NCBI GenBank assembly: GCA_951812755.1
Contig: OX638329.1
Coordinates: 4,596,522-4,660,521 of the forward strand
Length of the DNA stretch: 64,000 nt
DNA from: an uncultured Latescibacterota bacterium
Lineage (GTDB): Bacteria; Latescibacterota; UBA2968
Reading direction: 5' to 3'
Made by a program: the position numbers and the translations under genes. The notes under the pieces are model-generated. The model saw only the letters and a list, made by a program, of their open reading frames with translations. It was not told the DNA's origin and made no database searches. Below are positions 1 through 64,000 of the stretch, piece after piece; position 1 is the stretch's first letter, and every line of letters begins with the position of its first letter.

Positions 1-597
1 ACCGTCCTACCCTCCCTATTTTACCGCATGGGCAATCCGTCTTACAACCCCGAAAAATTCATGAGCGGCAATCTCAATCTCGAAAACACAGATCCCCTGC
101 ACCCGATGAACCTCAACACCAGCACGACCAATGCCATGGTCATTGAGGACACGGGCGCACTGATCCGCCACCTCGACAACGAAGAACCCCAAGCCAATGC
201 CCAACGGGTCGGCACTATCGGCACATGTATGGGTGGTCGCCACGCCCTTTTCGCAGCGGCAACCTATCCCGACAATGTTTTGGCCTTTGCGTCCATTCAC
301 GGCGGCAAACTCGTCACCGATGCCTCAGACTCGCCTCATCTCGCCATTCCAAAACTCAGAGCCGAAGGCTACTTTGGCTGGGCAGACCAGGATGCCGGCG
401 CGACCGAAGAACACTTACAACTCTACAAAACCGCACTCACCCGCTATGACGTCCCACATCGCATTGACTTTATGCCCGGCGCCCTGCACGGCTATTTCTT
501 TCCCCAGCGGTTAACGCACTACCACGAAGACGCCGCCGAAAAATCATGGGATGCGGTTCTCGACTTATTCGCCCGCACCCTCAAAAGTAAAAAATAA
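1..597 (+). CDS. Dienelactone hydrolase family protein, 3' part
   Basis: Alpha/beta-hydrolase of the dienelactone hydrolase type, which opens lactone or ester bonds in the cytoplasm. The frame is open from the first base, so the gene starts upstream of the window. An internal ATG at 28 is not a convincing start because the residues before it (VLPSLFYR) fit the family. The nucleophile elbow is GTCMGG, with Cys in place of Ser, as is typical for this family. A WADQD stretch and the later LHGYFFP supply the expected Asp and His of the triad. It ends just before a strong terminator. The substrate cannot be read from the sequence. Confidence 0.85.
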   Translation, partial: TVLPSLFYRMGNPSYNPEKFMSGNLNLENTDPLHPMNLNTSTTNAMVIEDTGALIRHLDNEEPQANAQRVGTIGTCMGGRHALFAAATYPDNVLAFASIHGGKLVTDASDSPHLAIPKLRAEGYFGWADQDAGATEEHLQLYKTALTRYDVPHRIDFMPGALHGYFFPQRLTHYHEDAAEKSWDAVLDLFARTLKSKK

Positions 598-627
598 ACC
601 CCGATGAGATCACCGGGGTTTTTATTT
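597..627 (+). terminator. Intrinsic terminator after dienelactone hydrolase gene
   Basis: A 7-bp stem (AACCCCG at 597-603 with CGGGGTT at 614-620) and a 10-base loop are followed by a T-rich tail. The stem begins inside the TAA stop codon. Confidence 0.8.
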
Positions 628-644
628 AGGGATGAAATATGGCG

Positions 645-1067
645 TTACCACAGATGCACATATACGGCGGGGCGCACCTTTTGGCCTGCTGTGCCAGCAG
701 ACAAAAGAGAATCTGCATAAGCCGCATCATTGACCATACGCTCTCGGCTACCCCCCTTCAGAAACAGATGCAAATGCCGATCGGGTTCTGCAACCAGATC
801 ATTGACTGTTTTGCGAAACTCGCCCGGTCCCAAACTGCGTGTAGCAGATCGCCCATCTTCTGAAAACGCCTGACCTCTGGAAGTATATAAAATCACCACA
901 TCTCCTGGTTCGGGATTGTGGTGGTAAACGCGCCACACGGGCTGTGACACATTCAAAATCATAATACCCAGGCACAGCATCAACATCATGATACCCAGAA
1001 ACAACTCTTTGCTCACGTCGTGCGCTTCGGCTTCGGCCACCGCGCGCCGTAAAAAACGTCGCCTCAC
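645..1067 (-). CDS. Single-pass membrane protein in ExbD/TolR position
   Basis: About 140 residues. An arginine-rich cytoplasmic N-terminus is followed by one hydrophobic helix (about residues 20-40, LFLGIMMLMLCLGIMI) and a soluble domain, presumably periplasmic. This is the layout of ExbD/TolR, the partner of an ExbB/TolQ proton channel, and the gene sits directly after such a channel gene. A reading frame from ATG at 1100 would overlap the upstream gene by 37 bases. I prefer GTG at 1067, which gives a GTGA overlap and has GAGGAG upstream. An Asp precedes the helix (HDVS), but the usual Asp inside the helix is not evident. The ExbD assignment is therefore positional, not by clear homology. 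Confidence 0.55.
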   Translation of the reverse strand: MRRRFLRRAVAEAEAHDVSKELFLGIMMLMLCLGIMILNVSQPVWRVYHHNPEPGDVVILYTSRGQAFSEDGRSATRSLGPGEFRKTVNDLVAEPDRHLHLFLKGGSRERMVNDAAYADSLLSAGTAGQKVRPAVYVHLW

Positions 1068-1822
1068 CCTCTTTTCTCCTCTTCGCGCATATCCAACCAT
1101 TTGCGTTCCAGATCAGACATGCGATTTAGCAACATATCATAGCCCTTTCGAAGCGGCAAATAGGCCAGCAAGGCGACGAGCGTTGTCTGAAATGCCAGCA
1201 CCAATCCACCTGCCATATCGCGCAACACCTTAAACGTCTCGGTCGCTTCATCCAGTCGGGTCAGTTCTTCGGCCATCAGCAAAATACCACACACAGTACC
1301 CAAATACCCATAAAACGGAATGCGACTCAAAGCGCGCTGCCCGGACAACAACCGCTCGCCAAACACAGCGAGTAATTCATCTACTGCCTCGTCATCGCGC
1401 GCTTTTAGGTCCGCATAATTCTCGCGGCTCTGGCGAAATTTATCCACCTGCTCCTGGCGCAATGCCGTCAAATTACTTGTTTCTGCACCTTCTGCGCCCA
1501 ATCGCCGCCAAAAATGAATAAACATGACCAGATGCGCTGCCGAACTGCCCAAAACGAGCACATAAGCCGAACGCCCCGTCCACTCAACCCAACCCGAAGC
1601 CGCTGGTGCAAAAAAATAAAAATAAATACCAATACTCGCCACGCCAGCACCGCCCAATCCACCTATTATCGCACCAGGCCAATTGGACTCCTGCAGACCA
1701 AATTGTTTTTCGTAGCCACAAATAGCACTTAAGCGTTGCATCAAAATCAATGCACCTGCTATAGCACACACCACCCAAAAAAGAACCAACGACAACGATT
1801 CAGACCAGTGTAATCCGTACAT
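1064..1822 (-). CDS. MotA/TolQ/ExbB proton-channel family protein
   Basis: 252-residue inner-membrane protein with four likely helices. The signature is in the C-terminal half: GYLGTVCGI, then an AGGLVLAFQTTLVALLAYLP helix. This corresponds to the LGTV-G and TT-rich pore helices of ExbB/TolQ/MotA. A charged cytoplasmic segment (about 110-165) lies between the helix pairs, as in the family. It would use the proton motive force to drive an envelope process. The start ATG overlaps the upstream stop as TAATG, so the three genes 3033-645 form one translationally coupled operon. No TonB, Tol or flagellar genes are nearby to name the partner. Confidence 0.75.
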   Translation of the reverse strand: MYGLHWSESLSLVLFWVVCAIAGALILMQRLSAICGYEKQFGLQESNWPGAIIGGLGGAGVASIGIYFYFFAPAASGWVEWTGRSAYVLVLGSSAAHLVMFIHFWRRLGAEGAETSNLTALRQEQVDKFRQSRENYADLKARDDEAVDELLAVFGERLLSGQRALSRIPFYGYLGTVCGILLMAEELTRLDEATETFKVLRDMAGGLVLAFQTTLVALLAYLPLRKGYDMLLNRMSDLERKWLDMREEEKRG

Positions 1823-3033
1823 TAATCACTCTCTCCCATTAACGATTGCCAGCGTATGGCCACATACAACACATAAATTCCCACTATCAGCGTTGGCAAC
1901 AACAATCCCAATCGCGTGGCCTGACTCGACTGCCCACCCCCACCACCGCGTCTCATCCCCTGCGACTGCACCTGAGCAGTGACTCCCTCATCTTTTGTTT
2001 CACTTTTCATCCCACCGCGTTCTTCAGGAGGGCGATACGCCTGCTCGCGACTGCCGCGATCACTCGCAGTGGGCACCACATCACCCGTAGCAGCAGTTAC
2101 AGCACCTTCTCCTTTTAACGCGCGGCGGTCTGGATAAATCAACTGCTGCTGCACCGCTGGCAACTTCTCCGACCAGGACCGCATATTTTTTGCCACCGGT
2201 GCCGACACCTTTTCAGTCAAAGGCGCGGCTTTTCCCAGTGTCAGCGATGCAGAACGGGCGCGTTCCCGATTGTAACGCGGCACATTGAGATCGCCCTGAC
2301 GCGCTAAATCCTCTCTTAACTTTTCTCGTCGAGCCTGCAAAATAGCGAGTTGCTGGGCAAAGGTATGATAATCCATCGCCTGTTGCCGCGCAGCTATTGA
2401 TCTTGCGGGTGCGCTTTTTGCAAGCGCGCGTTCAATCGCAGCCCGGTCAAACGTGATAGCCATATCTACAACCCCAAACATACGCACGCCCCAAATTGGT
2501 TGTGCGCCGGGAATATCCGGCATTGGATGGGCATAAATAATTTCCGTCACTCGTCCTCCTGTGGTCTCCCATGTCCCATTGGAAACCACAATGGGGTACA
2601 ACCTGCCCGCGCGATCTTTCAGGTATAATCCCCCCAAAAAACCACTCTCCACCCGATCTGTATCCCAACACCGCACGCGCAGGCGATTTTGCCCTTGAAA
2701 ATACAAATCTGGCACGGCCACTTCCACAGGCGTCAACCGGGTCTCGCCCACGGGAAAATCATTGAGCCAAACCCGCGCTTCGTCATCCGCCCAAAAAATC
2801 ATCACAGCCGTCATTCCCTCGGGCAACACGCGCTCGGCACGCGCTTCGGGCAGCTTCTTCAAAACCTCGGCATCTGCCACCTGCATCATTCGCACGAGAC
2901 TATCTACGGCAGCGGACACATCGTTGTATTCTCGTCGAATTGCCAACACATCTGCATGACCGCTTACACAGAGCAAAAGCAACCACAGATGAACACCGAT
3001 AAACACGGATAAAAGGCGAGAAGCGAAAAGCAA
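1822..3033 (-). CDS. Secreted or membrane-anchored protein of unknown function, first gene of the ExbB-like operon
   Basis: 403 residues: an N-terminal signal segment (about 5-27), a beta-rich domain (about 40-190, with VMIFWADDEARVWLND), a charged coiled-coil-like stretch (about 225-255), a low-complexity Gly/Gln region, and one C-terminal helix (LLLPTLIVGIYVLYVAI). No ATG is available. The TTG at 3033 is preceded at good spacing by AAGGGGG, which supports it. I do not recognise the family. Its coupling to the ExbB-like gene suggests it is the periplasmic load or sensor of that system. Part of the signal segment is encoded by an interspersed repeat (2983-3013). Confidence 0.6.
   Translation of the reverse strand: MLFASRLLSVFIGVHLWLLLLCVSGHADVLAIRREYNDVSAAVDSLVRMMQVADAEVLKKLPEARAERVLPEGMTAVMIFWADDEARVWLNDFPVGETRLTPVEVAVPDLYFQGQNRLRVRCWDTDRVESGFLGGLYLKDRAGRLYPIVVSNGTWETTGGRVTEIIYAHPMPDIPGAQPIWGVRMFGVVDMAITFDRAAIERALAKSAPARSIAARQQAMDYHTFAQQLAILQARREKLREDLARQGDLNVPRYNRERARSASLTLGKAAPLTEKVSAPVAKNMRSWSEKLPAVQQQLIYPDRRALKGEGAVTAATGDVVPTASDRGSREQAYRPPEERGGMKSETKDEGVTAQVQSQGMRRGGGGGQSSQATRLGLLLPTLIVGIYVLYVAIRWQSLMGESD
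2983..3013. repeat. CACAGATGAAC-type interspersed repeat, copy 1
   Basis: 31 bases related to 18927-18957 (26 of 31 identical, no gaps). The unit is three loose repeats of an 'AAC-C-GAT' word. This copy lies inside the start of the 1822-3033 gene, where its complement encodes SVFIGVHLW of the signal segment. Confidence 0.6.
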
Positions 3034-3105
3034 CTTACACCCCCTTCTGAATCGGGATTTTCATGATTGCTGGTGCTGTGGCGTGCTGCCTGCCCTGCTC
3101 CCGAT

Positions 3106-3135
3106 CCTTAATTCTTAATTCCTAATTTTTAATTC
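3106..3135. repeat. TTAATTC-type tandem AT repeat, copy 1
   Basis: Imperfect tandem copies of a TTAATTC-TAATT word directly after the stop of the 3139-4263 gene. Related blocks occur at 6503-6532 and 10609-10645. Confidence 0.55.
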
Positions 3136-3138
3136 GCA

Positions 3139-4263
3139 TTAATAATCCGCAAAAGATCCGTCATCTTCATACCAGAACATCCCGCGCAGGCGATAAGATT
3201 CATCGCGCAATGCCTCGAGCGCATCATCGTCCATATCCACCCCTAAACCCGGCTCAGTTGGCAATTCAATAAAACCATCTCGAAAAATCAGAGGCGTCTT
3301 AAACAAGCCTTCTCCACGATTATGACCGCCCTCGCAAATCAACAAATTTGGAATCGTTGCCATCACATGCACCGACGCTGCCACCCCTACAGGCCCGGCC
3401 GCGTTGTGAGGCGCAATCGCCATATTGTGAATCTCTGCCATCCCCGCGATCTTTTTCAATTCCGACATACCTCCACAATGGCGAATATCCGGTTGCAAAA
3501 TCGCGCACATCTCTCGCTCGATGAGTTCACGGAATCCCCAGCGCGTCAAATGCCGTTCGCCCGTGGCAATAGGCACGGTTGTGCCCCGGGACAGCACCAA
3601 TAACGCCTCGTTATTTTCCGGATGACACGGCTCCTCTGCGAACAGTGGACGTAGCGGCTCCAACTCCTTCACCAGAATCGCAGCCATCGTCGGACTCAAT
3701 CGCCGATGCAAATCCACCGCAATATCGACCGAATAGCCCACAGCTTCGCGCACCGCAGCAACGCGCGAAACCATAAAATCGATGGTCTCTGGCGTATCGA
3801 CAAATCTCACCGGACGAGGCGAAGCTCCCATCTTCACAGCGCGAAAACCCTCTGCCACCTTTTGGCTCGCATTCTCTGCACATTCTTCCGGTGTCGTCCC
3901 GCCCGTGCCTGTGTACACGCGGATGCGATCGCGAACTTTTCCACCCAAAAGTTTCCAAACCGGCAGCCCAACCATTTTGCCAAACACATCCCACATCGCC
4001 ATCTCAATCCCACTCAGAGCACCGACCAGCACCGGCATACTCCGGCTATAACTCGAGCGATACATCGCCTGCCAGTGATCTTCGATATTCAGCGGATCTT
4101 TGCCCACCAGATACTCGGCCATATCCTCTACAGCCTGCGCCACCACGCGCCAATGCTCGTAATTCATCGGCTCGCCATACCCCACCAATCCCTCATCCGT
4201 AAACATCTTCAAAACCATCGCCCGACCCCGAATGGGAACCGTCTCAAATCCCGTAATTTTCAT
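3139..4263 (-). CDS. Mandelate racemase/muconate lactonizing enzyme family protein (acid sugar dehydratase-like)
   Basis: 374-residue enolase-superfamily enzyme; members abstract the alpha proton of a carboxylate sugar acid with a Mg ion. The N-terminal capping domain ends near residue 115, followed by the TIM barrel. Metal ligands appear in order as VDLHRR (Asp), FAEEP (Glu) and TGER (Glu). The catalytic His is in APHNAAGP. The motifs resemble the galactonate/gluconate dehydratase branch. ATG at 4263 lies two bases after the stop of the upstream SDR, so I use it rather than the TTG at 4269. Neighbouring SDR and deacetylase genes suggest use of uronic or amino sugars; the exact substrate is open. 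Confidence 0.85.
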   Translation of the reverse strand: MKITGFETVPIRGRAMVLKMFTDEGLVGYGEPMNYEHWRVVAQAVEDMAEYLVGKDPLNIEDHWQAMYRSSYSRSMPVLVGALSGIEMAMWDVFGKMVGLPVWKLLGGKVRDRIRVYTGTGGTTPEECAENASQKVAEGFRAVKMGASPRPVRFVDTPETIDFMVSRVAAVREAVGYSVDIAVDLHRRLSPTMAAILVKELEPLRPLFAEEPCHPENNEALLVLSRGTTVPIATGERHLTRWGFRELIEREMCAILQPDIRHCGGMSELKKIAGMAEIHNMAIAPHNAAGPVGVAASVHVMATIPNLLICEGGHNRGEGLFKTPLIFRDGFIELPTEPGLGVDMDDDALEALRDESYRLRGMFWYEDDGSFADY

Positions 4264-4265
4264 AT

Positions 4266-5123
4266 TCAAAACCCGTTATTGCTTTTTTGTGCTTCTCGGA
4301 TAATCTCTGCAATATCCCCCGCAAACCGAATTTGACTATCATCCTCAGGCGCATATCCCACAACGCGCCTTGCATTGTCGATATTCCAGAACCGGTGCGT
4401 ATTCCCACTAATCCCAAAAAACACCTGAAACGGCACCCCATTTTCATCTTCAATATTCTCTGCCTCAATACTCTTAATCACCAGTTGCGACAAATCCCGC
4501 GCACTCAAATACGCGCCCAATTCCCGGTGCAACTGCTTCAAATCATCCGCCGACTGCCCTTCCATAATGGTATCTCGGGGCGCGCCAATGCGAATATGAA
4601 CACTCTCCAGCCGCTTGCCATTAGTCGCATTACCCGTTGCAAACACAAAAGCCAGATGTTCGTACGACGACTTTGCCCAACCGTAAAAATTATCAGACAG
4701 AGGCAGCATATCAGTCGTGGCAAAATCCATTCGGTCAGACCAGATCAACCGCTCATAAAAATCGCATGCATGATTTGAACTCATCACCACAATGCGTTTC
4801 ACACTCTCTTCGATACATGTTTGGTACACATTGTAGCACATCCGAACATTATCGGACTCCTTCCAATAATCCGTATGTTGCCAATCTACAGTCCCCTTAA
4901 ACCCGCTGTGTACCACAGCATCGGCACCTTGAAAATGGGCGCGATACGCATCCCGATCCGGATTTTCCAAATCCACAACTTGCACGCCTTCAACTTCTTC
5001 TCCCTCGCGATTGGTCGTCTTCACATCCAACAATGTCAGATCGTACCTCTCGCGCAATGTAGGCAACATCCGCCCTGCCACATAGCCCGATGCACCTGTT
5101 AGAACAACCTTTTTCTTCCCCAT
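4266..5123 (-). CDS. NAD-dependent epimerase/dehydratase-type SDR, uronate-dehydrogenase-like
   Basis: 285-residue extended short-chain dehydrogenase. The Rossmann motif GASGYVAG is at residues 10-17, and the active-site YGWAK provides the Tyr/Lys pair. The VVMSSNHACDFY segment resembles the serine region of uronate dehydrogenases, which oxidise hexuronates to lactones. It sits between a NagA-like deacetylase (stop 5135, 11 bases upstream) and an acid-sugar enolase (start 4263). An oxidation-then-dehydration order would fit a uronic-acid route. The assignment to substrate is an inference from motif and context. Confidence 0.75.
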   Translation of the reverse strand: MGKKKVVLTGASGYVAGRMLPTLRERYDLTLLDVKTTNREGEEVEGVQVVDLENPDRDAYRAHFQGADAVVHSGFKGTVDWQHTDYWKESDNVRMCYNVYQTCIEESVKRIVVMSSNHACDFYERLIWSDRMDFATTDMLPLSDNFYGWAKSSYEHLAFVFATGNATNGKRLESVHIRIGAPRDTIMEGQSADDLKQLHRELGAYLSARDLSQLVIKSIEAENIEDENGVPFQVFFGISGNTHRFWNIDNARRVVGYAPEDDSQIRFAGDIAEIIREAQKSNNGF

Positions 5124-5134
5124 ATCGCATTCCT

Positions 5135-6304
5135 TTATTCAGCCTGATAAACAACCTGCCCGCGCACCACCGTCGCCACCACATCCAATTTCTCCTGCCC
5201 TTCTACCCAGCGGAACAGAGATAAACTCGCCTCTTTGCCGACTTCCACAGACCCCACGCGGTCTTCTATTCCCAACAAACGCGCCGGGTTGATCGATGTC
5301 ATTTCAATAGCATCGGATAGCGAAGCGTCTGTAAACCACACGGCATTGGGAATGCCACTGTCCAAAAACAAACCCGCACCCGCCAGATAAGGCGTTCCCG
5401 CCAGAGAAATTTTACCATTGGCGTGCAACTCGCTCTTTCCCAGCCCGCTTTCACCACCGTAAATACCCGGCGACAGGCCAGCGATAGATGCCACATCACT
5501 CACCAGACACAGGCGTTCTTTGCCTTTTGCGCGATAAAAACTCTTCAACACCGCAGGCGGCAGGTGAAACCCGTCGGGAATAATCCCAGCCCACAACGCA
5601 TCTGCCGCGAGTTGTTCCCATATATAATTGGGATGGCGTGGCAACTCGGCATGCGCGCCATTACCCAGATGGGTTGACATTTGGGCACCGGCGGCAACCG
5701 CCTCCTGGATGCGCTCGGGGCTCGCGCCCGAATGACCAATTGAAACAATAACACCCGTTGCAGCCACCTTCTCAATAAATTCCAATGCGCCATCTCGCTC
5801 GGGCGCAAGCGTAAAAATCGCAATGCGTCCACCAGCCGCTTCCTGATACCGCTGAAATTCATCCCAATCCGGATCGCGCACATGCGCCAGGGGATGCGCC
5901 CCGCGGGGACCATCTTCAGATGCAATATAAGGTCCCTCAACGTGAAACCCGACAAAAGACGCACGCGCAACTTCTGATTCCTCGCATGCCTTTGCCAACA
6001 GCGCCAGACCGTGAACCGCATCTTCCTCAGATGAAGTCGTCACCGTGGGACACCACAAACCCGTGCCCGTCCTGTGCATCCACGCCGCCGTCTCCACAAT
6101 TTTCTCCACCGTCAAATCTTTGGCTTTGTAGTTGATCCCACCCACACCATTGACCTGCATATCGAAAATCGCCGGCGCAATCCACACATCGTCTCCACCA
6201 ATCGCATCACCCTTCCCCCCGCGATGAACAGCCGTGATCTGCTCGCCATCTGTTTGCACGGTTACGACCTGCGACGTATCAACCAATTTGCCTCTAAAAT
6301 TCAT
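5135..6304 (-). CDS. nagA: N-acetylglucosamine-6-phosphate deacetylase-like amidohydrolase
   Basis: 389-residue TIM-barrel amidohydrolase. NagA removes acetate from GlcNAc-6-phosphate in the cytoplasm. Visible family motifs are DMQVNGVGG at the first strand (NagA has Q-N instead of HxH), HVEGPY (metal Glu), IGHSGA, STHLGNGAHAE, DGFHLPP, and LVSDVAS carrying the general-base Asp. Length matches NagA. The loop after THLGN differs from the usual THLYNAM, so a related N-acetylated substrate is possible. The start at 6304 has AAGGAG upstream. It is the first gene of the 6304-3139 operon. No NagB or PTS gene is adjacent. Confidence 0.8.
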   Translation of the reverse strand: MNFRGKLVDTSQVVTVQTDGEQITAVHRGGKGDAIGGDDVWIAPAIFDMQVNGVGGINYKAKDLTVEKIVETAAWMHRTGTGLWCPTVTTSSEEDAVHGLALLAKACEESEVARASFVGFHVEGPYIASEDGPRGAHPLAHVRDPDWDEFQRYQEAAGGRIAIFTLAPERDGALEFIEKVAATGVIVSIGHSGASPERIQEAVAAGAQMSTHLGNGAHAELPRHPNYIWEQLAADALWAGIIPDGFHLPPAVLKSFYRAKGKERLCLVSDVASIAGLSPGIYGGESGLGKSELHANGKISLAGTPYLAGAGLFLDSGIPNAVWFTDASLSDAIEMTSINPARLLGIEDRVGSVEVGKEASLSLFRWVEGQEKLDVVATVVRGQVVYQAE

Positions 6305-6502
6305 AGTCTTATCTCCTTTCTCCGCGCTAAACTACGCGATTTTCTGTACTTAATCAAGTGAATCCATCTGCCCACAATTCATTTGTCCATCACCCCATGT
6401 CCACTTATCTTGCACATATCCCCTCAATAGCCCCCACAAAATAGCCTTCGTGCCTGTTATACCAAACTGATGTTGTGCAATACTTCAGACTGTACAATAT
6501 CA

Positions 6503-6532
6503 GTTCTAATTTTTAATTCCTAATTTTAATTT
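6503..6532. repeat. TTAATTC-type tandem AT repeat, copy 2
   Basis: Same imperfect TTAATTCCTAATTTTAATT pattern as 3106-3135. It ends two bases before the start codon at 6535, where a ribosome-binding site would be expected. The rest of the 6305-6534 spacer shows only the Shine-Dalgarno of nagA and nothing else I can name. Confidence 0.5.
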
Positions 6533-6534
6533 CA

Positions 6535-7905
6535 ATGACCCGTTCCCAAACCATTGGCCTCATCCTCGGCCCCGCGCTGGCACTGTTTATTTTTCTCTTC
6601 CCCAGCGACCTCGGCATATCTGCCCGTATGGCACTCGCTTTCACCGCGCTCACCGTTATTTTCTGGACCTTTGAACCCATCCCTATTTCCTACACCGCCA
6701 TCTTCATCCTCACACTCTTCCCACTTCTCGAAATCCTCTCTTTTGAAACCACCTTTCAGGGCTTCTCTGGCAAAGCCGTCTGGCTCGTCTTTGCCGGAAT
6801 GGCATTGAGCCTGGGCATTACCGAAACCCCCCTGGGGGCGCGAATGGCCCAAAGCGTGCTCGGTCGCCTTAGAGGATATCGGCAACTCGTCTTTGGCCTG
6901 CACGTCCTGGGCCTCACAATGGCGCTGTTGATCCCCTCTGGCGTCGTGCGCATCCTCATCTTGATGCCGATGGTCGTCTCTCTGCTCAAAACCCTCGGCG
7001 AAGTCCCTAACTCAAAAATCAGTGCTGGTCTCGTCCTCTCGCTAACCTGCGCCACGTATTACAGCGGCACGGGCATACTAACGGCCAGCGTGCCCAATCT
7101 GGTCATTCTCGGCGTTCTCGAATCGCGCGATATCACAGTCTATTGGAGCGAATGGGCCTATTATCTCTTTCCCATCATTGGCCTCCTGCGCGTTGGCCTG
7201 CTCTACGGCCTTATCCGTTTGCTATTTCGCCCTTCGCAGGAACCCGATCTCTCGGGCCATTCCGCTATCGCCGATGTCCCCGCCCACATGACCGGTCCCG
7301 AAAAAAAAATACTCGGCATACTCATCGCAGGCGTTCTCCTGTGGACAACCGATGTTATACACGGCATACACCCGGTCTATATCGGCCTGGGCCTCGTCCT
7401 CCTCTGCTACCTGCCTGGCTGGGGACCCTTGCCTTTTGACACCATCAAAAAAGTCAATTTCCCCCTTCTCATATTCATCTCCGCGGTTTTTGCCATTGGT
7501 CATGCCCTCGAACAATCCGGCCTCAACCGCACCCTCGCATCCGTATTCATACACCATCTCCAAACAGTTGAAACGCCCATTGCCCAACTCGCCCTTATAG
7601 CTTGTTTGGCTGTGCCATTTGATTTCTTGATGGACACCGCTGCGGTTGGTGGCGTGCTCGCACCCTTCCTGCTCGACCTCGGTCCTCAACTCGGTCTATC
7701 GCCCCTTCCCATCGCCCTCAGTCTGGCAATCGGCACAGGCGTGGTTTTCATCCCCTATCAGGGGGCGCCATTTATTGTCGCATACAGCTTTCGCTATGCC
7801 CGAATGGGCCAATTCGCACTCGTGATGTCGCTGATTTCTCTGGTAACGCTCATCGCGCTGCTTCCACTGACCCTGTTATACTGGCAGATGATTGGCTTTA
7901 TTTGA
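6535..7905 (+). CDS. SLC13/DASS family anion permease
   Basis: 456-residue polytopic membrane protein, about 11-12 helices, of the divalent anion:sodium symporter type that imports dicarboxylates, citrate or sulfate. Family features are PIPISYTAIF near the N-terminus, GFSGKAVWLVFAGMAL, the PSGVVRILILMPM loop, and a C-terminal second half repeating the fold (FIPYQGAPFIVAYSF). No clear Shine-Dalgarno is present before ATG 6535; an AT-rich repeat occupies that place. It lies about 100 bases before the IorA-like gene on the same strand and could supply or export an organic acid for it. Substrate not determined. Confidence 0.75.
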   Translation: MTRSQTIGLILGPALALFIFLFPSDLGISARMALAFTALTVIFWTFEPIPISYTAIFILTLFPLLEILSFETTFQGFSGKAVWLVFAGMALSLGITETPLGARMAQSVLGRLRGYRQLVFGLHVLGLTMALLIPSGVVRILILMPMVVSLLKTLGEVPNSKISAGLVLSLTCATYYSGTGILTASVPNLVILGVLESRDITVYWSEWAYYLFPIIGLLRVGLLYGLIRLLFRPSQEPDLSGHSAIADVPAHMTGPEKKILGILIAGVLLWTTDVIHGIHPVYIGLGLVLLCYLPGWGPLPFDTIKKVNFPLLIFISAVFAIGHALEQSGLNRTLASVFIHHLQTVETPIAQLALIACLAVPFDFLMDTAAVGGVLAPFLLDLGPQLGLSPLPIALSLAIGTGVVFIPYQGAPFIVAYSFRYARMGQFALVMSLISLVTLIALLPLTLLYWQMIGFI

Positions 7906-8009
7906 TTTTATCCCATCGCCCTACAACCCCTTCTCTACTTGACAAATATACCTCCACACACTTTAATATTTCCATTGCTATTACCCGATTTTCATTCAGG
8001 AGTAGAAAA

Positions 8010-9620
8010 ATGACCCAAACCATTGATGGAGAACGCGCCCTGGCATGGGGTGCTGTAGAAGCGGGCGTCGGCGTTGTAACCGGGTATCCCGGTTCACCCG
8101 GCACAAACACATTTAACGCCATGGCCGAAATGGCCAAAGACCACGGACACCACGCCGAATGGTGTATCAATGAACGCATTGCCCTGGATATGGCTGCCGG
8201 TGCATCACAAGGCGGCAAGCGCGCGCTCGTATGTCTCAAAAGCGTGGGCATGAACGTCGCGCTCGATACCCTGATGGTGCTCAACATGACCGGTGTACAC
8301 GCCGGACTCGTCATCGTCATGGGAGATGATCCCGGCGCCTGGGGATCGCAAAACGAACAAGATACACGCACCCTTGGCCCCCTGGCCGAACTTCCAATGC
8401 TTGAACCCGCCACGCCAGAAGAAGGCCGCGACATGATAAAATGGTCTTTTGAATACTCAGAAAGCCTGCAATCCATCGTGATCTTGCGCCTGACCAGAAG
8501 TTACAGCGTCAGCACGCAGGCCCTCTCAGACTTCCGTCCCGCAGCACAACACCCCACCCGCGAACCCGACCGCGAGCCAATGAGCTGGATATCGGCACTT
8601 CGCACAACCGAAGGCAACCACACAGAATTACACGAAAAAATCGAGCGTGCCACCGCACAATTTAGCGACCTGCCCTTCAATAGCATAGATGGAGATGGAA
8701 AGAAAGGCATCATCGCTTGCGGCATGGTACATACCAAACTCCTCGATGCACTTGAAGGGGCAGACACATCTGACCTCTCCATCCTCAAACTCAGTGCCCT
8801 GTATCCCCTACCTCAAAAACTCATCGCAGACTTTCTCGCAAAGTGTAGCGAAGTACTCGTCGTTGAAGAAGTCGATCCCTATATTGAAGACGCCATCAAA
8901 GCCATTGGTTACGACGCAGGTTTTACCCCGTCAATCCTGGGCAAACGCACGGGACATCTCACCAGCGTGGGGGAACTCTTCCGCTGGCACATACAAAAAG
9001 CCCTCGATAGCTATCTCCCGGGTTTCTCGCCAACCACGCGCTACACCGAAGAAAATTGGGAAAGTGAAAAACCCTTTCGCAAAAACCACTGCGCCGGCTG
9101 CCCCTTCACAGAAATCCTTACTGCACTGCGCGAAGAAGCCAATGCCCTCGGTCAAAATCCCTTTATATCTGCCGATCCGGGATGCGTGGTAATGGCCGCT
9201 CCCATGCTCGACACCAAACTTTCGATGGGATCCGCTATTGGCGTGGCCTGTGGCCTGAGCAAAACGGATATTGCGGAACGCACCATTGCGATATGTGGCG
9301 ACTCCGCCTTTTATCACGGCGGTATCAATGCCCTCGTCCATGCGCGCGCCACAGGTGCGACGCCCATTGTTATGGTACTCGACAATGGTGGTTCGCTCAC
9401 CACTGGCGGACAAACCACACCGGATCAGGGCGTTCAAATAAATGGCGAAGCCGGACCGCAAGTCACCATGCGCGACCTCGCCCTTGCCTGCGGAGCGTCA
9501 CGAGTCCGCGAAGTCCATGAACAAGATACCGACGATCAGATGCGCGCCGTCTTTCGAGACGCCCTGCAAGACCCCACCCTCAACCTCGTCATTGTGCGAA
9601 AGCCTTGCCAGGAAGTGTAA
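8010..9620 (+). CDS. Indolepyruvate:ferredoxin oxidoreductase alpha subunit-like (IorA-type) protein without ferredoxin domain
   Basis: 536-residue thiamine-diphosphate enzyme related to IorA, which with IorB oxidises aryl pyruvates to acyl-CoA. The N-terminal pyrimidine-binding half has TGYPGSPGTNTF and the INERIALDMAAGAS glutamate. The C-terminal half has the TPP motif GDSAFYHGGINALVHARATG...VLDN. HCAGCPFTEIL matches the CxGCP region of IorA. Archaeal and bacterial IorA usually end in two [4Fe-4S] ferredoxin motifs. This protein stops at IVRKPCQEV, so that domain is absent, and no iorB gene adjoins it. The frame extends upstream to 7902, but ATG 8010 has CAGGAG at 7997-8002 and begins where homology begins. 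Confidence 0.75.
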   Translation: MTQTIDGERALAWGAVEAGVGVVTGYPGSPGTNTFNAMAEMAKDHGHHAEWCINERIALDMAAGASQGGKRALVCLKSVGMNVALDTLMVLNMTGVHAGLVIVMGDDPGAWGSQNEQDTRTLGPLAELPMLEPATPEEGRDMIKWSFEYSESLQSIVILRLTRSYSVSTQALSDFRPAAQHPTREPDREPMSWISALRTTEGNHTELHEKIERATAQFSDLPFNSIDGDGKKGIIACGMVHTKLLDALEGADTSDLSILKLSALYPLPQKLIADFLAKCSEVLVVEEVDPYIEDAIKAIGYDAGFTPSILGKRTGHLTSVGELFRWHIQKALDSYLPGFSPTTRYTEENWESEKPFRKNHCAGCPFTEILTALREEANALGQNPFISADPGCVVMAAPMLDTKLSMGSAIGVACGLSKTDIAERTIAICGDSAFYHGGINALVHARATGATPIVMVLDNGGSLTTGGQTTPDQGVQINGEAGPQVTMRDLALACGASRVREVHEQDTDDQMRAVFRDALQDPTLNLVIVRKPCQEV

Positions 9621-9644
9621 TTAAATCGCTATTGACACCAACTC

Positions 9645-9686
9645 AAACGCCCCTGTTTCATTGGCAGAAACAGGGGCGTTTTGTTT
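9645..9686 (+). terminator. Strong intrinsic terminator between convergent genes
   Basis: A 15-bp perfect stem (9645-9659 with 9667-9681) and 7-base loop are followed by TTGTTT. It lies between the convergent stops at 9620 and 9726. The minus-strand tail is less T-rich, so it mainly serves the IorA-like gene. Confidence 0.85.
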
Positions 9687-9725
9687 GTACTATTTAATGG
9701 TTCAGGCTGAAGAAAGGCTTTGTAT

Positions 9726-10523
9726 CTAAAAATTCAGAAGTTTAGCGGCCGTGCGGTATTTAATATCTTCAAGCATCTCTTCATCAACGGGCAGGATGGC
9801 GAGTTTGACGAGAGCTGGGCCAGCATAGGAAAAGGGCAAATGCGTGCCAAAAAGAATATGATTCGCACCGCCTTCTTCAATCAAATATCCCAGATCCTTC
9901 ATCGCATTGGTACTTTTGTGCAGACCATAGTGAATTTCGGCCAGCGAGAGATCAAAATACCAGTTCAAATCGCGCAGATCCTCTCGCATCCAGAGTGGTG
10001 ACCGCGCAAGCGGACGGGCATTGGGAATGATAATCGCTGCACTGGGCACAGCCGCGATCAGATTGGCGAGCTGTGTCAGGTCGAGACTCTGCCCCGGATC
10101 CATCCAGTGATGCTGCCGAACATCTTCGAGTCTATGTGGTATAAAAACCGGAAGATTGCACTGAGCGCATGCTTGAACGACACTTCGGATTTCAGCACCA
10201 TCGGTCTGGTAATTGTGATATTGCGGAAAAAGGCGAATTCCCCTCATACCGAAGTCGATACAAGACGTCAGGTCATCTTCCCAATGCGGCGACAGGGGAT
10301 TAATTGTACCAACTGGAATAAGGCGATCGCCATGCGGTTCAACATCGCGGGCGAGCCGTTCATTCGCCGATTGCGGATGCCTGTGAAATGCGGCTTCGAT
10401 ATAAGAGACAACCGCCTTATCAATACCCGAGCGGTCAAGGCGTGTGATGAGCGCATCGGGTGTATTGTCGCGCAGGGAGCGAAAAGGCCAAGTGCCGAGC
10501 CAGGCATTTACGTCAATGAGCAT
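9726..10523 (-). CDS. Amidohydrolase-fold (amidohydrolase_2) protein with degenerate metal site
   Basis: 265-residue TIM-barrel protein of the amidohydrolase_2 group. The family normally begins with an HxH metal motif. Here the same place reads IDVNAWLGTWPF, so both His are replaced. The usual GxDxP aspartate after the last strand reads LFGTHLPF. His residues remain at VFIPHR. The fold is supported by the overall layout and by the neighbouring true amidohydrolase, but metal-dependent hydrolysis by the usual mechanism is doubtful. It is a likely operon partner of the 10624-11448 gene upstream, perhaps as a paralogue with an altered role. Confidence 0.6.
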   Translation of the reverse strand: MLIDVNAWLGTWPFRSLRDNTPDALITRLDRSGIDKAVVSYIEAAFHRHPQSANERLARDVEPHGDRLIPVGTINPLSPHWEDDLTSCIDFGMRGIRLFPQYHNYQTDGAEIRSVVQACAQCNLPVFIPHRLEDVRQHHWMDPGQSLDLTQLANLIAAVPSAAIIIPNARPLARSPLWMREDLRDLNWYFDLSLAEIHYGLHKSTNAMKDLGYLIEEGGANHILFGTHLPFSYAGPALVKLAILPVDEEMLEDIKYRTAAKLLNF

Positions 10524-10574
10524 TTGATTGTGTTCTTTTCGGTTGAAGTGCAGAGTAAAATGTAATTCCTAATG

Positions 10575-10598
10575 AACTGGTCTGGACCGCGACCAGTT
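10575..10598. repeat. 8-bp inverted repeat in intergenic spacer
   Basis: AACTGGTC at 10575-10582 pairs with GACCAGTT at 10591-10598 around an 8-base loop. There is no T run on either side, so it is not a clear terminator. A processing hairpin or operator is possible. Confidence 0.35.
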
Positions 10599-10608
10599 GT
10601 ACACCATC

Positions 10609-10645
10609 TCTAATTCTTAATTCCTAATTCCTAATTCTTAATTCC
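10609..10645. repeat. TTAATTC-type tandem AT repeat, copy 3
   Basis: Four imperfect copies of a TAATTCY word. The block overlaps the 3' end of the 10624-11448 gene, so the last residues of that protein (ELRIRN) are encoded by the repeat. Confidence 0.55.
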
Positions 10646-11448
10646 GTAGGCGCAGCCCCCTGTTGTGCGAGAATGCGCTCGGCATTGGTCCAAAAAATGT
10701 GTTCGCGTTCATCTTCGCTGAGATCTGCATCGAGAACTTTGCCCACCGAGCCAGCCATCGTACCATCGGTGCCAAAAAGCACGCGCTCAACGCCGAGTTC
10801 TGAAACCGCGTATTCGACCTGTCCATCGTCCAGATTGCTACCCGACACATCGATATAAACATTGGGGGACGCCTGGCGCATTTCGCGCACCGTGTGTTCC
10901 CAATCGCCTCCACCTCCGATATGGGCATGAATGAGAATCGCATCGGGATATTTTTCACTGGCTTCGGTAAAATGAATACCGTGTGAAATGAGCGGCTGAC
11001 TTGCGCGGTGTTCGGGAACGGGGTATCCAGCGTGCTGAAGAATGGGCACGCGGCGTTCGCTCGCCAATTCGAGAATAGGATGTAAGACCGGATCGTTGAT
11101 GCGGTACTGATTGTAGAGCTTAATACCAATCATGCCCGCGTCAAGACAGCGCTCGGCTTCTTCTATGGCGTCTTGAAAATGACCGGGAATAACAAAGCAC
11201 CAACCGCGAATGCGTTTGGGATGGCGCGCCATCGCGCTCAAAATAGTATCGTTGTGAGGGGGCACTTCCTCAACAGGTGCCAGAATACCCTGCTGAATAA
11301 TGGAAGAACACCAGTATTCGGTAATACCGAGCATGTCGCCCGAAGCGACGAGTTGATCAGCGGACTGCTCCCACCCATCCATAAGCCAGACATGGCAATG
11401 CATGTCAATTTTGGGGCAGCGAATGCCAGATTCGATATCTAAGGTCAT
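10624..11448 (-). CDS. Amidohydrolase family protein (amidohydrolase_2)
   Basis: 274-residue metal-dependent hydrolase, probably acting on a lactone, carboxylic acid or amide in the cytoplasm. It has IDMHCHVW with the HxH metal pair near residue 16, LIHAHIGG with another His pair, and LFGTDG with the catalytic Asp. The frame runs upstream to 11526, but homology begins at ATG 11448 (MTLDIES). The C-terminal tail (TELRIRN) comes from an AT-rich repeat and lies beyond the natural domain end. It probably shares a transcript with the degenerate paralogue at 9726-10523. Confidence 0.75.
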   Translation of the reverse strand: MTLDIESGIRCPKIDMHCHVWLMDGWEQSADQLVASGDMLGITEYWCSSIIQQGILAPVEEVPPHNDTILSAMARHPKRIRGWCFVIPGHFQDAIEEAERCLDAGMIGIKLYNQYRINDPVLHPILELASERRVPILQHAGYPVPEHRASQPLISHGIHFTEASEKYPDAILIHAHIGGGGDWEHTVREMRQASPNVYIDVSGSNLDDGQVEYAVSELGVERVLFGTDGTMAGSVGKVLDADLSEDEREHIFWTNAERILAQQGAAPTELRIRN

Positions 11449-11540
11449 GGTTAGCTTTACCAGTTGTTGTAGATTTGTGACGGGCAATTTACTCCGTCTC
11501 GGATAATTGGTCAAGACAACAAACAACGCGCGCTATATCA

Positions 11541-12764
11541 CTAAAAATAGTGCGCCCAAACCTTCTTCACCGCCGCGATCGTTTGATCAATATCCTCGTC
11601 GGTATAGCGTTCATTCACGGGAAGGCGCAAGCAAGTGGCTTGCAGGGTATCGACATTGGGACAGTCGTCGGGATTGTACGTGGTATTTTGCCAGAATGTA
11701 GGAATATCGTCCGTTAAAGGATAGTACTTGCGTTTTTGAATAACTTCCGTGCGGAGGATATTTTTTACTGCAGACATACTGGTATTGATGGAAACGCCCT
11801 CGGCGCGAAAAACATCGACGAGTTCATCCCGCGTTGGCGTGCTACCCGTATAGCGAATGGCAAGCGGCCACCACGAAGGATGGACGTTATCAGCTATCTT
11901 CGGAAAATCCAGATGGGGTAGATCGCCGAGTTCGGCATAGTATCGCCGAACAATCTGGTCGCGGCGGGCAACGAGGTACTCGAGCTTGTGGAGTTGAGCA
12001 ATAGCGACAGCAGCTTGCAAGCAGGTCGGGCGCAAATTAGTGCCAAAGAACGGAATGGGTTGCACACCGCGTTCGAGTTTCTGACCCCGCAAATAGGTTT
12101 TGTCGCGGAAAAGGCGGGCGATTTCAGCGGTCTCATCGTCATTAGTCGTGACAAAACCGCCATCGCCAGTGGAAATTTGCTTGGATTCATTCATGGAAAA
12201 TCCTGCAGCGTGCCCAATAGCCCCAACAAATCGACCGCGATAAGTCGCGCCGTGTGCCTGCGCGCAATCTTCGAGAATTTTGACCCCTGTCTCCTCGCTA
12301 ATATCCAGAAACGCATCCATCTCACACGGCATACCGGCCATGTGGACGGTAATAATAACTCTGGTCTTATCGGTAATTTTCTCGCGTACCTTTTGCGGAT
12401 CGAGCAAGCGGGTTGACAAATCAATATCAGAAAAAATCGGGATGGCGTGCAGCGCGAGTATGGCCGCAGTCGTGCCAAAATCCGTCATAGGCGTGGTAAT
12501 AACCTCATCGCCTTCAGATACACCCAGCGCGGCAAGAGCCGTTTGCAGTGCAACCGTGCCAGATGTCACCATAATCGCGTGTTTGACCCCAAATGCGCGA
12601 CACACTTCGGCTTCAAAATCCGCGACTTTCCCACCCGGTCCCATCAGTTTACCCGAATCGAGCACCTCGAGCAACAATTCGCGCTCTTCATCGGTATATT
12701 TATTCGGTTGATTGTACGGAACGGTTTTGGCCTTTGCGCCACCGTTAATGGCGAGTTCATCCAT
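11541..12764 (-). CDS. DegT/DnrJ/EryC1/StrS family PLP-dependent aminotransferase
   Basis: 407-residue fold-type I aminotransferase; the family transfers an amino group to keto-sugars. VTSGTVALQTAL binds the cofactor phosphate, LEDCAQAHGA (Asp about 166) holds the pyridine nitrogen, and FSMNESKQISTGDGG carries the Schiff-base Lys at about 195. ATG 12764 is chosen because AGGAG lies upstream and homology begins there. The frame itself continues to 12848. The start overlaps the stop of the NTF2-like gene by 8 bases, indicating translational coupling. No other nucleotide-sugar genes are adjacent, so a catabolic aminosugar role is also possible. Confidence 0.85.
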   Translation of the reverse strand: MDELAINGGAKAKTVPYNQPNKYTDEERELLLEVLDSGKLMGPGGKVADFEAEVCRAFGVKHAIMVTSGTVALQTALAALGVSEGDEVITTPMTDFGTTAAILALHAIPIFSDIDLSTRLLDPQKVREKITDKTRVIITVHMAGMPCEMDAFLDISEETGVKILEDCAQAHGATYRGRFVGAIGHAAGFSMNESKQISTGDGGFVTTNDDETAEIARLFRDKTYLRGQKLERGVQPIPFFGTNLRPTCLQAAVAIAQLHKLEYLVARRDQIVRRYYAELGDLPHLDFPKIADNVHPSWWPLAIRYTGSTPTRDELVDVFRAEGVSINTSMSAVKNILRTEVIQKRKYYPLTDDIPTFWQNTTYNPDDCPNVDTLQATCLRLPVNERYTDEDIDQTIAAVKKVWAHYF

Positions 12765-13158
12765 CGTGCATATCTCCTGATTCAGGTACGCCGAGAGAAG
12801 CGTGGATCTGGACAAATTTCCACTGCTCTTTTTCTTTTTCGAGAACACCCGTCAAGCGCATAGCCAATTGTTCGCGCTGGCCCTGCCACTTGAGAGTCCA
12901 GGTTTGACGTGTGTAAAACCATGCAACTGCCTCGCGCTCTTGAACATCGAGATAATCGCATGTAATGGTAAAATCCTCTGTACTATCCACATGGTGCCGA
13001 TAGTACTCAGGTATATTTTTCTCACCCTGGATATATTCGTTTTCATCTGTGCCTATTTTGACGTAATAGGGCGCGCGGGACATAAGACCGATCAATCGCC
13101 GGGCGTCTCCCAAAGTAAGCGCGTCAAAATAGGCCTGTACTGTTTTACGTGCGTCCAT
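12757..13158 (-). CDS. NTF2-like/SnoaL-like small protein
   Basis: 133 residues. The N-terminal helix pattern VQAYFDALTLGDARRLIGLMS and the end (LTGVLEKEKEQWKFVQIHASLG) are typical of the cone-shaped NTF2/SnoaL fold, in particular the nuclear-transport-factor-2-like 'ketosteroid isomerase' group. These proteins bind or isomerise small ligands; no catalytic residue can be assigned here. It lies 3 bases downstream of the sulfatase and overlaps the DegT aminotransferase, so it belongs to the same minus-strand operon. Confidence 0.65.
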   Translation of the reverse strand: MDARKTVQAYFDALTLGDARRLIGLMSRAPYYVKIGTDENEYIQGEKNIPEYYRHHVDSTEDFTITCDYLDVQEREAVAWFYTRQTWTLKWQGQREQLAMRLTGVLEKEKEQWKFVQIHASLGVPESGDMHDG

Positions 13159-13161
13159 ATC

Positions 13162-14499
13162 CTAAAACGTGCCGGGCCAGGGATACGCATTAGACCCCGC
13201 ATTTTCATCAACTGGACCTTCGGGCAAGGTATCTTGCCAGGCGAGCACCCGATCAGCCATTTGCGCGACGCGCTCTGGCATATATTCTGCGCGATTGTTG
13301 AGTTCCATCGGATCTCGTGGAATATTGAAGAGTTCGACGCGGCTGCGGTCGGGATTTAAAAGCAATTTCCAATCGCCTTCGCGGATGGAAAGCATGGGAC
13401 TTTTGTGCAAACAGTGCCCGGCAATATTGAACCGCCATTCCCACATAAGCGGTTTTTTTCTTTCAGTACTGCGACCGCGCAGCGCATCAGTCATATCTTC
13501 CCCATCGAGCATCAAACCATCGATATCGACGCCGGCCAGATTGCAAAAAGTGGGCAAAAAATCGACCGCACACAGCGGCGTATGGTTATCAATGCGCCCG
13601 ACAGAACCACCATTGGGCCAGCGAATAATAAAAGGCGTACGCACACCGCCTTCGTAGAGGCTGCGTTTGCGGCCTCGAAAAGGACCAGAAGAACCGACGC
13701 CGCTGTGCGTGGCATTGCGAATGTGGATATCTTCGGGACCGTTGTCCGCAGAAAAAATCACGATGGTATTATCGCTTAAATTCAATTCATCGAGTTTATC
13801 CATCAGCCGGCCAATATGGCGATCCACATTGGTGACAACCGAGTAGTAAATCCGCAACGCGCCCTTGTGTTTATCTTCCAGACCATTCGCAGTGAATTGC
13901 TTGTAGGGTTCCATCTGTTCTTCAGTCGGATCGAGAATCGCATGGGTATCATTGAGCCATGCCTGAACAAAAAAAGGCTCGTTTTTGTTGCGCTCAATAA
14001 AACCAATGGTTTCATCAATAATCACCTCCGTAGAGCGGCTGCGGCCCTCGCCAGTCTGCAAATCGGTAAAATTGAGCAACGGACCATTGCCCACATTGAT
14101 TTTGCTCTCGTCAATGCCGTAATCATAAGGCGCGGGCGCGCCCGCGCCGCTACCGAGATGCCACTTGCCAAAGTGCCCCACTGCGTACCCGCTTTGTTGC
14201 AACAGACCAGTAACTGTAACCGCATCGGGATCGAGAAAATTGGGCATACCCCGTGCCGCGTTTTGCGCGTGCTGTGCAAAATGCCCGTGTATGCCCCAGT
14301 GCGCTGGAAAACGCCCGGTCATAACAGCGGCGCGGCTTGGGGAGCAAACCCCAGAGCAAACGTAGAACTGAGAAAAAAGAGAACCCTGTGCGGCGAGGCG
14401 ATCCAGATTTGGCGTCCTGGCATGAGCATGTCCATAACAACTCAAATCGCCCCAGCCCCAGTCATCGGCGAATACAAAAACAATATTGGGTCGGCTCAT
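13162..14499 (-). CDS. Type I sulfatase (formylglycine-dependent arylsulfatase family)
   Basis: 445-residue sulfatase that would hydrolyse sulfate esters, often of polysaccharides. The formylglycine motif CSPSR is at about 52-56, followed by AAVMTGRFP. FADDWGWGD supplies the paired metal Asp near residue 12. GKWHLG carries the active-site Lys/His, and FSADNGPE the later metal Asp/Asn. No signal peptide is visible at MSRPNIVF, which is unusual for a carbohydrate sulfatase and suggests a cytoplasmic substrate or a missed start. No maturase gene is near; the CxPxR motif can be matured by a copper-dependent FGE or by a radical-SAM enzyme. Confidence 0.9.
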   Translation of the reverse strand: MSRPNIVFVFADDWGWGDLSCYGHAHARTPNLDRLAAQGSLFSQFYVCSGVCSPSRAAVMTGRFPAHWGIHGHFAQHAQNAARGMPNFLDPDAVTVTGLLQQSGYAVGHFGKWHLGSGAGAPAPYDYGIDESKINVGNGPLLNFTDLQTGEGRSRSTEVIIDETIGFIERNKNEPFFVQAWLNDTHAILDPTEEQMEPYKQFTANGLEDKHKGALRIYYSVVTNVDRHIGRLMDKLDELNLSDNTIVIFSADNGPEDIHIRNATHSGVGSSGPFRGRKRSLYEGGVRTPFIIRWPNGGSVGRIDNHTPLCAVDFLPTFCNLAGVDIDGLMLDGEDMTDALRGRSTERKKPLMWEWRFNIAGHCLHKSPMLSIREGDWKLLLNPDRSRVELFNIPRDPMELNNRAEYMPERVAQMADRVLAWQDTLPEGPVDENAGSNAYPWPGTF

Positions 14500-14511
14500 G
14501 GAGAATTCCTT

Positions 14512-15348
14512 TCACAAAATCAGAAGAACGGCAAGAACAGCGATCCCCACACCGGCAATAGCGGGTCGAGCGAGGCGTTCTTTCCAGTAGAAATGGGCAA
14601 AGAGGTTATCCAGCACAACAACACTACATCCCAATGTCGGAAAAAAAAGCGTACCTGGCAACTTGCTTAATGCGGTCATAATAACGCAAAGTGCCAGAAC
14701 ATTGTAAAAACCAATAAAAACGCCGAGTTTAATCGCAGGCCATTGTGGTCGGTGTCTTTTGAGAATGATGACAACACTGCCCATCAGCGCGGCAGTTCCC
14801 CCGATGAACACCAGGATGTGCAAATAGACGGGATCGAGACCATTGTAGTGAACAGACCGCAAACACGTATGGCTTATGCCTTGGCAGAGACAGACCGCAA
14901 TAAGCAAACCAAATGCTTTTATTCCTTTGACCTGCGCGGTTCTGCCCGGATGAGAAGTCATAAGTGCCAGAGCACCGAGCGCGAGAAGCAGCCCCACAAA
15001 CTGCGTTGGGGCCATGGACTCGCCCCAGAGATAAATGCCCAATATAATAGGTACGACAATGGACATTCGGAAAGCCGTAACCACAGAACCAATGGGTGCG
15101 AGAGTAAGCGCGTGATTCATCAGCAACATGGAACTGATAAAAATCGTACCAGTTCCCAACCCCGTGTAAAGGGCAAGTGCGGGAAATGTCCACGCATCGG
15201 TAACAAAAAGATAAATGGCAATTGCGAGAGATAGGACGAGGTAGTTTACAGAAACAACCACTGGCGCGTAACAGCCGCGTCTTTGTCCGAGCTTGAATAG
15301 CTGGACAAAACCGAAGTCGAGGATAATAGAAAAAAAGAGCCAATGCAT
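14512..15348 (-). CDS. EamA/DMT-superfamily transporter-like membrane protein
   Basis: 278-residue protein with about ten hydrophobic helices in two similar halves, as in drug/metabolite transporters of the EamA type. The segment GSVVTAFRMSIVVPIILGIYLWGE fits the conserved helix with trailing Gly-Glu. The second half ends with WKERLARPAIAGVGIAVLAVL. It sits 12 bases before the sulfatase start, so it may move a product or substrate of that operon. Confidence 0.7.
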   Translation of the reverse strand: MHWLFFSIILDFGFVQLFKLGQRRGCYAPVVVSVNYLVLSLAIAIYLFVTDAWTFPALALYTGLGTGTIFISSMLLMNHALTLAPIGSVVTAFRMSIVVPIILGIYLWGESMAPTQFVGLLLALGALALMTSHPGRTAQVKGIKAFGLLIAVCLCQGISHTCLRSVHYNGLDPVYLHILVFIGGTAALMGSVVIILKRHRPQWPAIKLGVFIGFYNVLALCVIMTALSKLPGTLFFPTLGCSVVVLDNLFAHFYWKERLARPAIAGVGIAVLAVLLIL

Positions 15349-15450
15349 AAAAATGGTTACCGCCTCAGGCTATTCCGTTTAACTCCCGCAAAAGAGCGAG
15401 GTTTTCCTCTATCAGAACATTGGGTCTATCTGCCATATGAATCCCCTCCG

Positions 15451-16800
15451 TTATGCCACGACCTGCTGGAGCAATGCCAGGCAATTCTCGTTGACCATAC
15501 CGCCCGCCTCGGGGTCAACCTGGCAGGCGTGGGTGACTTCGTATCCCCCTTCGGGGTAGGCATCCACGGTAGGGACATACCCGATAGAACCATTGGTATA
15601 GCCCACGAAGAAAGTGTGATCAAATGGCGATTGATTTTTCACAAGCGTGCCGTTTTCGGTAAAAATCTCTGCCGGAGCCGTCACAAAGGCGAGATCACCG
15701 ATTCGCCATGCCTGTAATTCCGCCTCAACGGGATCGAGTGGAACGCCCGTCTCGTAGCTTTTAATCGCTTCTCTCACCCGACTTTGTCTGAGCGCGGCCC
15801 AATGTCGCCGTCCATCGGAGAGATTTCTCGATTCCAACTCCTGGGCAAATTCTCCATCGAGTTGTTTCGCGCTTTTTAAGTCGCCGTACATGTAACGAGG
15901 CAGGCTTATGGTTTTTGAGGCAAGATTCAAGCCTTGAGCCTCGCCAACGCTGATGGTTTCCCACACCCGCACTACTTCGCAGCCCAGTCGAATGCCCAAA
16001 CTATCCGATGGCTTGTGAAGATCTTCGGGCCTTTGATCTGGAATCCGGAATCCCAAAGCCGGGTTGATATTTCCCGCCGCCCCCTGTAGAAAAAGACAAT
16101 ACGCCCCTGTAAGATCTTCCACCACGCGGGCCATCTTTCCGGAAAACCCGGCGGAAATGGCGCGTTGCTGAGACGTCTGTGCAACGGGATGTGTCGCAAA
16201 GTTGACCAGGCAAGCGATAGGATTACCCTCTATATCTTCAATCCGCGCCACGCCGACCTCGCGATCAACAGGCCCATCGTAGTTGTTGCCGAGTATAATT
16301 TGCCCATCAAGGGTCTTCTCCCTGCGGTTGATACCGATATCGGAACTGCCCCAGCCGATACCCATCCGGGCCGGCTTCAAATTTTGCTGTGCCTCCTGTA
16401 CCAGGCCCGCCAGTTTGAATCCGAGATGAATCCGATAGGCATCAACCAATACGGCGCCTTCGGCAGAACTCGGACCAGGCGAAGGAGATCGCCTGCCTGC
16501 GCGATCGACATCAGGCCCGTAATGAGTGTGACTGCATGCCAGGGTAATCCGATTGGCGGAGATTCCCGATGCTGCCTGAATGAGCTTGCGAAACTCGGCG
16601 ACCGTTTCCGCCTTAAACTGAAGGAGATCCAAAGCGATCAATACGGCTTGCTCTCCCGCGCAGGACACAGCCATAGCCGTGGCGTACAACGGGTCGTTTA
16701 TACGCGTCGAAGGTCCCCTTCCCGCAAAACCAACCAGGGGAATGCCCACTGCAGGGGTGATATCAGTGCGAGCGATGCCGATTTCTATTGCATTTGCCAT
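15451..16800 (-). CDS. Neutral/alkaline non-lysosomal ceramidase N-terminal domain-like protein
   Basis: 449 residues. The IARTDITPAVGIPLVGFAGR opening and TLACSHTHYGPD (the His-x-His zinc motif) match the neutral ceramidase N-terminal domain, a zinc amidase. In many environmental bacteria such domains occur alone as putative hydrolases of unknown substrate. The second metal His lies in NFATHPVA. No signal peptide is evident. The 102-base gap to the next gene (15349-15450) holds nothing I can identify. Ceramidase activity itself is not established by these motifs. Confidence 0.75.
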   Translation of the reverse strand: MANAIEIGIARTDITPAVGIPLVGFAGRGPSTRINDPLYATAMAVSCAGEQAVLIALDLLQFKAETVAEFRKLIQAASGISANRITLACSHTHYGPDVDRAGRRSPSPGPSSAEGAVLVDAYRIHLGFKLAGLVQEAQQNLKPARMGIGWGSSDIGINRREKTLDGQIILGNNYDGPVDREVGVARIEDIEGNPIACLVNFATHPVAQTSQQRAISAGFSGKMARVVEDLTGAYCLFLQGAAGNINPALGFRIPDQRPEDLHKPSDSLGIRLGCEVVRVWETISVGEAQGLNLASKTISLPRYMYGDLKSAKQLDGEFAQELESRNLSDGRRHWAALRQSRVREAIKSYETGVPLDPVEAELQAWRIGDLAFVTAPAEIFTENGTLVKNQSPFDHTFFVGYTNGSIGYVPTVDAYPEGGYEVTHACQVDPEAGGMVNENCLALLQQVVA

Positions 16801-16812
16801 ACTCCCTCTCTT

Positions 16813-17745
16813 TCACTTTAAATTAAAACTCGAATCTACTGAGGATCGCACCACCGATTCAGATTTGTGATTGCGGAACAATATCCAATACATAATGGCT
16901 GCGGAGACAATGTAGGCAACCGTGCCTGACCAAACATTGACCTCATTTATTGTAAAGATGGCATTGGTAGATAGAGCGGAGTCTTTGTAATTGACGAGGA
17001 CCGCTGCAAACATGTTATTCGCGGCGTGGATACCAATGGCGAGTTCTGCACCGTTGTCTTTGAGCGTGACAAGGGCGAGAAATGCACCGACGACAAAGTA
17101 GGAGATCAACATGGGCAATACGCCATACGCTGCGATCTCCGGATTCATCAAATGAAACAAAGCAAAGGGCAGGGCATTGAGAATAACGAGGGCAATGGGA
17201 TGTCGCGTGAAGTGACCGAGTATTTGCAAGAAGTAACTGCGCGTGAGCAATTCTTCGGTAGTGGTCTGGAAGGGAGTGAGTATAAGGACGAGAATGGCGA
17301 ATTTGTAAAAGCGTTCGGGATCCAGAGTATAAGTGTAATTATCGGGAAAAATCAGAGCGTCAATAGCTGCGAAAACAATACCCAGGCCCATTTGCAAACC
17401 AAAGCCCTGAAATATGCGCCCCCAGCGGATGCGGTCGCGTGGCGTAATAAGCGTGCGGAAAGAGCGTTTGTGTGCGTTGCGAATGCCAATCCACAAGCCG
17501 ATCAGCACCGTGACAAAGAGCAAGTTGAGGGCAATAAAATCCAGAAAAGGATTTGTGCCATCCATGGGAGAACCTTCGGGCTCAGAGCCATAAACACCGA
17601 ACAGAACCACGCCACTGCCAAAAGTCCAGGTGGCAATAATAATCAGCAGTGTTAAAATATATCGTATCCAGCGCGATTCACCTCGATTGACGAGATCGAG
17701 AAACGCCTTGCCCATTTTGTCGGGTTGTTCTGTTATTTCGTTCAT
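16813..17745 (-). CDS. CPBP family intramembrane metalloprotease
   Basis: 310-residue integral membrane protein with about eight helices. The CPBP/CAAX-protease motifs are in order: TTTEELLTRSYFLQ (EExxxR), FALFHLMNP (FxxxH) and IGIHAANNMFAA (HxxxN). Members cleave prenylated or membrane substrates or act in bacteriocin immunity. The open frame is much longer (to 18228), but that extra part only shadows the enolase gene. ATG 17745 follows the enolase stop by one base, so the two genes are coupled. Confidence 0.8.
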   Translation of the reverse strand: MNEITEQPDKMGKAFLDLVNRGESRWIRYILTLLIIIATWTFGSGVVLFGVYGSEPEGSPMDGTNPFLDFIALNLLFVTVLIGLWIGIRNAHKRSFRTLITPRDRIRWGRIFQGFGLQMGLGIVFAAIDALIFPDNYTYTLDPERFYKFAILVLILTPFQTTTEELLTRSYFLQILGHFTRHPIALVILNALPFALFHLMNPEIAAYGVLPMLISYFVVGAFLALVTLKDNGAELAIGIHAANNMFAAVLVNYKDSALSTNAIFTINEVNVWSGTVAYIVSAAIMYWILFRNHKSESVVRSSVDSSFNLK

Positions 17746-17746
17746 A

Positions 17747-18892
17747 TCACCAATCCGCAACACTGCCATCGTTTTCGTAAAAATATTCCCCGCCGAGTTC
17801 TTCTTCGTACACCCCGATATTTTGTTCGGCTTCTGTGGGAATAAGATCAAAGCCCAGGCCAGGCCTGGTGGGCAAATCAATATGTCCATCCCTGACAACC
17901 CAGGGGGCTTGCAGCAGATCCTCGCCCAGACCCGCATCGACTTGCTCTTGAATGAGAAAATTGGGCACAGCGGCATCAACCTGCATACACGCGGAAAAAG
18001 CAACCGGCCCAATGGCGCAGTGCGGCATGATGTGCATGTAATACACTTCGGCCATGTTCGCAATGCGTTTGAGTTCGGAAATACCGCCTGCATGCGATCC
18101 GTCGGGCTGGATATAGGCAACGGCATTTTTTTCAAAAATAGTGCGAAATTCCCAGCGCGAAAGCAGGCGTTCGCCCGTAGCAATGGGAAAGGGCACATGG
18201 TCGGAAACGTGTTTGAGCGCATCGACATTTTCCTGTGGCACGGGTTCCTCCACGAACATGGGACGCATACCTTTGACCTCGTGGCAGATTTCTACGGCGA
18301 GCGCTGGCGTCATCTTGCCGTGAAAATCAAAACAGAGTTCGCAATCGTCGCCAACCCACTCGCGCATGGTATAGGCACATTTGACAAAGTGATCGATCAC
18401 AGCGGGAGGTTCGTGGGCGCGCCACTTGCCGCCGGGTCCCGATTTAAAAGCTTTGTACCCACCCTTTTTTTGAAGCATTTCGAGACGCTCGCGCGCAGCA
18501 TCCAAGCCGCGTTCCGAACTGTCGCGAATCCCCCAATGGGCATAGACGCGAATGCGGTCGCGCACTGGTCCGCCGAGAAGCTGATAGGTCGGCACATCAA
18601 AGTACTTACCTGCAATATCCCAAAGCGCCTGGTCAATACCCGAAAGAGCGGTCATAAGCACATTGCCTCCGCGATAAAAAGCGGATCGGTAAATGTGTTG
18701 CCAGTGATGCTCAACGCGCAAGGGATCTTTCCCGATAAGATAATCCGCAAGTTCTTCTACAGCGGCCCAGGTGCTTTTGGGCTTGCCCTCAAGGGTGGTT
18801 TCCCCCCAGCCGACAATACCGGTATCGGTCGTAATTTTAATCAAGCGCATTCTCCGACGGGGAAAGAATTGTTCGATTTTGACGATTTTCAT
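17747..18892 (-). CDS. D-galactonate dehydratase-like enolase-superfamily enzyme
   Basis: 381-residue enzyme very close in layout to E. coli DgoD, which converts galactonate to 2-keto-3-deoxygalactonate. It has RLIKITTDTGIVGWGE, YRSAFYRGGNVLMTALSGIDQALWDI, FDFHGK (Asp metal ligand), FVEEP, TGERLLSRW, and MPHCAIGP with the catalytic His. It ends YENDGSVADW, as DgoD ends in NSVAEW. Start ATG 18892 has GGAG upstream. A second, more distant relative lies at 3139-4263. No KDPG/KDPGal aldolase or kinase gene adjoins it, but HpcH/HpaI aldolases elsewhere in the window could act downstream. Confidence 0.85.
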   Translation of the reverse strand: MKIVKIEQFFPRRRMRLIKITTDTGIVGWGETTLEGKPKSTWAAVEELADYLIGKDPLRVEHHWQHIYRSAFYRGGNVLMTALSGIDQALWDIAGKYFDVPTYQLLGGPVRDRIRVYAHWGIRDSSERGLDAARERLEMLQKKGGYKAFKSGPGGKWRAHEPPAVIDHFVKCAYTMREWVGDDCELCFDFHGKMTPALAVEICHEVKGMRPMFVEEPVPQENVDALKHVSDHVPFPIATGERLLSRWEFRTIFEKNAVAYIQPDGSHAGGISELKRIANMAEVYYMHIMPHCAIGPVAFSACMQVDAAVPNFLIQEQVDAGLGEDLLQAPWVVRDGHIDLPTRPGLGFDLIPTEAEQNIGVYEEELGGEYFYENDGSVADW

Positions 18893-18926
18893 GATATTTC
18901 TCCGGGACTGAAGAATCTAAAAGGAT

Positions 18927-18957
18927 CCACAGATGAACGCAGATTAACGCAGATAAA
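18927..18957. repeat. CACAGATGAAC-type interspersed repeat, copy 2
   Basis: Counterpart of 2983-3013 in the same orientation (26/31 identical). This copy is intergenic, between the starts/stops of the minus-strand genes 17747-18892 and 18965-20350. Confidence 0.6.
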
Positions 18958-18964
18958 TACAGCG

Positions 18965-20350
18965 TTAATCAAAGTTGAAGAATCGAAAAGAAAAAAGGTC
19001 TGCCTCGGTTAGTTCAAATTGCAAACGAATGGGTTGGTTCGGGGCGATAGCATTGATATTTTCCCAACGAACAGTGCGCGCGATTTCATCGCCGAAAATA
19101 TGGGGACAGTCGTCGAGCGCGAATTTTGAAAGGGAATCGCCCGCTTCGTCGAGCAATGCGATGCGAATAGACCCGGCAATGCTCGTAGAGTAATTGATTT
19201 CCAATTGGTTGCCGGTAAAAGTGAACGGTTTAGTCGTCAGGATACCCGTTCGGGCGTCAGCGCGAACAGAGACAAACCCATCTTCGCGCATAGTAAAACG
19301 CCGAATGTGTACATTGGGCGTGCGATAATTTTGCACAGAATATAGAGAAAGTTCGCCAGGCGCAGTAGAGACAACGTGCGGTGCAATAAAAATAGAGCGC
19401 TCGTGCCAGTTGTTTTGATCCAGACCGGGACGCATAAATGCATCGGCATAAGGCTGTGTGAAATTCAGACCATCTCTACTGGCGAGAAAGAGGACATCGG
19501 AAAGACCTTCGTGCCCCCACTCGGGCTTGGCGCTACGCGTTGAAATAAAGCGTTTGGGAAAAGCAAAATAATAGGGTGCGCGTGCGTAAGGGTGAACAGC
19601 ATTTGTATAAAGTTGATAATCAAAGCGCGTTTTGCCGTCAATGCGGATGTATTGCCATGCGTCCCAATTTATGAAATCCTGCGAGGTAGTCCTTCGAATG
19701 GCACGCATTCGCGGCTCATCGCCATCGGGAAACCAGCCTCGCGCGTACAAGACATAATGCCCCTGACGTTCATCCCAAAAAGCACTGACAGGACTGTCAA
19801 AATTGGGATCGTCTTCAGAGGCGACGACAAGTGGCCTGTCTGCTGCGTTTTGCCAGTGAATCCCATCGGGCGAGACGAGACCGTAGATCCGAGCGGGTTT
19901 GCCGCCGCTCCAGCGACCCGCTGCTTTGTACCGCTCGGATTCTGGCACACCGGGACGTTCATCCACAAAAACCGCGATGTTTTTGGTATTGGGATTGTCA
20001 ACACAGATATTGTTATCCGTTGAACCATTAAAATTGAACAAACCGAGATTGGGCCGCTGCCAACAAATACCGTCTTTGCTCTCGGCATAAGCCGTGAACG
20101 TGTGGTTAAAACCACCCGTGTCTTGTTGCTCATCTTGAGATCGGTACCACATTCTATATCTATCGCCATCTTTGATAACAACGGGACACCAACTCGTTTC
20201 CCCTTCCCAGGGGCGATTGAGGGTGAGACAGGTTTCTCGTGGGATGGGCGCGTGCTGGTGAATACGCACATGTTCGAGGCTGTCGATGAAATGGTTATCC
20301 ACAAAGAGTTGGCGTTGGTTGGATACGATAAGTGGCTCTGACAAATTCAT
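18965..20350 (-). CDS. Five-bladed beta-propeller glycoside-hydrolase-like protein
   Basis: 461 residues. Repeated blade motifs such as YRMWYRSQD, KDGICWQRPNLG, VSPDGIHWQ and SRDGLNFTQP are typical of GH32/GH43/GH130-like propellers that bind or cleave sugars at the hub. A jelly-roll-like C-terminal part (about 370-461) follows. No signal peptide is seen. Start ATG 20350 is preferred over GTG 20353; GAGGAG lies upstream. It is the first gene of a minus-strand run that continues into the galactonate-dehydratase-like gene, so a sugar-acid glycoside substrate is plausible. Catalytic acids cannot be assigned with confidence. Confidence 0.6.
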   Translation of the reverse strand: MNLSEPLIVSNQRQLFVDNHFIDSLEHVRIHQHAPIPRETCLTLNRPWEGETSWCPVVIKDGDRYRMWYRSQDEQQDTGGFNHTFTAYAESKDGICWQRPNLGLFNFNGSTDNNICVDNPNTKNIAVFVDERPGVPESERYKAAGRWSGGKPARIYGLVSPDGIHWQNAADRPLVVASEDDPNFDSPVSAFWDERQGHYVLYARGWFPDGDEPRMRAIRRTTSQDFINWDAWQYIRIDGKTRFDYQLYTNAVHPYARAPYYFAFPKRFISTRSAKPEWGHEGLSDVLFLASRDGLNFTQPYADAFMRPGLDQNNWHERSIFIAPHVVSTAPGELSLYSVQNYRTPNVHIRRFTMREDGFVSVRADARTGILTTKPFTFTGNQLEINYSTSIAGSIRIALLDEAGDSLSKFALDDCPHIFGDEIARTVRWENINAIAPNQPIRLQFELTEADLFSFRFFNFD

Positions 20351-20555
20351 CACTGAACTCCTCCATTCTCTACATACGAGGTGGAATGGACCATAATAGC
20401 CGTTTCATTTTATCAAAGCAAGGAGAACCCATGACCGCTTATCTCAGCGAGAGGTGCTGTTACAACTACCCAGCCGATCATTTGAGTTATTTTTGTTAAA
20501 CAATTGCTTTATATTAAAAAAGAAAATAACACAACCACCAATTCAAGGAGATAGA

Positions 20556-21872
20556 ATGAATAGGGAAATCGTAAAAAAAAGGGTAGAAGCACTGGAAAAA
20601 AGAGTGCGCTGGCAAATGCGGGCGATTATTGGATTGATCATTGTATTCCTTTTTAACACATCGCCCGCTTTTACGTCAAAGTGGTTTCACCGGCTGATTC
20701 CACCCAAATTGACCTCTGTAAATGTGGAAATCGGTGGCGATACGGGTTTTCGCCATAACTGGTCGCATCGGGAAGAAATTCTGGCGCAACGAATACAGGC
20801 ACCAGAGCTTGGCCCAGGTAGAGATAAGATAGAATTTATCAATAATATTCTATCGCGCCAGAATGGGACACCGAGATTGGGCAAACAAGCGCAAGCAGGA
20901 GAACTGCAGATTTTATCCGACACATTGCGGGTACAAACACTACAGACAAGAACACTGCAGATAGTAAATGCAGCGGGGGGTGTCGTCGCCATAATCGGAT
21001 CGGATCCCGCTGGAAACGGTATTTTGCTCGTAGGGAATGCAGCAAGTGCGGCAGTTGCGGCTATATCCGTCGATCAAGCTGGCAACGGAGATATTAGTAT
21101 AATAGAAAATAATGCCTCTGTTGCGGGGATGGGCGTAGATCAAGCTGGCAATGGTGTGGTAGCTGCATCAAATGCATCGGGTTCGAGCTTTACTCTTCTC
21201 GGTGCCGATGATTCTGGAAATGCTGGACTGATCGTGAGCGGCAGCTCTGAATCGGGCACAGGTGCGGTCATTCTGGGCTTAGATGAAACTGGTAATGGGC
21301 TGGTGAGTACCGTCAGTAGCTTGGGTTCGCTCGCGCTTCTCGGTGCCGATGATTCTGGAAATGCTGGACTGATCGTAGGCACTGCATCTGAATCGGGCAC
21401 AGGCGTAGTCATTCTGGGCGTAGATGATGTTGGCAATGGCTCAGTCAGTGCCGTCAGTGCCTCGGGTTCAATCGTTGATTTGGGAATTGATGAGGCTGGC
21501 GATGCAGCAGTACTGTTGACAAATAGAGAGGGCGTTTTGGCTTCCGTATTGGGTGTCGATGAAAATGGACACGGTGTAATGGGCATTCTCAACGCCTCTG
21601 GACGGCCCATTGCAGCTATGGCAGCCGATGAAGCGGGCAACGGCGTATTGGGAATTGAAGGCGGCAAATTCCGTGCTTATATAGATTCTACGGGCAACGG
21701 CGTCGCAGAGACCCGGGGACAAAATCAGATCCTTCGATGGTCTTCTGAAATAAGACCGACCGGAGGTGGTGGCACGCCAAGCGGTTTAATCGGTGATTTG
21801 GATCAGGATGGCGATGTGGATTTCAACGACTTTTTGATATTTACTTCAAATTTTGGCAGGAAAAATGGATAG
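20556..21872 (+). CDS. Membrane-anchored repeat protein (D-x-x-G-N-G solenoid) with dockerin-like C-terminal EF-hand
   Basis: 438 residues. A basic coiled-coil-like N-terminus (EALEKRVRWQMR) precedes one hydrophobic anchor (about 22-36). From about residue 140 to 385 there are 10-11 tandem repeats of roughly 22-24 residues, each with an aliphatic run, then D-x-x-G-[ND]-G/A, then another beta strand. This is the pattern of a beta-solenoid. The C-terminus, GDLDQDGDVDFNDFLIF, is one dockerin/EF-hand calcium loop (D-x-D-x-D-x-x-x-x-x-D). ATG 20556 has AAGGAG at 20545-20550; the frame upstream to 20454 is not needed. Probably surface-displayed. A one-loop dockerin-like tail is common in non-cellulosomal bacteria and need not mean a cellulosome. 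Confidence 0.7.
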   Translation: MNREIVKKRVEALEKRVRWQMRAIIGLIIVFLFNTSPAFTSKWFHRLIPPKLTSVNVEIGGDTGFRHNWSHREEILAQRIQAPELGPGRDKIEFINNILSRQNGTPRLGKQAQAGELQILSDTLRVQTLQTRTLQIVNAAGGVVAIIGSDPAGNGILLVGNAASAAVAAISVDQAGNGDISIIENNASVAGMGVDQAGNGVVAASNASGSSFTLLGADDSGNAGLIVSGSSESGTGAVILGLDETGNGLVSTVSSLGSLALLGADDSGNAGLIVGTASESGTGVVILGVDDVGNGSVSAVSASGSIVDLGIDEAGDAAVLLTNREGVLASVLGVDENGHGVMGILNASGRPIAAMAADEAGNGVLGIEGGKFRAYIDSTGNGVAETRGQNQILRWSSEIRPTGGGGTPSGLIGDLDQDGDVDFNDFLIFTSNFGRKNG

Positions 21873-21967
21873 CAAGCGGAGAGAGGTACTGCAAACGCGC
21901 TTGACGCGCGAGTGGATTCGCGTATCTTGATCGCTGATTTTAAACTTTGAATGGGCGAATCACTGAC

Positions 21968-23095
21968 ATGAACACACAAACTGAAAACATCGGCCAGGAC
22001 ACGCTCTCTGATCGAGACGTGTTCACGGAAGGTCCAGAATACAACAAGCCGCCAAAGAAAACGCGCATCAAATGGTACCGCTGTCGCGTCACCCGCGAGA
22101 CATTGCGCGAACTCAATAAGCGCAGTGATTTCCTGGGCTTTGCTCAGACACTCGGTTTCCTGGGCGTACTAACTATTGCTGCGGGAGCGGCCATTTACTC
22201 ATCGCGTCACTGGCCCTGGTATATCACTGCGCTACTGGTCTTCATCAACGGGCACTTCTGGCATTTTCTGGTCAACGGCTTTCACGAACTGGTACACGAT
22301 TCGGTCTTCAAAACTCGATGGCTCAATCGCTTCTTCCTCCGCATTTTATCCTTCCTCGGCTGGCACAACCACCATCTATTCTGGGCCAGCCATACCGAGC
22401 ACCACAAATACGCCCTGCATGCACCTGACGATCAAGAAGTCGTACTCCCTCAAAAAATCGACCTCAAAGGTCTGTGGAAGCGAGCCATTGTAAACCACAA
22501 GTATCCCTACACGCTGCTCAAAGAGAGGTTTCGAAACTTTACCGGCTATATCAACAGGAAAAATTCCTGGATTGGAATGCTCTTTCCCCAAAGCGATCCA
22601 GAGCGGTGTCGCGCCTACACCAGATGGGAGCGCACCTTGCTCATCGGTCACCTCTTGATCGCGGGTATATCTCTGGCGTATGGGTACTGGATTGTTCCGC
22701 TGGTCATCACATTCCCGAAAATGTTCGGATCGTGGTTACACTTTCTCTGCAACTCTGCACAGCACGTTGGCCTGCAAGACAAGGTGCCGGATTTTCGCCT
22801 CTGCTGCCGCACGATATACCTCAATCCCCTGCTCCAATTTCTCTACTGGCATATGAACTACCACACCGAACACCACATGTACGCTGCGGTTCCGTGCTAC
22901 AAACTCGGTCGGCTACACAGGCTGATCAAACACGAGATGCCCCACTGCCCCCGCGGCTTGCGCGAAACGTGGAAACAGATTGCTGAGATCCTGGACAGAC
23001 AGGCGCGCGAACCCAATTACCAGTACATTGCCGAACTGCCCACAGGCGGCAATCGGCGCGATGTAGAACAACATCCAGCGGACACTCAGAATTAA
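21968..23095 (+). CDS. Membrane fatty-acid desaturase family protein
   Basis: 375-residue di-iron membrane enzyme that inserts double bonds or hydroxylates lipids or carotenoids. The three histidine boxes are present: HELVH (106-110), HTEHH (142-146) and HTEHH near 299-303. Hydrophobic pairs lie at about 58-98 and 210-245. The first box is HxxxH and the next two HxxHH, as in the family. ATG 21968 is chosen over TTG 21947. There is no redox partner gene next to it; the following operon is the respiratory chain but has its own promoter. Confidence 0.85.
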   Translation: MNTQTENIGQDTLSDRDVFTEGPEYNKPPKKTRIKWYRCRVTRETLRELNKRSDFLGFAQTLGFLGVLTIAAGAAIYSSRHWPWYITALLVFINGHFWHFLVNGFHELVHDSVFKTRWLNRFFLRILSFLGWHNHHLFWASHTEHHKYALHAPDDQEVVLPQKIDLKGLWKRAIVNHKYPYTLLKERFRNFTGYINRKNSWIGMLFPQSDPERCRAYTRWERTLLIGHLLIAGISLAYGYWIVPLVITFPKMFGSWLHFLCNSAQHVGLQDKVPDFRLCCRTIYLNPLLQFLYWHMNYHTEHHMYAAVPCYKLGRLHRLIKHEMPHCPRGLRETWKQIAEILDRQAREPNYQYIAELPTGGNRRDVEQHPADTQN

Positions 23096-23163
23096 AAAGT
23101 TGTGTTTTGTATGCCAAACAAAGTAGATAATAATGTACAGTTTATATGAGCAAAACTTATTGC

Positions 23164-23191
23164 TTGACTCGCATGTAGATTCCTGTATATT
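23164..23191 (+). promoter_or_regulatory. Sigma-70-like promoter of the ACIII-caa3 operon
   Basis: TTGACT at 23164-23169 and TATATT at 23186-23191 with a 16-base spacer, about 60 bases before actA. It is the best promoter match in the 23096-23252 spacer. Confidence 0.55.
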
Positions 23192-23252
23192 AAGCCCTTC
23201 GTAGGCTCAACCCGATCACATTTTGTCTCATCTCACTTCACAGGATCCATAA

Positions 23253-23917
23253 ATGGCGCAGCTTTTTCCGCGTGGCAGTAATGCGTTTGCCAGAATCAGT
23301 ATTGTCGTGGTTCTGGTTGTTGTTGGAACGGGCCTCACCATTCTGCTCAACACCAACCGATTGCACTACACAACCGATGTCCTGGTCGCAAGAAAACAAC
23401 CCGTACCCTTTAGTCACAAACACCACGTGACCGGCGTGGGCCTCGATTGTCGCTATTGTCACACCTCTGTTGAAGAATCTTCTTTCGCCAATATCCCTCC
23501 TGTTGAAACCTGCATGACCTGTCATTCTCAGATTTGGACGGAAAGCCCCCTTCTCGAACCCATCCGCGAGAGTTATCGCACAGGCAATCCCATAGAGTGG
23601 GTTCGCGTACACGATCTCCCCGATTTTGTCTATTTCAATCACAGCATTCACGTTCACAAAGGCATCGGATGTCAAACCTGTCACGGACAGGTCGATCAAA
23701 TGCCACTGATGTGGAAAGTGAACACCCTCAATATGGAATGGTGTCTGGAATGTCACCGGGCACCCGAGAAATATGTGCGTCCCCGCGAAGAGGTTTTCAA
23801 TATGGCATGGAAACCAATGGATGAACGCGGACATGCGGTATCGCAAGCCCTATTGGGCGCACAACTGATTCAAGACTACGATATTAACCCTTCCACGGAT
23901 TGCTCGACATGTCATCG

Positions 23918-23921
<4 letters not shown>
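23253..23921 (+). CDS. actA: Alternative complex III subunit ActA, pentaheme cytochrome c
   Basis: 222 residues with one N-terminal membrane anchor (about 15-33) and five CxxCH heme-c sites (Cys 66, 87, 140, 164, 217). This matches the pentaheme ActA of alternative complex III, the quinol oxidoreductase that replaces bc1 in many bacteria. It passes electrons to the monoheme ActE and then to the oxidase. It is the first gene of a 12-gene operon. The last heme motif is two residues from the C-terminus, and the stop overlaps the actB start as ATGA. Confidence 0.92.
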
Positions 23922-26906
<2,985 letters not shown>

Positions 26907-26914
<8 letters not shown>

Positions 26915-28301
26915 TCCTGCACCTATAAAAGACCCGACGATGCCGGCGCCGGTGCTCGGTCCGGGGCAGACCTATACAACGGTGACGCAAAAACTCAGCG
27001 CAATCATCACCAGTCGCACACCTTTGGGGTGGATTGCAGCGATGTTAATTGCGGGTGCTATCCTGCAGTTGTTGATGTTGTCTGCGACCTGGCTGCTAAT
27101 CAAAGGAACCGGTATCTGGGGCTTAAATATTCCCGTTGGCTGGGGCTGGGCAATTATCAACTTTGTCTGGTGGATCGGTATTGGACATGCGGGCACACTG
27201 ATTTCGGCTATTTTATTGCTCATGCGTCAGCAATGGCGCAATTCGATCAATCGATTTGCCGAAGCTATGACCATTTTTGCCGTCATGTGCGCAGGTATGT
27301 TTCCGCTGTTGCACACGGGGCGTCCCTGGGTGGCGGCTTACTGGCTGTTGCCCTATCCCAATACAATGTCTGTGTGGCCGCAGTTCCGCAGTCCGCTGAT
27401 ATGGGACGTATTTGCCGTTGGCACCTACTTTACAGTATCCCTGATCTTCTGGTATCTGGGCCTGATCCCCGATTTTGCCACCCTGCGCGACAAGGCAAAA
27501 CACAAAATTTCGCAGATCATCTACGGCGTGTTATCAATGGGATGGCGAGGATCTGCCAAGCACTGGTTTAATTATGAAATGGCCTCGCTTCTTTTAGCAG
27601 GTGTATCGACGCCACTGGTACTATCCGTTCACTCCATCGTAAGTTTGGACTTTTCCGTAGGCCTGATTCCCGGCTGGCATGCAACCATCTTTCCCCCCTA
27701 TTTTGTGGCGGGTGCTGTATATGCCGGCTTTGCAATGGTGTTGACGCTGGGGTTGCCAATTCGCTACTTTTACGGATTGCACGATTACATCACGGATCGC
27801 CACCTGAACAATATGGGCAAGGTGATGCTCGCCACCGGACTCATTGTGGCTTATGGCTATGCGATGGAGCAGTTTTTTGCCTGGTATAGTGCCAGCCCCT
27901 ATGAAGGCTATATGATGCAAAATCGCACATTTGGCCCTTATTCCGGCACTTACTGGTCACTGATCTTGTGCAATGTGGCCATTCCCCAATTATTGTGGAT
28001 TAAACAGGTGCGCCTGAGTCCCTTGGGGCTGTTCATTATTTCGATGTTTATCAATGTGGGAATGTGGCTCGAGCGATTTATCATTGTGGTGACAAGTCTC
28101 CACCGCGACTTTATGCCTTCGTCCTGGGATATGTATCACTCGACGCCGTGGGACTGGGGATTGTACGCAGGCACAATTGGATTTTTCCTCTTTATGATGA
28201 TCCTGTTTATTCGGGTGATGCCCGTCATTAACATTTTTGAAATCCGCCAGTTGGTGGCAAATAAAAGCGAACATGCAGAAACAGCTTCTGCCGATGATTA
28301 A
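26907..28301 (+). CDS. actC: Alternative complex III subunit ActC, NrfD-like quinol-binding membrane subunit
   Basis: 464-residue polytopic protein of the NrfD/PsrC family with about ten helices. It is the membrane subunit that binds quinol next to the ActB clusters. HTGRPWVAAYWLLPYPN and VSLDFSVGLIPGWHATIFPPYFVAGA are characteristic NrfD-family loops. The start overlaps the actB stop by 8 bases. Confidence 0.92.
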
Positions 28302-28313
28302 ACGGGTGTGATT

Positions 28314-28847
28314 ATGGCTGAAAATTTATACGGTCTTTTGGCCGAATTTGATGGTCCCGACGAATTGCTCAAAGCTGCGAAAGATGCATATGCAGATGGG
28401 TATCGCAAGATGGATGCTTATTCTCCAATGCCGATACACGATTTGTCGGAATCAATGGGTTATGACAAGCACCGCGTGCCCATCATTGTGTTGATCTGTG
28501 CACTTCTCGGTGCCAGTTCAGGCTTTGGGCTTCAGTACTGGGTATCTGTAATCGACTATCCGCTCAATGTGGGAGGTCGGCCCCTCTTAAGCTGGCCCTC
28601 TTTTATCCCCGTGACATTTGAACTCGGCGTTCTATTTTCCGCTTTCGGTGCATTGATTGGCATGCTCATCCTCAATGGTTTGCCACGTCCTTATCACCCG
28701 GTTTTCAATGTCCCCAATTTTGAACGCGCTTCCGGTGATGGGTTCTTTTTGTGTATCGAAGCCGAAGATTCCAAATTTGATATTTCCGAAACCCGTGCTT
28801 TTCTCGAGAGCCTGAAAGCAAAAAAGGTAGATGATGTCGAACCGTAG
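28314..28847 (+). CDS. actD: Alternative complex III subunit ActD
   Basis: 177-residue membrane protein with an N-terminal soluble segment (LYGLLAEFDGPDELLKAA), helices at about 55-75 and 99-122, and a soluble C-terminal part. This is the DUF3341/ActD layout. ATG 28314 is used rather than the in-frame GTG 28308. It stops inside the actE start region (overlap of 14 bases). Confidence 0.9.
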   Translation: MAENLYGLLAEFDGPDELLKAAKDAYADGYRKMDAYSPMPIHDLSESMGYDKHRVPIIVLICALLGASSGFGLQYWVSVIDYPLNVGGRPLLSWPSFIPVTFELGVLFSAFGALIGMLILNGLPRPYHPVFNVPNFERASGDGFFLCIEAEDSKFDISETRAFLESLKAKKVDDVEP

Positions 28848-29463
28848 ATTAGCTAATTGGGTAAAAATTGCCCATCCCGTGAGATGGCTTGTAGTGCTCG
28901 CACTCTTTATGATAATAGGGTGTGAAGGCACGACAGATATCGAGCGTTTGCGGCAAGAAATGTACAACCAGTCGAGATTTGAACCGCTGGAAAAAAATTC
29001 TTTTTTTGCGGATAACCGGTCCTCTCGGCCATGGATAAAAGGCACTGTTGCACGCGGTCATTTGCGTACAGACGCACATTTATATACCGGGATAGTAGAT
29101 GGTAAACCCGCGGAGACATTTCCTTTTCCCATTACGCGCGATGTGATTCTCCGCGGCAGAGAACGCTACAATATTTACTGCTCCCCATGCCATGGATATG
29201 AAGGTGATGGGCGCGGGATGGTAGTGCGCCGCGGCATGAAGCAACCCCCATCATACCATATTGAGCGATTGCAAAATGAGACACCGGGTTACCTTTTTGA
29301 TGTAATGACCAATGGTTTTGGCGCAATGTATAGCTATGCATCGCGTATCAAACCGCGCGATCGATGGGCTATTATAGCCTATGTTCGGGCGTTACAACTG
29401 AGCCAAAACGCCACGCTGGACGATGTCCCTGCTGATGTGCGTCAGCGGCTTGAAAACGAGTAG
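28834..29463 (+). CDS. actE: Alternative complex III subunit ActE, monoheme cytochrome c lipoprotein
   Basis: 209 residues. The signal segment ends in a lipobox (MIIGC, Cys 30), so it is likely tethered to the membrane. One heme-c motif, CSPCH, is at 116-120, and the following GYEGDGRGMV resembles cytochrome c folds. A Met near 165 may be the axial ligand. ActE hands electrons to the caa3 oxidase. ATG 28834 is better spaced from AAGG than the ATG at 28831. Confidence 0.9.
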   Translation: MSNRRLANWVKIAHPVRWLVVLALFMIIGCEGTTDIERLRQEMYNQSRFEPLEKNSFFADNRSSRPWIKGTVARGHLRTDAHLYTGIVDGKPAETFPFPITRDVILRGRERYNIYCSPCHGYEGDGRGMVVRRGMKQPPSYHIERLQNETPGYLFDVMTNGFGAMYSYASRIKPRDRWAIIAYVRALQLSQNATLDDVPADVRQRLENE

Positions 29464-29476
29464 GATATTATGTATT

Positions 29477-30667
29477 ATGGCTACTAAATCCTTCAACCAT
29501 CCGTTTGTAGATAAAGTGCAACAAAGAGGCCTTCTGGCAGGTGCCTGCGGTGTGGTGCTTTTATTTATTGTTGGTTTTGCCGATTCTCAGCAATTTTTCC
29601 AATCGTATCTTGTTAGCTATATTTACTGGTTGGTCATATCTCTGGGCTGCCTGGGATTGTTGATGTTGCACCATCTGGTCAGTGGGCGGTGGGGATTTGT
29701 CATCCGGCGATTATTGGAATCGGGCGCGCGTACACTGTGGCTCATGGCTGTCCTGTTTATTCCCATTGCGCTTCTGGGTATGCACCATTTGTACGAATGG
29801 ACGCATGCAGATGTCGTAGCCAAAGATCCAATTTTGACCTTTAAGAAGCCGTACTTAAATGAGACTGGATTTTATATCCGAGCAGTCGTTTATTTTGCCC
29901 TGTGGCTGCTCTGGATGTTTTTGCTGACAAAATGGTCGCGCGAACAAGATGAAACCGGCGAACCGGGTCTTAAAAGGCGAATGATCAACCTGAGCGGCCC
30001 CGGGATTCCCATGTTTATCTTGACCGTTACATTTGCGGCAACAGATTGGGTTATGTCTTTGGAACCGCACTGGTTTTCGACGATCTACGGCTTAATTTTT
30101 GTGATAGGTGGCGCATTGGGCGCCATGGCACTGTGCATCTTATGGGTGATCAAATTAAAGGATGTCGAGGTCTATCGAGAAGTTGATGCATTCAAGTATT
30201 TGGCCGATCTGGGCACTCTGATGTTTGCATTTACATGTCTGTGGGCTTATGTGAGTTTTTCTCAGTTTTTGATTACGTGGTCCGGCAACCTGGCTGAAGA
30301 AGCGCCCTGGTACATTCGCCGATCGCATGGCGGTTGGCAATATGTGGGAACTGCGTTGATTATTTTTCACTTTTTTCTGCCATTCTTCTTACTATTGCAG
30401 CGGGCGATCAAACGCCGCGCCGCGCTGATGATGGTTATCGCATTTTTTATGTTGTTTATGCGCTATGTCGATCTTTATTATTTTATTACACCGGCTTTTG
30501 TGCACGGTGGTGCCAGTGGACTGTATCGCTACGTCGCAGATGTGCTGACATTTGTCAGTATTGGCGGTTTGTGGTTGGGATTTTTTGCGATGCAGCTAAA
30601 AGGTGTGCCGCTGATGCCATTGCACGATCCGCGCATGGCGGAAACCTTTGCCGGAGAAGGTCACTGA
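29477..30667 (+). CDS. actF: Alternative complex III subunit ActF, NrfD-like membrane subunit
   Basis: 396-residue membrane protein with about ten helices, the second NrfD-related integral subunit of the complex. Recognisable segments are FAATDWVMSLEPHWFSTIYGL and SQFLITWSGNLAEEAPWYI. ATG 29477 lies 13 bases after the actE stop. The longer frame from 29423 is inside actE and is not used. Confidence 0.9.
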   Translation: MATKSFNHPFVDKVQQRGLLAGACGVVLLFIVGFADSQQFFQSYLVSYIYWLVISLGCLGLLMLHHLVSGRWGFVIRRLLESGARTLWLMAVLFIPIALLGMHHLYEWTHADVVAKDPILTFKKPYLNETGFYIRAVVYFALWLLWMFLLTKWSREQDETGEPGLKRRMINLSGPGIPMFILTVTFAATDWVMSLEPHWFSTIYGLIFVIGGALGAMALCILWVIKLKDVEVYREVDAFKYLADLGTLMFAFTCLWAYVSFSQFLITWSGNLAEEAPWYIRRSHGGWQYVGTALIIFHFFLPFFLLLQRAIKRRAALMMVIAFFMLFMRYVDLYYFITPAFVHGGASGLYRYVADVLTFVSIGGLWLGFFAMQLKGVPLMPLHDPRMAETFAGEGH

Positions 30668-30668
30668 T

Positions 30669-31046
30669 ATGGCAGAAAAACACAATGCCCGCGAAAAGGG
30701 CTACGAAGACTATCATCTCAACATTGGCCCAATTCTCGCTGCCACTGCGGGAATCATAGCCATAGCTATTCTGTCTTTTATCGCTATGTGGGCCATGTTT
30801 CTCGGTCTGGAACAAGCCGTGATTTATATGACAGAGGATCCGCCGCCCATGGCTGCGCATCAAAAGCCCTATCAGGGACCGCTGATCCAGACTGTACCTT
30901 CTGCTGAACTAACGCAAGTGCGTACCGAAACCAATCGCACGCTTACCGAATACGGTTGGGTAGATCGGGATGCCGGGGTTGTTCATCTTCCAATTGAGCG
31001 AGCCATAGACATGGTGCTCGAACGCGGGTTCCCAGTGCGAGAGTAA
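30669..31046 (+). CDS. Small single-pass membrane protein of the ACIII operon
   Basis: 125 residues: a charged N-terminus (MAEKHNAREKGYEDYHL), one helix (about 26-50), and a soluble tail ending TEYGWVDRDAGVVHLPIERAIDMVLERGFP. I recognise the tail as typical of small proteins found between actF and the SCO gene in ACIII operons, but have no established function for it. ActG or an assembly role are both possible. ATG 30669 is one base after the actF stop. Confidence 0.7.
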   Translation: MAEKHNAREKGYEDYHLNIGPILAATAGIIAIAILSFIAMWAMFLGLEQAVIYMTEDPPPMAAHQKPYQGPLIQTVPSAELTQVRTETNRTLTEYGWVDRDAGVVHLPIERAIDMVLERGFPVRE

Positions 31047-31049
31047 AAC

Positions 31050-31853
31050 ATGCGCATTTTATTCGCCTGTATGGTGATGATGTATCTGATCAGCAATGTG
31101 CAGGCACAAGACCTCACGCCAAATCCCACAGTGCTGGATTCTGTTGGGATTGACCAGAAATTGGGCGCATCTGTGCCGGTAAACTTGAAGTTCCGAGATG
31201 AATCGGGCACAGATGTTATGCTGGCGCGATATTTGAATGATCGCCCCATTATTTTAGTGCCCGCATATTATGAATGCCCCATGTTGTGTACACAAATTTT
31301 GAATGGTTTGTTGTCGGGATTGCGTCCCATTTCTCCCAATGCCGGACGAGATTTTGTGGTGGTGACATTTAGCATTGATCCCGACGAATATCCAGAATTG
31401 GCAGCGGCAAAAAAGGTAAATTACGTCGATGGATACGGTCGAGAAGGCGGAGAAAATGGATGGCATTTTCTCACTGGAGATCGGGCATCGATTAACGCAT
31501 TGACTCAGGCTCTTGGCTATCGCTACATATACGATCCCGAAACAGACGAATACGTTCACGCCAGCGGGATTGCAATTTTGACTCCCAATGGGAAAATCGC
31601 GCGGTATCTGTTTGGAGTCGAATTTGCACCAAGAGATTTGCAACTGGGGCTTTTGGAAGCCGCGCAAGATCAGATCAGCTCTCCGATTGATGCGATTTTG
31701 CTCTATTGTTTTCAGTACAATCCATTGACTGGCAAATATACACTGGCAATTTATCGGTTGGTTCGCGTTGCTGGTGTGATTACTGTAATTTGTATCTTAG
31801 CATTTATTTTTATTATGGTGCGCCGAGAGCGGTCGCCATTGCAGGCAAATTAA
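31050..31853 (+). CDS. SCO1/SenC family copper chaperone for oxidase assembly
   Basis: 267 residues: N-terminal signal segment (1-19), thioredoxin-like domain with CPMLC (Cys 76 and 80), a His at 170 (DEYVHASG), and a C-terminal helix (about 235-256). SCO proteins load the CuA site of subunit II. The two Cys and the His are the known copper ligands. It lies directly upstream of coxB, fitting the role. A membrane anchor at the C-terminus rather than the N-terminus is seen in some bacterial members of ACIII operons. Confidence 0.9.
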   Translation: MRILFACMVMMYLISNVQAQDLTPNPTVLDSVGIDQKLGASVPVNLKFRDESGTDVMLARYLNDRPIILVPAYYECPMLCTQILNGLLSGLRPISPNAGRDFVVVTFSIDPDEYPELAAAKKVNYVDGYGREGGENGWHFLTGDRASINALTQALGYRYIYDPETDEYVHASGIAILTPNGKIARYLFGVEFAPRDLQLGLLEAAQDQISSPIDAILLYCFQYNPLTGKYTLAIYRLVRVAGVITVICILAFIFIMVRRERSPLQAN

Positions 31854-31898
31854 CGCTTCAAAAAAAGTCCATCGGACCTCTAACCTCTGAGTTGGCAC

Positions 31899-32849
31899 AT
31901 GCAGACTGATTTTCCTCTTTTTCCAGATCAAGCTTCGAGTTTTGCCTTTCAAGTTGACGCGCTTTACTTTGGCATTTTGGCACTGTGCGTATTTTTCGCG
32001 CTCTTAGTCGTCATTTTGGTAGTTATTTTTGCGATTAAGTATCAGCGCAAATCGGACGACGAAGTGCCGCGACAAATTGCAGGGCATCTCGGCCTGGAGA
32101 TATTTTGGACCGCCATTCCGGCGGTGCTCGCACTGGGTGTATTTGTGTGGGCAACCGTCTTATACTTCCATCTAATTACACCCCCGCCAAACGCCATGGA
32201 AATGTATGTGGTGGGCAAACAGTGGATGTGGAAATTGCAACACCCAGAAGGCAAAAAAGAGATTAACGAATTACATGTGCCTCTGGGTGAATCGGTGCGC
32301 CTGACCATGACATCGGAAGATGTGTTGCACAGCTTTTATATTCCCGCTTTTCGCGTCAAAAAGGATGTGGTGCCCGGGCGATATACCAATTTGTGGTTTA
32401 AAGCGACGCAGGTCGGTTCGTATCATCTATTTTGCGCCGAATTTTGCGGTACCGAGCATTCGCGTATGATTGGTACAGTACATGTCCTGGAACCTCAAGA
32501 TTACGAAGCCTGGTTGACTGGCGGGACTGCAAATGAGCCAATGGAAGTGGCTGGAGAAAGATTATTTGAACAATACGCCTGTCATACCTGCCACAAGATG
32601 GACGGGACAGGACGAGGGCCATCCCTATCGGGTCTCTTTGGCAAAACAGTGGCTTTGGAAGGCGGCGGTACTGCATTGGTTGACGAAGCCTATATTCGAG
32701 AATCGATTCTGAACCCTTCCGCCAAAGTCATGGCGGGATACAAACCCATTATGCCAACTTTCAAAGGTCAGATCAGCGAAGAAGGGATCATTCAGTTAAT
32801 CGCCTATATCAAATCGCTGAAAGCCCCCGAACTCACGAGTATGGAGTGA
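31899..32849 (+). CDS. coxB: Cytochrome c oxidase subunit II with C-terminal cytochrome c domain (caa3 type)
   Basis: 316 residues. Two N-terminal helices (about 22-47 and 68-90), then the cupredoxin domain with the complete CuA site: His 144, Cys 179, Glu 181, Cys 183, His 187 and Met 190. The C-terminal cytochrome c has CHTCH at 228-232 and a likely axial Met at 285 (IMPTF). Fusion of cytochrome c to subunit II defines caa3 oxidases, which accept electrons directly from ACIII. Confidence 0.95.
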   Translation: MQTDFPLFPDQASSFAFQVDALYFGILALCVFFALLVVILVVIFAIKYQRKSDDEVPRQIAGHLGLEIFWTAIPAVLALGVFVWATVLYFHLITPPPNAMEMYVVGKQWMWKLQHPEGKKEINELHVPLGESVRLTMTSEDVLHSFYIPAFRVKKDVVPGRYTNLWFKATQVGSYHLFCAEFCGTEHSRMIGTVHVLEPQDYEAWLTGGTANEPMEVAGERLFEQYACHTCHKMDGTGRGPSLSGLFGKTVALEGGGTALVDEAYIRESILNPSAKVMAGYKPIMPTFKGQISEEGIIQLIAYIKSLKAPELTSME

Positions 32850-32855
32850 TGCGTC

Positions 32856-34487
32856 ATGGCAATCACCGAACAAGATGTTCAAGCGTCTGAAGATGCGCCG
32901 AGCGTCAATTATCTGAACAACGGTTACGGATTGAAGTCCTGGTTGTTAACCAGGGACCACAAGCGCATTGCCGTTTTGTACATTATTTCAATTTCCATCT
33001 TTTTTGCCCTGGGTGGGTTATTTGCCAGTCTGGTTCGCTTTGAACTGATGACCCCCGAAGGCGATTTGATGTCTTCGGATACTTATAACAAAGTTTTCTC
33101 AATGCACGGCATCATTATGGTCTTTTTCTTTTTGGTGCCATCTATTCCCGCAACCATTGGCAACTTTTTGGTACCCATCATGGTTGGTGCGAAAGACCTG
33201 GCTTTTCCGCGCGTCAATCTTCTGAGCTGGTATGTCTATGTCGTTGCGGGTATTTTGGGAACCATTGCCGTGGTCGGTGGCGGTGTTGATACGGGCTGGA
33301 CTTTTTATACGCCGTATAGCAGCACCTATTCAAACTCAAATGTGATTCTGGCCGCTATGGCCGCTTTTATGGCGGGTTTCTCGTCCATTCTGACGGGCCT
33401 CAACTTTGTGGTGACAATCCACACCATGCGCGCGCCCGGGATGACCTGGTTCCGCCTGCCGCTATTTGTCTGGTCGCATTATGCCACCAGTTTGATTATG
33501 CTATTGGGCACGCCCGTTATCGCAATTACGCTGGTGCTGCTCATGCTCGAGCGCGGATTTGGATTTGGTTTTTTCGATCCGAACCTCGGTGGCGATCCCG
33601 TCTTGTTCCAGCATTTATTCTGGTTCTATTCGCATCCGGCAGTCTATATCATGATTTTGCCTTCAATGGGAGTAATGAGCGAAATGGTGGCCGCTGTTGC
33701 GCGCAAGCGCGTCTTTGGATATGAATTTGTCGCGTTCTCAAGTGTGGCCATCGCAATTTTGGGATTCCTGGTGTGGGGCCACCACATGTTTGTGAGTAGC
33801 CAATCGACGTATGCCGGCATGGTGTTCTCTATCATCACATTTCTGGTAGCTGTGCCCTCTGCGATCAAAGTTTTCAACTGGACAGCGACCTTATACAAGG
33901 GATCTATCATATATGATACCCAGATGTTTTATGTTTACGGGTACCTCGGCTTATTTTTGGTTGGTGGTTTAACCGGACTATTTTTGTCGAGTATGGGCCT
34001 GGATATTCACCTGCACGACACGTATTTTGTGGTGGCGCACTTCCATTATATTATGGTCGGTGGTCAGGTGATGGGATATATGGGGGGCATGCACTTCTGG
34101 TGGCCCAAAATTACGGGCAAAATGTACCCCGATATTTGGGGCCGCGTTTCGGCCTTGCTGGTATTTCTCGGTTTTAATCTGACGTTTTTCCCGCAGTTTA
34201 TTCTGGGATATATGGGCATGCCGAGGCGTTACCACGTCTATCCCGACGAATTTCAGGTTTTGAATGTTGCATCGTCTCTGGGTGCGTCAATTCTCGCCCT
34301 GGGGTATGTGATTCCCGGCGCGTATTTAACATGGTCGATCTTTAAGGGGCCAAAAGCACCTGATAACCCCTGGGGAGCCAAAGGACTGGAATGGGAAACG
34401 ACTTCCCCACCGCCCACATTTAATTTTGAAGAAACGCCTCTTGTGACAGAAGAAGCCTATCAGTACGGACCAATTGAGGAGCACTAA
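32856..34487 (+). CDS. coxA: Cytochrome c oxidase subunit I
   Basis: 543 residues with about twelve helices. The heme-copper ligands are present: MHGIIMVFF (heme a His), [11 protein letters not shown] (CuB His and cross-linked Tyr), WGHHMFVS (two CuB His) and [14 protein letters not shown] (heme a3 and a His). The HPAVY motif marks an A-type proton-pumping oxidase. It reduces oxygen to water at the cytoplasmic membrane. Its stop overlaps the coxC start as TAATG. Confidence 0.96.
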
Positions 34488-35161
34488 TGGCCGATCACGC
34501 ACTACATCACGATCACCCGCACGGACTGGCCCACCAGTTCGAGGATATGCCGCAGCAGAAGGAATCCGCCGTCATTGGCATGTGGAGCTTTCTAATTACG
34601 GAAATTCTGTTTTTTGGGGGCTTTTTTGCGACGTATTTGATCTACCGGTCCTATTATCCCGAGGCCTTTTTTGAAGGCAGTAGTCACCTGGATATTCCTC
34701 TGGGAGCATTCAATACCATGGTGTTGATTATCAGCAGCCTGACAATGGCGATGGCTGTACACAAATCCCATGAAGGCAATAAAAAGGGGATCATGGTCTA
34801 TCTGATTTTGACCGGGATTTTAGGGCTTACCTTTTTGGTGGTCAAATATTTTGAATACTCCGCAAAGATCGAGTACGGCTTGGTCCCCGGCCTGGTATGG
34901 CATCCGCAAGGTGAAAATTCGCCCCAACTGGCTCTCTTCTATTCTCTGTATTTCGGAATGACCGGGATGCATGCCCTGCATATGATTATTGGCATTGGCC
35001 TGTTGATCTGGCTATTTATTAAGACCGCGCAAGGGACTTACACAGCTGAATACAACGCCCCTGTTGAAATTTTTGGCCTGTATTGGCACTTTGTCGATAT
35101 TGTCTGGATTTTCCTATTTCCATTGCTCTACCTTCTGGGCACACAGGCAGGAGGACACTGA
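34487..35161 (+). CDS. coxC: Cytochrome c oxidase subunit III
   Basis: 224-residue membrane protein. A His-rich N-terminal segment precedes GMWSFLITEILFFGGFFATY, the first helix of the subunit III core. GMTGMHALHMIIGIGLLIW and the final YWHFVDIVWIFLFPLLYLL are typical. The stop shares an A with the next start (TGATG). Confidence 0.93.
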   Translation: MADHALHHDHPHGLAHQFEDMPQQKESAVIGMWSFLITEILFFGGFFATYLIYRSYYPEAFFEGSSHLDIPLGAFNTMVLIISSLTMAMAVHKSHEGNKKGIMVYLILTGILGLTFLVVKYFEYSAKIEYGLVPGLVWHPQGENSPQLALFYSLYFGMTGMHALHMIIGIGLLIWLFIKTAQGTYTAEYNAPVEIFGLYWHFVDIVWIFLFPLLYLLGTQAGGH

Positions 35162-35478
35162 TGGCTGATGATCACCACGGCCCGACTGTACGCATTTATC
35201 TGGCGGTATTTGCCTCCTTGATGTTTTTGACCGCGCTAACGGTCTGGGTGGCTTTCCAGGACCTGGGCATGTTTAATGATGTGGTAGCACTTGGTATCGC
35301 ATGCACAAAAGCCACTATTGTGATTCTGTTTTTTATGCACGTCAAATACGCCAGCCGATTGACCTGGTTGCTCGCAGGTGCGGGTATTTTGTTCTTGCTG
35401 ATCCTCTTTGCCTTTGCAATGGCAGATTACGTCAGTCGAGGCTGGCTGGGCATGCCGGCGAGCCACTATTTGCAATAA
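35161..35478 (+). CDS. Cytochrome c oxidase subunit IV-like (caa3 type)
   Basis: 105 residues with three helices (about 14-35, 45-65, 70-92) and the FMHVKYASR motif seen in prokaryotic subunit IV proteins of caa3 and quinol oxidases. Real start is ATG 35161; the longer frame is inside coxC. It is the last gene before the operon terminator. Confidence 0.85.
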   Translation: MADDHHGPTVRIYLAVFASLMFLTALTVWVAFQDLGMFNDVVALGIACTKATIVILFFMHVKYASRLTWLLAGAGILFLLILFAFAMADYVSRGWLGMPASHYLQ

Positions 35479-35499
35479 CAATATGATACATAAAATGAG

Positions 35500-35536
35500 A
35501 GCGGAGAAATCTACTGGATTTCTCCGCTTTTTTTAT
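35500..35536 (+). terminator. Intrinsic terminator of the ACIII-caa3 operon
   Basis: A 12-bp perfect stem (35500-35511 with 35517-35528), 5-base loop TACTG, then a run of T. It lies 22 bases after the last cox gene. Confidence 0.9.
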
Positions 35537-35544
35537 TCCACTCA

Positions 35545-37512
35545 TTACAGCGGCGGCGTGTGCATGCGGTGGCCCTGGCCCATAAAAAAGAAAATATCCA
35601 AAATAAAAGAAATCAGAACACCCAGTGTATAGCCCATGAGAACGCCAAAGATAAAGACACGAGATCGGTTGAAAAGCTCAATGCCGCCGACTTTGAGCAC
35701 AATTATTTTCATCAGCCAGGCCAAAAATACCGAAAAAAAGGACGCGCGAGTGGGATACTGGAGGGAAACGGTGAATCCCACCGGGTGCAGGGGCCACCAG
35801 GGAAACCGCTGGTTCAGAAAAATCAACAGCAGAGTTATCGCCGCCCCAAAGGTTCCGAAGCTCAGGTCCCACCATTGCCGTTCTGCATCTGGACGCCCTT
35901 TGATATCCGAGACGGTATAATTAAAAAAGGCTCGGTTACCCCGCGTATAACTGTAGTCTCCAAAATTCTCAGCTCCCGGCCCGTAATAACCCAGAATAAG
36001 GGTAGTAATCACAAAGGCGAGGATTGAAAGAATTCCGCCAATGAGAATTGCGCCACCCAATCGGCGCCTTTGAGGATCGGTGTGGTCGCCAGCCCTGGCG
36101 GCATTGGCTGCACCTGGCATGGCAAATCCCTTTGCGTTGCCGTAAAGCGTACCCATCTGGTTCAGAGCCGCAATAGTCGTATCATCCATATTCCAGATAC
36201 CGATCAGTCCTTTGACGGGTCCGGTAGGTCCCGAACCCCGTAAAGACACCAACCCGCTGAGTGCCACGATCTTGGCCATCCCCAAATAGAGAATCAGGCT
36301 AAAAAACATAAATGCCACGGCCACCCCCGGATTCATCTGGGTTTTGCAGAGCCAGAAGAAGATGAAGAGGCTCGCAAGGATGAAACCGAAGGTCGCTGTG
36401 CGATAGGAGAGCAATTCGGTCGAATCATCTATCTCAGGGCCTTTTCCAATTGCTTTGCGCCAGACATTGCGGATGTGCCCGCGTGCGATCCAGAGACTCC
36501 ACAGCACAAAAACCAGCAGGCCGTAATTGTTCTGGGAGATCACCCCCGAACCATAGCCTCTTGGACCAAACCCAATACGGTTGGAAATGCCAGCCTGCAA
36601 CATGCCCAAAATGTGGAAAAACCACATCGACAGGAGAATTTCCAAGGTGGTGAAATAGGCGAAACAAATGACGTAGAAATCGAACTGAAGAAAGAAAGGC
36701 ATAAATCCCCGTCCGATGGGAAGCAGTGTTCTAATATTGAGAAATGCGAATGTGGGAAGGCCCGGGAAGAAGTGGCCTGCTGTATTCCAAAAAAGCATGA
36801 TTGCCGGAATCGCAAACCCGATCCAGAAAAGAGGCAGGCCAAAAAACTGAGGCAGGTTTCGTCCGGGGCCGGGATTCTCTACGAGCATCAGCGAGAGTTC
36901 TACAAAGGGAAATGCCAGACGCTCGCTTTCCGACCACTGTTTTCTCAAAATGACTGAGAGACAAAAACAGGCCAGCATGATAGCTATGAGCAAGCTGAAC
37001 CACCAGAAGAGCGGCCCAACCCATATCTCCCAGGGCAGAGACGCACCGGGAACCAACCCACGATAGAACATCCCAACGCCATCTTCGGCATTGCTGGGGA
37101 ACAACCAGCGCTGCAGGTTGGGCAGTGTGTAGGTGGGCCATTCATTTTCCGGAGAAGCGTAGTAATCCGGAGCCGAGATCACGGCTACAAATCGCTGGGC
37201 GAGGGTGGGCACAGTTGTGCCGAGAAACCCAATGGCGAGTACCGCAGCCATATCCCACCGCGTCAAAGCGAGGTGGGGAAATCGCCCTCGAACGAGGGGA
37301 TTATAGAGATAGCCCAGGAGTAGCAGCCCCACCAGCAAGGCAAAGGGCATCTGGCTGTGTGTGAACGAGGAAGAGTGGATCAAGTAACGAGAGATAGGAT
37401 CGAAACCGTTGATGCAAAATGTGAGCACTACCCCCAGGCCAATAGCGCCCGGGCGCACCGATGACTCACGCTTTTTCGCCGACAAATGGTGTGCTTGTAA
37501 AGGATTGCTCAT
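35545..37512 (-). CDS. DUF6785-like large polytopic membrane protein
   Basis: 655 residues with about 14-16 helices. GAIGLGVVLTFCINGFDPISRYLIHSSSF at the N-terminus, GFLGTTVPTLAQRFVA, and RKQWSESERLAFPFVELSLML resemble the DUF6785/DUF6784 proteins of uncultured bacteria, which share features with oligopeptide-transporter-like folds. Function is unknown; a transporter is likely. It is transcribed toward the respiratory operon. A terminator upstream (37568-37600) separates it from the NHL gene, so it probably has its own promoter. Confidence 0.6.
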   Translation of the reverse strand: MSNPLQAHHLSAKKRESSVRPGAIGLGVVLTFCINGFDPISRYLIHSSSFTHSQMPFALLVGLLLLGYLYNPLVRGRFPHLALTRWDMAAVLAIGFLGTTVPTLAQRFVAVISAPDYYASPENEWPTYTLPNLQRWLFPSNAEDGVGMFYRGLVPGASLPWEIWVGPLFWWFSLLIAIMLACFCLSVILRKQWSESERLAFPFVELSLMLVENPGPGRNLPQFFGLPLFWIGFAIPAIMLFWNTAGHFFPGLPTFAFLNIRTLLPIGRGFMPFFLQFDFYVICFAYFTTLEILLSMWFFHILGMLQAGISNRIGFGPRGYGSGVISQNNYGLLVFVLWSLWIARGHIRNVWRKAIGKGPEIDDSTELLSYRTATFGFILASLFIFFWLCKTQMNPGVAVAFMFFSLILYLGMAKIVALSGLVSLRGSGPTGPVKGLIGIWNMDDTTIAALNQMGTLYGNAKGFAMPGAANAARAGDHTDPQRRRLGGAILIGGILSILAFVITTLILGYYGPGAENFGDYSYTRGNRAFFNYTVSDIKGRPDAERQWWDLSFGTFGAAITLLLIFLNQRFPWWPLHPVGFTVSLQYPTRASFFSVFLAWLMKIIVLKVGGIELFNRSRVFIFGVLMGYTLGVLISFILDIFFFMGQGHRMHTPPL

Positions 37513-37567
37513 CGGATAACAGGCCGGACAGGTTTATTTGCACACAGGTTGGAATTCCATTCGAGTT

Positions 37568-37600
37568 ATAAAAAATGGCCCCCAGCGAAAACTGAGGGCC
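37568..37600 (-). terminator. Intrinsic terminator of the DUF1800-DUF1501-NHL operon
   Basis: On the minus strand GGCCCTCAG (37600-37592) pairs with CTGGGGGCC (37585-37577), 9 bp with one G-U pair, and is followed by ATTTTTT. It lies 22 bases beyond the stop at 37622. Confidence 0.85.
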
Positions 37601-37621
37601 TCCGTATTCGACGAGTTCAGC

Positions 37622-38617
37622 CTATTCCTGGTGAAGCGTAGGCGAACGTCTCGGCGCGGAAAATTGCTCTTCTGTGAGCGGGATAGCCTGCTTCTGATAG
37701 ACCTGCACCCGGTAAGAGCCATTGTCCGCCACAAACATCAACCCCTCTCCATTGACAGCCACCCCTCCCGGACGCCGGAAATACTTTTGAGGCTCGAGGT
37801 CTGCCATATCCCTCAGGCGATTTGGGCCAGCATTTGTCATCATATATTCAATTGCGACCTTTGACAGGGTTGCATCCCCCAGGAATTTCTGCACGTACCT
37901 CGGTTCAGAATTGAACAATTGTACGCGGTCATTTCCCCAGTCGGCAACATAAATATCGCCATGCTCATCTACGGCTACACCGGTGGGTCTATTTAGCTCC
38001 CCATTTCCGCTACCCGACTTCCCGAATGCGAAAATAAACTCCCCGTCACAAGTGAACTTCTGAACTCTATCATTCCGCCAATCTGCGACATAAACATCGC
38101 CCAGTTCATCCACTGTAAGTCCCCAGGGCATGTTAAACTCGCCCTCCCCATCGCCAAACCTCCCCCACTTTGAGATAAATTTACCGTCTTTGGTAAACTT
38201 CTGGACTCTATGGTTCAAACTGTCGGAAACATAAATATTCTCTTCTGCATCAAAAGCGATACCTGCCGGACCGTTCAGTTGCCCATCGCCGTCGCCGTGC
38301 TCCCCCCATTTCCCCAACTCTTTGCCATCTTTGTCAAAGGACAAAATACAATGCTTGGCCTCGTCTGAGACGTAGAGATTCTCCTCGCTATCGGCAATAA
38401 TTGCAACCGCCCACGTAAGCCCACGACCGACGGTACCCAGATCCTTATCATCTATATGGTACTTTCTAATCGATGATGCGTCTCTGTTCCGACACAATAT
38501 GTAGAGACAGCCTTCCTTGCCCAGGGCAATATCGATCGGAAAATTCGTCAGCCGCCTCATACCCAGAGTCTTATAAAACGGAAATCCTGCCCGCAATAGG
38601 CCATAAGGTCTGCCCAT
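37622..38617 (-). CDS. NHL-repeat beta-propeller protein
   Basis: 331 residues made of NHL repeats, each with a G(I/V)AxDxxGxIYVxDxxNxRVQxF pattern: IYVSDSLNHRVQKF, VYVADWRNDRVQKF, IYVADWGNDRVQLF and MFVADNGSYRVQVY. Six blades are likely. NHL propellers bind proteins, RNA or ligands or serve as lyase scaffolds. No signal peptide is clear. Last gene of the 41185-37622 operon, whose members often occur together in planctomycete-like genomes. Start ATG 38617 has AAGGGAGG upstream. Confidence 0.85.
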   Translation of the reverse strand: MGRPYGLLRAGFPFYKTLGMRRLTNFPIDIALGKEGCLYILCRNRDASSIRKYHIDDKDLGTVGRGLTWAVAIIADSEENLYVSDEAKHCILSFDKDGKELGKWGEHGDGDGQLNGPAGIAFDAEENIYVSDSLNHRVQKFTKDGKFISKWGRFGDGEGEFNMPWGLTVDELGDVYVADWRNDRVQKFTCDGEFIFAFGKSGSGNGELNRPTGVAVDEHGDIYVADWGNDRVQLFNSEPRYVQKFLGDATLSKVAIEYMMTNAGPNRLRDMADLEPQKYFRRPGGVAVNGEGLMFVADNGSYRVQVYQKQAIPLTEEQFSAPRRSPTLHQE

Positions 38618-38638
38618 GATTCACCTCCCTTTTCAATA

Positions 38639-39775
38639 TCACACGGCCTCTTTGAAAGGCTGGATCTGTTCAAATGTCCCATCCACAATCGGGGTGGCAT
38701 CCATTCCCATCCATTGCTCCAGGAGCGTTGCGTATATGCCGCGGAAGTCAATCGTGTGCTCCAGATCTTCGCCATTGGCCCATCGAGAGGGATCAAGAGA
38801 GGGATATTCTGCGTATAGTCCGCCATTCACACCATCACCGATGATAAAAGCACCGCCGCCTGTACCGTGATCGGTGCCGCTGGCGTTGTCCCTCATGCGC
38901 CGCCCAAACTCTGAGAAGACGAGCATGGCGATCTCTTCAGAAGCATTGTGATTTCGCAAATCCTGAAAGAAATCGCGGATTGCTTCCGACAACTCCGTCA
39001 GCAGCTTGGGATGAGACGGCATTTCATTTGCATGGTGGTCATACCCCCCGTGCTGAGTATAAAAGATCCTTGTGCCGAGACCGGCAAGGTGAACACGCGC
39101 GACATCTCTCAATGCCTTTGCAATCGAATTGCTACCGTACTCCACATCGGATTGATACATTGCCGGAGCCTTCTTCAACTCATCCGAGCCTCTGATGACA
39201 TCCAGGCCCGTTTGCGAAAGATAATCCATCACCACACCCGTGCCAATCGCGGGTTTGTACATAGTCTTGAATATCTCAATCGCCTGCATTCGCTTTGGAT
39301 CTTCCGCAATACTGGTCATCAATCCGTAATTATCGAGATCGTCAACAGATGTTACGGGAACGCCGGAAACAGCCAACGCTCTGGAAAGTCCTTTTCCGAA
39401 GTTGATGCCGGTCAGGACATTTTCCCCCTTTGGATCCAGATCGCGTACCACTCTGCCCAACCAGCCCTCTGTGCCAATATCTATGGGTTCACAGGTATGC
39501 CAGACATCCATAGCCCTGAAATGCGACCGGCTCGAGTCCGGATACCCGATACCCTGCACAATTGCCATATCACCCTGCTCAAACATCTCCTTCAAGGGCA
39601 CCGTATTGGGGTGCCAGGCCAGGGTATCATTCATCGGTAAAACTTCATCCTCGCGAAGCCCAACAATGGGTCGGCAATCGTGGTATATGCCGTTGGTATA
39701 AGGGATAATTGTATTCATGAAGTCATTGCCGCCCTTCAACTCAACAACGACCAGGACCGGATCTCTATAAGCCAT
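38639..39775 (-). CDS. DUF1501 family protein
   Basis: 378 residues. VVVELKGGNDFMNTIIPYTN near the N-terminus, then TQHGGYDHHANEMPSHPKLLTELSEAIRDFFQDL and VFSEFGRRMRDNASGTDHGTGGGAFIIGD are hallmarks of DUF1501, a group related in fold to alkaline phosphatase/sulfatase enzymes. It conserves His/Asp residues suggestive of metal binding. Most DUF1501 proteins carry a Tat signal; this one starts directly at the domain. It is paired with DUF1800 upstream, as in many genomes, with 21 bases between them. Confidence 0.85.
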   Translation of the reverse strand: MAYRDPVLVVVELKGGNDFMNTIIPYTNGIYHDCRPIVGLREDEVLPMNDTLAWHPNTVPLKEMFEQGDMAIVQGIGYPDSSRSHFRAMDVWHTCEPIDIGTEGWLGRVVRDLDPKGENVLTGINFGKGLSRALAVSGVPVTSVDDLDNYGLMTSIAEDPKRMQAIEIFKTMYKPAIGTGVVMDYLSQTGLDVIRGSDELKKAPAMYQSDVEYGSNSIAKALRDVARVHLAGLGTRIFYTQHGGYDHHANEMPSHPKLLTELSEAIRDFFQDLRNHNASEEIAMLVFSEFGRRMRDNASGTDHGTGGGAFIIGDGVNGGLYAEYPSLDPSRWANGEDLEHTIDFRGIYATLLEQWMGMDATPIVDGTFEQIQPFKEAV

Positions 39776-39796
39776 TTTATTTCTCCTTTCCGTGTG

Positions 39797-41185
39797 CTAC
39801 GCAAATTGATACTCTCTCGAAGCGACAATGAGTTGCAACATCTGTATCACGCGATCAGTACTCTCCTCAGACCCGTTGTCCGCGGATAGATCGAGATCGC
39901 CACCTGATTCAGCAAATTTGCTCAAAGATTCGCGGGTCGTATCACTCACGGTCATAGGACCTGCGAGATCCAGACATTTTTCCACGAACTCATCAGGAGC
40001 GAGAGACCTACCCTCGGCTTTGAGCCGATCGATGATTTCGCCAATACCCGGCCTAGACGCATCGCTTACCTCGCGAACGGCAAAGTTCACACGCTCGGTC
40101 AGCGTACCCCCATCAACCCATTCCCTACCGGTGTGCCAGCCTTCCACGGTCGGCGGATCCAGCAATTTCTGCCCCATTAACGTGGTGGCACCCGAATATT
40201 TTCCCATACCCGGATCGGGACGTTGATAGGTGCCGATCAATTTCAAGATGCCCGTAACGAGTTCTGTCGGGCTTTTCACTTTTTTTCCTTGCGCTTCCTT
40301 GAAGAAGTCAGAATTAAAGAGTGTTCTGAGGATATGGCGCATATCGCCTTTCGACTCCATGAAAGCGTTTGACAGAGTTTCAATCGCTTCGGGATCCTGC
40401 GGCGGCGTCACATGCCAGGATGGAACTTGCGGTTCGTCTGCAACAAAAAAGTTGTAGAGATGCCTGGATATAAATTTGGCGCAGGCAGGCTGCTCGGCGA
40501 TGATATCGACGATATCGTCACCGTTGAGATTGCCCGTATGTCCCAAAAACGTCTTTTCGCCGTCGTCGTGGTCTTCTTCGAGGAAAACGAATTTCGCATC
40601 GTAGAAACCCTGTGGATACAGAGGCGGCGGCTGGGCGAACGTCCATCCCGTAAAGGCGCGAGCACAGTTTTTAATATCGTCTTCTGTATAATTGCCAACG
40701 CCCATCGAGAAGAGTTCTAACAGCTCTCGGCCGTAGTTCTCATTAGGCTCACCTTTGCGGTTCTCATTATTGTCCAGCCAGAAAATCATAGCGGGGTCTT
40801 TCGATAACTCGAGCAGGATCTCCCGCATATTTGAAAGCCCTACGCGCCGAAAAGTATCGATCTGGCGGGCAGAAGCGAGGAGATGCTGATTCTTTCCAAC
40901 CCCTGTGGCGAATACGTGATGCCAGAAAAGGGCTATTTTTTCTTCGAGCGGACGCTTGCTGCGGACCATTCGATACATCCATTTCTCGACGTACCCCGCT
41001 TCAAAGCTGCCAAAATAACGGTGCAAAATATCCTCATCAATCGGATCGCAACGCTCCGGCTCAACCAGGTCTTCCACGACGTTTTCGTAGCCCCTTTCGA
41101 CATAGTCCTCCAGTTCTGTTCTCGTGGCCCCAAACCCGGCTCGGCGCATCAGGTGGGCCATTAATGCAATATCGGTGTTCGACAT
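39797..41185 (-). CDS. DUF1800 family protein
   Basis: 462 residues. LMRRAGFGATRTELEDYVERGYENVVEDLVEP at the start, ALFWHHVFATGVGKNQHLLA, NENYGRELLELFSMGVGNYTEDDI, and a C-terminal GQKLLDPPTVEGWHTGREWVD are diagnostic of DUF1800. These proteins are usually encoded next to DUF1501, and both are thought to act on an unknown substrate. First gene of the 3-gene operon; GGGGG-rich Shine-Dalgarno before ATG 41185. The 278-base spacer 41186-41463 to the divergent HpcH gene must hold both promoters; a TATAAT at 41304-41309 is the only clear element. Confidence 0.85.
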   Translation of the reverse strand: MSNTDIALMAHLMRRAGFGATRTELEDYVERGYENVVEDLVEPERCDPIDEDILHRYFGSFEAGYVEKWMYRMVRSKRPLEEKIALFWHHVFATGVGKNQHLLASARQIDTFRRVGLSNMREILLELSKDPAMIFWLDNNENRKGEPNENYGRELLELFSMGVGNYTEDDIKNCARAFTGWTFAQPPPLYPQGFYDAKFVFLEEDHDDGEKTFLGHTGNLNGDDIVDIIAEQPACAKFISRHLYNFFVADEPQVPSWHVTPPQDPEAIETLSNAFMESKGDMRHILRTLFNSDFFKEAQGKKVKSPTELVTGILKLIGTYQRPDPGMGKYSGATTLMGQKLLDPPTVEGWHTGREWVDGGTLTERVNFAVREVSDASRPGIGEIIDRLKAEGRSLAPDEFVEKCLDLAGPMTVSDTTRESLSKFAESGGDLDLSADNGSEESTDRVIQMLQLIVASREYQFA

Positions 41186-41463
41186 TGTTTCCCCCTTTGC
41201 TGAAATACCTCGTTGGTTGCACCTGCTCTATTCCGGTCACCAGAATAACAACAAGTTGTTTATCAATGGTTTAGCTTGAATATCCCTTTGTAAAATAAAT
41301 TTCTATAATCTTTACTAATAGTATAACTTCATCATGGGCAAGAGGCAAACCAAAATTGTCGAGGTCTGGATGCGAGCGCAGAGAAGTCCACTGGCTTTTT
41401 TCATTATTTTTGCGTATTCATAGAAAATTAGACGCGTTACCATAACACCTGCAAGGAGGAAAC

Positions 41464-42246
41464 ATGCGCCGAAATAAGCTAAGAGAACTGCTCAATGCCG
41501 ATAAACCCAGTCTGGGAACCCACGTACACAGCCCGTGGCCATCGGTATTTGAAATGGTGGGATATTCAGGACAGTTTGATTATATCGAATACGTATCGGA
41601 ATACGCCCCCTATGATCTACACACAATGGACAATATTGGGCGGGCTATCGATCTATTCGACGATATGTCGGCAATGATCAAGGTCGAGGAAGACCCTCGT
41701 GGGCATATTGCAAATCGCGCCATAGGTGCGGGCATTCAAAATGTTTTATTCGCCGATGTGCGTACAGTAGAAGATGTGGCGGCGTGTGTGGAAACCGTGC
41801 GACCTGACACGCCAGAAGATGGTGGGCATCACGGCGTGAATATGCGCCGGTACGTGCGATTTGGCGTAGATACAGGAGGGGCTGAATTTATTCAGTCGTG
41901 TCGCGATTCCGTTGTTGCGATCATGATCGAAAAGAAGGAAGCGGTCGAAAGCCTGGAAGCACTGCTTTCCGTGCCGGGCTTAGATATGATACAGTTTGGG
42001 CCAGGAGATTATTCTCTGAGCACGGGCTATGGCAGGGAAAAAGTGCAAGAAGCGGAAAAATACGTGATCGAAACATCACTCAAAATGGGCATCGCGCCTC
42101 GAGCAGAACTCGGAGATGCCAAAGGCGCAAAGCGATATTTGGACATGGGCGTGAAACACTTTTGCGTGGGAACCGATGTGAGTATCTTGATGCAATGGTT
42201 CCGCGAAGAAGGAAAAGCGATGAGGGATGTACTGGAAAATGCGTAG
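41464..42246 (+). CDS. HpcH/HpaI aldolase/citrate lyase family protein
   Basis: 260-residue class II pyruvate-aldolase-like TIM barrel. MIKVEEDPR, ADVRTVEDV, VAIMIEKKEAVESL (metal Glu) and MIQFGPGDYSLSTG (metal Asp) follow the family order. These enzymes cleave 4-hydroxy-2-keto acids to pyruvate and an aldehyde. AAGGAGG precedes the ATG. The last 13 codons (EEGKAMRDVLENA) and stop are duplicated 1.1 kb downstream (43336-43382). A second family member is at 57059-57781. Confidence 0.85.
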   Translation: MRRNKLRELLNADKPSLGTHVHSPWPSVFEMVGYSGQFDYIEYVSEYAPYDLHTMDNIGRAIDLFDDMSAMIKVEEDPRGHIANRAIGAGIQNVLFADVRTVEDVAACVETVRPDTPEDGGHHGVNMRRYVRFGVDTGGAEFIQSCRDSVVAIMIEKKEAVESLEALLSVPGLDMIQFGPGDYSLSTGYGREKVQEAEKYVIETSLKMGIAPRAELGDAKGAKRYLDMGVKHFCVGTDVSILMQWFREEGKAMRDVLENA

Positions 42247-42249
42247 GAT
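42203..42249 (+). repeat. Direct repeat, copy 1 (3' end of HpcH gene)
   Basis: 47 bases, 43 identical to 43336-43382. Three of the four differences lie in codons of EEGKAMRDVLENA and all three are synonymous (GAA/GAG, AGG/AGA, GTA/GTG). The repeat flanks the toxin-antitoxin block. Confidence 0.8.
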
Positions 42250-42330
42250 CAGATAGGAGAGATATAAATCATTGAACCTGCCGCACACATAGCACGCCGT
42301 CACTCAGGCGCTAACCGGAGTCCAGTCATA

Positions 42331-42651
42331 TTAACTTGCCCTTGCCGCCTGTAATGGCTTGACTTCAACCTCGGCTATGCCTACTGTGGTCTCCAGTTGT
42401 GGAATCGGATCCTTGTAATCTTTGAGGGCTTTGCAATGGAAAGCCATTGCCTCCTCAATTGACATCTGCGGCTGGGGAACCGGGTCGCCGTATTCTATCA
42501 GACTCTCGATGTGAAAAATGATCGCCTCCCGCATGTTTTCCTGAATATCCTTCCAGGTTTCCCCAGTGCTTATGCAGCCCGGTAAATCAGGCGAATAGGC
42601 TGAGTAGTTGTTCGGCGTGCGTTCATAGACCACCGCATATTTCAGCTTCAT
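42331..42651 (-). CDS. hicB: HicB-type antitoxin
   Basis: 106 residues. KLKYAVVYERTPNNYSAYSPDLPGCISTGETWKDIQENMREAI is the HicB partial-RNase-H fold that neutralises HicA. The start ATG 42651 overlaps the hicA stop as ATGA. After the core, residues from about MREAIIFHIESLIEYGDPVPQ are repeated as IEEAMAFHCKALKDYKDPIPQ, a tandem duplication of about 25 residues not usual for HicB. No DNA-binding C-terminal domain is obvious, so autoregulation may be weak or by HicA-HicB only. Confidence 0.85.
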   Translation of the reverse strand: MKLKYAVVYERTPNNYSAYSPDLPGCISTGETWKDIQENMREAIIFHIESLIEYGDPVPQPQMSIEEAMAFHCKALKDYKDPIPQLETTVGIAEVEVKPLQAARAS

Positions 42652-42848
42652 CGGTTTCTCTCCCTTAGTCCTGCTTGTCTCAGGATATTCAGCCATGTAC
42701 CCGGTGCCACATCATCTCCCGGATGACCCGGAATAGTGACTGTTCCGGGCTTATCGGGATGATGGTATTGACGGTGACTCCCTCGCGTCCTTACCAGCCT
42801 CCACCCGTCCCTCTGGACCAATCGGATAGCGTCTCTAACCTTTGGCAT
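42648..42848 (-). CDS. hicA: HicA-type mRNA interferase toxin
   Basis: 66-residue double-stranded-RNA-binding-fold toxin that cuts mRNA independently of ribosomes. RDGWRLVRTRGSHRQYHHP holds the catalytic His (GSHRQ), and VTIPGHPGDDVAPGTWLNILRQAGL is the family C-terminal motif. The gene precedes hicB with 4-base overlap. Its start lies inside the PIN-toxin remnant frame (42835-42915), showing a fused junction of two toxin-antitoxin loci. Confidence 0.9.
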   Translation of the reverse strand: MPKVRDAIRLVQRDGWRLVRTRGSHRQYHHPDKPGTVTIPGHPGDDVAPGTWLNILRQAGLRERNR

Positions 42849-42915
42849 ACTCCCGTTCCGAAGAATTCACACATTCGACCAGCCAAATCCACAGGTGCGT
42901 ATCCAGAATAATCAC
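42835..42915 (-). pseudogene. Truncated PIN-domain (VapC-type) toxin, 26 codons
   Basis: GTG 42915 overlaps the stop of the Phd-type antitoxin gene (GTGA). The frame reads VIILDTHLWIWLVE, the classic first strand of PIN toxins with the first catalytic Asp (LDTH-W). It then departs from the family (CVNSSEREYAKG) and stops after codon 26, within hicA. The remaining 100 or so codons are absent. This is a remnant, too short for activity. Confidence 0.75.
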
Positions 42916-43253
42916 TTCAAAAGTTCCCAGTCCTCTATAGCGACTGGCTCCGTCGGATCTAAATATTCAATGACCTTGCCGCGTAGCGGTGACGACGTCA
43001 CGGGATCGGAGTCAGACACGATCTGTGTCTCGACGTAATCGGGATCATTGTCCCTCATCTTATCCCGGATTTGGTCAACTGCAACGAAATCCTTTTCCCA
43101 CTGTTGCTGATAGAGTCGATAGCGTTCTACAGGCAACACAACTGCCACCATCTGCCCAGCTTCATTTCTAACTTCACACGCTTCGTTAGAAGATCTGAGA
43201 GATTGAACCAATTCCTGGAGCTTGCTGCCAGCTTCTTTGAGATTGAGTACCAT
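42912..43253 (-). CDS. Phd/YefM-type antitoxin
   Basis: 113 residues. LKEAGSKLQELVQSLRSSNEACEVRNEAGQMVAVVLPVERY is the Phd/YefM DNA-binding and dimer region. The C-terminal PLRGKVIEYLDPTEPVAIEDWELLK matches the toxin-binding tail of antitoxins paired with PIN toxins. Its cognate toxin gene is reduced to the stub at 42835-42915, so this antitoxin is now an orphan. It may still repress the shared promoter and thereby control hicAB transcribed behind it. Confidence 0.8.
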   Translation of the reverse strand: MVLNLKEAGSKLQELVQSLRSSNEACEVRNEAGQMVAVVLPVERYRLYQQQWEKDFVAVDQIRDKMRDNDPDYVETQIVSDSDPVTSSPLRGKVIEYLDPTEPVAIEDWELLK

Positions 43254-43335
43254 TCTCAGTCCTTTGAATTTTGTGTCTGAATTTCCTTATTAAGTTGCAG
43301 GTTCGTCGTCAACCGTGAGTGAACACACTTAGACT

Positions 43336-43382
43336 GAGAAGAGGGAAAAGCGATGAGAGATGTGCTGGAAAATGCGTAGGAT
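43336..43382 (+). pseudogene. Displaced 3'-end fragment of an HpcH/HpaI aldolase gene (direct repeat copy 2)
   Basis: 47 bases encoding EEGKAMRDVLENA and TAG in the same frame as copy 1 at 42203-42249. No upstream part of the gene is present; sequence before 43336 is unrelated. It has no start codon and no Shine-Dalgarno. Confidence 0.75.
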
Positions 43383-43410
43383 TCTGATATGCCCCACCTG
43401 TTCAGAGTTT

Positions 43411-44082
43411 CTACTGTTGCGTCAGCATGGTTGCGATGTCTTTCTGCAATGGAATGTTATATTCCTGCTCGAAATCCGCAATGCTTCCGTGAATTTTCTG
43501 AAAGGCTACGACGATATCTCCCCCCATGAATGTGGCTTTGCTAAGGTCTAATTTGGCTTTTTCCCATTCACCTAATTGTAACCAGGCAAGGCCACGATTG
43601 TTATAGGCATCGATAAAATCTGGCTTCAGCCGTATCGCCTCAGTGTAGTCTGATATCGCCTCCTCAATCTGGTTTTTCCTGCGGTAAGCACTGCCGCGAT
43701 TATTATAGGCAATAGCATCATATCGGTTCAATTCAATCGCCTTGCTAAAGTCTTTGATGGCATCGTCATACTCGCCTTTATATCCGTAAGCAGCACCGCG
43801 ACTGTAATAGGCTCTGGCATATTCCGGTTTTAGTTCAATCGCCTTGCTAAAGTCTTTAATGGCATCGTCAAGAATATTTTTTTTGCCATAAAAAATGCCG
43901 CGATTGTAATAGGCATCGGCATAATTTGGATTCAACTCTATCGCACTGTTGAAGTCTTCAATGGCCCGATCTAAATCGCCTTGTTGAAAAAAAATAAAGC
44001 CGCGATAGTTATGCGCTCTGGCTACGTCAACAATGGAGGTGTCCAAATCTAACGACATGACATCAGCGTTCATCAAGCTCAT
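43411..44082 (-). CDS. Tetratricopeptide repeat protein
   Basis: 223 residues with about five TPR units between residues 18 and 190 (NYRGFIFFQQGDLDRAIEDFNSAIELNPNYADAYYNRG and so on). TPR arrays form superhelices that bind peptides. Two neighbouring units are nearly identical in DNA at a 102-base (34-codon) offset, so the array expanded recently. ATG 44082 overlaps the FRG gene end by 20 bases; ATG 44058 would avoid the overlap and is also possible. Translationally coupled to the FRG gene, so the pair likely acts together. Confidence 0.85.
   Translation of the reverse strand: MSLMNADVMSLDLDTSIVDVARAHNYRGFIFFQQGDLDRAIEDFNSAIELNPNYADAYYNRGIFYGKKNILDDAIKDFSKAIELKPEYARAYYSRGAAYGYKGEYDDAIKDFSKAIELNRYDAIAYNNRGSAYRRKNQIEEAISDYTEAIRLKPDFIDAYNNRGLAWLQLGEWEKAKLDLSKATFMGGDIVVAFQKIHGSIADFEQEYNIPLQKDIATMLTQQ
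43731..43872. repeat. 102-bp-period TPR coding repeats
   Basis: The stretch TTCAATCGCCTTGCTAAAG and what follows recur at 43732 and 43834, about 39 bases with a single mismatch. It marks recent tandem duplication of a TPR unit. Confidence 0.8.
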
Positions 44083-44977
44083 CGTTTTCCTCCCCTCGAG
44101 GTGATTGAGATAAGGTTTCAGTGAAAACAGCAGCCATACTATTTATAAATTCTGTGTAAAGGGCAATAGCATCATCCCGATTATTATTTTGATCTGCCTC
44201 AATACTGCGTTGTAGATAGCCTTGCTTATCAGATTCAATGTATGGTCTATTCTGAGCATGTAGGCGAGCAAAGCCGTCAAAGTCGGGAAACATACTGGCT
44301 TCAGTGATACCTGATAATTTATCCAGAGAATCCCGAATCTCTTGCTTGCTACTTTTCATAATCTCACATTTGGCCTCTGTTTCAATGTCAATGCCACCAA
44401 ATACAAAAACCGATTTCTGTGCGATAATGCGGTTATTCTGATACTTGGGTTGCCATTGATACAGCAGATATTGACCATTTGCATCCGGCTCAAAAAAGTG
44501 TTTAATATCTTCTTCTGCTAATTGGGTACCAACTGTTCTGAAACGTGCAGGATCATCAATACGCACAGCGAATACTTTACCATTCGCTGGTCCTTTGGAA
44601 CTTGGTTGACAGGCAAACCAGAGCGCGACCAGAGCATTGCGTGTAAAGTCTATCAGACAGGTGGCTGCGCCAAAGTGCTGAAGTTCTGCAAGCAAATCCA
44701 AATCGCATAGTCGTTGCCCATCTTTTTGATCGTGTCCCATAAGACGAGCATCTGCTATCAGTTTTTCATTCATTGTCAGCAATTTAGCAGGAGTTCTATC
44801 CTTCCCAGGTTGCAGACGACGGTAAGAGGATGCTTCTATTTCGTAATCGTCTCTTGTAACCCCTCGAAATAGATATTGCCCATCGTTGAACTGTTTTGCC
44901 CATTTCATAAAACCACTCAGAGTTTTGACACGGCGTGACTCCTTTTGAGCCATCTGCCTTGATGACGACTCATTCAT
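44063..44977 (-). CDS. FRG-domain protein
   Basis: 304 residues. The FRG signature YLFRGVTRDDYEIEASSYRR is at about 36-55. LLAELQHFGAATCLIDFTRNALVALWFACQ at about 95-125 is the second conserved block of the FRG family (named from its Phe-Arg-Gly). The biochemical role is not settled; the family is often seen in phage-defence or ADP-ribosylation-like contexts. Here it sits between toxin-antitoxin genes and a nuclease and is coupled to a TPR gene. Its C-terminal part (LQRSIEADQNNNRDDAIALYTEFINS) itself resembles a TPR-like helix pair. Defence is an inference from context. Confidence 0.75.
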   Translation of the reverse strand: MNESSSRQMAQKESRRVKTLSGFMKWAKQFNDGQYLFRGVTRDDYEIEASSYRRLQPGKDRTPAKLLTMNEKLIADARLMGHDQKDGQRLCDLDLLAELQHFGAATCLIDFTRNALVALWFACQPSSKGPANGKVFAVRIDDPARFRTVGTQLAEEDIKHFFEPDANGQYLLYQWQPKYQNNRIIAQKSVFVFGGIDIETEAKCEIMKSSKQEIRDSLDKLSGITEASMFPDFDGFARLHAQNRPYIESDKQGYLQRSIEADQNNNRDDAIALYTEFINSMAAVFTETLSQSPRGEENDELDER

Positions 44978-45258
44978 TACTTTTTGCCCTCAACAATAGC
45001 GGTCTCCTCTCTCGTGAAGCCATGCACATTGTCAGAATCAGGATTATTGGTATTATGCTCTGAGTAACTGGTATTTGTTTCCCATAAATCGAAAAGATAC
45101 TTCAACTAGAGCTAGATGACAAGGAAAAGTCCAAAAAAAGGCAAAGGCCCAAAACTCGTTCAGGGCCTTGATACACCTCAGTTCTTCAGGTATGGAATTC
45201 ATTTCAGAAGAGAGAATGGTTTTGGAGCGAGTTCAGCGCGCGTTTTGGGTTTGCCTTT
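44978..45258. other. Intergenic region between FRG gene and thermonuclease
   Basis: 281 bases without a convincing gene. It contains a minus-strand terminator-like hairpin (45133-45169) and the decayed gene fragment 45209-45260. A promoter for the FRG-TPR pair is expected between 44978 and 45110 but I see no clear match. Confidence 0.5.
45133..45169 (-). terminator. Intrinsic terminator downstream of the thermonuclease
   Basis: On the minus strand AAGGCCC (45169-45163) pairs with GGGCCTT (45150-45144), followed by TGCC and seven T. The 12-base loop is long, so strength is moderate. Confidence 0.6.
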
Positions 45259-45260
45259 TC
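45209..45260. pseudogene. Decayed partial copy of the 45902-46159 gene
   Basis: About 50 bases match 45957-46006 with about five differences including a one-base gap. On the minus strand the corresponding frame now contains a TGA and a shift, so it no longer codes for KSKPKTRVELGSKTIL. It touches the stop codon of the thermonuclease gene at 45259. Confidence 0.6.
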
Positions 45261-45840
45261 AGTCTCCCACTAACCGGGGCAAATCTTCAAAAGGCAAATC
45301 TCCATTATGACGCCAAACCTCTGGATCGAATACCTCAGCATGGCCCCACATACCGCGCCTTGCACTACGAGCTTCGCTTTCAACAGACTCATACTGATCG
45401 CCATAGGCAACGATTGCATATCCGTTCCAGACCATCCATTTTCCGATGTCTTCGTCGAGAAAATATACCGCTCCAACAACACGGTCATAACTGTCATATT
45501 GGTTTACCTCAACGCGAATATACTTGCCCCCAATCTTTTTAATCAACTTAATCTTAACGCTTTCTCGCTGATCATACCAGTTTCCGTATGGATATCTTGC
45601 TAACTGGCCTAACTCAGGTGCATCTATGCCTGCGACACGCACCCTTTCCTCGGATACTTTGATTGTATCTCCATCAATGACAAATGCTTTGCCAGTAATG
45701 ACACTGACATCACTAAAAATCTTTTTGGCCTTTTCGAGTCGTAGATCAATTGGCTCTACAGAGGGTTCATATTTCTTCTCTTTTCTTTCTTCTGTTAAAA
45801 AAAACAGGAGTTTTACTACCAGTTTCAAGAACTCTGCCAT
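45259..45840 (-). CDS. Thermonuclease (SNase-like) family protein
   Basis: 193 residues. A hydrophobic, then basic N-terminus (residues 1-20, FLKLVVKLLFFLT) may anchor it. The SNase domain (about 45-185) has VIDGDTIKV, VRVAGIDAPE (Arg and calcium-binding Asp), SYDRVVGAVYFLDEDIGKWMVWNGYA and EARSARRGMWG. It would cleave DNA or RNA with calcium. ATG 45840 follows AAAGGAGGAGGGA, a very strong Shine-Dalgarno; the frame extends upstream to 45864 without such support. Possible roles are nutrient scavenging or defence within the island. Confidence 0.85.
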   Translation of the reverse strand: MAEFLKLVVKLLFFLTEERKEKKYEPSVEPIDLRLEKAKKIFSDVSVITGKAFVIDGDTIKVSEERVRVAGIDAPELGQLARYPYGNWYDQRESVKIKLIKKIGGKYIRVEVNQYDSYDRVVGAVYFLDEDIGKWMVWNGYAIVAYGDQYESVESEARSARRGMWGHAEVFDPEVWRHNGDLPFEDLPRLVGD

Positions 45841-45901
45841 TCCCTCCTCCTTTAAGTGACGCACAACAAGCCCCTACAGGGCTACCATCGCCGCACTTGC
45901 T

Positions 45902-46159
45902 TTACTCCGCATCAACCAATTTCCCGTCCTTGAATATCAACTTCAAGTCGTCATAAGAGAGAATGGTCTTAGAGCCGAGTTCAACGCGCGTTTTGGGTTT
46001 GCTTTTCCGGGCGATCACTTCTTCAATGGACATGTTCAATTTAAGCAAAACGGTTTCTTCCGCGCCTTCTAATTCCGCTTCGCTTGCTGCAAAGGCGACA
46101 TTGAAAAGACGTTCAACTTCGGGAATCGTGTACTTATCTCTCCAATCTGAGTAGTTCAC
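45902..46159 (-). CDS. Small hypothetical protein downstream of a Gfo/Idh gene
   Basis: 85 residues from GTG 46159, one base after the stop of the Gfo/Idh gene. The sequence (MNYSDWRDKYTIPEVERLFNVAFAASEAELEG...) is charged, with no signal or membrane segment. I do not recognise it. A region of it (KSKPKTRVELGSKTIL) is duplicated in decayed form at 45209-45260 beyond the thermonuclease. A longer frame to 46213 overlaps the Gfo/Idh gene and is less likely. Confidence 0.5.
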   Translation of the reverse strand: MNYSDWRDKYTIPEVERLFNVAFAASEAELEGAEETVLLKLNMSIEEVIARKSKPKTRVELGSKTILSYDDLKLIFKDGKLVDAE

Positions 46160-46160
46160 A

Positions 46161-47357
46161 TCACAACCAACCTGCCACAGTCCACAACGGACTGAGACGC
46201 TGGAAAGGTGCATTCAACAGACGCTCGCGGTCTGTGACGGGATGGCCGCCGTACTGCCGAATATATTCGGCTTCAAATCGTCGCTCGAGATCCGTCTCTT
46301 TCGTCAGCGGAAGATCAACCCAGACACTCCCCCTATTCGCACTCTCGCGAATCGCAATCCAGATCTCCAGATCCCTGCGGGCATTTGCGGGACAGTACTG
46401 TGGTTCTGAACCCTCTGTCACAGCCTTGTGAAGGCTATTGAGAATCGCGGCTTTTGCCACATCGTCCGCATGGGAGACCTTCTGGTATTTGAATGGATTC
46501 TCCCAAACAACCGGTGGATCGGTATCCACCCGAACGGACGCAAGAATCTGCTCTCCGTCAATCTCCTCGAATGCCTCCCGAATTGGGTAAGATACGCGTT
46601 CACCACTTCCATAAAGCACCAGCTCATTCCTCGAAATATGCCCTTCCACACCTTCGATATCCCAACAGTTCCCTCGCGCACCAGCAGGCGACATTTCGTA
46701 TAGACAGACCACATCATCTTCAAACTCCACAACAGCACTCTCCCACCATCGGGTCGTTTCCTGCGCCCCGCCATAATTGCTATATGGCAACACCTCCACC
46801 GATTGTGCATAGCCCAGGGCACGGGTCGCGGCCTTGTCGAGGATCATTCTAACCCCGTTGATACCGTGATAGCTTCCAGACGTGTACCAAAGACGCGCAT
46901 GCGTCAGTTTTCCAAGCAGTCCCTGCCTGACAATCTTTTGCTTTAATTGTTCCTGGGGCCAGAGCCAGACATTTTCAGCGACCTCCCAAACGACACCTCT
47001 ATCTCGACATGCCCGATCAATCGCATCGCCAATCGCCAGAGTGTGGGCATACGGAATCTCCGTGATAATATGACAACCGCGCTCAACAGCCGCCAAAGCC
47101 ATAACCGCTTGTCCATCGGTGGGGACAAGTATAAAAACCACATCTGGCTTTTCCCGATCGAGCATCGCTTCAAAATCGGTATATCGCGCATCAATGCCAA
47201 AACGCTCGCCAACCACCTGTAACGATTGCTCGCTGTGATCGCAGATCGCGCACAAATCGTAGAGATCGGTCAACTTGACCATCGTCGCGATATATCCGCG
47301 GGCGCGGGAACTTTCATAAGCACCACACCCGACAACAGCGAGTCGAAGTTTCTTCAT
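46161..47357 (-). CDS. Gfo/Idh/MocA family oxidoreductase
   Basis: 398-residue NAD(P)-dependent sugar or inositol dehydrogenase. The Rossmann motif VVGCGAYESSRARGY is at about 8-22, and the conserved EKP position reads HIITEIPYAHT, so the usual Lys is absent at that spot (EIPY). The C-terminal beta-sheet domain fits the family. Loss of the EKP lysine suggests altered catalysis or a binding role. It is followed by an MDR dehydrogenase upstream (48352-47381) and a phytanoyl-CoA dioxygenase-like gene, all on the minus strand. Confidence 0.8.
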   Translation of the reverse strand: MKKLRLAVVGCGAYESSRARGYIATMVKLTDLYDLCAICDHSEQSLQVVGERFGIDARYTDFEAMLDREKPDVVFILVPTDGQAVMALAAVERGCHIITEIPYAHTLAIGDAIDRACRDRGVVWEVAENVWLWPQEQLKQKIVRQGLLGKLTHARLWYTSGSYHGINGVRMILDKAATRALGYAQSVEVLPYSNYGGAQETTRWWESAVVEFEDDVVCLYEMSPAGARGNCWDIEGVEGHISRNELVLYGSGERVSYPIREAFEEIDGEQILASVRVDTDPPVVWENPFKYQKVSHADDVAKAAILNSLHKAVTEGSEPQYCPANARRDLEIWIAIRESANRGSVWVDLPLTKETDLERRFEAEYIRQYGGHPVTDRERLLNAPFQRLSPLWTVAGWL

Positions 47358-47380
47358 AGCGTCTCACCTCCTGCTGTCAA

Positions 47381-48352
47381 TCAATCCCACTCCAGAATGA
47401 CGCCGAGTGCTTCGTCCGGCTTGTGATAGAGCAGGTGATACGCATCCGGAGTTTGTTCCCATGAGAGTCTGTGGGTAATCAGTTCCGCGACTTTGACCCG
47501 TCCGTCAATCAGCATCTGGGCTGCATCCCGCATACACGCCTCTCTGGGTGTGTCGATGCGGATGCCCGCGATAATCTGCTTGTTCATGAAGGCGTCTCCT
47601 TCCAGGGGCAATGGCGCACCTTGATACTTCGCGATGAGATGAATTGTTCCCCTGGGTGCGAGCATCTTCTGAGCTTGTTCGAAGGACTGGATGCCCGCGT
47701 AGCCACCAACGCACTCGACGACGAGGTCGGCACCCTTACCATCTGTGAGTTCCTTGACCGCTGCGATGGAGTCGGTCTGGGAGACATTGATCACATTTTC
47801 GTGCCCCAGTTTCCGCGCGATATCGCATCGGAGAGGCTGTGCATCGACGACGATTACACGTCCGGGATCGCGTTCCCAGACAATCTGAGCGCACAGAGCA
47901 CCTACGATCCCCTGGCCGAGCACGACAACGGTCTGCCCGGGTTCTATTGGCGAAGTGCGCATCCACATCACAGAACTGGTCGCGAGTGGGAGAAAGGTTG
48001 CGGTCTCATAGCTGAGTTCATCCGGAAGGGAGAAAGCGCGCCGGGATCTCTCGGTTTCGCCGGCAATGACGTACTGAGCGTGCGGGGTGTTCGCCATGAC
48101 ACGCTGTCCCACTGCGAAATCCTGGATATCGTCGCCCACGGCCACAACCTCACCCGCGTCGGAATACCCCATCATTTCAGGACTTACCGCCTCTTCCCTG
48201 ACGTATCGCCAAAATAGCTCCGACCCCCTGCTGATCAGGCTGCGCTTGACCTCAATCAGCATCTGATCGGGACCGGGTTCTGGCTGTTCGACTTCGACCA
48301 TCTGCACATTGGCGAAGCCATCGAGCTTTTCAAGTCGTTTCATTCGTGCCAT
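47381..48352 (-). CDS. Medium-chain dehydrogenase/reductase (zinc-binding-type fold)
   Basis: 323 residues. The GroES-like N-terminal half has SRGSELFWRYV and GYSDAGEVVAVGDDIQDFAVGQRV. The NAD(P) Rossmann motif is VVLGQGIVGALC. The usual catalytic Cys-Gly-S-D and GHE zinc ligands are replaced (SLISRGSEL, MGYSDAGE), so it is probably zinc-independent, like the bacteriochlorophyllide- and threonine-dehydrogenase-like minor branches. Likely oxidises or reduces a sugar-derived carbonyl with its Gfo/Idh neighbours. Confidence 0.8.
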   Translation of the reverse strand: MARMKRLEKLDGFANVQMVEVEQPEPGPDQMLIEVKRSLISRGSELFWRYVREEAVSPEMMGYSDAGEVVAVGDDIQDFAVGQRVMANTPHAQYVIAGETERSRRAFSLPDELSYETATFLPLATSSVMWMRTSPIEPGQTVVVLGQGIVGALCAQIVWERDPGRVIVVDAQPLRCDIARKLGHENVINVSQTDSIAAVKELTDGKGADLVVECVGGYAGIQSFEQAQKMLAPRGTIHLIAKYQGAPLPLEGDAFMNKQIIAGIRIDTPREACMRDAAQMLIDGRVKVAELITHRLSWEQTPDAYHLLYHKPDEALGVILEWD

Positions 48353-48364
48353 AACGGCATCCTT

Positions 48365-49102
48365 TCAGTTGATATCGCGCAAGCCTTCCCAGTGATCCCA
48401 CAGGTCGAAGGGCAAATCGAACATGATATCACTCAGGTTTTTGAAAGCAAAGCGATTGACAAGCGCCATGCGGATATCTGTCTGACAGTTCATACTGGCC
48501 GTATGCAGCATATAGTGGTGCCAAAAGCAGACCGTTCCCGCAGGAGCGGCGTGTTCATAGCGCGTGTCCGGATGCAGAAATCCGGGAACTTTGAGACCAC
48601 TCAAATTAGTCAGGGCATGTTCCTGGAAATATCGAGCAACCTTAAGGTGTGCCCCCGCCCATGTGGTAAAACCGCCGCCACGGGGCAAGACATCGCTGAG
48701 ATTAATAGTAACGGCAACGGTAAAAGTATCCGCCACACCTTCGATGAGATACCCATCCAGATGCCCTCGCGGCGGCTGCCAGTCCGTATGCCCGCTCGGG
48801 TAAATCATTTTACACAGCCCATTCCCAGGCGAACGAAGACGCCCCGTACCCGCGAGTTCTTCAGCCATTTCGTAAAGCGGTGTATCTGTCCTCATAGCCG
48901 CGACTGCGGGATGGTCGCTACACGGAAGGTTGCCTTTGGGTCCCGCGTTAATCCACGTCTGAGGATCATCGCGGTCTGCTTCAATATGTTCCCACACGGC
49001 ATCCCGCGCATTTTTGAGTAGCTCTGATGCAATCAGGTCGGGTTTGACAACATAGCCATTTTTTTTAAAAAAGGCTTTCTCTTCATTAGAAAAATAAGAC
49101 AT
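48365..49102 (-). CDS. Phytanoyl-CoA dioxygenase (PhyH) family protein
   Basis: 245-residue Fe(II)/2-oxoglutarate oxygenase. HLDGY supplies the first His and Asp of the facial triad, and FWHHYMLHTAS a later His. The following R-x (RMALVNRFAF) fits the 2-oxoglutarate arginine. Members hydroxylate diverse small molecules, not only phytanoyl-CoA. ATG 49102 with GGGAG upstream is used, not the TTG at 49108. It lies among sugar dehydrogenases, so an osmolyte or sugar derivative is a plausible substrate. Confidence 0.8.
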   Translation of the reverse strand: MSYFSNEEKAFFKKNGYVVKPDLIASELLKNARDAVWEHIEADRDDPQTWINAGPKGNLPCSDHPAVAAMRTDTPLYEMAEELAGTGRLRSPGNGLCKMIYPSGHTDWQPPRGHLDGYLIEGVADTFTVAVTINLSDVLPRGGGFTTWAGAHLKVARYFQEHALTNLSGLKVPGFLHPDTRYEHAAPAGTVCFWHHYMLHTASMNCQTDIRMALVNRFAFKNLSDIMFDLPFDLWDHWEGLRDIN

Positions 49103-49148
49103 GGTCAACTCCCTGTTTATGGATGAATTCTACTCTCCCCACAACTGA

Positions 49149-50351
49149 TCAGTCGATTTCCAATCGATTATCCGTGGGCGGATCGCCCAAATCGGGAATC
49201 TCGAGCAATTCACCGCCCTTGAGGGCCGATTCGTGGGCAATGAGGCCGGGGATCAGGTAGCGCGCAGCTTCGTAAATATTGTTCGGCGGCGTCTTATCCG
49301 AGACACAGGCGCGAACAAAATCGTCAACGAGAAACTGATGTGACCCATTGTGACCATTCGGTAAACCTCTGAATGCATCGGGCAAGCGGTGAACCGGATG
49401 AACGGGCGCAACAGTGTGATGCGTCCCATCGTCTGCTGTAACCTTGTCCATATCGCCCTCAACGCGCCTTGCTGCCGCGCGGCAGGTAAGCAGCGCATCG
49501 AGAGATTCGCGTTCAGATCGGTCTTTTGTGAGCCAGACAGCACCCGAGGCATTGTGTTCAAAACTGCCTTTTGTGCCAAACATCGTCATACGCACCGCAC
49601 CCGGATGTCCGACACGGCGAAATTCATTGATGCGTGCGGTGCTGCCATCGGACAGCTTTAACAGCGCAGATTCATTGCTGAAAGGATTATTCCACTTATT
49701 TGATTTATAGATTCCATCCTCGTGGCGGTCTGTAAAGCCCTGACATGAAACATGAGTCATACGCGCGCCCGTAATAGAGAGAATCTGACTCGTCGAATGG
49801 GTGGGATAAAACATGGGCGGTACACCAGCGGTTTCGCGCCAATTTTTACCGCCGCGCCACCTGGCAACAGCGTACAGACCGTGATCCCAGTCGTGATAAT
49901 ATTCGGCTTCGGCGTACACAATATCGCCAAACGCACCCTCGCGGAATCGCTGCCGACAATAAATCACTGCAGGATAGTAGTAACTCGTTTCACCGAGCAT
50001 ATAGATATTGCCCGTCTCGCGGACAGCCTCGGCAATAGCGCGAAGTTCGTCGAGTGCTATACCAGGTGGTACGGCTGAATAAACGTGTTTACCCGCGCGA
50101 AGTGCCTGCGCTGCTTGTGGCCCGTGCAGCCAGTTCTGGGTAAAAAGCGCGATAGCATCAACATCTGTATCACACAGATCATCGAGAGAAGGAGAAGTCT
50201 GCACAATCCCGTGTTTTTCTGCATTACTCTGGCGTTTTTCAGCATCCAGATCGCATAGAATAACCTGATCCACATCTGGATGTGCATTGAACAGAGGAAT
50301 AAAACCCTGTGCAAATGCCCCCACCCCAACAATGCCGAGACGAATGCCCAT
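49149..50351 (-). CDS. Gfo/Idh/MocA family oxidoreductase
   Basis: 400 residues. Rossmann motif IVGVGAFAQGFIP at about 7-19. The EKP-lysine position reads KHVYSAVPPGI, so the catalytic Lys is again not at its usual place. The second domain contains YYHDWDHGLYAVARWRGGKNWRETAGVPPMFYPTHSTS, a clear substrate-domain segment of sugar dehydrogenases that includes a histidine-rich loop. Located 12 bases after the zinc alcohol dehydrogenase, so the two form an operon. Confidence 0.8.
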   Translation of the reverse strand: MGIRLGIVGVGAFAQGFIPLFNAHPDVDQVILCDLDAEKRQSNAEKHGIVQTSPSLDDLCDTDVDAIALFTQNWLHGPQAAQALRAGKHVYSAVPPGIALDELRAIAEAVRETGNIYMLGETSYYYPAVIYCRQRFREGAFGDIVYAEAEYYHDWDHGLYAVARWRGGKNWRETAGVPPMFYPTHSTSQILSITGARMTHVSCQGFTDRHEDGIYKSNKWNNPFSNESALLKLSDGSTARINEFRRVGHPGAVRMTMFGTKGSFEHNASGAVWLTKDRSERESLDALLTCRAAARRVEGDMDKVTADDGTHHTVAPVHPVHRLPDAFRGLPNGHNGSHQFLVDDFVRACVSDKTPPNNIYEAARYLIPGLIAHESALKGGELLEIPDLGDPPTDNRLEID

Positions 50352-50363
50352 GGAACCTGCCTT

Positions 50364-51389
50364 TTATTTTACGAGATGTACTTTGACACAGCCGGATTTC
50401 TTATCAGCAGCGGTGTAAAAAGCTTCGGCGATATCTGCAAAGGGATAGCGGTGAGTGACGAGTTTCGTAGCTTCCACACGCCCAGAGATAATGAGATCAA
50501 TAGCGACATCAAAATCGGTACGCATGCCGCTGAAACCGTAGCAATTAGAGCCTGTAATATTGACTTCGGACCAGACAATTGAGCGCAAGTCAACCTCGAG
50601 GGGCTTGAAGTAACCGGCCACGAGAACGATCATGGCATGGCGGCGCGATATAGCGATGGAATCATCGAAGTTCTGCGCGGTGCCCACAGTTTCGATAACA
50701 GCGTCATACCCCATGCCATCGGTAAGGTCTTTAACCACATCCTTCACATCGGTCGTCGTGATATCGACGATGTGATCCGCGCCGAGGTCACGCGCGAGGT
50801 CGGCCTGCTGCGGATATTTGGTGGTAATAAGCGTTTCGCGCACACCAATAGCTTTGGCAACCGCCAGGCAAAGTTGACCAATAGTTCCCCCACCGATCAC
50901 GGCGACCCGATCCTGGTAAGACGCTTTTGCCTGCGCGAGTGCGCGATGCGCGACAGCGAGGGGTTCTACAAGCGCACCCTGTTCGAAAGTCATGTCGGGC
51001 AATTTAAAGACACTATTTACATGCGCGGTAGTATATTCCGAAAAGCCACCGTGAGATTCGCCCGAAAACCACTTGCGATTGGCGCAGTGATTGTAGCGAC
51101 CTGTAACACAATAGTGACATGTACCGCAATGCGAAAAACATTCGGCAGTAACGAGATCCCCTATCTCGATATCTGCCACGCCCTCACCCACTTCGGCAAC
51201 CGTGCCACACAACTCGTGTCCCGCAGCGCGTTCGAGCGAGGGTTTCCACTCGCCAAAATAATTGTGCAAATCGCTACCGCAGATACCAGAGCTTCTCGTT
51301 TGAAGAGTGATATACCCCGGTGCCGGGGGCGTGTATTCAACATCTTGCCATTCTATTTCGCGGATACCTTTGTAAAGTGCTGCTTTCAT
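50364..51389 (-). CDS. Zinc-dependent alcohol/polyol dehydrogenase (threonine/sorbitol dehydrogenase-like)
   Basis: 341-residue MDR enzyme. SSGICGSDLHNYFGEW gives the catalytic-zinc Cys-x2-D-x-His, and AAGHELCGTV the GHE motif. The structural-zinc lobe is CFSHCGTCHYCVTGRYNHC with the four Cys. The Rossmann motif VAVIGGGTIGQLC follows. It would oxidise a sugar alcohol or polyol with NAD, feeding the Gfo/Idh enzyme encoded next. AGGAG precedes ATG 51389. The sialate-esterase gene lies 24 bases upstream on the same strand. Confidence 0.9.
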   Translation of the reverse strand: MKAALYKGIREIEWQDVEYTPPAPGYITLQTRSSGICGSDLHNYFGEWKPSLERAAGHELCGTVAEVGEGVADIEIGDLVTAECFSHCGTCHYCVTGRYNHCANRKWFSGESHGGFSEYTTAHVNSVFKLPDMTFEQGALVEPLAVAHRALAQAKASYQDRVAVIGGGTIGQLCLAVAKAIGVRETLITTKYPQQADLARDLGADHIVDITTTDVKDVVKDLTDGMGYDAVIETVGTAQNFDDSIAISRRHAMIVLVAGYFKPLEVDLRSIVWSEVNITGSNCYGFSGMRTDFDVAIDLIISGRVEATKLVTHRYPFADIAEAFYTAADKKSGCVKVHLVK

Positions 51390-51413
51390 TTTTATCTCCT
51401 GTAGAGGTTGGAC

Positions 51414-52943
51414 TTACTGCCGGTCGGCAGTGATACCGGGCCAGTCATCTGTGCGAAAAGGCGACGCTGGCAAATCTGCCCCATTGTACAAATTGCAAAT
51501 TGGATTATCTGCCCATGCATATCTCACTGCAACGGGTTGCTGCACATCTTTGCTCCAGACCAGTACATCATTCCCGTCAATTTTTGCCTCTGCCCAAACG
51601 AATTTGCGATCTTGCCCGGCAATCGCAAAACCTTTGAGCGCATCCCCCTTTGCCTTTAAGCCGCTGTATGTGTGATCAAAACTCAGACGAATTTTGTCTT
51701 CTTCAACCGCCATAGACCGATAAATGGGACCAGAATGCGGTTGATCCAGACCATAGACCGTAGCTTCTGCCCCCAGAGCCAGACGCAATCCAACATCCTG
51801 TTTATTTTTTGGGTGAATATCATCAGCCTCTCCAATATCAATCGTCACAGCCATACCGGTATTTGGCAATGAAAGTGCCATCAATTGCGCCTCGCGCAAT
51901 TCAGCCCAGGCACTTTCCTCGGGATTTTCCTTTACCTGCCTGAAATTGGCAAGCTGCACAAAGAAAAACGGAAATGCGCCCTGCCCCCAACTCGAACGCC
52001 AGTTCTGAATCATCGCCGGAAACAACGCGCGATATTGATACGCACGGCCAGCATTTGATTCCCCCTGATACCAGATCGCACCGCGAATGGGATATGGAAC
52101 GAGAGGCGCGATCATTCCATTATAGAGCACAGACGGACGATGGGGGTGATTCGGACCGCGCGGTGCTCGCGGGCGGCGTTGCCCCAAAGCGCGCAAGCTA
52201 TCGGTATTTGCACGCCATACAGCGAGTCTGGCCTGGAAGCTCTCCTGTGCTTCTGGATACGCGGCGATGTGTTCTGCCCAGCGTTTGCCCAGCGGCGCAT
52301 ACGCTGGTATAGTTTGAAGCGCAGACAATGAAGTCCAGGCTTCAGCCGGTGTACCCCCCCAGGATGTATTGATAAGACCAATGGGCACATTTAAAGTCTT
52401 GTGCAAACGGCGTCCAAAATAATAAGCCACCGCAGAAAAATTGCCGACACTACCCGTATCGCATACACTCCATGTGCCCTCAACGTCTTGCGCGGGCCTT
52501 TGTGCGGCATTGCGTTTGACCGTAAAAAGCCTGATATTGGGATAATCTGCCGCTTCGATTTCCTCCTCAGCATTTTGAGAACGCCTGACGGTCCAGGCCA
52601 TGTTAGATTGTCCCGAGCAGGCCCAGACTTCTCCCACCATCACATTGTTAAACGTGATGACATTCTTGCCGCGCACGGTGAGTTGATACGGCCCTCCCGC
52701 ATCCATCTGACTCAGGTGGATCTGCCAGGCGCCACTTGCATCTGCTGTGATTGTCACGCGCTGGGTATCTAACTCAATGGTAATCTCTTCATTGGCACTG
52801 GCATTTCCCCACACGGATATTGGAATTTGCCGCTGCAACACCATATTGTCTGAAAAAATCGCGGGCAGAGAAACATCTGCGAGAATGGGACAGGGAAGCA
52901 ATAACAGCAGGGCGGCAATGGATTTGCGAACAGTAGAAGTCAT
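51414..52943 (-). CDS. Sialate O-acetylesterase family protein (SGNH fold)
   Basis: 509 residues with a signal peptide (about 1-22, SIAALLLLLPCPILA). The SASA-type SGNH hydrolase motifs are visible: VWACSGQSNMAW (nucleophile Ser), GAIWYQGESNAGRA (block III Asn), and DIGEADDIHPKNKQDVG (Asp and His). An N-terminal jelly-roll (about 25-105) precedes it. It would remove O-acetyl groups from sialic acid or plant glycans in the periplasm. First gene of a minus-strand operon with two sugar dehydrogenases. The 179-base spacer to the divergent esterase gene (53123) must hold both promoters. Confidence 0.85.
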   Translation of the reverse strand: MTSTVRKSIAALLLLLPCPILADVSLPAIFSDNMVLQRQIPISVWGNASANEEITIELDTQRVTITADASGAWQIHLSQMDAGGPYQLTVRGKNVITFNNVMVGEVWACSGQSNMAWTVRRSQNAEEEIEAADYPNIRLFTVKRNAAQRPAQDVEGTWSVCDTGSVGNFSAVAYYFGRRLHKTLNVPIGLINTSWGGTPAEAWTSLSALQTIPAYAPLGKRWAEHIAAYPEAQESFQARLAVWRANTDSLRALGQRRPRAPRGPNHPHRPSVLYNGMIAPLVPYPIRGAIWYQGESNAGRAYQYRALFPAMIQNWRSSWGQGAFPFFFVQLANFRQVKENPEESAWAELREAQLMALSLPNTGMAVTIDIGEADDIHPKNKQDVGLRLALGAEATVYGLDQPHSGPIYRSMAVEEDKIRLSFDHTYSGLKAKGDALKGFAIAGQDRKFVWAEAKIDGNDVLVWSKDVQQPVAVRYAWADNPICNLYNGADLPASPFRTDDWPGITADRQ

Positions 52944-53122
52944 GGTTTATCCTTTGTATGTAGTTGCCCAATGTATCGTAGGGGCAACCCTCGTGGTTGC
53001 CCGATATATGATAAAGTGGGATTTCTCATCGCACAAGTCGGAATTGTTCCTTAGCCTTGCGTTTTTCCCAATAGCGACTTATTTTGTCGAATGATTTGTT
53101 GATCTATAAAAAGGAGACACTT

Positions 53123-54763
53123 ATGCCCATCTCTTTCCCACATCTTTTTTTAAAATACATCTCGATATGTATCATATTCCTGTGCTGTATAACAGGAACC
53201 TATGCGAAAAGCTATGCCCAGACCTATGTCACCACACTCGAAGGCGAACAACTCGGCGATATCGCCTGGGAAGATGCCCGCGCATTTACAGTGGTCACGC
53301 GTTCTACGTTGAATCGCCTGAAAAAAACAGATGAAGGTGTACCACCCAATCTCCAGGCACTATCGGATACAGCCTTTGCTGCTTTTGAAAAAAAAGACAA
53401 CTATCGCGCCTATCGCCTGTTTATACGATTTATGGCAATGACGCGAGACAAGGGCTATGGCGAAGGTACAGAACTCGCCGCAAGCTACAACCTGGTATTA
53501 AATCGCACCATCACAAACACGGGCGACACGCTTCAGGTGCAACTGAATCCCCTCTTCTCCCTGGGGCATCCACTTTCAGGCGAATATACAGCGCGGCTAT
53601 CGCTGCGAGGAACTAAGGGTGTGGTTGACGAGCGCACACTACCCATTTCGTCTGTCCGCGCTTTCGATTGCGCCTTACCAACAGAGGGTTTGCCCGAAGG
53701 ACCCGCCGGTGTGCGCTATGAATTGCGCGATCCATCGGGCAAAGTTTTGCTGCGATTCACACGGGCTTTTTGGCACACAGACGCAATGTCTTCACGTCTG
53801 AAAATTTTGCAAACACGGCTAAAAACCTTGCAGAGTGAGAATATCGCGTCCCGTGGTGCAACCCAGCGGGCAGCCGTTGAAACAATCGAATATATCGTCG
53901 CGCATCTCGAGGAAATGCACGCCAAATATGTGGGAGATCTCAGGCGAACAGCGCAACCTATGGTCATGAAATACCGCGGCGGCGGCAGAGGATTGACATG
54001 GCGCGGCCCGATTAACATACCGGCGGACATCGAACTCGCCGAAACCCTATCTTCGGCACTCTTGGAAGGAAAAGATCCCCTGAAGAAAAGTACTGGCGAC
54101 TTTCACCTCGCGTATCGATCAGCAGTTGACAGCCAGCTCGTACCCTACCGCATATTTGTGCCAGAGGGATATACGCCAGATCGGTCAGGGCCACTGATCA
54201 TTGGCCTTCACGGTGCCTCCGGCAACGAAAACACCTGGTTAGACCGGCGCAGAAGAGGCGAAACAGAGAATTTATGCAAGCGTCTATCACAAGAACGCGG
54301 ATATTTATTTGTTGCGCCAAGTGGGCGCGGACCTTTTACAGGGTATCGCGGGATTGGCGGGCAAGATGTCATGGATGTATTGGATCGCGTATTATCTATC
54401 TACAATATCGATCCAGAACGCGTGTACCTCACCGGTCATTCGATGGGTGGAGGCGGCACCTGGATTTTGGGATTGAGACATGCCGAAAAATTTTCCGCCA
54501 TCGCGCCAATCGCGGCCAGTGGGCGGTGGGTAAGATCGAGACACGTCAAACCGCATGCGGATCTCCCCGTGCTATTTTCGCAAGGGGCAAAGGACATGGT
54601 CGCGCTGGCAGAACCCGCCCGACGCACCGCAAAATTGTTGGCAAAATATATGAAAAATTTTACCTATAACGAAACCCCCGACGATACACACAACACGATA
54701 TGGTACACAGCCCTGCCGTCCATTTTTGATTTTTTTGACGCACATGGCGGCGTCTCGCAATGA
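53123..54763 (+). CDS. Secreted alpha/beta-hydrolase, PHB-depolymerase/feruloyl-esterase-like
   Basis: 546 residues with a signal segment (about 9-28). An uncharacterised N-terminal part (about 30-340) carries a helical region, and the C-terminal esterase domain (about 350-545) begins LIIGLHGASGNENTWLDRRRR. The nucleophile elbow is GHSMGG, with DLPVLFSQGAKDM supplying the Asp region and TPDDTHNT the His. It resembles the prolyl-oligopeptidase-like/esterase D group acting on polyesters or acylated glycans. AAGGAG at 53111-53116 fixes ATG 53123. Confidence 0.8.
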   Translation: MPISFPHLFLKYISICIIFLCCITGTYAKSYAQTYVTTLEGEQLGDIAWEDARAFTVVTRSTLNRLKKTDEGVPPNLQALSDTAFAAFEKKDNYRAYRLFIRFMAMTRDKGYGEGTELAASYNLVLNRTITNTGDTLQVQLNPLFSLGHPLSGEYTARLSLRGTKGVVDERTLPISSVRAFDCALPTEGLPEGPAGVRYELRDPSGKVLLRFTRAFWHTDAMSSRLKILQTRLKTLQSENIASRGATQRAAVETIEYIVAHLEEMHAKYVGDLRRTAQPMVMKYRGGGRGLTWRGPINIPADIELAETLSSALLEGKDPLKKSTGDFHLAYRSAVDSQLVPYRIFVPEGYTPDRSGPLIIGLHGASGNENTWLDRRRRGETENLCKRLSQERGYLFVAPSGRGPFTGYRGIGGQDVMDVLDRVLSIYNIDPERVYLTGHSMGGGGTWILGLRHAEKFSAIAPIAASGRWVRSRHVKPHADLPVLFSQGAKDMVALAEPARRTAKLLAKYMKNFTYNETPDDTHNTIWYTALPSIFDFFDAHGGVSQ

Positions 54764-54786
54764 TCCCATCTTGAAGAGAAAAGAAT

Positions 54787-55854
54787 ATGACCGCTGATTT
54801 TACAGGCCTTGGCCGAGCCGTTATCGATTGCGACATTCACAATGTGGTTACCTCATTGGAAACCCTTGTCCCATATCTGGAAGACCACTGGGTCGCGTAT
54901 ATTCGCGAATCCCATTTTCGGGGTCCCGGCGCGAATGATTATCCAGGTGGCGCGCCCACATCTGCGAGGAAAGGTACTCGCCCCGCAAATGGTCCCCCGG
55001 GTTCCGATCTGGAACTAACGCAAAAACAGGTAATCGATCCCTGGAATGTAGAAGTAGGGATTTTGACCTGTGGCTACTGGGTGCAAAGCGTACACAACGA
55101 AGACCTCGCAGCATCGCTTGCAACAGCGGTCAACCAGTGGCAGATCGATCATTGGCTGGAGAAAGACGCGCGTCTCCGCGCTTCATTGGTCGTGCCCAGC
55201 CAGAATCCCATCCTCGCCGCGCGAGAAATTGAGCGCTTTGGCGACCATCCTGGCTTCGTGCAGGTGATACTCCCGGTCCGGTCCTATTCTCTATATGGAA
55301 AAAGCGAATACAATCCGATGTACGCCGCAGCAGTAAAGCACGACCTGGCAATTGGCATTCATTTTGGCGGTGCCTCATCGCTTCCTCCCACACCTGTGGG
55401 CTGGCCTTCGACCTATATTGAAGAATGTGCCGATATGGCGCAGATTTTTCAGGCACAAGTCCTGAGCCTGATCTCCGAGGGGGCGTTTGCGCGATTTCCC
55501 AAATTGCGGGTGGTCTTAATCGAAAGTGGATTTGTATGGATGCCCGCATGGATGTGGCGCATGGACAAAGAGTGGAAAGGCCTGCGCCGAGACACCCCCT
55601 GGGTTGTGCGACCGCCATCGGACTATGTGCGGGAACATATTCGAATAACGCTACAACCAATGGACTCGCCCATAAATTCCGAACATCTATTGCAAATGAT
55701 TGGACAACTGGACTCAGACGAGATACTGATGTTTTCGACCGATTATCCACACTGGCATTTTGACGGACCGGATGACGCCATTCCAAAAGGGCTATCCGAT
55801 TCGCTATTGGAAAAAATTTTGAGAGAAAATGCACGAGCGTTTTACGGATTGTGA
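54787..55854 (+). CDS. Amidohydrolase_2 family protein, tandem paralogue 1
   Basis: 355-residue TIM-barrel hydrolase/decarboxylase. It begins VIDCDIHN, where the first His of HxH is Asp, as in the ACMS-decarboxylase-like branch. AIGIHFGG carries the central His and FSTDYPHWHFD the Asp. Length and motif set match the many amidohydrolase_2 proteins annotated for lactone or carboxylate turnover. It is followed within 60 bases by a close paralogue (55914-57044) sharing NEWQI-type, GDHPGFVQ, FQAQV and MFxTDYPHW segments, indicating a tandem duplication. Confidence 0.8.
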   Translation: MTADFTGLGRAVIDCDIHNVVTSLETLVPYLEDHWVAYIRESHFRGPGANDYPGGAPTSARKGTRPANGPPGSDLELTQKQVIDPWNVEVGILTCGYWVQSVHNEDLAASLATAVNQWQIDHWLEKDARLRASLVVPSQNPILAAREIERFGDHPGFVQVILPVRSYSLYGKSEYNPMYAAAVKHDLAIGIHFGGASSLPPTPVGWPSTYIEECADMAQIFQAQVLSLISEGAFARFPKLRVVLIESGFVWMPAWMWRMDKEWKGLRRDTPWVVRPPSDYVREHIRITLQPMDSPINSEHLLQMIGQLDSDEILMFSTDYPHWHFDGPDDAIPKGLSDSLLEKILRENARAFYGL

Positions 55855-55866
55855 GAGACGAGAGGG

Positions 55867-55891
55867 CCACAAAAAGCACAGAGGGCACAAA
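55867..55891. repeat. CACAAA/CACAGAGGG-type short tandem repeat between paralogues
   Basis: Three loose 9-base copies of a (C)ACARARRG word lie in the 60-base gap between the tandem amidohydrolase genes. Similar 'cacagaggcacaaa' strings are common in these kinds of genomes; no function is visible. Confidence 0.4.
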
Positions 55892-55913
55892 CGGAGACAT
55901 AAGGAGATATCGT

Positions 55914-57044
55914 ATGGCAACGACTATTTACGATCAAGATGTACAGAATTATCCTGTACATCCTGAACATCCTGCAAATCCCGATCAGCTATCGATAATC
56001 GATTGCGATATTCACAATGTAGATGGATACCAATCCCCTGCAACCGAGGTCTGGGTAGATTATATGCCCAGCGCGTGGAAGGATTATCATCTGAGCATTG
56101 CTGGACGCAGACGATCAGGTTCCAATTGCCCGAGAGCTGTACCCTTTGCCGCGCGAAACGATGCATTTCCCCCTGAGGGACCACCGGGGTCACATCTGGG
56201 CTTTATGCAGGAACAACTGCTGGATACCTGGGAAATGGACTACGGCATATTGAATCCGCTATCGCCTGCTGGCGGGCAGCAAAACCTGGAATACGGAGCT
56301 GCGATAGCACAAGCGGTTAATGAATGGCAAATAGCCGAATGGCTTGAAAAAGATGAGCGATTGCGCGCATCCCTGACCGTTGCGTATGAAGACGCCGACC
56401 TCGCCGTCGCTGAAATTGAACGCCTGGGCGATCACCCGGGATTTGTACAACTGATGTTCATGGCCCGAACAATGGAACCGCTGGGTCGCCGTAAATACTG
56501 GAAAATTTACGAAGCCGCCGTTGACTACGACCTCCCCATCGGCATTCACTTTGGCGGCACGGGTATTGGCCCAATTACAGGCGCGGGCAAGGCGGCGCAT
56601 TATATCCAGGATCACGGCGGAATGCCCATGGCATTTCAGGCACAGGTAACGAGCTATGTTTACGAAGGCGTTTTTGAGCGATTTCCCGACTTAAAAATCG
56701 TTCTAATCGAAGGCGGTTTTGGATGGGTGGTACCATTGATGTGGCGGATGGATAGCTGGTACCGAAAACTCAAAATGGAAGTCCCCTATTTGAAGCGGCT
56801 ACCCTCGGAATATATCCGGGACCATTTCTGGTTGACCACACAGCCGGTAGAAGAACCTTCAAACCCGGCGCATTTCGAGCAGATGCTGGCGCACATGGAC
56901 ATGGATGACAAACTGATGTTTGCGACCGATTATCCGCACTGGGATTTCGATTCGCCCGATCAAGCACTGCGCAATATATCGGACAGAAAAGTAAAAAAAC
57001 AAATCATGGCAGAGAATGCCCGGGAACTCTACGACCTGGACTAA
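55914..57044 (+). CDS. Amidohydrolase_2 family protein, tandem paralogue 2
   Basis: 376 residues from ATG 55914, which has AAGGAG upstream; the frame from 55851 only overlaps the preceding gene. It begins IIDCDIHNVDGYQ and has PIGIHFGGTG and MFATDYPHWDFD at the same positions as paralogue 1. The short N-terminal extension (TTIYDQDVQNYPVHPEHP) is absent from the paralogue. The pair, followed by an HpcH/HpaI aldolase 14 bases on, looks like a catabolic operon in which a ring-opened acid is hydrolysed or decarboxylated and then cleaved. Confidence 0.8.
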   Translation: MATTIYDQDVQNYPVHPEHPANPDQLSIIDCDIHNVDGYQSPATEVWVDYMPSAWKDYHLSIAGRRRSGSNCPRAVPFAARNDAFPPEGPPGSHLGFMQEQLLDTWEMDYGILNPLSPAGGQQNLEYGAAIAQAVNEWQIAEWLEKDERLRASLTVAYEDADLAVAEIERLGDHPGFVQLMFMARTMEPLGRRKYWKIYEAAVDYDLPIGIHFGGTGIGPITGAGKAAHYIQDHGGMPMAFQAQVTSYVYEGVFERFPDLKIVLIEGGFGWVVPLMWRMDSWYRKLKMEVPYLKRLPSEYIRDHFWLTTQPVEEPSNPAHFEQMLAHMDMDDKLMFATDYPHWDFDSPDQALRNISDRKVKKQIMAENARELYDLD

Positions 57045-57058
57045 ACGCGAGGTATATA

Positions 57059-57781
57059 ATGTCGGAACAAACTCTAAAACAGCGGATTCGAAACGGTGAA
57101 ATAATACATTCTATTGGCGTGCCAATGGATATTGAAAAAGGAGAACTGACAGATATTCTGGCAACACACGAATGCGACTATCTAAATGTGGATGCACAAC
57201 ACGGGCCTTTTAACGAAGCCCACCTGGTGGCTTTCTGCATCATGGCTCGGGATTTTAATTTGCCCGTTCAGATTCGGATTAAGCACACCCAACACGCCTA
57301 TCTGATCGGCAATTATCTCGACCTGGGACCTTCGGGAGTTATGGTGCCAGAAGTCGAAAGCGAGGCAATTGTAGATGAGGCACTAAACGCCTTTTATTAT
57401 CCCCAAATGGGCAAACGTAGTTGGGGCGGCGTACATAGGGTAAGGTTGAACGAGCGACCAGATCGGTTGGAATACGCCGCCTGGTGGAATGCGTATGGGT
57501 GGCTGGCAATTCAAATTGAATCTGTCGAAGCAGTAATCAATGCCGCGCAGTTAGCTAAGCCAGGGGTCGATGTGTTGAACTTTGGGCCAAACGACCTGAT
57601 GTTTAGCATTGAAGCGCATCCCCAATTTCCATATCGGACAGTAGAAGACTGCGTAAAACACGTGCTCGATCAGGTAAAAGACACACATGTAAAAGTGGGC
57701 ATGAGTGCCGAGACACCTGAGGAGCAAAACCGGTATGTGAATTGGGGAGTAACGGTATTTCCAAAACGGATTGGCATTTAG
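57059..57781 (+). CDS. HpcH/HpaI aldolase/citrate lyase family protein
   Basis: 240-residue barrel enzyme. CDYLNVDAQHGPF is the family first-strand His motif, MVPEVESEAIVDEAL carries a Glu, AIQIESVEAV the metal Glu, and VLNFGPNDLMFSI the metal Asp. It would cleave a 4-hydroxy-2-oxo acid. It ends the operon started by the two amidohydrolases and is followed by a terminator with a 20-bp stem. Confidence 0.85.
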   Translation: MSEQTLKQRIRNGEIIHSIGVPMDIEKGELTDILATHECDYLNVDAQHGPFNEAHLVAFCIMARDFNLPVQIRIKHTQHAYLIGNYLDLGPSGVMVPEVESEAIVDEALNAFYYPQMGKRSWGGVHRVRLNERPDRLEYAAWWNAYGWLAIQIESVEAVINAAQLAKPGVDVLNFGPNDLMFSIEAHPQFPYRTVEDCVKHVLDQVKDTHVKVGMSAETPEEQNRYVNWGVTVFPKRIGI

Positions 57782-57793
57782 TCCAGTACTAAA

Positions 57794-57837
57794 AAAAGAA
57801 AGCGGCCTATGTCTCTCGACATAGGCCGCTTTCTTTT
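57794..57837 (+). terminator. Very strong intrinsic terminator
   Basis: A 20-bp perfect stem (57794-57813 with 57818-57837) and 4-base loop TCTC. The arms end in A4 and T4 runs, so it can act in both directions. Lies 12 bases after the HpcH gene and 18 bases before element A. Confidence 0.9.
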
Positions 57838-57944
57838 AGACCGATTTATCGGATAGCCCGTAAAACCCACTCGCAGAGAGCTTCAGCGTTGGGTCGCATG
57901 GCGAAGGGCTTACTAATCTATGGGTTGGTGCTTTAGCATGGCGG

Positions 57945-57965
57945 CACATTGTTCAAGACAATGTG
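57945..57965 (+). repeat. Left-end hairpin of element A
   Basis: 8-bp stem CACATTGT/ACAATGTG around loop TCAAG. Element B has the same loop and stem length with different bases (60225-60245), and all three changed pairs stay complementary. Confidence 0.75.
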
Positions 57966-58001
57966 GGCGGTGATTCAACAAGAATCGTCCTTTAGTTTTG
58001 C

Positions 58002-58030
58002 TTGACAAAAAAGGCATATAAGTATATATT
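58002..58030 (+). promoter_or_regulatory. Promoter of tnpB
   Basis: TTGACA at 58002-58007 and TATATT at 58025-58030 with a 17-base spacer. The -10 box ends 6 bases before the ATG, so the transcript would be nearly leaderless; no Shine-Dalgarno is visible. TATATA at 58023-58028 (15-base spacer) is an alternative. Confidence 0.5.
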
Positions 58031-58036
58031 TTTATT

Positions 58037-59161
58037 ATGGTTAAATCATTTAAATACAGATTGCGTCCGACCAAAAAGCAAGAGAAAGTCTTGCTGGCGC
58101 ATATTGACGAATGTCGCATTCTCTACAATCAACTCCTCTGCGCCAGAAAACAAGCATGGAAAAACGAGAATAAGTCTCTGTCTCAGTATCACCAGACTAA
58201 TACGATACCATTGCTGAAGCAACAGCATGTTGAATTTACGCAAGTATATAGTCAGGTATTGCAGCAAGTATCAGCAAGAGTCGATTTGGCATTCAAAGGT
58301 TTCTTTCGCCGCAACAAAAAGAGGGCAAAGACTGGCGAGAAAGCAGGCTTTCCCAGATATAAGGGACAGAATCGCTATGATTCTATCACCTATCCTCAGT
58401 TTTCCAACGGATGCCGCTTAGACCACAAGGGCTTGCGATTGGGCAAAATAGGCTGTATTCGCGTTGTCCAGCATAGACCTCTCGGCGGCATTCCAAAGTC
58501 TTGCACTATCACTCGCACAGCGACGGGTAAATGGTATGCATCTATCCCTTGTGATATTGGCGACATAAGTAAGAAAACCGATACTAACTCTGCCGTTGGC
58601 ATTGACGTGGGTCTCAATTCCTTTGCTGTAACCAGTGACGGACAGGCAATAGCCAACCAGCGATTCTTTCGCAAAGAAGAAAAGACGCTTGCCAAAGCAC
58701 AGCGCAAATGGGACGCGGTGAAAAAAAGACCTAAGACTGACGCCGTAAGAGAAAAGCGTCGTAAAGTAATTGCCAGAGTGCATGAGCGTATCCGTAACAA
58801 GCGACATAACTTTGCCCATCAAGAATCAAGAAAAATGGTCAATCGCTACGGCTTCATAGCCGTCGAGAAGTTGAAAGTTCAAAAGATGCAAAAGAACGGG
58901 CGATTGTCTAAATCAATAGCAGACGCAGCATGGTCCCTGTTTCGGCACTGTCTCGAATACAAAGCGGAAGAGGCTGGTATTGGATTCAAGGCCGTCAAGC
59001 CTGAATACACCTCACAAGATTGCTCGGCATGCGGGCACAGAGAAAAGAAAAAACTCTCTGATCGTGTGCATCATTGCAAAAAATGTGGCTATACGGCAGA
59101 CAGAGACCTCAATGCTGCCATAAACATATTGACGTTGGGGCTACAACGTCAGGCGGTTTGA
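58037..59161 (+). CDS. tnpB: TnpB, RNA-guided nuclease of IS605 family
   Basis: 374 residues. The RuvC catalytic acids are in place: Asp in GIDVGLNSFAVTSDG (about 190), Glu in FIAVEKLKVQKM (about 277), and Asp in YTADRDLNAAINIL near the C-terminus. The zinc ribbon is CSACGHREKKKLSDRVHHCKKCG. The N-terminal helical domain with KSFKYRLRPTKKQE and QVLQQVSARVDLAFKGFFR is complete, so the nuclease appears intact. TnpB cuts DNA next to a TAM, guided by an RNA from the element's right end, and biases inheritance of the element. It overlaps the start of that RNA. Confidence 0.93.
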   Translation: MVKSFKYRLRPTKKQEKVLLAHIDECRILYNQLLCARKQAWKNENKSLSQYHQTNTIPLLKQQHVEFTQVYSQVLQQVSARVDLAFKGFFRRNKKRAKTGEKAGFPRYKGQNRYDSITYPQFSNGCRLDHKGLRLGKIGCIRVVQHRPLGGIPKSCTITRTATGKWYASIPCDIGDISKKTDTNSAVGIDVGLNSFAVTSDGQAIANQRFFRKEEKTLAKAQRKWDAVKKRPKTDAVREKRRKVIARVHERIRNKRHNFAHQESRKMVNRYGFIAVEKLKVQKMQKNGRLSKSIADAAWSLFRHCLEYKAEEAGIGFKAVKPEYTSQDCSACGHREKKKLSDRVHHCKKCGYTADRDLNAAINILTLGLQRQAV

Positions 59162-59202
59162 CCGCCAAGAAGCCCAACCGCTTTAGCGTTGGGAGTAGTC
59201 AC
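59131..59202 (+). ncRNA. Candidate omega-RNA 3' scaffold of element A
   Basis: Three successive hairpins overlap the end of tnpB and the right end: GACGTTG/CAACGTC with loop GGGCTA (59131-59150), GGCGGT/ACCGCC with loop TTG (59152-59166), and CCCAAC...GTTGGG with an inner GC pair (59173-59193). The last is followed by AGTAGTCAC. In known systems the guide is the sequence just beyond the right end, here from 59203. Element B preserves the first loop (GGGCGA) with a changed but paired stem. The true 5' end of the RNA probably lies further upstream inside tnpB. Confidence 0.6.
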
Positions 59203-59366
59203 AGGGCATTCTACAGGCTGGCGTGGTTGACCAGGCGGTGTTCGCGCAATAAGGCTCGTATAATTAAAGCGGAACCTTTATTTACAAACCGATACTCTCC
59301 GACCCAAACCCTACAGTCCTGCGATAGTAAAGTACATCTGCGTCCGGTATGTCTTCTGTCGGCCAC

Positions 59367-59798
59367 TTATTCACCAGGATGCTCCATCCAGCACGCGATA
59401 ACCTCAGACTTAGGACGAGTCTTGCCCTGAATGGCATTTTCGCAATAGTCATCCCCGTAGTAGGATACCGAACCGTCAGGATGGAAGTTGATCAAAAGCT
59501 CGAACTGTGCTGTCTTCCAATGCAAATCTATGCTACCCTCACTGGCGGGCAGAATCCGCACCTGCGTTGCTACTTCAGATTTCTCCGCCAGTTCATACAA
59601 AAAAGCAGCAGCACCCTCTATAGTTTGTTTACAGTAGGCAGGAGCACTTTCCCCATCCCAATCATCTTCCAAAGCGAGTAAGCGCTCCTTTGCCTCATCA
59701 ATAACCTGAACAGGAGTGTCCAGAGTCAGTTGATACTTTTCACGCATTTGGGCGGACATAGCAACCTCATCTTTTGGTGAAATTGTTACTGAGGCCAT
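59367..59798 (-). CDS. Conserved hypothetical protein between the two IS elements
   Basis: 143 residues from ATG 59798. The middle reads LALEDDWDGESAPAYCKQTIEGAAAFLYELAEK, then EGSIDLHWKTAQFELLINFHPDGSVSYYGDD. I recall this WDGxGAP...DGSIxxxW...L.I.DGxxxxY pattern from small proteins of unknown function, often near toxin-antitoxin-like genes, but cannot name a family. The frame upstream to 59846 runs into element B's end and is not used. It starts 35 bases from that end, so a transcript or guide RNA reading out of element B would cover its start. Confidence 0.6.
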   Translation of the reverse strand: MASVTISPKDEVAMSAQMREKYQLTLDTPVQVIDEAKERLLALEDDWDGESAPAYCKQTIEGAAAFLYELAEKSEVATQVRILPASEGSIDLHWKTAQFELLINFHPDGSVSYYGDDYCENAIQGKTRPKSEVIACWMEHPGE

Positions 59799-59832
59799 GA
59801 AGCACTTCTTTTGGTGCGCTTTGATGTGTGAT

Positions 59833-60331
59833 GTGACGACTCCCAACGCTAAAGCTCTCTGCGAGTGGGCTTCTACGGATTCTCACCGATGGCATATCGC
59901 CCTATGCCGTGTTGTGCCAGCAGTCTCTATGGTCGGGGCGTCTCCGCCAAAAATTTCCGACACTCTTTACTGCGACGCAACGCAATACGTTTTACCCTGT
60001 ACACGATTCGGCACAAGAACGCCCTACGTATTCTTTAGTGTCAAAGAGCGAGACGACAAAAGCCCTGCAATGGGGCTACCCGAAACCAACGGCTTCAGAC
60101 CAAAGCAGGGCTTATAGACACAAAAAAGTGCCGTTTGGTTATTTCGGGTAGCATGAGTGATATAGTAAAATTGGAGAGCAGAGGCAAGTGGAATTAGCGG
60201 ACGAGTCTTAATGATTCACCGCCCCATATCGCCTTGAGCGATATGCCCAATGCTAAAGCACCACACCATAAATTCTAAGCCCTTCGCCATGCGACCCACA
60301 CCTGAAGGTTGTGGGTTTTACGGGCTTGTCA
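59833..60331 (-). mobile_element. tnpB-less IS605/IS1341-type element B, inverted relative to A
   Basis: About 499 bases. On the minus strand it begins with a left-end block (60331 downward: AGCCCGTAAAACCCAC, then TGGGTCGCATGGCGAAGGG, GGTGCTTTAGCAT, the 60225-60245 hairpin, and ACTCGTCC) that aligns with element A. It ends with a right-end block: hairpin with loop GGGCGA at 59891-59908, AGAAGCCCACTCGC...GCGTTGGGAGTCGTCAC. No tnpB frame lies between, though a 9-bp stem (60060-60068 with 60105-60113) does. It looks like a non-autonomous derivative that TnpB or TnpA from elsewhere could act on. Confidence 0.7.
60225..60245 (-). repeat. Left-end hairpin of element B
   Basis: On the minus strand CATATCGC-TCAAG-GCGATATG, 8-bp stem and the same 5-base loop as in element A. 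Three stem pairs differ from A (CG to TA, TA to CG twice), each compensated. Confidence 0.75.
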
Positions 60332-60332
60332 G

Positions 60333-60367
60333 AAAAAAAACCGGCCCGTGTCGAGAAACATTGGCCG
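60333..60367 (-). terminator. Terminator of the 60393-61427 Gfo/Idh gene
   Basis: On the minus strand CGGCC (60367-60363) pairs with GGCCG (60346-60342), with further inner pairing, and is followed by eight T (60340-60333). Element B starts immediately after the T run. Confidence 0.75.
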
Positions 60368-60392
60368 CTTTTATTATTTTGTAACGCCTGTA

Positions 60393-61427
60393 CTATGCGT
60401 ATTTCGCCTTGAGCGTCTGCCCCATCGCCGCGCTTTTGCAAGCAAGGTCCAGGATGTGAATGGGACGGCGAGACCATTCGGGCGTGATGATCAGGTCTTC
60501 GCCCGTCGAGAGATGCGCGGCAATATTATCGTAGTATTTATCGTATTGGTGGCCGGGATTTTTGCCAGAGGAGACAACTTTTTCTCCATCTTTTATCTGC
60601 AAAATTTCGTACGTGCCGCCATCAAAAATATAGGTGCCAGTCGTCCCGGTAATCTCGAGCCAGCCCTTGCGGGGTGCAGATGCAATACTCGACATCGTGA
60701 GATTAATCCAGGTCCCATCCTTGAAACGCACGACAGCCGTGGCCTCGTCTTCATTGGTATCGGCCTGCCAGGGAGTCTCATCAGCCCAGAAACCAGTGTG
60801 TGCGAACCCGGTAACCTCCACAATATCCGATTGCAGGATTTGGAGCGAATATTCGAGCAAATGAACACCCCAATCGTAGAGGATACCACCAGAAATGCTC
60901 TTACTGCTGCGCCACCAGTCGCCCGGTCGATTGTATCCCCCCATGTGGGCTTCAATGCGATAGACCTCGCCAATAACTTTGCGCGAGTGAATTTGTTCGA
61001 GAGCATTCAGGATACACCCATCCCAATGGCGGTTGTGATAGGTAGAAAGAAGGAGGTTTTGCTTTGCGGCTTCGCGAATCATCGCATCGCATTCCTCAGT
61101 CGTAATTGCCAGCGGTTTTTCGCTGATGACATGACGACCAGCGCGCAGGCATTGCAATGCCAGTTTGGCATGCGTATTGTGTGGGGTGATGATCACGACG
61201 AGATTGACATCGGACTTGTCCAGCATTGCAGACACAGATGTATAGGTCTCAATGCCGGGAAATTCTTCCCGTGCGACTTTCAAACGCGTTTCGTCGAGTT
61301 CTGCAACCGCAACAGGCGTCATACCCGCCTTTTTCATAAATGTGAGATGCTGGCGGCCCATATTGAATGCGCCGCCGTAGCCGATAACACCCACTTTGAT
61401 GTCTTCAGGCATTTTAAAAGAGGACAT
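60393..61427 (-). CDS. Gfo/Idh/MocA family oxidoreductase
   Basis: 344 residues. Rossmann motif VIGYGGAFNMGRQH near residue 14, the EKP motif HVISEKPLAIT intact (Lys about 99), and GGILYDWGVHLLEY carrying the conserved Asp/His of the second domain. It has all catalytic features, unlike the two at 46161 and 49149. It lies 30 bases downstream of the sugar-binding lipoprotein gene, so it probably acts on the imported sugar. Confidence 0.88.
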   Translation of the reverse strand: MSSFKMPEDIKVGVIGYGGAFNMGRQHLTFMKKAGMTPVAVAELDETRLKVAREEFPGIETYTSVSAMLDKSDVNLVVIITPHNTHAKLALQCLRAGRHVISEKPLAITTEECDAMIREAAKQNLLLSTYHNRHWDGCILNALEQIHSRKVIGEVYRIEAHMGGYNRPGDWWRSSKSISGGILYDWGVHLLEYSLQILQSDIVEVTGFAHTGFWADETPWQADTNEDEATAVVRFKDGTWINLTMSSIASAPRKGWLEITGTTGTYIFDGGTYEILQIKDGEKVVSSGKNPGHQYDKYYDNIAAHLSTGEDLIITPEWSRRPIHILDLACKSAAMGQTLKAKYA

Positions 61428-61457
61428 AGATATTGTGCTTTCCTTTTTGAGTTATGA

Positions 61458-62768
61458 TTACTTCAACAAACCGGCATCTTTGAAAATCTGCTCGTGTTCG
61501 GCTGCAATTTTGTCGAGGGCTTCCTGTGCGGGCGTAACCCCGTCAATCGCTTCGCCCAAATAGCGCTGTGAAACCGCGAGCAATTCGTTATAGACAGGCG
61601 CATTCCAAAAGTCCTGGAGATAATCGAGCGATTCTGCAAAAGCGCGATTGTACGGGGATGCATTTCGAAATTCTTCACTGTTGAGAATATCCGTATTGGC
61701 GGTAAATCCGGCGTCTTTGGTAATCCATTCTTTTTGAATATCGGTTTGCAAGAACCACGCGATGAATTTCTTAGCCCGTTCCTGTTGCTCTGCAGATGTT
61801 TTGGTCGAAATGCTGAACCCCTGCCCCCCCAGACTCACCACGCGTTTATCGCCAGCTTTGGGCACCATGAAAAACCCCGCCTTATCCCCCATCTGTTTCA
61901 CAATGCCGGGATAAAAGGCGAAATAATTCATACTCATAGCCGTCGAACCATTGATAAAGGCCTCAAAGGTCTTGCCATAGTCGAAATTGGTCGCGCCATT
62001 GGGACCGTATTGTAACAACTCTTTCAGATACGCAAGAGCTTCTGCCACTTCGGGTTTATTGACATACCCATCCACTGCAAATTCGCCAAACTCACCCCAC
62101 GAGCCGCCAAAACCCCACATAAACATCTGAAATCCCATCGTCATCGAATCATACCCTCGCCCGGTGAGCAGAGCGCAGCCATATTGTTTTTCATCGGGAC
62201 GATGGAAAAATTCAGCCAGATCGCGGAATTCATCCCAGTTGTCGGGAATCGTCAGATCGCGCCCGTATTTCTCTTTGAATGCCGCTTGCTCGGCGGGGTC
62301 TTCAAACCAGTCCTTGCGATAGACAAATCCGACGGCATCGGTTTCACATGGCGCCGCGTAGAATTTGCCACCACCGGGCGGGTATTCGCACAAATAACGC
62401 GCGGCGCGGGGATGAATTTTGTCTATATCAATTGCCGTGGGCAACCAGTCGGTCAGATCGACGTAAAGACCGCGCGTCGCGCCTCGTCCAATCCACTGAC
62501 TATCGCCAATCACAATGTCAAAATCCGTTTCATTATTCCCAAAATTGAGAAAGACCTGATCCTGATAAGACGGCCAGGGAATCTGGTGGACTTTAACGGC
62601 AATACCCGTTTCCTGCTCGAATTTATTGCCCAATTCTTGAAGTCCATCCGCGGGATCCCACTGCGCCCACCATATTGTGATAGAGCGCTTAGTCGGTGTC
62701 GGCGATTCAGCGGGCTTACAGCCCACAAAGAGAAATATCAGACCAAATAGAATACATGTGTACCTCAT
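61458..62768 (-). CDS. Extracellular solute-binding lipoprotein (family 1, sugar ABC transport)
   Basis: 436 residues. The signal ends in a lipobox (LFVGC) at residues 13-17, so it is tethered to the membrane. ITIWWAQWDPADGLQELGNKFEQETGIAVKVHQIPWPSYQDQV and TSAEQQERAKKFIAWFLQTDIQKEW are typical of bacterial sugar-binding proteins. No permease or ATPase gene is in the window next to it. ATG 62768 with GGAG upstream is chosen over the long frame to 62867. The 235-base spacer 62769-63003 shows no gene. Confidence 0.88.
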   Translation of the reverse strand: MRYTCILFGLIFLFVGCKPAESPTPTKRSITIWWAQWDPADGLQELGNKFEQETGIAVKVHQIPWPSYQDQVFLNFGNNETDFDIVIGDSQWIGRGATRGLYVDLTDWLPTAIDIDKIHPRAARYLCEYPPGGGKFYAAPCETDAVGFVYRKDWFEDPAEQAAFKEKYGRDLTIPDNWDEFRDLAEFFHRPDEKQYGCALLTGRGYDSMTMGFQMFMWGFGGSWGEFGEFAVDGYVNKPEVAEALAYLKELLQYGPNGATNFDYGKTFEAFINGSTAMSMNYFAFYPGIVKQMGDKAGFFMVPKAGDKRVVSLGGQGFSISTKTSAEQQERAKKFIAWFLQTDIQKEWITKDAGFTANTDILNSEEFRNASPYNRAFAESLDYLQDFWNAPVYNELLAVSQRYLGEAIDGVTPAQEALDKIAAEHEQIFKDAGLLK

Positions 62769-63003
62769 AGCGCAATCTCCAGAGTTATTGTGTTGTATGT
62801 GATGGCGGTTTGCAAACAGCATGAACAAGGCGATGTGATAGCGAAAAAACAATGCCTTGTCAAGCATTATATTGGAGTTACCCCGCTTCGGTGGAGAGTT
62901 TAAGACTTGCTTTTTTTAATAGGCGATTTATTTTTCATATCAAATACGCGTATAATTCACCATCCTGCTCTGGGATGCTAAATCGGAATATGAGACTCTA
63001 TCT

Positions 63004-64000
63004 ATGATTGACGCCCTGTTACCCCTCGGTCTGCTTATTGTCGTAGGCAAGATCTTCGAGGGCGTGTTCAAACGTTTCGGCTTAAATTCAATCGTCGCCT
63101 ATACAATAACCGGCACCCTGCTCGGCCCTGTCACAAATATAATTGAACTAACGAGCGAACTGCAAACCTTCTTAGGCATCGGTATCTTTGTCTTCTTCTT
63201 TCTGGTCGGCCTTGACGAGATTGATATACCGAGCTTTGTAGCGACCCTTCGCGGGCGATTTTTTGTCGCAGCGATTGTGTCTGTGCTCATCTCACTTCTC
63301 GTCTCCATCGTCTTCACATCCAGCCTCTTCAAAATCGGGGAATTCTCCCTCAATCTCGGTTTTACAGAGGGGCTGGCTCTGGCCGGCATCCTGTCGCTGA
63401 CCAGTCTGGGACTTGTGGCAAAGGTACTCGCCGATAAAGAACATTTCAAAGAACCCATCGGCCTCGAGATATTCACTACGGTCATCATCGCCGAGTTGCT
63501 CGCCCTGCTCGTGGTCGGGTTCTCCATCGGTGAACACGACCACGAACTGAGTGTGGCCAGCGTGTTCCTTTTGCTGGTGCAAATGACGATTTTCGCAATA
63601 GTAGCCTGGTTCTTATCAACGCGGCTCCTGCCTCCTGTAATTATCTTTTTACAGCGTTTTTTGGACGTGCCCGAACTATCGTTTGGGCTACTAATCGGTG
63701 GACTTTTCTTGATGGTGGTGGGAGCCGAGAAAATCCACCTGCACGGCTCCATTGGCGCGCTGCTTTTCGGCGCTGCCCTGTCGGGTCTGCCCCGTCAGGT
63801 ACACCAAGATGTCCTGCCCGGTATGCGAAGCGCGGCAGAGGGCTTATTTGTCCCGCTCTTTTTTGCCTCGGCTGGTCTGCATCTGGATCTGTCTTTTACG
63901 ACCCTGCCAATCGCGACCATCGTCGCATTGGTCGTATTCCCATCGTTGGGCAAATTTGCCGGTGCCTTCATCGGTACCTATATAGCACGTCTGGACAATC
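63004..64000 (+). CDS. Cation:proton antiporter (Kef/CPA2-type), 5' part
   Basis: 332 residues present; the frame is still open at the window edge. It is a polytopic membrane protein with about ten helices so far. LLPLGLLIVVGKIFEGVFKRFGLNSIVAYTITGTLLGP is the CPA2 opening, and FVFFFLVGLDEI and GSIGALLFGAALSG fit the Na+/H+ exchanger fold. GLFVPLFFASAGLHLDL is the typical late helix. The usual N-D pair of the ion site is not obvious. It likely exchanges Na or K for protons. Upstream TATAAT-like bases around 62945-62955 could be its promoter. Confidence 0.85.
   Translation, partial: MIDALLPLGLLIVVGKIFEGVFKRFGLNSIVAYTITGTLLGPVTNIIELTSELQTFLGIGIFVFFFLVGLDEIDIPSFVATLRGRFFVAAIVSVLISLLVSIVFTSSLFKIGEFSLNLGFTEGLALAGILSLTSLGLVAKVLADKEHFKEPIGLEIFTTVIIAELLALLVVGFSIGEHDHELSVASVFLLLVQMTIFAIVAWFLSTRLLPPVIIFLQRFLDVPELSFGLLIGGLFLMVVGAEKIHLHGSIGALLFGAALSGLPRQVHQDVLPGMRSAAEGLFVPLFFASAGLHLDLSFTTLPIATIVALVVFPSLGKFAGAFIGTYIARLDN

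What the first reader, a model, noticed from the sequence alone, without database searches (positions are those of the whole stretch)
57855..60331. Intact tnpB element facing a tnpB-less relative with covarying end hairpins
Seen: left-end and right-end blocks of element A (57855-59202) recur in inverted orientation as element B (59833-60331). The left-end hairpins have identical loops (TCAAG) and 8-bp stems; three base pairs differ and all three are compensated. At the right end, a stem with loop GGGCTA in A and GGGCGA in B also pairs in both despite different stem bases. Known: IS605-type TnpB is guided by an omega-RNA from the right end. Inference: selection has kept the secondary structures, and B may encode a second guide RNA used in trans by the neighbouring TnpB.
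Basis: partly seen in the sequence, partly recalled or inferred. Interest (0 to 1): 0.75.

Follow-up and report, generated by a model that had tools for sequence, protein, structure and literature searches.

The report
Stand-alone TnpB guide-RNA element
Next to an intact tnpB transposon gene lies a small relative without tnpB that appears to be a stand-alone gene for a TnpB guide RNA, and it starts with the same antitermination signal (boxA) that this bacterium uses for its ribosomal RNA, which suggests a previously unreported way for a transposon to make guide RNAs without the nuclease gene.

Summary
Across more copies, the LE 'TCAAG' hairpin and RE stem 1 covary. RE stem-1 loop and 3' tail also form a covarying pseudoknot (A CUA/UAG, L003 UUA/UAA, B CGA/UCG), as in solved TnpB omega-RNA.

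B's interior is not a tnpB remnant. It reads: bistable terminator/antiterminator leader (also found upstream of another tnpB type), boxA GCUCUUUGACA, a conserved P1/P2/pseudoknot domain, then omega-RNA scaffold and RE. Four more tnpB-less loci in Latescibacterota share the boxA/pseudoknot head, joined to scaffolds of three different TnpB types; L180's scaffold is 83% identical over 154 nt to the RE of a tnpB gene. The 11-nt boxA is identical to the 23S-rRNA-leader boxA of the same genome.

Best explanation: B is a non-autonomous IS200/IS605-type element encoding a stand-alone guide RNA for a TnpB supplied in trans, with rRNA-type antitermination protecting an untranslated RNA that is no longer shielded by tnpB translation. 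Expression, TnpB loading and antitermination are inferred. No Y1 transposase was found in this genome.

The parts
57845..57849 (+). TTTAT, insertion motif (TAM) of element A
   Evidence: Empty site in G004/G005/G006: TTTAC|AAGACACTCTACGGG against TTTAT|A|AGGGCATTCTACAGG; TTAY/TTAA precedes the left end of nearly all copies tabulated
57850..59202 (+). Element A, intact tnpB element (IS200/IS605 kind, no tnpA)
57866..57893 (+). A left-end imperfect hairpin
   Evidence: Sequence; same position in all copies
57945..57965 (+). A subterminal hairpin, loop TCAAG
   Evidence: Covariation in 10 copies
58002..58030 (+). A sigma-70-like promoter TTGACA-17-TATATT
   Evidence: 11 of 12 matches
58037..59161 (+). 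tnpB, 374 aa, catalytic D/E/D and zinc finger present
   Evidence: Pfam OrfB_IS605, Cas12f1-like_TNB; full-length match to ISDra2 TnpB structures 8bf8/8h1j, E 2e-52
59129..59152 (+). A omega-RNA stem 1, loop GGGCTA, overlapping the tnpB 3' end
59173..59193 (+). A omega-RNA terminal hairpin with UUUA loop
   Evidence: Sequence; the ISDra2 omega-RNA also has a stem with a UUUA tetraloop near the guide (PMC10097598)
59194..59202 (+). A 3' tail AGTAGTCAC; UAG(U) pairs with the stem-1 loop; the guide starts at 59203
59833..60332 (-). Element B, tnpB-less stand-alone guide-RNA element
   Evidence: homology to empty sites stops exactly at 59832
60295..60315 (-). B left-end hairpin CCCACAACCTTCAGGTGTGGG
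   Evidence: Sequence
60225..60245 (-). B subterminal hairpin, loop TCAAG
60159..60187 (-). Possible B promoter TTGCCT-17-TATATC (weak); L127 has TTGACT/TATCTT, L180 TTGACG-17-TATACT
   Evidence: Sequence by eye; not called by the consensus scan
60057..60152 (-). B bistable leader: long hairpin against terminator-like AAGCCCTGC..GCAGGGCTTTT
   Evidence: Homologous to leaders of type-2 tnpB genes; -31.4 against -30.3 kcal/mol
60039..60049 (-). boxA GCTCTTTGACA
   Evidence: Identical to the 23S-leader boxA of the same genome; boxA-like motif in all five stand-alone RNAs
59976..60052 (-). boxA plus P1/P2/pseudoknot head domain
   Evidence: Model R1; covariation
59891..59908 (-). B omega-RNA stem 1 GGCATA-GGGCGA-TATGCC
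59842..59869 (-). B omega-RNA terminal hairpin
   Evidence: Lies in a 42-nt RE match at 95% to copy L003/L189
59833..59841 (-). B 3' tail AGTCGTCAC; UCG(U) pairs with loop (G)CGA; the guide ATCACACATCAAAGCG.. starts at 59832

Best explanation
B is a non-autonomous IS200/IS605-type element whose cargo is a stand-alone, untranslated guide RNA for a TnpB nuclease made elsewhere. Transcription from a promoter inside the left end passes through a bistable terminator/antiterminator leader and then a boxA/pseudoknot head. The boxA loads the NusB/S10 antitermination complex, as in ribosomal RNA, so that Rho does not stop an RNA that no ribosome follows. The RNA then continues through an omega-RNA scaffold (stem 1, terminal hairpin, loop-tail pseudoknot) across the right end into flanking DNA, which becomes the guide. 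A TnpB in trans would bind the scaffold and cut copies of the locus that lack B, favouring retention or recopying of B. Shown by sequence: the element, the scaffold and its covariation, the conserved head in five loci with three scaffold types, and the boxA identity to the 23S leader. Inferred: transcription, antitermination, TnpB loading and cleavage. Mobilisation now would need an outside TnpA.
For: Stem 1 plus pseudoknot: 96% of cells paired, 8 of 13 pairs changed on both sides, 0 of 500 shuffles reach the covariation score, slid registers 28-47%. Loop and tail match within each element (CUA/UAG, UUA/UAA, CGA/UCG; one UUA/UAG keeps pairing through G-U). Head domain in five loci: 98.7% paired, 8 of 15 pairs changed on both sides, 0 of 500; L127 and L180 were not in the model. 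Scaffold homology to the RE of tnpB genes: L180 to L201 83% over 154 nt (E 4e-42), L160 to L194 85% over 98 nt, L127 to A 76% over 68 nt, B to L003 95% over 42 nt. The same 11-mer boxA lies in the 23S rRNA leader of this genome; only 3 exact copies in 1.65 Mb. No boxA match on the coding strand of the cis tnpB elements checked. No long ORF on the RNA strand.
Against: No transcript data. B occurs once in this genome and its promoter is weak by consensus. B's stem 2 is short (3 bp) and two outer stem-1 pairs are lost. B's TAM position reads TTTT, not TTAY. L128 and L160 have no recognisable left end. No second genomic match to B's guide in the 1.65 Mb held. No Y1 transposase in the genome. L128 holds an 18-nt match to tnpB coding DNA, so some members may be decay products.
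Confidence: 0.66

Rival explanations
1. B is a MITE-like deletion derivative moved by a Y1 TnpA in trans. Its conserved hairpins serve only as single-strand DNA ends for TnpA, and the RNA-like interior is passenger or decay.
For: Left-end and right-end hairpins are conserved as DNA signals; short LE+RE minis without any scaffold sit at five loci; a tnpA exists in a relative (L146); tnpB fragments abound.
Against: Stem 1 and its loop lie about 50 bases inside the end, where minis have nothing, yet loop and tail changed together in B. The head domain recurs with three scaffold types and a boxA, which TnpA recognition does not need.
Confidence: 0.2
2. B RNA is expressed and binds TnpB but acts as a regulator, decoy or silencer guide rather than to drive cleavage at empty sites.
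For: The bistable leader suggests regulated expression; L128 and L160 lack an obvious left end and may be fixed host genes.
Against: The 3' end is the right end at a variable flank, as in cis omega-RNAs, giving an element-specific guide; no conserved guide was found.
Confidence: 0.12
3. The boxA-like 11-mer and head are a captured piece of ribosomal leader with no antitermination role.
For: The R1 model gives a weak hit (15.9 bits, E 0.014 in 20 kb) across the 23S leader.
Against: The head is conserved with compensatory changes across two families of the class, and boxA is its least variable stretch.
Confidence: 0.1

Closest known systems
TnpB omega-RNA (reRNA) of IS200/IS605 elements, e.g. 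ISDra2
   Same: Right-end 3' scaffold with stem 1, terminal hairpin with UUUA loop and a pseudoknot between the stem-1 loop and the 3' tail; guide from the flank (PMC10097598)
   Different: Usually processed from or overlapping the tnpB transcript; here no tnpB, and an added boxA/pseudoknot head
Stand-alone/orphan omega-RNAs (IscB orphans from memory; RAGATH-18 RNAs, of which 64% lie next to an IS607 TnpB, PMC11061315)
   Same: Guide RNA scaffold without adjacent nuclease gene
   Different: No boxA or shared head has been reported there in the library searched
boxA antitermination in rRNA leaders and upstream of CRISPR arrays (PMC5725501; Stringer et al. as cited in PMC7862264)
   Same: boxA upstream of a long untranslated RNA; identical 11-mer to the 23S leader here
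   Different: Here on a transposon-borne single guide RNA
MITE/PATE-type derivatives of IS200/IS605
   Same: Ends without genes, dependent on TnpA in trans
   Different: B carries a structured RNA gene; the short minis in this genome are the plain version

Membership tests
IS200/IS605-type TnpB element (A) | TnpB with RuvC D/E/D, zinc finger, OrfB_IS605 fold | tested here: met
IS200/IS605-type TnpB element (A) | Hairpin ends, insertion 3' of a short motif without target duplication | tested here: met
   Empty sites and left-end table
IS200/IS605-type TnpB element (A) | Y1 transposase in the element or genome | tested here: not met
   PF01797 absent from the own genome; a tnpA-like ORF by eye in a relative (L146). 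TnpB-only elements of this superfamily are common (own knowledge)
TnpB omega-RNA (B) | Stem 1 whose loop pairs with the 3' tail next to the guide | tested here: met
TnpB omega-RNA (B) | Sequence homology to a cis omega-RNA | tested here: met
   42 nt at 95%; weaker upstream
TnpB omega-RNA (B) | Binds TnpB and guides cleavage | not testable with these tools
   Needs experiment
boxA antitermination element | Match to the organism's rRNA boxA | tested here: met
   Identical to the 23S-leader boxA
boxA antitermination element | NusB/S10-dependent read-through | not testable with these tools
   Needs experiment
HEARO / other Rfam family | Covariance-model match | tested here: not met
   No credible Rfam match in B or its relatives

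The most novel reading that the evidence does not exclude
A portable boxA/pseudoknot head has been joined repeatedly to scaffolds of different TnpB types, producing a class of satellite elements and genes that supply guide RNAs in trans and express them by rRNA-type antitermination, a parallel to boxA in front of CRISPR arrays in the TnpB world.
Probability: 0.45. Interest if true: 0.85.

Novelty: new variant of a known kind. Interest (0 to 1): 0.73.

Why it matters
If true, guide RNAs of the ancestors of Cas12 can exist as independent genes with their own processive-antitermination signal, which is a plausible step between tnpB-linked omega-RNA and stand-alone CRISPR guide loci. It gives a simple search rule (boxA plus scaffold without tnpB) and a test of how nuclease and guide become uncoupled. 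It also suggests that satellites may exploit TnpBs as MITEs exploit transposases.

Tried and rejected
Rfam for B and relatives: only sub-threshold chance hits. B as a decayed tnpB: no tnpB reading frame on the RNA strand, and the interior matches non-tnpB modules. Viral contigs for both interior motifs: none. Exact-pattern search for the leader missed B itself because the pattern was too strict; a model was used for the head instead. R1 hits L182 (inside a pyruvate kinase gene) and L181 (boxA-like, no scaffold behind) were not counted as members. BLAST hits L129 and L130 fall in coding DNA and were dropped. I first took the loop/downstream pairing of the leader as a pseudoknot only; folding showed that a mutually exclusive terminator-like hairpin is about as stable, so both remain open. 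Guide matches of A and B elsewhere: none in the 1.65 Mb held.

Full report
Setting. The window lies in a 6.53-Mb single-contig genome (G000) whose relatives are mostly named Ca. Latescibacterota in public records. Element A holds a 374-aa TnpB with all Pfam domains of the family and full-length similarity to ISDra2 TnpB structures. Two further full copies (79% identical), one distant TnpB and a remnant are in the same genome. No Y1 transposase domain was found in it; a tnpA-like ORF sits beside another tnpB type in relative G001 (L146).

Boundaries. In G002, G004, G005 and G006 the orthologous interval keeps the 159-aa ORF but lacks A and B. In G001, G003, G007, G009 and G010 the whole A-ORF-B island is absent. 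The G004 empty site reads TTTAC|AAGACACTCTACGGG where the window has TTTAT|A|AGGGCATTCTACAGG, so A is 57850-59202. Homology on the B side stops at 59832. Nearly all tabulated left ends follow TTAT, TTAC or TTAA; B's position reads TTTT.

Ends. The TCAAG hairpin covaries in 10 distinct copies. Right-end stem 1 and a pseudoknot between its loop and the 3' tail covary: CUA/UAG, UUA/UAA, UUA/UAG (G-U) and CGA/UCG, the last in B and in the G009 TnpB element L107. The published ISDra2 omega-RNA has the same layout: stem 1, a loop that pairs with the nucleotides just before the guide, and a UUUA tetraloop in a late hairpin (PMC10097598). B thus carries changes on both sides of a pseudoknot although it has no tnpB. 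The alignments were cut into blocks by hand, which favours the stated structure; the slid-register and shuffle controls argue against this as the full cause, and the number of independent events is small.

Interior of B. A second element of the same build is in G009 (L127/L048, 72% over LE and leader). The first module is also the 5' leader of a different tnpB type in G004 and G005, where it precedes the start codon. It can fold as a long hairpin or as a terminator-like hairpin ending in a T-run, at nearly equal energy in B (-31.4 and -30.3 kcal/mol), L127, L134 and L148; the consensus fold of seven leaders gives the terminator form with five compensated pairs.

Head and boxA. The second module was found in G044 (L128) and G041 (L160) without tnpB. 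A model from B, L128 and L160 found L127 weakly (15.6 bits, E 0.12 over 136 kb) and a new locus, L180 in another genus (36.4 bits, E 2e-5). The five share GYUCUUUGNCA followed by P1, a junction, P2 and a P1-closing UAAA, with a short pseudoknot between junction and loop; 98.7% of cells pair and 8 of 15 pairs changed on both sides. I recognised the 5' motif as boxA; the gamma-proteobacterial consensus is GYTCTTTAANA (PMC5725501). To test this the rRNA operon of the own genome was located (L278): the 23S leader has TGCTCTTTGACAATTGAATATGG, the same 11-mer, and the 16S leader GTTCTTTGAAA. Exact copies number three in 1.65 Mb against 0.7 expected from shuffled words, so the count alone is weak; the position in all five RNAs and the identity to the 23S leader carry the argument. 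L180 was found with a model that contains boxA, so its boxA is not independent, but its scaffold is.

Scaffolds. The 3' parts of the stand-alone RNAs match right ends of tnpB genes of different types: L180 to L201 in G009 (83% over 154 nt), L160 and L128 to L194 in G044 (85% and 71%), L127 to A (76% over 68 nt), B to L003 (95% over the last 42 nt) (8 hits in 100 shuffles at the same threshold, so the weakest rows are not evidence). So one head is joined to three scaffold types.

Mechanism. A tnpB mRNA is translated and thereby protected from Rho; a tnpB-less guide RNA is not. rRNA operons and, as reported by Stringer et al. (cited in PMC7862264), CRISPR arrays use boxA for this. I infer the same here. 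The RNA would run through the right end into the flank and give the guide. B's partner could be A, L002 or L003, or a lost TnpB of the CGA/UCG class.

Known or new. Guide RNAs without a neighbouring nuclease gene are known in kind (36% of RAGATH-18 RNAs are not next to an IS607 TnpB, PMC11061315; IscB orphans from memory). No paper in the held library joins TnpB and boxA in substance; subscription papers are not covered. I therefore file it as a new variant of a known kind.

Noticed in passing
L134, L135, L136, L148 (G004, G005); diverged in L145, L144, L157: Leaders of a second tnpB type form a near-isoenergetic terminator/antiterminator pair just before the start codon, a candidate attenuator or riboswitch of tnpB with no Rfam match in the loci searched.
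   Followed up: partly
G000:C1 482481, 697583, 1318926, 4161547, 6257707 (L011, L010, L018, L017, L019): Five roughly 40-52 bp elements consist only of a left end fused to a right-end hairpin after TTAT: PATE-like minis without an omega-RNA scaffold.
   Followed up: partly
57794-57837 and 60333-60383: A terminator hairpin is present on both sides of the A-ORF-B island, while relatives without the island have one copy.
   Followed up: partly
59367-59846 (minus): 159-aa ORF without Pfam match between A and B; an accessory gene kept in four of ten genus relatives examined and absent in five.
   Followed up: partly
G000:C1 161098, 2748107, 3751195 (L199, L202, L203): Three equal-scoring copies of a 532-aa OrfB-like protein, possibly a recently active element.
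   Followed up: no
L181 (G046:C1:1855080-1855186): boxA-like GCTCTTTGACA behind a promoter-like sequence with a weak head-domain match but no omega-RNA scaffold; possibly another boxA-led RNA.
   Followed up: no
L128/L137 RNA position 99-116: 18-nt match (94%) to tnpB coding DNA inside the stand-alone RNA, perhaps a trace of its origin from a tnpB element.
   Followed up: no
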